Below, piece after piece: positions 1 to 23,296 of a stretch of DNA of 23,296 nt. Within the stretch, counting starts at the first letter, position 1, and every line of letters begins with the position of its first letter. This DNA comes from Saccoglossus kowalevskii (lineage: Eukaryota > Hemichordata > Enteropneusta > Harrimaniidae). The stretch lies in assembly GCF_000003605.2 (NCBI RefSeq), contig NW_003141328.1:126588-149883 (forward strand), in the 5' to 3' direction. The notes beneath the pieces were generated by a model that saw nothing but the letters and a program-made list of their open reading frames with translations, was not told the DNA's origin and searched no databases. The position numbers and the translations under genes are program-made.

Positions 1-22
1 ACTTTAGGTCATTTTTTATTAG

Positions 23-119
23 CCAAGAAACGTTCCGAGCGCCTGTGCCGATAAAGCCTCCTACTCCTAGAAAATGGGCTCCTCCACATTCACAGCTACA
101 TGTACAACGTCGCGGCTAA
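23..119 (+). CDS. Candidate terminal exon of an upstream, unidentified gene
   Basis: A T-rich tract ending in AG (bases 11-22) looks like a 3' splice site. It is followed by an open stretch of one leftover base plus 31 codons ending in TAA at 117-119. The peptide is proline-rich and basic, with the core APVPIKPPTPRKWAPP and the tail QLHVQRRG. This stretch has more G+C and CpG than the AT-rich DNA around it, as expected for coding sequence. If real, it is the last exon of a gene entering from the left on the same strand as LRRC59. I do not recognise the protein. The proline-rich core could bind SH3 or WW domains, but that is speculation. Too short to be certain. Confidence 0.35.
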
Positions 120-826
120 CTATTATTACTTTAGTGATTTTGAACTAGCCGATCATGGTGTAATGTGGCTTAACTTGTGTCGTGGATCATGATGGTGAAA
201 GTACATCGAAGTCTAATATAAATATGTGCATTTCTGACACACAAAACGGAAAACACTCACCATAGTTTCCAAAAACACTTACTACGCCATATAAAAACAG
301 CCAAGAAACTATCGCACGTTGTACCACACACTGTAATAATGGCTACTGATTACATCAGCTTTATCCAAAAGACGTATGAGAAAGATAGTTTGATTGGGTA
401 GTTCTTGACAAACCTGTTCAACTACAGAATTCATATCCAATCAAAAATGGGTTAACGAAAAACTTTTCCAATAACACGAAGGGTCGTTACCGTCTTAATA
501 TTAATGTGGTATACACTCATTTATCTACAAAAAATTGAATTCATGTTGGGTTTATTCATTTAAAAAGGTTATCTATATTATTTTATTCACTACACTGTCA
601 TTTGCGATAACAATTTTTCTTTATTTTTCATATATTGTATGATGTCAACCGCCCCTCGTAGGCAGAGTGTCACATCAAAAATAGAATAGTCCATAAAAGG
701 GAGGTCATAGTTCAATCAGCTGGTTGCGGAAACGGCAAACGACGGACACGTCGAAGTTTCTTTACAGGACCAACATACTGTACGTAAAATTATAAAATCT
801 TCTGTGAGAATCGCATTTCCGACGAC
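120..826 (+). promoter_or_regulatory. Intergenic region holding the LRRC59 promoter and 5' UTR
   Basis: This non-coding stretch lies between the candidate upstream stop and the LRRC59 start codon and must contain the LRRC59 promoter. I see no convincing TATA box at a suitable distance: the TATAAAA at 791-797 is only 30 bases from the ATG. G+C rises towards 720-830, where CG dinucleotides cluster (for example ACGGCAAACGACGGACACGTCG). A pyrimidine tract ending in TTTACAG at about 756-765 could be a 5' UTR acceptor, but nothing else supports it. Transcription start not determined. Confidence 0.4.
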
Positions 827-922
827 ATGCCTTCTAAAGAACAGTCTCTGAAGGAAAGACTGGATGGAAATGAGTTGGATTTGAGTATGAGCGGACTTCT
901 CAAAGTCCCCGTCAAAGAATTG
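827..922 (+). CDS. LRRC59: LRRC59 exon 1 (start codon, first LRR)
   Basis: Encodes residues 1-32, from [20 protein letters not shown] to VPVKEL. It ends at a consensus donor (TTG|gtgagt) in phase 0. Compared with human LRRC59 the N-terminus is a few residues shorter, while the LDGNELDLS block is retained. Confidence 0.93.
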
Positions 923-3900
923 GTGAGTCAACTTTAATTCAAAATAATTATCAAAATTGTCGCAATCAAATAACAACTTGACGCGACTAATTAAAAAATG
1001 GAGTGGTTGCCCGGAATTCGTTGTTTTTGTTTTGTTTGTGTCTAATTTAATTGTTACTGAAATGTAAGTAAATATCTTGGTTGACTTGGACGCCCAACCA
1101 AAGGTCGTGCAAGGGTTATTTGATGTTACACTCATGTTGTGAAATCTGACGGTGAGATAACTAAATGTACTTCAGTATGTACTAGACAGTTATCTGATGT
1201 GCTCATAGTACACAATAATTCTCACTGTCGTTTCTTGTAAATACATAAAATGCATTGATCTCTCGAATGTAATTTGGAAAGTATTAAGCCTTGTCAATAA
1301 TAATTTGATTAACTCGCATTTTAGATTAGCTAACTGGATGCTTCTACCTGTTAATATTTACAAATGTAGATTCACAGTCAAACAAGAGGTTGGAGTGTGT
1401 GTTTTTTGTTTTGTTTTTTTTTTGCACTTCCCTCAATGCACAAGACAGATTGCTGATTAGATGATACTAGAATCAAAATTGTATTCATCCCACCAGTGAC
1501 GTGTGATCAGTCACAGTTGCTATGATTTGACAATGATTGAACTGCTATTTTAAGTTTACAAATGTTATTTTATGAAATGCTGAATTGTACAAGTTATGGA
1601 TATTGTGTTACGAAAATTATAGTTAGATATCACATACACTTTTGAAAAACCACACCCAAATTGTAACTCGATGTTCAATCAACAAAACTTTGAGTTCCGT
1701 GCAATATATATTTTTGTTTTAATCAAACATCAACGTTTAGTAACTCAAACTTTAATAAACAGTTAACCAAACTTTGAGTTATGAGCAAGACTTGTTTACT
1801 TTAAAATACTTTATTTTTGATTGGAATTGATTTTCGCTATTTTCGCTAAAGGGATGATTCATTGAAAAAACAAAAGTACAGTGAATGTACGTTTTTTTCC
1901 TATATTTTACATTCAACTCGTCAAAAATCAGTGAAAATAAATTCCATACTAAACAGCCAAAAAGTCTTTTCAGCAAAAATTAATTTCAGCAGTATTTTAC
2001 AGTATTCAATTCAGCATCCCTTGTTTTAATAACTTTAGCCATATACATGGATAATCCAAAATGAAAGTGGAGAGACTGATTAAACACCAAAAGTTCTATT
2101 GTTGTATTTCAAAACTTAAAAAGCCCTTTCAATTTTGAGTCACTTGACCAAAAAAATCAAAAATTACAAACTGAGTTATACTGATCTAAATTTGACCAGA
2201 TGATGTGATCACAAAATCCCCAAACTAACATGGATTTTAGAATATTAATACAAATGAGTCAAGTCTGTGAGTGTGCATAGAAATACCGTTAAGTTTGATT
2301 GAACTTTAGATCATTGTCTTGGTACAACACACTATAAAGCTTAGGTCTGAAGCAGCTATAAAATAGAGATACATGTATATAGTTTCTTATATTTCATAAC
2401 CATCTCAATAATAATTGTTCTGCGTACTTGTCTTTTAAACATTTGATCACAGTTGGCTGATGTGTGTATTATGTACTACATATCAGAAGGAGAAAGATGT
2501 GAAACCAGGCTTAGAAAACATTGTGATTACATAAAATTGTATCATATTTATATTATGCGAAGCTTTTATTGATATACAATGGTAGCAATGCATGTGAGAC
2601 TCTTCTAAAAATGCAAGACATTCGCACATTGGCCATTTTTGTTGATTTGAGCATAAACCTTAAAAATAGGTCTACGACAATAGAACAGAAAGTAAGTCAT
2701 TGACACCTAGTAGTAGTGAATTTGCATAAGAGATTACAAGTAATATGACATCAAAAGAATTGCCTCAGTTTATTATCCCTCTGCTATGGAGTCTATGGTT
2801 TCCTGACAGTCAATTGTTGAAGTTCTTTTATTGCATAAAAAGTAGAGTGCCATGCTGGAGGACATGCTATATATGTAAATATACACATGCACTCCACCTC
2901 CCTTCTCTACTTCATGACAATTTTTTGCTTAAAATTAAGAACAACTAATAAAAATATGTAGTAAATGTCAATAACTTGTTGATATTCTGTAAAATGACTA
3001 ATTTTCACTGGGTTTAAATTTCACTGATTTATCATTTCAGGAATATTCAGTGGGTTTTAAATTCACCGTTTTATCATTTTAGATAATGTGTTCTATGCTA
3101 AATTTTACATATTCACTGGGTTTTAATTTAGCATATTTTTCAGTCAGCGAAATAAGCAAAATTAAAACCCAGTGAATAATTAACCCTTGTAATTAATTAA
3201 CCCTTGTAATAATTAACCTTGACCATGAATTCTGTAGGATTTTATTGTCAATGTGGTTTAATAGTTGAATATAGTGCCCTCAACTGTCAACACTTGACAA
3301 AGAACAATTAATTTAATGCTTTTTACACTGCTTGTATTGTAATCATCATAGTTGCATCCTGAGCTCATTCCTGAAGTTGTTAAAGGCCCAGGTATACTAT
3401 AAATACACTCCTAAAACAATAGGGATTATTTCCCTGCTTGTCACACTGTAGTAAACAGCTCTAGCCAAGCTCCGATAAAAACGCGTTTTCTCGAACTTAC
3501 AGGCCAATTATGTCGTGCCAAAGTGGATGCATGTGACTATGAATATCATAGCAGTGACTGTGTGTAGTATTTATGACAATAAATAGTGTACGAGTTGAGA
3601 TTTTGGCGGATAAAAGTCAAAAACACGAACCGGGGAAGGGGACGCGCTACTAATCTTGACTAATTAACTACTACCAATCAAAATCACATGATGTTGGGCC
3701 GCTGAAACGGGATTCTCTTAATTATTGCGGCCTTGATTAGTTTTGAATCCTCAATATTTCCAGCATTTCTCCCATATTCTTACCATTAAGTGATTAATTT
3801 TACACATAATAGTACCAAGACTCCAATAAAGCTGTAGAAATGATCTCAGAGTGCAGTTTTAATATTAAATAGTGCATGTAAATTTTCAGGCATCCATAAG

Positions 3901-6900
3901 CCATGCCCGATATTTCAAGTAGATGAAATCTATAAATCCTCTACTGCTCAATACACATCAAGTTCTAAGCATCTTTTATCATATGATGCTATTAAAATAA
4001 TCAGAAGAAAACCATGCATAGAAGGAAATAGACTTTGTAAAAACTGCAAAGAAAAAGTAGTTGACAATGAAAATCATTATTTAAAGAATGTGATATCAAA
4101 TCAAAACAAAACAGGAAGAGAGAAGACTGAACAACTTTATAAAGATATGCAATTGTAATACTACATTGGCCATTTATTTAACAAATACAATATACAGAAT
4201 TATATAAATTAGAAACAAGGGGGTTACATTTCTGTAATAGTAATTTTCCTTTTAATGGTGACGCAAAATGCATTGTTTGTTTTTGTCTGTGTAACATATT
4301 TATATTTTATTTTTACTATACGTTCATCTAAGGTGTCACTTGTGGAGTGATAAAGTTATTATAATTCAGTTTCATTTTCCTGACTAAGGTTGTGATTAAT
4401 TAATTAATTAACTTTTAAGTGGTGAAGTCAATGTACATTGGGCTGACAAGCTGAGGTTTAATACCATTTGCATTTTTGTTCTATTAAAAGCACATCTGTA
4501 ATTGAAATGCCTATGAACCAACACATTGCATTTTATTGTATGCTGATCTATTAAAATATGATATAGGCGACATAAAAATTATAATAATCCACAGCACATG
4601 TCACTGGGGATTTTCTGAATTACTTGTTTTGTCACATTTTTGTAATACCTTGTAACATTTGAATATTTATTTGCAGGCTGCACTCCCAAAAGCGACCAGA
4701 TTAGATTTATCCTGTAATCAGCTCACCTATTTGCCTGTAAGTACCTGTCAATATTTATACAATACACAATATGATTTTAGCTATTTTGAATAGTTACTTA
4801 CGATCGCTGAATGTCAAAAAACAGTATATGCTCAGTTTTTCAATTTTTCCTTCTACCAAAATGTTAGGTTCTGGATGAAGATTTATTTTATGGCTTTTAA
4901 CTATGACTGACTATCATGATCTTGCATATTGTGCTCAAGATGCAAACCAAACATCTGCCACAAAAATCCAATGATTTGATTTTAAACTTGAATTTCTTTT
5001 TCTGTAGCTCAATGTCTAATTGCCAATCTTTCAGAGGGTAATTATCAAATGCCTATAGCACATTATTACCATAAGCATGGAATTACTTCTTAAAATTCTT
5101 TAATGTTTGTTGAATCCCACATTTTAATGCTACTGCAACACACTGAATTTCACACGTAACGCAGGATGTCACAGTGAACACAAAATTGTCTATTACAACT
5201 GTGAACTAGAATAATGTCTGAATTTATGCAAAAACCATTTTTAATTTTAGTGAAGAAATTTTGGCAGCCGCTGTCGTGATCTAGCCATATTTATATATAT
5301 AATATATCCATGAATTTTTTTATTTATGTGCTCTTCAGTTGTGAATGTGCTTCTAATAGGCTGACACTTCTTCTTTGACTTCTAAATTTGGATGTTTAAA
5401 ATTTGACTGATTGTCATATCCTTCATCTGACTGGGCTTTTGCTAACCCTTCACCAGTCGCCAATCGTGAACTATGTTATGAAATTTAATTACAACAAATG
5501 ATTGTAAAGACCACATGATTACAACTGTGAAAAGTGACAGCATGTAAGGCACCAGTTTAGTCAAATTAACCTGTATATAAAGACCACCTATCTAATGTGA
5601 CCAGTGACAGCATGTTTGGTCAAATCAACCTGTATATAAAGAACACCTGTCTAATGTGAACACTGACAGCATGTTTGGCACCAGTTTGATCAAATCAACC
5701 TGTATATAAAGACCACCTGTCTAATGTGAACAGTGACAGCATGTTAGGCACCAGTTTGATCAAATCAACCTGTATATAAAGACCACCTCTCTAATGTGAA
5801 CAGTGACAGCATGTTAGGCACCAGTTTGGTCAAATCAACCTGTATATAAAGACCACCTGTCTAATGTGAACAGTGACAGCATGTTAGGCACCAGTTTGAT
5901 CAAATCAACCTGTATATAAAGACCACCTGTCTAATGTGAACACTGACAGCATGTTTGGCACCAGTTTGATCAAATCAACCTGTATATAAAGACCACCTGT
6001 CTAATGTGAACAGTGACAGCATGTTAGGCACCAGTTTGATCAAATCAACCTGTATATAAAGACCACCTCTCTAATGTGACCAGTTATCTCCACCTTTAGT
6101 ACTGGTTATAAAACCAAAATGATCGCAGGATTAGTGTTTTAAACTTGTCTCCACACTGACATTTTAATTTAAACAAGACAAGCAAGTGTATAGTTATTTA
6201 TTGTTCAAATATCTATTGACTAATTGTTGGAAATTCTTATCATATAATTTTTGCTCACAAAATAATTAAATAACTTCTGTATAAACACTACCTGTCCATG
6301 AAGGATATTTAGCATATTGTATTTACTTACATGAATATAAAAATTATCTCACCTTGATCTTATCTGTCTAAACAGGCTGGTAATCAGTGAATAAAAACAA
6401 TACTGTGCCCGGTCTTGTGTCCTGTATTATTTTGGACAATAAACAAAATATCTATCCTGTAATCACTTTCATTGTAATTTCCCTTTCATTTTCAGGATGC
6501 ATTTGGTACATTAACACACCTTGTGAAAATAGATTTAAGTAAGAATGCTGTATCTGATCTACCACCCAGTATAGGAGGTCTGGTTAAATTACAGTATCTG
6601 GATCTTCTTGGAAATCAGTTGCAATCCCTTCCAGTTAGCTTTGCCAATTTAAGGAGTTTAAAATGGCTTGATTTAAAGAGCAATCCATTGAGTATAGAGC
6701 TACAGAAAGTTGCTGGAGATTGCTTAGATGACAGGCAATGCAAAGAATGTGCTAAACAGGTAAGGGAAGATTACCCAGTGTCAGTTATTATTATACTTTA
6801 TTTCAGACTCAGACATCGGAAACAGCATTATTTATAAAGAAGGCGTCTATAATTACGCCAAAAACTTGACCTTAGAAATAAGTCACTGTTTATACAATTA

Positions 6901-9900
6901 TCAATTATACTATTTTCACTCTGAAACAATCGCTGTTTAAAATTGTATAAAGATTTTCTATGAAGTGTTGAAAAATTGAAAATATTTCTTCTGACATAAT
7001 TACCGCTTGCACTGCTCGACCTCTCTAATTTAAAAACCAACCGAAGTACACCAACACCGAAGTGTTGTATGCTTTATGCAGAGCATGCAACTGCTTGTCA
7101 GTGTAATTCCTCCATACATTTAAGCAATAGTTACTATATAAAAATGAGCAAAAAAAAAAGAGTACATTTCACATGTTCCGAGCACTTCCCAAAATTCCTC
7201 AAAATAAGATTTGACCTGAGAATATACATTATTCATTAGCTCTGGCTACCATCTGTTTTACTTATTCATGAATTCTACACATGCTTACAGAGATGCATGT
7301 ATATGAACATTACATTGACTAACAAAGTCATCATAGAGGGCATACTATTGTGTATGTCTGTATTAAAAATCTTCTGTACTACCGCCTTGATTTTACAGGT
7401 GACAAGTTATATGAGGGCAGTGCAATCAGAACTTGAAAGACAAAAACAGAAACGATTGAATGAAGAAAAGGGTCAGTATAGCTTGGATACGAGTAAATTA
7501 ATTGTTAGATATTTATTGGTGTTTTAGTCAAAAGTCTGCTCTAAACTAGTCAATAGTTACTTGTGTTACAGTTTCTATGTTTTTCATATACAAAAAAAAA
7601 AGGCATAAAAGTGGTATGGCTCTAGAAGTCATTGTATCATTGCTTGCACGGAAAGATTGAAATAAAACGACTTGCATGTAATTTCCCCGTAGCAAGAGAA
7701 GCTGCAAAGGCAGCTGAACAAGATAGACAGCGAGAAATGAAAAAGAAACAGAAACAAGCAGAGAAGGAAAGAAAAAGAAGAGAATATGAAGCCAAACAAG
7801 CTGCCAAAAGACAAGAGCAATTGTTATTAGCTGAGCAGGAGAGGATAGTCAAGGAAGGTCTGTATAAAGTCGGGCATTCCAAACTCTCTGGAATGTTGCA
7901 TCTTTCCCATTTTCTAACAATAAATTCTCAGTTGTGTGATTATTATGTGTAAAGCTCAAAGTGTCAGTCATTGTGCCACATTATGTTCAATATGAGGTCT
8001 CATGCCACATGTATAATATATACAAAAAAACATTGATAACTATCAATTTGGCAGAAAGTTCCCAGAATTCCCATTCCCAGAATGGATTTTATGGAGAAAA
8101 TTAGTAGCAAGTTAAACAAAATACAAAGCAATGAGAATGGGGCATGCAAGGCAGAAAAATCTAATGAGGTTATTATGAGGATACCTCAAAGTATGCACAA
8201 AGACACTGTAGCGGGAGTATCGACTGATATGCGGCGGAGGTCAATGTGAGGGCATACTGTCTGAGTGCATACTTTGAGGTATCCTCGTAATAACCTTATT
8301 ATACATCTTTTCCTTCAAAGGATACATCATGGGAATGCCGAAATCCAAAATGTTTAGAACAGAATCAGCAAACTTCTTTGTGTGGAGTCTGGTCAAACCC
8401 TGGTGGCAGCCATGTTTGTTTTTAGTATTAGAGGATGCTTACACGCTTAATCATTCCATATTTGGAATTCTCATTTCCTTATATTTATTATTATTATTAT
8501 TTTATTTCCATTTCTCTAAAGAAATATACCCCACTAACCTGGGAGAACAGGTTACAATGCGAAAGTTACAGGCGTGACTTTAATCGCCTCAATAATATAA
8601 AGTATTATATATATATACACATACACACACATATACAACTCATCTATTGGAGAACTCACACTAACAAATGATATCTAATCTGAAAAGCTGTGTATACAAC
8701 TCCTGCAATACTTTGGATGATTTCATGGTTATCCTGAGAAAAAATATATGTAAGTTTACGGATAGGCGAAAGGAACTCGAATTGTGGTTCAATGCGGTTA
8801 TTTCGATCAAAAAGCGGTTTTCCAATATGGTTATATGCTGGACAAACTACCAGAAAATGAGTTTCATCTTCAACAGCATCTATACATATTTGGCAGGTTC
8901 TATTTTCCACTGGAGTTCCATAATATCTACCGGTCTCAATGTGTAACTTATGATTAGAGCACCGGAGTTTAGTTAAAGCTTGTCTGTACAGGGGAACACG
9001 AACGATATCCAAATAATTCTCGTAAAAAATATTTGTTTTAAATTGGCGAAATGTTCGTAACTTTTACTGTTTGGGGATCTACGAACATTGTCAAATAAAG
9101 CATCTTTCCAACTTTTGAAATAAAAATCTCTCTTTCTTTCCAAATAACAACATTGTTTCATCGGTAATTTGGGAGATAAACCTATTCTCCCAAACAGTAT
9201 GCATATTGTGTTTAATTAATAATTTCTTAATAGCTAAAGCAAAACATGGTTTTCCTATCTGTGCCATTTTTTCAGACTATCTATAGGCTTTGTAAACGAG
9301 TCGATTAGATGACATTTTCAGAATACGTTTCCAATATTTAATACGGATTAGATTTCTGCCAATACTAAGTGGATATCGTCCGAGTTCACCTATAACTGCA
9401 CTTATATGGTAGGATGAAAATACCCCATAAAATACCGCCAGATTACGGCACGCTGTAACTTATGCCGTTACGGTGACAGATGTATAATAATAAGAGTAAT
9501 GAAAAAGTTGGGAGGTGAAAACACTTGTTCAATGAAACAAATGACTGAGCATGTATGGAAAATATACACAGTAATTACATCATGAATGCCGGACATTATT
9601 GAAACAACATGAAAATCATGACAACACTTACATTGTAATGAATGTCTTTTTCTTTCATTATCCACAGAAATTAAAAAGCAAAATAGTTCACAACCTGTGA
9701 AATCAAAGCCAGACTCTTCAGGTATGTACCAAATTCAGTCTGCACTGGTGATACAGTTTTAGGTTTGATTTTCTATTCTAAGTCGGACCTTCATGGGGCA
9801 TCACAACCAGAATTTACAAAACAACTTCCAGCATAATGAAAATGAACAGAATGATTTTTTACCTCTGCTGCTTACTTAGCTGATCGACCAAAGCTGTTCA

Positions 9901-10467
9901 TATTACTGTCTATCATTGTCAACTTTACATTTTGACACTTTATACTTGGTATATATGTACTTTGATACTTCGTATATATGTACCTTGGGTGGAACTTTCA
10001 GATCTGTTTATTTCATGAAGATATCTTCAAGTCTTCATATTTTTGACTTCTTTAAAATGGCTAGCCCCATTGCTATCGATCAAAGTTGCTAATTTCAGAT
10101 CATAAAATATTGAGTGCCCTCCACATGGTCACATTTTGCTCATCTGGGTGTTACACATTACATTAAAGCAAATACAGTACCAAAAAAAGCTGGCGATCTA
10201 ATCAGAAATTTGTATTGGGCAATTACCTTAACCCAGTGGTTCATTTGTCAACAAATACTTGTGGCATTATGACATTGAATTATTTTGATTTTTTTTTTAG
10301 TGACGCCATTGTCTGTGATGTTCTTGTTTACTATAGTGGTTGCTATAGGATCCATCATCTTTGGTGTTTGTTTCTACTGTCAGAACCATGGTAACAACCC
10401 AGCTTGCCAAGATATTTTTCATCGAATTCAACAAGTTACAGGAACAATTCGTAGTTTATTCCAATAA
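827..10467 (+). CDS. LRRC59: LRRC59 orthologue, complete gene (7 coding exons)
   Basis: Coding exons are 827-922, 4677-4736, 6496-6759, 7399-7471, 7693-7857, 9668-9721 and 10301-10467. All have GT-AG borders and compatible phases (0,0,0,1,1,1), giving 292 residues against about 307 in human LRRC59. The start follows a purine at -3 and is succeeded by the family's LDGNELDLS motif at residues 12-20. Leucine-rich repeats cover roughly residues 10-125 ([44 protein letters not shown]) and end in the conserved [18 protein letters not shown] cap. Residues 141-237 are a highly charged Lys/Glu/Arg coiled coil. Residues about 241-263 form one hydrophobic helix, followed by a 29-residue tail. In vertebrates LRRC59 (p34) is an ER tail-anchored-type protein facing the cytosol that associates with ribosomes and aids nuclear import of FGF1. 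That role is assigned here by homology. Confidence 0.95.
1797..2004 (-). mobile_element. MITE copy A (TA-flanked, CTGTAAAAT-type ends), LRRC59 intron 1
   Basis: About 204 bases between TA dinucleotides at 1797-1798 and 2003-2004. The left end reads CTTTAAAATACTTTATTTTT, and the right end is an imperfect inverted match (complement CTGTAAAATACTGCTGAAAT). The interior reverse-complements to the copy at 20392-20607 along its whole length. No coding capacity. The TA duplication and short inverted ends suggest a Tc1/mariner-type non-autonomous element. The small ORF over it is not a gene. Confidence 0.75.
2986..3180. mobile_element. MITE-like palindromic element, LRRC59 intron 1
   Basis: It begins with a CTGTAAAAT-type end near 2986, repeats a TTCACTGGGTTTAAATTTCA motif about three times (3005, 3050, 3110), and closes with a perfect 20-bp inverted repeat (3110-3129 with 3159-3178, loop 29 bases). 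The start resembles the element ending at 17097. Right flank 3181-3215 is a short direct repeat of AATTAACCCTTGTA. Borders approximate. Confidence 0.55.
3380..3740. other. Locally GC-richer intronic stretch, unidentified
   Basis: Within AT-rich intron 1 this stretch has more CG dinucleotides (AAAACGCGTTTTCTCGAAC, GGGGACGCGCTAC, GGGCCGCTGAAACGGG). No reading frame, no tRNA fold and no clear terminal repeats. It could be an old SINE or a regulatory island; I cannot tell which. Confidence 0.25.
3890..4158 (+). other. Cryptic exon-like open frame in LRRC59 intron 1
   Basis: A TTTTCAG acceptor-like site is followed by two leftover bases and 88 codons ending in TAA, without a start codon. The peptide is hydrophilic and looks protein-like. 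It has C-x6-C-x2-C spacing ([15 protein letters not shown]) followed by NENHYL, which could be a zinc-binding remnant. The frame (two leftover bases) does not fit splicing from LRRC59 exon 1, which ends in phase 0, so it is not a normal LRRC59 exon. A frame of this length is not rare by chance in AT-rich DNA. It may be a transposon or retrocopy fragment. Confidence 0.25.
4677..4736 (+). CDS. LRRC59: LRRC59 exon 2
   Basis: Sixty bases, residues 33-52: [20 protein letters not shown]. The acceptor is TTTGCAG and the donor CCT|gtaagt, in phase 0 on both sides. One leucine-rich repeat unit nearly identical to the vertebrate AALPKAT...LDLSCN block. No start codon, so it is invisible to ATG-based ORF calling. 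Confidence 0.93.
5530..6087. repeat. 70-bp minisatellite, 8 units, LRRC59 intron 2
   Basis: The word CAAATCAACC recurs at 5621, 5691, 5761, 5831, 5901, 5971 and 6041, exactly 70 bases apart. A first, shortened unit (59-base spacing) sits at 5562. Units carry TGTATATAAAGACCACCTGT and AGTGACAGCATGTTAGGCAC. Variant markers repeat 280 bases apart (CACTGACAGC at 5661 and 5941; GACCACCTCT at 5781 and 6061), so a four-unit block was duplicated. Non-coding and intronic. Confidence 0.95.
6088..6495 (+). other. Rest of LRRC59 intron 2, nothing recognised
   Basis: AT-rich intronic sequence between the minisatellite and exon 3. I see only the T-rich run into the exon 3 acceptor; no reading frame, RNA gene or element is evident. 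Confidence 0.5.
6496..6759 (+). CDS. LRRC59: LRRC59 exon 3 (LRR core and Cys-rich cap)
   Basis: 264 bases, residues 53-140, acceptor TTTTCAG and donor CAG|gtaagg, in phase 0. It holds three LRR units and the C-terminal cap with three cysteines ([14 protein letters not shown]). An ATG at 6523 lies inside the exon and is an internal methionine-like position, not the gene start. Reading through the donor adds only a short intron-derived tail. Confidence 0.95.
6760..7398 (+). other. LRRC59 intron 3, no gene seen
   Basis: The donor gtaagg and acceptor TTTTACAG are clear. The small minus-strand frame at 6828-7040 and the plus frame entering exon 4 have no recognisable domain and are treated as chance. 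Confidence 0.5.
7399..7471 (+). CDS. LRRC59: LRRC59 exon 4 (coiled-coil start)
   Basis: Residues 141-164 ([20 protein letters not shown] and on). The acceptor is TTTTACAG, and the donor is AAGG|gtcagt in phase 1. The split codon joins exon 5 as GCA (Ala). Matches the vertebrate segment that starts the charged coiled coil after the LRR cap. Confidence 0.9.
7693..7857 (+). CDS. LRRC59: LRRC59 exon 5 (charged coiled coil)
   Basis: Residues 165-219 plus one base, acceptor CCCCGTAG and donor GAAG|gtctgt, in phase 1. The sequence is dominated by Lys, Glu, Arg, Gln and Ala (for example [20 protein letters not shown]), like the vertebrate cytosolic linker. The hydrophobic minus-strand reading frames over it are composition shadows. 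Confidence 0.92.
8162..8301. mobile_element. 140-bp MITE with 37-bp terminal inverted repeats, LRRC59 intron 5
   Basis: Left arm 8162-8198 (TAATGAGGTTATTATGAGGA...) and right arm 8265-8301 are inverted repeats of 37 bases with two mismatches. The 66-base interior is GC-richer (GCGGGAGTATCGACTGATAT). Flanking TA is compatible with a TA target duplication, but exact ends are uncertain. Its ends differ from the CTGTAAAAT family elsewhere in the window, so this is a separate family. The near-perfect arms suggest recent insertion. Confidence 0.85.
8603..8638. repeat. TA/CA microsatellite
   Basis: A run of TATATATATACACATACACACACATATACA immediately beyond the 3' end of the LINE remnant on the minus strand. 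Simple 3' tails of this kind are common in some LINE families, so it may belong to the element. Confidence 0.6.
8656..9420 (-). pseudogene. Non-LTR retrotransposon (LINE) remnant, C-terminal part
   Basis: On the minus strand, reading from 9420, the frame gives [20 protein letters not shown] then YWKRILKM, a signature I know from the C-terminal region of invertebrate LINE polyproteins. After an in-frame TAG (9277-9279) it continues through [20 protein letters not shown]. Near a T run at about 9025-9030 it shifts frame into [31 protein letters not shown], then [20 protein letters not shown], a reverse-transcriptase-associated zinc-binding motif. The frame ends near 8656. One stop, one frameshift and a truncated 5' end make it dead. 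It lies antisense inside LRRC59 intron 5. No polymerase or endonuclease domain is present. Confidence 0.85.
9668..9721 (+). CDS. LRRC59: LRRC59 exon 6 (linker before the membrane helix)
   Basis: Fifty-four bases encoding [18 protein letters not shown] (split codons at both ends, phase 1). The acceptor is ATCCACAG and the donor CAG|gtatgt. Low-complexity and poorly conserved, as in vertebrates. It is called because the borders are good and it keeps frame between exons 5 and 7. Confidence 0.82.
9722..10300 (+). other. LRRC59 intron 6 with a degraded dispersed repeat
   Basis: No gene. The stretch 9930-10040 (TTTGATACTT, TATATGTAC, TTTCAGATCTGTTTATTTCA, AAGATATCTTCAAG) resembles 12235-12320, pointing to an old dispersed repeat shared by both places. 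Confidence 0.4.
10301..10467 (+). CDS. LRRC59: LRRC59 exon 7 (transmembrane anchor and stop)
   Basis: The acceptor follows a T-rich tract (TTTTTTTTAG). Residues 238-292 begin [17 protein letters not shown], a single membrane helix at about 241-263, followed by a short tail with two cysteines and ending SLFQ-TAA at 10465-10467. Position near the C-terminus matches the family topology (bulk of the protein cytosolic, short ER-luminal tail). Confidence 0.9.
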
Positions 10468-10569
10468 CGTAATTCAAGATTGTCTGACCTCAGCTGTCCC
10501 CACCAGTCTTACATTCTGTTCTTTCTATGACAGCACTATCACAGGGATGGGGTGGCAACAAATCATGAA

Positions 10570-11292
10570 AATAAAAATCTGCATGCCCTTAGGAGGGTGG
10601 ATGTCGCTCAGTGGAAAAAAATTACAGCAAATACATCAGGGAAAATAAAAATTAGCATGAACAAATTTATATTTTGCAGTTTTTCTGGCATCATCCCAGA
10701 GTTTCTAATGATCCTTCCTTAATTGTTGTACATATATCGTATGTTGACAAATCTTTTTAGCTAAAGTGCCTTGAATGGGGACCCTTTTTGGAGTCCGATT
10801 GTTTAAAACGGTTTCAGCATTCATTATCAAAATAAATCTATTGCAGAAAATAATTTTTAGAAAACATGCTGAGCGGTAAGCCTCAAAGACTGCTGATAAT
10901 CCCTACTAATTCCTTCTATCAAAATTTCGACACTGAACTTGGAATTCAGTTTAGGTTTCACTGTAGAATTAGTAATGCCTAAAAGACCCTCACAAAAATG
11001 GAAAAGGTTTTTTGTTATTTTTTTTAATTTCAATATAAATAAAGAGATACTAACTACATTTTACAAAATATAATAGCTTCTCTGATGTTAAATATATCCT
11101 ATTTTTACTGCTTATAGGCATACATTGTTGCCACGACTGATCCAGACAATATTTCTTGTGTAATCTAAATATTTTTATTCTATATACAATTTACTGGACA
11201 AAGTTACTCAGAAACCATATTAAGACGATTCCAGTAACTTTTAAGCATTTTATGTTGTAAATGAAATTTTCTCTTTTATTCCTTCAAATAAA
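10570..11292 (+). terminator. LRRC59 3' UTR with candidate poly(A) signals
   Basis: AATAAA hexamers occur on the plus strand at 10570-10575, 10644-10649, 10831-10836, 11038-11043 and 11287-11292, all downstream of the stop codon. Which is used cannot be decided from sequence. The ORF at 10361-10648 lies in this UTR and overlaps the last exon in another frame, so it is not a gene. Confidence 0.5.
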
Positions 11293-11652
11293 AACTTACG
11301 GTGAAATTATGGAGGTAAAAATGTTGCATCATTTTGTTTGAACGCAGTTTGAAAACTGGAACTTATGGATTGACTTCTGTCCATGGGGACCTATATCTTG
11401 GACATGCCTGGACCAATTACATTAAATACTTCATACATACATCATTAAAGATGGCCTAATGACTGACATTTTTGTACTGAAATCAAGCATTTCTGCATTA
11501 CGGAACCGGAACCCAGTCTTTTATAGATGGATTTTGTTCCAATTTAGTACATAGATTAGACATCAAAATGACTGGTGGCCATTTTATTTTAATGAATGTG
11601 GTTCTAAGCCATATCTCTGACATGCTTTGGCTGATTATATTATATTTATTTT

Positions 11653-11720
11653 AAAATACACCATGTCATAGATATACAGATGTATTAAAATACACCATGT
11701 CATAGATATACAGATGTATT
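11653..11720. repeat. 34-bp perfect tandem duplication
   Basis: AAAATACACCATGTCATAGA followed by TATACAGATGTATT occurs twice in succession, at 11653-11686 and 11687-11720, with no differences seen. Recent local slippage. Confidence 0.9.
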
Positions 11721-11776
11721 AAAATGGACATGTTTTAATTATTGCTGTTCCAGAGCAATATCTCAATATGGACAAG

Positions 11777-11960
11777 TACCGTAAAATCTGTATTAGAAGC
11801 CGCATCCCTAATAGAAGTCGCACCCATTCTTTTTGAATAATTGAGAACCAAAAATTCGTCATTTCTCATATGTGTAGATGCTCTAATAGAAGCCGCATCC
11901 CCTCTGTTGCATTGTACCATTTTAATAGAAGCCGCGGTTTCTAATACAGATTTTACAGTA
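11777..11960. mobile_element. MITE with CYGTAAAATCTG ends
   Basis: The TA-flanked element runs 11779-11958. Its ends are inverted repeats of about 26 bases (CCGTAAAATCTGTATTAGAA on the left, CTGTAAAATCTGTATTAGAA as the complement of the right). The interior repeats CTAATAGAAGCCGCATCCC-like words at about 11808 and 11880. The TA flank and CYGTAAAAT start match the elements at 1797 and near 17097, suggesting a shared transposase. The minus-strand ORF over it is simply the element read through. Confidence 0.85.
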
Positions 11961-12185
11961 CTACTTTGATGATCAGATACAAAATGACTGAATGTCAACC
12001 ATTTTAATGTTAATCAAGCATCAGCTTCTGGATCCATATCTCTGACATGTTTATGTTCCATGTTTATATTACTATAAACAAAACTATACATCTTAAATTT
12101 GATAACTGATGAGCGTGCCATGCATGGCTTGTTTTTTGTCAAACTTGCTAAATTAGGCCTAGTACCGGTATGCATTTCAGAAGTA

Positions 12186-12430
12186 AGTAAGTAAAAAGTG
12201 ATATTTTCGACTTGTAAAAAACCTCAAGTCCAATTACTTTGATATTGCATGTATAGGTACTACATGTGGACCTCTCTCAGATTTGTTCATTTTGTAACGA
12301 TATCTTGAATTCTCTAATTTTGGTGAATATTTGTCATTTTTGATAAAAAGTGATATTTTCCAATATTGTTGAAAATCGCAAGTCTGATTGCTTTGATACT
12401 ATAAATAATGTCCATTTTCTAAAGATATCT
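12186..12430. repeat. Two diverged copies of a ~158-bp repeat
   Basis: AAAAAGTGATATTTTC occurs at about 12191 and 12349. Each is followed by a phrase of the type CAAGTCYGATTGCTTTGATA. The first also contains AACGATATCTTGAATTC, the second AAAGATATCTTCTGTTC. Same family as the sequence at 9930-10040. Confidence 0.5.
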
Positions 12431-12793
12431 TCTGTTCTTAAATTGTAATGTGCATTGCTAACAGCGGAGCTATCTCAGCCGAGAGGCTGCTTGTTAACAT
12501 CAAAATTATGTGAAATTGCGATATCAATACCTTGAAGTGTTGGTGATATAAAAGACATTCTATAAAACAAAGCACAAGTGAGAATTAGTTGATTACCAAT
12601 GAATCATGTCGCACAGTCGCAAAACTTTAACTCTACATTGTGCAAACAATGAGTGAGGAACTATCAATTTTGTTATTATGTCAGTTATTTTTAATAAATA
12701 GTTTCATCTTGGCATATACGCTATATACCGACGCTGTACATTATATCACTTCCAAGTGAAAAAAGTTTGTGTCCAGTCTCGAGATGGAGCCAT

Positions 12794-13030
12794 CTATTGA
12801 AATTCTGTTTTGTCAAGCAAATGTGGTACAACTTGGTGGGTGCCCTGGACTGTCAAATACATTGCCATCTTTAAAGGGTAGCCCTTTGCCGGCCTCTCAC
12901 TGATCATTTTATTTGTCACTTCCCATAATAATGTGCGACAAGATTTCACGGTCCCCACCATGTGACCAGTTTCAGCTACAACACTTTTCACATCGTATGT
13001 TAAGTGATGTAGCCTTTTGTAAAATTGCAC
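12794..13030 (-). CDS. Candidate terminal exon of an unidentified minus-strand gene
   Basis: On the minus strand an acceptor (AATATTGTTTTAG at 13043-13031) is followed directly by 78 open codons ending in TAG. The peptide has balanced composition and protein-like runs (QFYKRLHHLTYDVKSVVAET, KSCRTLLWEVTNKM, YLTVQGTHQVVPHLLD). The first codon is GTG, so there is no start methionine, as expected for an internal or terminal exon. I do not recognise a domain. A second exon-like segment lies at 13297-13402, 266 bases upstream, but its end phase (1) does not match this frame (0). Either an exon is missing, the locus is a decaying copy, or one call is wrong. An ATTAAA-type poly(A) hexamer (complement TTTAAT near 12692) lies downstream. 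Confidence 0.4.
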   Translation of the reverse strand: MQFYKRLHHLTYDVKSVVAETGHMVGTVKSCRTLLWEVTNKMISERPAKGYPLKMAMYLTVQGTHQVVPHLLDKTEFQ

Positions 13031-13296
13031 CTAAAACAATATTTTAGTATATGTGGTTATATTTAAACAAAAAATGTTTAAATGTTCACAGCTTTGATAG
13101 TGAGCAAGGTGTGTGATTGAATTGAGCATATTCGAGATGTTTCAATGTATCAGGTCATATGACTTGTCCAACAAACATGTTGATAGATTTCTTTATGTAT
13201 ATTCTATGCATTGATGTAGAGTCTGTAGTTTCCCCGGAATGAACATATGCAAGATACATGTACAACTTGCTGGGAACACTTCAATAATCTACTTAC

Positions 13297-13402
13297 AAGA
13301 TTGTGCCGAATTAACTACTCTGTCATAAGAGAAAGCAGCTTGTTTAGACGCATCAAATTTTGCCTTATATACAACTTTCAGTAGAATCATGGCAGCAAGG
13401 GA
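13297..13402 (-). CDS. Candidate internal exon of the same unidentified minus-strand gene
   Basis: Bounded by a good acceptor (TTGATTTCAG, 13412-13403) and a strong donor (CTT|gtaagtag, 13296-13289). Only one of three frames is open, reading SLAAMILLKVVYKAKFDASK then QAAFSYDRVVNSAQS, which could be helical. It ends in phase 1. Joined directly to 12794-13030 the frame would stop after about 20 codons, not run the 78-codon frame. No function can be assigned. The plus-strand ORF at 13360-13653 partly overlaps it and looks less convincing. Confidence 0.4.
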
Positions 13403-14800
13403 CTGAAATCAAGTTTACATCCATTAGACAACAAACCAATGCATGTTCAAGTGTGAACAGTTATAAGAGTTATTCCCTGCAACTGGCCTACATGTATGAA
13501 AATCTCAAGAATAAACTCAAACTAGTATTTTTGTCAATATGCACCAGAATAGGACTTGACGCTATACGGAAGCCATTTAAGTTAGACTTTTGCTCAGCAA
13601 AATATCAAGAATTCAAGCTCTGTTTATATGAAGTAAACAATTCAGAGCTGTAATGAGGAATACTGTTCATACCCCTAGGCTATAAATATACATTTATGGC
13701 CAACTGGGGATACAATAATTATCCTACTCGTGTAACCCATTCTACCACAACTATTTCTGTGAACCCACTGTATTTATGGTAACTTCAAACCATTCACACT
13801 TGTATTGATATGCACAGAGTAATCGCTACAGATAACTGAACATGTAAACCACTATTGTAATTCTGCCCTTGGCTTCCACTGCAATGTCTGGAGCTGAGAA
13901 GTTTATGTAAACTATTGAATCAAAGAAAGCTTAGAAAGAACTCCCATGTGCTGAGAGTATTGGAGACACATTAAATATAATTCGAAATTACTTAGCTGAA
14001 AACTAATTATGCAAATCAGAAAATTAATATGACCAGATTTGAGTGTAAAACTAATGAGGTCTGCGCAATGTAACAGAAAATCTATGTTTCCAAGTTTAAT
14101 TGAAATGTGATTAGAACCAAAACATGAATTATTATGCTTATTAGGGAATTAATATGAACAGATTTTTACCCCAAACTAATTAGGTTTGTACATTGTCCTA
14201 GAGCATCTTTGTACTAAGTTTCATTGAAATGGAATAATTAGTACTTTAGATATCAGTGTGAAAGCTTAAAATTGGTTAATTATGCAAATTAGGTAATTAA
14301 TATGTACAGATTTTAACCCACAATTATTCAGGTCTGTCTATTGTCCTACAGCATCCATGTACATTCATTGATATGTGATGTATAGTACCTGAGATATCAG
14401 TGTGAAAGTTGGTTAATTAGACAAACTAGGTGATTAATATGCACAAATATTTACCGAAAATTAATTGGGTCTGCATAATTCTAGATTCATTGAAATGTGA
14501 TGATTAGTACTTTAGATATCAGTAGAAAAGCTAAAATTAATTATGCAAATTAGGTAATTAATATGCACAATTATTTACCCTAAAACTAATCAGGTCTCTG
14601 CATAGTCCTAAAGGATCTATGTACCAAGTTTCATTGAAATGCAATGATTAGTACTTGAGATACCTGTGGAAAAGCTGAAAATTAACTAATTATGCAAATT
14701 AGGTGATTAATATGCACAAATATTTATCGAAAACAATCTCTGCATAGTCCTCGAGTATGTAAGTACCAAGTTTCATTGAAATGTAATGCTCACTAATATC

Positions 14801-15049
14801 AAATGCTGAAAATTAATTAATTATGCAAATTAGGTAATTAATATGTACTGATATTACCATAAAAACTATCAGGTCTGTGCAGTGTCATATGACATCTATG
14901 TACCAAGTTTCATTGAAATGTCATGATCAGTACTTATATCAAATGCTGAAAATTAATTAATATGTACTGATATTACCATAAAAACTATCAGGTCTGTGCA
15001 GTGTCATATGACATCTATGTACCAAGTTTCATTGAAATGTGATAATTAG
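14801..15049. repeat. Recent duplication of one core unit
   Basis: The segment from AAATGCTGAAAATTAATTAA at 14801 recurs at 14941 almost unchanged for about 110 bases (TATGTACTGATATTACCATA ... AAGTTTCATTGAAATGT). The second copy lacks the 21 bases with TTATGCAAATTAGGTAATTA. The near-identity contrasts with the diverged neighbouring units. Confidence 0.85.
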
Positions 15050-15379
15050 TACTTGAGATATCAGTGGAAAAAATGAAAATTGACTAATCATTATGCAAAT
15101 TAGGTAATTAGTATCTACGGATTATTACCAAAAACTAATCGAAACCTAGCATTAGTTCAGAGCATGTATGTACAAAGTTTCATCAAAATCCAATGAGTGG
15201 TTGTTTAGATATCAGTGGAACAATCATGGAACAGCTAAAAATCAGCTAATTATCATGCAAATTAGCTAATTAATATGCACAGATTTTTACCAAAAACTAA
15301 GTTTCATCAAAAACCGATGTATGGTTCTTGAGATAGCAGGAACAGTCGGACACACATACAGACACACTAACTGCAAAGA

Positions 15380-15411
15380 CTCCCATTATGTGCTTCGCAC
15401 ATGGGAGTCAA
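15380..15411. other. Terminal hairpin GACTCCCA...TGGGAGTC
   Basis: GACTCCCAT-TA-TGTGC pairs with GCACA-TGGGAGTC around a TTC loop, with a small bulge in the left arm, giving a 13-bp stem. It closes the repeat array and is followed by AAAA. Palindromes near the 3' end are typical of Helitron/Helentron elements. Confidence 0.8.
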
Positions 15412-15412
15412 A

Positions 15413-16075
15413 AAGGTGGCCAAGGGTGGGGCTCAAACCTTTTAACAGCTGAGCTATTGCTGATTTCGATGGAGGTTGTTGGCAAGCAGATGTATTAGAA
15501 TGGTCTGCATTGAATTATCCATGAGAGACGACTCAGCGTACCATAGACTGGTTGTATTTATATGTGAAGTAACATCTGTTCAGCACTGTGCATAGAGATA
15601 TGATTTACATAATATAAATCTAGATTTGGTCAATCTTGAAAATAAATCTTGGCTTTATATTTGTTATACAGTAATAGTTACTTTTCTCCAGAATGCCGCC
15701 CTTTAATTGAAATATTTCTTTTTTATCAATATGCAAGTTTTTCTGATAAAAAATTACTGGTACATGCTTGTGAACATACATGTATAAATAATTATGTTTT
15801 GTCGTTACAAACTAAAACAGATTTTTTTTGGAGTTAAAGTATGTTTGAAATCTTATTAAAGCTACAAAAAATGTGGATGCCATCAGGAATTAAATGTTAT
15901 CCATCAGTAGCCACTGTGTATGGTCTTAACACTAAGTTAATTCAAACCGGCTAAAAATGTCTGAAGAACAGTTGATATGTTTATAAAGGTAGAAAGTGAC
16001 TCTTGTATGAAAATACCAAGAATTTATTCATTTTTAAACGAATTGTACTCCCCGGGGAAATACATATCAACTTTA
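15413..16075. other. Intergenic, no gene recognised
   Basis: AT-rich sequence. The 62-codon plus-strand frame at 15649-15837 has no recognisable domain or splice context. Nothing else is supported. Confidence 0.4.
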
Positions 16076-16215
16076 AAAATGTTGGGGTCACCAGCCTAAT
16101 TTTTGAGAGAATGATTTTCAGTGGATAGTGACCATTTTGATAGTTTATAACCATTTTACCATATGTTCCAATGGCAGGGATATTATGCCATATGATGGGG
16201 TACTTTTGTTAAATT
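16076..16215 (+). repeat. Dispersed repeat, copy 1 (inverted copy near 22215-22390)
   Basis: The order of phrases GGGGTCACCAGCCTA, TTGAGAGAATGATTTTCAGT, GGATAGTGACCATTTTG, GGGATATTATGCCATAT, GATGGGGTACTTTTGTT is found in reverse complement at about 22390 down to 22215. A low-copy dispersed repeat of unknown type, non-coding. Confidence 0.75.
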
Positions 16216-16701
16216 TCCTGGTTCAAAAAAAATGGAATTGTCACAATAACCATCACTGTAACACACACAACAAATGCTATTTTATTGTGTCACGAACAAC
16301 AGCTCTGAGATAGTACACCGATAAATAATGACATACGATTTATCTCAGACTTCCTCAAAAAATTATGTATATTCAAATGCATGTGAATACGTGACAGATA
16401 AACAATGAATGTGACTCGTATATATAATGTAAACAACTCTAATTTTGTATGAATTTCATTGAATGAAAATTACTCTGGAGTCCTACAAAAGTTTGATAAT
16501 CCTCAAATTATAAAAATTCCTAAATAAGCGTTTTCAGTATACATTGCTATGCAAAGTACAGAATCCTCATCAGATGTACATGGTGAAAGAAACTACTGCA
16601 CTCTTACTTATTGGTCAGAATTTAGAAAACAAAATAACATGTAAATTTGAGCAAAACCTGTAAAGAAATTATAGACATAGTGATGTGCAGATAAACCCAA
16701 A

Positions 16702-16707
16702 TTTATT
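16702..16707 (-). terminator. Candidate poly(A) signal of the NUP98-like gene
   Basis: TTTATTTAT on the plus strand gives overlapping AATAAATAAA on the minus strand, about 410 bases past the stop codon at 17120. Best AATAAA candidate close to the terminal exon; unproven. Confidence 0.4.
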
Positions 16708-16917
16708 TATCGGTATAATAATTATGGTCCCTGTGGCGGGACAAAACAGAATTTGTAACTCCATTCTTTCATGGATAGAGGTTACATTTGTTTTCAAACA
16801 AAAGTTGAAGTCACAGACATAAAGTACAATCCAAATGTGACAGTGTTAATTTGTCAAACAATGAAACACAACTAGTTGAACTACATACATGTATTGTAAA
16901 ATGCATTAATTATTCAA

Positions 16918-17097
16918 TACTTTTTAATCTTGCTGATAAGTAAAATTTGCTAAAATAAATTCACTTAAACATGTAAAATAACAATTAGAACTCATTGTTT
17001 TCCAGCAGAGTTTGTAAACTTAAAACCCTGTGAAATTGGTGAAAACATCAGAATAGTGAAATTAGATGCCAGTGAAAATAAATGATTTTACAGTACT
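16918..17097 (-). mobile_element. MITE fragment with CTGTAAAAT end in the 3' UTR of the NUP98-like gene
   Basis: On the minus strand from 17097 the sequence reads TACTGTAAAATCATTTATTTTCACTGG, matching the start of the element at 2986 (CTGTAAAATGACTAATTTTCACTGG). It continues with TTTCACTATTCTGATG and TTTCACAGGGTTTTAAG. The far end near 16918 (TACTTTTTAATC) is uncertain. It begins only about 22 bases after the stop codon, so it would be transcribed as 3' UTR. Confidence 0.5.
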
Positions 17098-17119
17098 TCT
17101 ATATTAGTAACACTCAAAT

Positions 17120-18568
17120 TCAGTCAACATCATCAAACCTATGTACGGTATCAACACTTGTTTCAGCTTCTGCCAGTCGTGACTCAGTTCCATCTAATTT
17201 TGCACTGCAATCTCCAGTGTCAGTTGAAGTACTGATATCAGTAGAATCTACTGCTATTGTGATAGAATCAATAATCTGATCATATAACTTCTCAGTATCA
17301 ATATTATTTACACTCAGTGATTCGTTATCACTTGTAACACAGACAGGTTTATCCGTTTTCACTCTCATATTGGAATTCATACCATACTCTTCTGATAATC
17401 CTTCCCCGAGCTGCAACGTCTTGTCATCACATTCCGTAGATAGTTCAACGTTGATATCTTGACTGATAGACTCCACGTTAACAGGTTGTTCAGATTTGTG
17501 CATCTCCTTCTCACTAATATTATCATTTGGCTGCAATGGGGCATCTGTGGGCGAATATGTGGGAGAGGTGGGACAGTATGAAGGAGAGGCGGGTGAATAT
17601 GAAGGAGAGGGGGGTGAATATGAAGGTGAGGTGGGCGAATATTTAGGAGAGGTGGCCGAATATTTAGGAGAGGTGGGCGAATAATTAGGCGAGGTGGGAC
17701 AGTAGTATTCTGGTGACCATGAGCCATCCATGCAGTAATCCAGTGAAGCACTATTGTCTCCTAACTTTGTTGCATCAATGTCAATACTTTTAAAAGAGAA
17801 AGTTGAAGATTTCTCTTCAGATGGTAAACTCATACCACTGCTGCTGCTCCTGATATCACAGACTGTGGGTGTTGCTTCTTTTTTAACACGAGTTGGTGAA
17901 TCTTCACATGATGGTGACATTTTCACTTCAGGCGCTTTCACATGACAAGCATCTTCCATTTGAGGTGAGAACTCTTTAGAGTTATTACTGCTACCAGACA
18001 TGCACGATACCGGGGGATCTGTAGGAAAGCTGAAACTCCCGCTGCCACCACAAGAAAATAACTTATATTGCATCAAACCATCCCTATCATGTGGTTGATA
18101 TGACAAGACATTAAAGGCAGATGTGAAACCCTTTGATGCTGGCGCTTTAGATGGGCTGTATTTAACTCTCGTGATTATACGTCTGACTGGTTTCTTCTTA
18201 ATTCTACTGCAGAAGACGGGCACTTCACAAGAGTTAAACCTGACTGCATCATCCATGTTGACTTCATTGTTTGGTAATGAATCCTGTTTAGCTTCACTGA
18301 TGAAGTTTGAAGAGCTTTCCTTTCTAGAGTCTACTGCAGTAAATGTAGAGAAAGCTGGTTTTGATGCATTATTTACAGTGTTCATAAATGAGACAGGTGA
18401 CTTCAGACAGGGAGATACATCTGACATGGCTACTGAAGATGTCAATACTGTACTCTTGCTGGAATTTGACACACATTGAGATTCAGATTGTTTATTTCCA
18501 AATACGCCAAATATTGAATTCATCTTTTCTGGTTTATTACCATTCTTGTAGTTAGCAAATCTTATCTC
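17120..18568 (-). CDS. Terminal exon: FG motifs, NLS-like patch, CTD-like heptads, acidic tail
   Basis: Acceptor TTTTACAG, phase 0, 482 codons, stop TGA at 17122-17120. Residues 1-15 ([15 protein letters not shown]) complete the second GLEBS-like core. Residues 19-24 are IFGVFG. Residues 122-141 are [20 protein letters not shown], a bipartite-like basic NLS. Most of the rest is Ser-rich, low-complexity and probably disordered, with an FSFP at a Gly/Ser stretch. Residues 289-341 are the heptad array. Residues 342-482 are acidic. The first ATG in this exon is at 18523, but the upstream frame is open to the acceptor and homologous, so it is not the gene start. Plus-strand ORFs here are shadows. 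Confidence 0.88.
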
Positions 18569-21500
18569 CTGTAAAATTAAAAATATATGACATTTAGAAA
18601 AAAAATTGTGAAAATTGCTTAGTGATCTTTGCTAACAAGTGTGATACAGTGAGTTATACAGTCATAGTGCAAACACTGTGGTCAATAGAATGGTCATTCA
18701 TTAGACCAGCCAGTGCTGTGGTCAATAGAATGGTCATTCATTAGACCAGTCAGTGCTGTGGTCAATAGAATGGTCATTCATTAGACCAGTCAGTACCGTG
18801 GTCAATAGAATTGTCATTCATTAAACCAGTCAGTGCCGTGGTCAGTAGAATGGTCATTCATTAGACCAGTCAGTGCCGTGGTCAATAGAATGGTCATTCA
18901 TTAGACCAGTCAGTACCGTGGTCAATAGAATTGTCATTCATTAAACCAGTCAGTGCCGTGGTCAGTAGAATGGTCATTCATTAGACCAGTCAGTGCCGTG
19001 GTCAATAGAATGGTCATTCATTAGACCAGCCAGTGCTAAGGTCAAGAGAATGGTCACTCATTAGACCAGTCAGTGCTGTGGTCATTAGAATGGTCACTTG
19101 CTGGACCAGCCTGTGCTGTGGTCAATAGAATGGTCACTCAGACCAATCAGTGCTGTGGTCAATAGAATGATCACTCAGACCAGTCAGTGCTGTGGTCATT
19201 AGAATGGTCACTCGTTAGACCAGCCAGTGCTGAGGTCAATAGAATGGTCACTCATTAGACCTGCCAGTGCTGTGGTCAAGAGAATGGTCACTCATTAGAC
19301 CTGCCAGTGCTGTGGTCAAGAGAATGGTTACTCATTAGACCAGTCAGTGCTGTGGTCAATAGAATGGTCACTTGCTGGACCAGCCAGTGCTGTGGTCATT
19401 AGAATGGTCACTTGCTGGACCAGCCAGTGCTGTGGTCAATAGAATGGTCACTCAGACCAATCAGTGCTGTGGTCAATAGAATGATCACTCAGACCAATCA
19501 GTGCTGTGGTCAATAGAATGATCACTCAGACCAGTCAGTGCTGTGGTCATTAGAATGGTCACTCGTTAGACCAGCCAGTGCTATGGTCAATAGAATGGTC
19601 ACTCATTAGACCAGTCAGTGCTGTGGTCAATAGAATGGTCACTCATTAGACCAGTCAGTGCTGTGGTCAATAGAATGGTCACTCATTAGACCAGTCAGTG
19701 CGGTGGTCAATAGAATGGTCATTCATTAGACCAGCCAGTGCGGTGGTCATTAGAATGGTCACTCATTAGACCAGCCAGTGCGGTGGTCAATAGAATGGTC
19801 ACTCATTAGACCAGCCAGTGCGGTGGTCAATAGAATGGTCACTCATTAGACCAGTCAGTGCGGTTGTCAATAGAACGGTCATTCATTAGACCAGCCAGTG
19901 CGATGGTCATTAGAATGGTCACTCATTAGACCAGCCAGTGCGGTGGTCATTAGAATGGTCACTCATTAGACCAGTCAGTGCGGTGGTCAATAGAATGGTC
20001 ACTCATTAGACCAGTCAGTGCAGTGGTTTATAAAGCAACATTAACCCCTCTGTAGAATACAATACAATGTAAGAATCAAATGTAAATAGGGACTCGCGTG
20101 CAGGAAACACAAAGTATAATACAGTTTATACTTAACAAATGAACACTCAATACTACATTTAAAAGAGAAAGTGAGATAAAGAAAATTTCCTAAAGGTGAA
20201 AAGAAAGCTCTCAGACCCCATCCTTAATTTACTTTAAGCTTTTGAGTCTATTTGCATAGAGTGCTAGCAGCCATTGAACTGTACCAGCTTTCTGTTCATA
20301 CCTTCAGGATTTACACTACACGCCAATCTCTAAGAATAAATAAAGAGCAGAAAACTATATTATGATGGAAACACAGACAGTTCTTAAAATATACTGTGGA
20401 ATACTTTATTTTCGCTGGAATTAATTTTCGCTGAAAAGGTTTTTTGGGTGTTCTTTATGTAATTTATTTTCACTGACTTTTGATGAGTTGAATGTGAAAT
20501 ATAATAGGAAAAAAAAGTATATTCGCTGGATTTTATTTTCACGGAATCATCCCTTCAGGGAAAATAGCGAAAATAAATTCCAAGTGAAAATAAAGTATTC
20601 TACAGTAGTTGATAGGATTGAAGAGCTATTACTATTCACGACAACAGTACTGTTTATTGTGGAAACTGACATACACTTAAAAAGTTACACATTCTATATG
20701 ACAGGACACAACCATATTTGCCCAGATAGTCATAAAAGCTAAGTAACAAAGGTAACATGGAAAACCAGTGTGACGAAGACAATGGCAGGGTAATATGAAC
20801 TTACTTCTATACTTTTATCAAGGGACATACATTGAATACCACTGGTGACAGGTTTGAATGCAGATGGGGTTAGTACATCTAGGGACTGAAATCAATACAT
20901 ATACCATGATTTGAATATTAGTATGACTATTAGTCACATATATCATTAGTAGGGAAATGAGATGCAAATCAGTAGAGTCGTATATACCTGGTATTATGAA
21001 ATTAATTGATTTCAATGTATGTATGAGGCATGTGATTTCAATTGTATCTGTTGTAAATGAATCTCTTATGAACATTTTGATTGCATTCACCTCACCAACA
21101 GTGTAAATTCTAGAACTCCTTAACTTACTGGTTTATAGAACACAGCAAATATAGCCACCTAGAAAACAATAATTTACCAGTTTTTAGAACAGCAAATATG
21201 GCCATCTAGAAAACAGTAACTTACCGGTTTATAGGACACAGCAAATATAGCCCTTCTAGAAAACAATAACTTACCGGTATATCTTTTACTTTATCATTTG
21301 AATCGCTAATCTGCATAGGTGTGTTTACTGTAGTATTAAACAAGTCTGCAACTTTTCTGTTTTCCTTGTAATCTTCTAGCCTCAACTCCTACATGTGAAA
21401 TGGATTACAAATTTACTGGTAGTGTATAATAGAGTGTATCTAGAAATATCAAACTGTGTGTGTGATGAAAAACAATTCGTAATTTATAACATGCTTACCT

Positions 21501-23296
21501 CAAAACTAAGATGTTGATATTGTTCCATTGCCGAGATACACTGATGCTGCGTTTTTATATTCACTGAATAAATATCATCATTAGACTGTGGAGCCTACAA
21601 ACATAAACAATATACCATCAATGCAGTTACCTAAAACATTGGCATTTGTTCCCAAGATGGAAATACCGTATTTGCTCTAATTTAGATGCACAGCTCCAAT
21701 AGAAAAGCATTTAAACTAAAAATCACAAGTTCTCTATGATGTGGACCGATATTAAAGACACCGCATTGTATAGGGACATACATCAAAGATGAAAAATTAT
21801 CCAGAAATGGCTAAAAAAAAAAAAAAAAAAAAGGATATGAATCCACAGATTAAAGGTTCTGAATTTCCACGTCTATCCTCAATGAATTGCTGCCACATTA
21901 CACAACTCCTTGACCTATATCATAATCTATCAACAGGTACTAGATTCGATAATTTAAGGTAGGAGCCTACTCCTAATTTGTGAGAAAGTTGGTCATATAT
22001 GGCATAACAATGTTCATTGGTTTATTATATACAATCATAGAAATATTATCCCATGGCAATATCAATTAGCATTCATTCATGTGTTACAGTGCCGTTTTTT
22101 TCAAAAATTGCTATTTTTAGAACAAATCCATCGAACACAAAAGAAAAATGCATTTTTGACACTTTTTAAAACCCAGATTTTTAAAATAATTTTGTACAAC
22201 AAAAAGTACCCCATCAGTCACAAAATATGGCTTTTTCAGCTCACATCACCAGCCTACAATTTAAGATATGGCATAATATCTCTGCGATAGAAACCTATGA
22301 TAAAAGCATTATAAATACTGACAAAATGGCCACTATCCACTAAATTAACAATCATTTTCTCAAAATATAGGCTGGTGATCCCCAATATCCTTAAATTGCC
22401 CATGAGTAAATTGTGGGTATTATCATTTTTGAGTAGTCTTCTACCTGAAGACAAAGACTTACGTTAAATTTGACTTGTGGACTTTTAAATGGCTGGTATG
22501 GTACTTTAAATGAAAATGATGACCATGCAGGTTGTATTAATTTAGAACTCATAGTTTTAATACTTATGTCTGGCGATGTTTTTGTACTGACTGTCTGCGA
22601 CATACCACCGGTTTTACGAGCCGATTTAAATCGTTGCACTGATGGAGCCGAAGAGGTAACAGTTGAGTTAAAAATAAATGGTTTGCTCTCCGAATTTGTT
22701 TCTGAAAAAAAAAAGAACAGACACTTTCAATACACTGAGAAGCCATCTGGTTTCATTGAAAGACTTGTGTACATCAATGATATAGACAATTTTAATTCAA
22801 TGAGAAGCCATCTGGTTTCATTGAAAGACTTGTGTACATCAATGATATAGACAATTTTAATTCAATGAGAAGCCATCTGGTTTCTTTCAATGGCTTGATG
22901 TGAACCAATGAAATGGACAATTTTAATTAATACACTTACAAGCCACCTGGTTTCATTCGATGATTTAATGTTAGCCAATCAAAGAATCCATATGGTTTCA
23001 TTCAATGAAATGATGTGATTCAATGACATGAACAATCTTAACAACGAGAATCCATTTAGTTTCATTCAATGACTAGGGTGTATATTAATTTACTATTACG
23101 CCATGTTTCAATCTTCTAAGATCCTAAACTAATGAATTGGATGTCTACCAAGTTCACTGTAAATAGCCACAACTTGTGCTGTCACGTTCACATTGTGCTA
23201 ACGACAGCAGATTGTTTTCATGTGCAATCACATGGCTTGTAAATAGAGAATAATGATAGGCAGTAATATTTATACAAACCTGATTCAGTATTGATT
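17120..23296 (-). CDS. NUP98-like GLEBS protein with an RNA polymerase II CTD-like tail (3' part of gene)
   Basis: Five minus-strand exons, all with GT-AG borders and matching phase: 22701-22463, 21594-21499, 21388-21275, 20885-20805 and 18568-17120. A weaker sixth (23296-23280) would extend upstream. Together they give at least 658 residues, with the N-terminus outside the window. [15 protein letters not shown] and [15 protein letters not shown] match the GLEBS segment of NUP98, which binds the mRNA-export factor RAE1. A weaker GLEBS-like core ([20 protein letters not shown]) follows. The last exon carries IFGVFG, a basic patch and seven full YSPTSPx heptads. No GLFG-rich array or autoproteolytic domain is visible. 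It may be a NUP98-derived paralogue or an alternative NUP98 3' end. A nuclear or nuclear-pore role is inferred. Confidence 0.8.
17546..17704 (-). repeat. CTD-like heptad array (7 full + 1 partial)
   Basis: Read on the minus strand from 17704 the 21-base units encode [49 protein letters not shown] and a final YSPT. This is the RPB1 C-terminal-domain consensus YSPTSPS. Tyr1, Ser5 and Pro6 are kept in all seven full units, and position 7 is N, K, K, S, S, S, T. WSPEY precedes it. The nucleotide units differ at synonymous sites, so this is an aged array, not a fresh slippage product. Confidence 0.93.
18664..20030. repeat. 40-bp minisatellite, about 34 units, last intron of the NUP98-like gene
   Basis: The consensus unit is GTGGTCAATAGAATGGTCAT followed by TCATTAGACCAGTCAGTGCT. 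Most spacings are 40 bases, with some 36-base units lacking TTAG near GGTCACTCAGACCA (for example around 19130-19200 and 19440-19540). Variant markers recur at 120 bases (CAGTACCGTG at 18791 and 18911), indicating three-unit higher-order duplication. Each unit includes TGGTC-8 bases-GACCA, a short hairpin. Non-coding, inside the intron between 18569 and 20804. Confidence 0.96.
20031..20391. other. Intronic stretch, nothing recognised
   Basis: Between the minisatellite and the MITE at 20392. AT-rich, no exon-like reading frame with splice borders, no RNA gene seen. Confidence 0.45.
20392..20607 (+). mobile_element. MITE copy B (inverted relative to copy A)
   Basis: The element runs 20394-20605 between TA dinucleotides. 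Left end CTGTGGAATACTTTATTTTC and the complement of the right end CTGTAGAATACTTTATTTTC form an inverted repeat of about 26 bases. Interior phrases (GCTGAAAAGG, TTTGATGAGTTGAATGTGAA, GAATCATCCCTTCAGGGAAA) match the reverse complement of 1797-2004 in order. The 84-codon plus-strand frame starting inside the element is not a gene. Confidence 0.85.
20805..20885 (-). CDS. NUP98-like gene exon with the first half of a second GLEBS-like core
   Basis: Eighty-one bases, 27 codons, acceptor GATTTCAG and donor GAA|gtaagt, phase 0 both sides. Encodes [20 protein letters not shown] then SLDKSIE. IQC and S-E/IEE align with the canonical core in the preceding exons, but the AM-EY segment between Cys and the SIEE run is shortened. 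Small, but phase, splice sites and motif agree. Confidence 0.8.
21120..21275 (-). repeat. Three tandem exon-like modules with splice signals
   Basis: On the minus strand, just past the donor of exon 21388-21275, a ~48-bp unit repeats three times. Each has a TTTTCTAG acceptor-like site, a core GGCTATATTTGCTGT..., and a GTAAGT-like donor: cores 21255-21225 (31 bases), 21205-21178 (28) and 21158-21129 (30). Only the last is a multiple of three and could splice in frame as [10 protein letters not shown]. Could be a minisatellite that captured a 5' splice site, or duplicated micro-exons. Confidence 0.7.
21275..21388 (-). CDS. NUP98-like gene exon: second half of the GLEBS motif
   Basis: 114 bases, 38 codons, acceptor ATGTAG and donor CCG|gtaagt, phase 0. 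Begins [12 protein letters not shown], which completes the GLEBS motif, then [14 protein letters not shown] and a short acidic end. NUP98 has the near-identical EELRLEDYQANRK at this point. No start codon and below 60 codons, so it can only be found by homology and splice logic. Confidence 0.9.
21499..21594 (-). CDS. NUP98-like gene exon: first half of the GLEBS motif
   Basis: Ninety-six bases, 32 codons, acceptor TTTGTAG and donor GAG|gtaagc, phase 0. Encodes [19 protein letters not shown] then [13 protein letters not shown]. It corresponds to the NUP98 stretch with the KHQCITAMKEYESKSLEE signature. The Cys and AM-x-x-Y positions that contact RAE1-type beta propellers in this motif class are retained. 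Confidence 0.9.
21660..22214. other. Intron of the NUP98-like gene with a poly-A run
   Basis: Contains an uninterrupted run of about 20 A at 21813-21832, possibly an old retroelement tail, and TACCGTATTTGCTCTAATTT near 21664 vaguely like the MITE ends elsewhere. No exon-like frame recognised. Confidence 0.4.
22215..22390 (-). repeat. Dispersed repeat, copy 2 (inverted relative to 16076-16215)
   Basis: Reads on the minus strand as GGGGATCACCAGCCTATATT, TGAGAAAATGATTGTTAATT, TAGTGGATAGTGGCCATTTT, GAGATATTATGCCATATC, matching copy 1 in order. The short ORFs over it are not genes. Confidence 0.75.
22463..22701 (-). CDS. NUP98-like gene exon upstream of GLEBS
   Basis: 239 bases, acceptor TTTTTTTTTCAG, donor AAC|gtaagt; enters in phase 1 and ends in phase 0. 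Encodes a Ser/Thr/Lys-rich segment from [17 protein letters not shown] through [10 protein letters not shown] to FKSPQVKFN. The last residues match NUP98's IKFN just before GLEBS. KPFIFN and SSFSFK are FG/FxF-like. The ATG-less start and GTG at 22639 show the frame continues upstream of any apparent start. Confidence 0.82.
22725..23075. repeat. 65-bp tandem repeat, about six units, intron of the NUP98-like gene
   Basis: AGCCATCTGGTTTC begins at 22741, 22806 and 22871 (65-base spacing). More diverged units follow near 22941, 22985 and 23048. The first two units are identical across their full length. Repeating words include TTCATTGAAAGACTTGTGTA and GATATAGACAATTTTAATTC. Non-coding. Confidence 0.9.
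23280..23296 (-). CDS. Possible upstream exon end of the NUP98-like gene (window edge)
   Basis: On the minus strand the window edge reads as five open codons (INTES) plus one base before a CAG|gtttgt donor. Ending in phase 1, it would join the exon at 22701 and complete a GAA codon. The donor is weak and only 17 bases are visible, so this is a suggestion. Confidence 0.3.

Follow-up and report, generated by a model that had tools for sequence, protein, structure and literature searches.

Gene structure

The window, the whole stretch of 23,296 nucleotides of the Saccoglossus kowalevskii genome that was analysed, carries on its minus strand a predicted gene of five exons (A-E, Table 1), which spliced in one frame give 658 codons, only one of the three frames being open. 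The donors are gtaagt, gtaagc, gtaagt and gtaagt, the acceptors of exons A-E are tttcag, tttgtag, atgtag, tttcag and tttacag, and each of the four introns is phase 0. Exon A has 79 complete codons, is basic and free of FG, and its C-terminal KFN opens the GLEBS alignment. Exon E alone holds 482 open codons, for which the chance at its own base composition is about 4e-14; it encodes in order the second arm of a candidate second GLEBS motif, a spacer with a KKKPVRR basic run, CTD-like heptads and an acidic tail of 138 residues, followed by the stop.

The window stops where the contig does, so the gene is truncated at the 5' side. The tentative preceding exon agrees in frame with exon A, and a search for contig overlap found no 5' continuation, the last 337 bases matching nothing but themselves. 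All findings on the gene concern the sequence of one genome and a predicted gene structure, and on this sequence it is most probably a real, protein-coding gene, separate from NUP98. The first-pass annotation had placed a GLEBS motif and the heptads in one predicted gene, and its coordinates, strand and peptides are correct and the spliced frame is open. The exons that it gave stand, and exon D, which it had not named, is added here, as is the probable second GLEBS-like motif.

Table 1. Features of the predicted gene, in order of transcription
Feature	Positions in window	Strand	Basis
Tentative 3' end of preceding exon (..INTES)	23280..23296	-	weak donor gtttgt at contig end; weak
Exon A, first complete visible exon	22463..22701	-	acceptor tttttttttcag, donor AAC/gtaagt, open frame
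Exon B, first arm of GLEBS 1	21499..21594	-	last codon GAG aligned to human NUP98 E201
Exon C, second arm of GLEBS 1	21275..21388	-	first codon GAG aligned to human NUP98 E202
Exon D, first arm of probable GLEBS-like motif 2	20805..20885	-	splice sites, phase, similarity
Exon E, terminal, 482 codons and stop	17120..18568	-	open frame, splice acceptor
Second arm of candidate GLEBS 2	18533..18568	-	Glu-Glu pair split by intron exactly as in GLEBS 1
RIKKKPVRR basic run	18179..18205	-	sequence
Eight heptads	17537..17704	-	seven full and YSPTDAP, in register
Candidate poly(A) signal AATAAA	16707..16707 (first base)	-	412 bases past stop; hexamer match only

GLEBS motifs

The motif encoded by exons B and C (GLEBS 1) had been called a strong NUP98-type GLEBS from the letters alone, and this was borne out by Pfam PF21240 (E 2.2e-13, 50.5 bits, cut-off 27) and by the PDB, where the best matches were NUP98 chains (E about 1e-11). 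Its Glu pair (LSFEELRL) corresponds to E201 and E202 of human NUP98 and is divided between exons B and C. These two glutamates form salt bridges with R216 and R172 of RAE1, according to passages of PMC3783196, and both are kept in GLEBS 1 and in the GLEBS 2 candidate. The PF21240 profile search of the assembly returned seven matches from 10 candidates scored, of which only the one in the window was above cut-off and the six others looked random. The 14 control genomes had no match for PF21240, PF04096 or PF12110, and no relative of GLEBS was found among 20 pattern stretches of viral contigs. Docking of the protein on RAE1 is likely, judged from the motif.

Exon D and the start of exon E probably form a second, weaker GLEBS-like motif. 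Shuffled sequences were as similar as exon D to GLEBS 1 in 16 of 20000 trials and to the human NUP98 GLEBS in 20 of 20000. The stretch was chosen by eye, and its support is the shared intron point together with the motif EE[LIV]R..[DEN]Y, which occurs twice in the protein and nowhere in the six unspliced frames of the window. The Pfam scan did not report this candidate and it had no PDB match. An intron interrupts the candidate at the position seen in GLEBS 1, and this links the exon with the heptads to the GLEBS gene. The pairwise score of GLEBS 2 with GLEBS 1 (39) is equalled by residues 187-210, so it is not unique, and exon A scores 34 with the human GLEBS.

CTD-like heptads

Seven full heptads and a final YSPTDAP lie in register, as the seven and a half YSPTSPx units of the first reading, and 37 of the 42 consensus positions of the full heptads are identical to YSPTSP. 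The spacing of about 365 residues given earlier holds when counted from the HQC core; from the GLEBS end it is 341 residues. Against the RPB1 tail of the same genome the heptads score 250, and the maximum of 1000 letter shuffles is 144. Among the 5040 possible orders of the unit, 250 is reached by two, namely the real one and the one with S2 and S5 exchanged; the next ones shown score 249 and are rotations or swaps of like residues. Protein searches recovered GLEBS in both Pfam and PDB and the heptads in the PDB, where 18 of 18 matches at E <= 1e-3 are RNA polymerase subunits or CTD peptides by label. Pfam Rpb1_R (PF05001, cut-off 20.3 bits) gave 18.2 bits on the whole protein and 27.5 on the C-terminal piece alone. 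No polymerase domain was found in the Pfam scan of the protein, and no catalytic body is seen alongside the heptads.

The best other match in the genome is the RPB1 tail (contig C16; seven places, 76-83% identity). We rejected a recent copy of this tail exon: the codons differ at Pro3, Thr4 and Ser5, Pro3 being CCC in seven of eight heptads versus CCA in 31 of the 44 of RPB1, and every window heptad is 4-7 bases from the nearest RPB1 heptad. With blastn the two DNAs share 68.6% over 102 bases (E 1.2e-6), and an old common origin is possible from these sequences. The array has the look of a 21-bp coding repeat that expanded in place: Tandem Repeats Finder reports 7.2 copies of 21 bp at 84%, and nearest-neighbour heptads differ by 1 to 7 bases. 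Third codon positions carry more of the changes among the heptads, though without significance (positions 1-2 have 4 of the 10 further alleles in seven heptads, residues 1-6; P = 0.077), and heptad position 2 is Cys in two heptads.

Other 21-bp arrays in the genome read YSVTSPT and YIITSPS, which is partly CTD-like, and at least one of them is broken by stops. Among the matches listed, the four look-alike stretches read outside RPB1 are without the S2-P3 step. In the viral contigs, 137 stretches gave one relative of the heptads, an RPB1-like viral frame.

The earlier term "CTD mimic" is a functional word and too strong for sequence alone, as the array looks locally expanded and other, partly CTD-like 21-bp arrays exist. 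The minimal functional CTD unit is di-heptads in yeast and penta-heptads in mammals in the abstract of PMC6548728, so the seven consecutive full heptads exceed it. Recruitment of CTD readers by the heptads is plausible, somewhat short of an even chance, on the sequence evidence.

Rest of the protein and related genes in the genome

The 658 residues contain 10.0% Lys+Arg and 12.3% Asp+Glu, with 2 FG and 0 GLFG. Pfam matched the autoproteolytic domain (PF04096) neither in the joined protein nor in three pieces of it, which agrees with the earlier remark that neither GLFG repeats nor this domain are visible in the part seen. The spacer of exon E had no Pfam family above cut-off (TIP_N, E 0.046, fell below it) and a single PDB row, weak and unrelated (E 0.023); its RIKKKPVRR run may be nuclear-localisation-like. 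By charge-hydropathy the protein is mixed overall: the disordered side holds exon A, GLEBS 1, the heptads and the tail, the other side exon D and the N-terminal portion of exon E.

A separate canonical NUP98, which the first-pass annotation suggested seeking, was found as a NUP98-NUP96 gene on contig C4567, with its middle within a 26.8-kb gap (C4567:63478-90301). The PF04096 profile search of the assembly gave two places, both below cut-off and unread, and a human autoproteolytic sequence as query gave no candidate, an empty answer that is uninformative here. We explain the missing of this domain elsewhere by the same gap. Two RAE1 queries against the assembly, which has long N gaps, matched BUB3 (contig C3049; 70-88% identity to a human sequence) and two weaker, unread places, and did not find RAE1 itself. 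The BUB3 identity points to an animal genome.

Possible role

We propose that the protein is an adaptor, probably flexible and probably nuclear, which would dock on RAE1 by GLEBS and offer its CTD-like heptads as a platform for readers; we give this reading a probability of roughly 45%. In the manner of NUP98, the GLEBS hairpin, or possibly two of them, would use the conserved Glu-Glu pair to bind the upper face of the RAE1 propeller. Eight CTD-like heptads would be long enough to serve as a platform for binding. Once the kinases of the polymerase tail had phosphorylated them, they would attract CTD-reading processing factors. With both contacts, RAE1 and its carried RNA would be held off the pore and close to factors of transcription or processing; alternatively, these factors would be lent to RAE1. 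Passages of PMC3460625 place RAE1-NUP98 complexes in chromatin fractions and report that RAE1 bears on virus-induced transcription shut-off; the same passages count against the proposal in that silencing of NUP98 was without effect on this shut-off. Also against it count the missing RAE1 match in the assembly, the apparent local expansion of the 21-bp repeat, the Cys residues in two heptads and the mixed charge-hydropathy result, whereas the separate NUP98-NUP96 gene speaks for it. In a bolder form, which we consider rather unlikely, this would be an animal protein outside the polymerase that has two GLEBS motifs and a working CTD tail; RAE1 would carry it as a portable piece of the polymerase platform, which competes for CTD-bound processing factors or passes them to the export machinery.

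The main rival, a serious possibility, is that the protein binds RAE1 by GLEBS and that the heptads are a chance coding minisatellite in a Ser/Pro-rich tail, without CTD-reader function. The 21-bp array, adjacent heptads as close as 1 base, codons unlike those of RPB1 and the other arrays of the genome all suit it, and overexpressed NUP98 GLEBS mislocalises RAE1 with a build-up of nuclear poly(A) RNA (passages of PMC3783196, citing earlier work). It accounts less well for a consensus match kept in frame inside a long open exon, for the lean to third positions, not significant as it is, and for the look-alike stretches lacking the S2-P3 step. Under this rival GLEBS alone would matter, for RAE1 anchoring or competition with NUP98.

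We think it improbable that the gene is a NUP98 offshoot which has taken over or duplicated RAE1 anchoring, whether pore-bound or nucleoplasmic, its tail serving phosphorylation-driven clustering and not specific CTD readers. The NUP98 type of the GLEBS, the lack of another one above cut-off in the gapped assembly and the fact that only Nup116 of the three yeast NUP98 paralogues has GLEBS (passages of PMC4283134) would fit, but the few FG and the charged composition do not resemble the FG domains of NUP98 tabulated in that source, and with the middle of the canonical gene in a gap its own GLEBS cannot be called absent. More improbable still is an error of the gene model, with GLEBS exons and heptad exon from different genes, or a pseudogene locus. 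An internal Met in exon E (MNSIFG) could start a separate gene, and the intron between exons D and E is 2.2 kb long and contains a minisatellite of 34 copies; however, every join is phase 0, the 658 codons are stop-free and one GLEBS-like motif becomes whole only when D is joined to E. Separate mRNAs, or another frame for the last exon, are unlikely because of these phase-0 joins, the long frame of exon E and the GLEBS 2 candidate split between D and E.

CTD heptads are treated as a signature of RPB1. If the adaptor reading is true, a natural protein with CTD heptads off the polymerase and a dock for RAE1 would connect export directly and physically with transcription-coupled processing, in a way open to test, and would offer a natural experiment on the working of a CTD freed from the polymerase. 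In titles and abstract starts, among the matches listed, there was no protein with GLEBS and CTD heptads, and no paper with both GLEBS and YSPTSPS.

Comparison with known systems

BUB1, BUBR1 and ZNF207 are GLEBS proteins that bind BUB3. Like them, the window protein would use a non-nucleoporin GLEBS for docking on a propeller of RAE1/BUB3 type, but its motif is of NUP98 type as assigned by the Pfam and PDB matches. It shares with the NUP98 GLEBS bound to RAE1 (PDB 3mmy) the HQC core, the E-E-L-R-L-E-D-Y arm and both salt-bridge glutamates. Unlike NUP98-NUP96, it lacks an autoproteolytic domain, NUP96 and, in the part seen, GLFG; it carries CTD-type heptads and stops after the acidic tail. The yeast Nup116, Nup100 and Nup145 are a precedent for NUP98 relatives differing in the presence of GLEBS; they are FG nucleoporins, and the passages of PMC4283134 do not mention CTD heptads in them. 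The heptads are like the CTD of RPB1 in the same genome in their register and even in Lys at position 7, whereas they number eight against 44 in the RPB1 exon, use other codons, are joined to no polymerase body and are followed by a 138-residue tail.

Gene structure

The window forms the final 23,296 bases of a contig of 149,883 bases, in a eukaryotic assembly of 572 Mb and 4,830 contigs. Five minus-strand exons (A-E) are predicted to splice into a single open frame of 658 codons. All four introns fall between codons, and the donors of exons A-D are gtaagt, gtaagc, gtaagt and gtaagt. Because exon A opens with two bases finishing the codon of an earlier exon, the predicted gene extends upstream. 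A weak donor, frame-compatible with exon A, lies at about 23280, where the contig ends, and the last 337 bases of the contig had no match elsewhere in the assembly. The spacer of the protein contains a KKKPVRR run, which would be in keeping with a nuclear location. A minisatellite takes up over half of the D-E intron.

Positions of predicted exons and other features in the window
Feature	Position	Strand	Description
Exon A	22701-22463	minus	joined open frame
Exon B	21594-21499	minus	joined open frame
Exon C	21388-21275	minus	joined open frame
Exon D	20885-20805	minus	joined open frame
Exon E	18568-17120	minus	joined open frame; stop 17122-17120
Residues 187-210	18467-18538	minus	24 residues immediately after GLEBS 2
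Minisatellite	18676-20027		40-bp unit, 34 copies
Leucine-rich-repeat frame, then charged frame	6478-7952	plus	Pfam shows LRR only
Open frame	8656-9063	minus	weak zf-RVT match (E 0.075, below cut-off)
Diverged repeats	14000-15400		around AATTAGGTAATTAATATG, then hairpin-like CCCATTATGTGCTTCGCACATGGGAG

A GLEBS motif and a probable second one

The end of exon A together with exons B and C encodes a GLEBS (the RAE1-docking motif of NUP98) of 47 residues, called GLEBS 1. Pfam Nup98_GLEBS matched the protein with E 2.2e-13. In a PDB search, seven of the eight rows at E <= 1 were NUP98 or NUP98-type chains (best E 1e-11), and the eighth (E 0.52) was unrelated. In human NUP98, E201 and E202 form salt bridges with R216 and R172 of RAE1, according to PMC3783196. 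GLEBS 1 retains both equivalent glutamates, located by numbering onward from KFN (residue 163), as derived from PDB chain positions.

A 24-residue stretch encoded jointly by exon D and the beginning of exon E is probably a second GLEBS-like motif (GLEBS 2). The protein contains two copies of the pattern EE[LIV]R..[DEN]Y, against none in the 46,588 residues of the unspliced six-frame translation of the window; in both copies a phase-0 intron separates the two glutamates. Local alignments of this stretch, which was chosen by eye, were equalled or exceeded by 16 of 20,000 shuffles against GLEBS 1 and by 20 of 20,000 against human GLEBS. The Pfam scan did not report GLEBS 2, and a PDB search with it gave no matches. 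Residues 187-210 scored 39 against the first arm of GLEBS 1, equal to the score of GLEBS 2, and may be a third partial repeat or chance. If GLEBS 2 is right, the heptad exon would be part of the same gene as the GLEBS exons, because GLEBS 2 forms only by D-to-E splicing.

Heptads and their origin

Codons 465-520 (56 residues) encode the heptads, whose seven full units match the YSPTSP consensus at 37 of 42 positions. The RPB1 tail of the same genome was found as a 403-residue open frame on contig C16, RPB1 being recognised by its tail alone. Against this tail the heptad block scored 250, while 1,000 letter shuffles had a mean of 94 and a maximum of 144. When the residues of the heptad unit were permuted in all 5,040 ways, only two orders scored 250, the real one and the one with its two serines swapped; the next orders listed (249) rotate the unit or exchange like residues. 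All 18 PDB sequences matched at E <= 1e-3 were labelled RNA polymerase subunits or CTD peptides. The pairing of a GLEBS with seven and a half heptads in one predicted gene, proposed in the first-pass annotation, was borne out by the five-exon open frame, the Pfam and PDB results for the GLEBS and the heptad matches, and is somewhat richer than noted. In our view the predicted protein unites two known motifs in a way that is new.

It is a serious alternative that a Ser/Pro-rich coding repeat expanded by chance into a CTD look-alike. The block does look like a coding 21-bp repeat expanded locally: window heptads differ by 1-7 bases from the nearest neighbour in the array and by 4-7 from the nearest RPB1 heptad. 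Partial CTD look-alike arrays are present in the same genome. The own-genome search gave at least 126 matches, with 150 of 259 candidates scored; among the matches listed, the window came first, then seven sites within the C16 exon (76-83% identity), and the next place outside RPB1 had 68%. Four stretches with further non-RPB1 places were read, and each contained an array of units like YSVTSPT or YIITSPS. Two of these 21-bp arrays, at C3166:391300-391900 (interrupted by stops) and C3574:781200-782200 (open for 275 codons), are the look-alikes; the S2-P3 step was in none of the four. Within residues 1-6 of the seven window heptads, 6 of 10 further alleles were at third positions (P = 0.077 for <= 4 at positions 1 and 2), a lean that hints at selection.

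These distances rule out that the heptads were copied recently from the RPB1 tail, as do codon differences: for Pro3, 7 of 8 window heptads use CCC, versus CCA in 31 of 44 RPB1 heptads, and usage for Thr4, Ser2 and Ser5 is also unlike. The two arrays may share an old origin, because blastn still aligns them (68.6% over 102 bases).

Among viral contigs, the sole heptad match was in a 1054-aa frame (L045:49-3213, IMGVR_UViG_2716884565_000001) that is RPB1-like by eye and carries CTD heptads at its end. FG repeats (GFGQPFG, QPFGTPGFG) lie ahead of them, as in an FG nucleoporin, and together with a CTD in one viral polymerase subunit they seem unusual.

Canonical NUP98-NUP96 and RAE1

A separate canonical NUP98 had been proposed as a check, and a NUP98-NUP96 gene distinct from the window gene was identified on contig C4567. 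NUP96 exons lie at 94791-100101 (five Pfam matches over cut-off). Upstream are an exon beginning MFGGQNKTPFGG at 61258 and more FG exons to about 63,380, which we call NUP98 by position and FG motifs (Pfam Nucleoporin_FG E 0.0073, below cut-off). They are followed by an N gap (63478-90301), which is where a typical NUP98 would have its GLEBS and autoproteolytic domain; over cut-off, no GLEBS was found in the assembly outside the window and no autoproteolytic domain outside this gap.

Human RAE1 queries (341 residues and a 91-residue part) matched BUB3 on C3049, which has 70-88% identity to human BUB3. The longer query alone gave two weaker matches, on C1268 and C4558; among the places read in the gapped assembly, none resembled RAE1. 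We read this as missing sequence because the assembly has long gaps; as it stands, it counts against the RAE1 reading.

Possible function

NUP98 GLEBS grips RAE1 as a hairpin across the top of its propeller, and GLEBS overexpression mislocalises RAE1 (PMC3783196). Chromatin fractions contain RAE1-NUP98 complexes, and the shut-off of transcription by a virus required RAE1 and not NUP98 (PMC3460625). From the motif we infer that the GLEBS of the window protein would dock on RAE1. Our guess is that the heptads would be phosphorylated and bound by CTD readers; the minimal functional CTD unit consists of di-heptads in yeast and of penta-heptads in mammals (PMC6548728), compared with seven full consecutive heptads here. 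Carrying both parts, such a protein could connect RAE1 with CTD readers or serve as a decoy for either of them.

No GLEBS protein with CTD heptads appeared in the titles and abstract starts of the matches listed from the open-licence literature, where no paper joined YSPTSPS with GLEBS. This absence is weak evidence of novelty because only open-licence papers were searched.

Other features of the window

The plus-strand leucine-rich-repeat and charged frames presumably resemble LRRC59. The minus-strand frame with the zf-RVT match may be the terminal part of a non-LTR retrotransposon, and the diverged repeats are possibly a non-autonomous mobile element.
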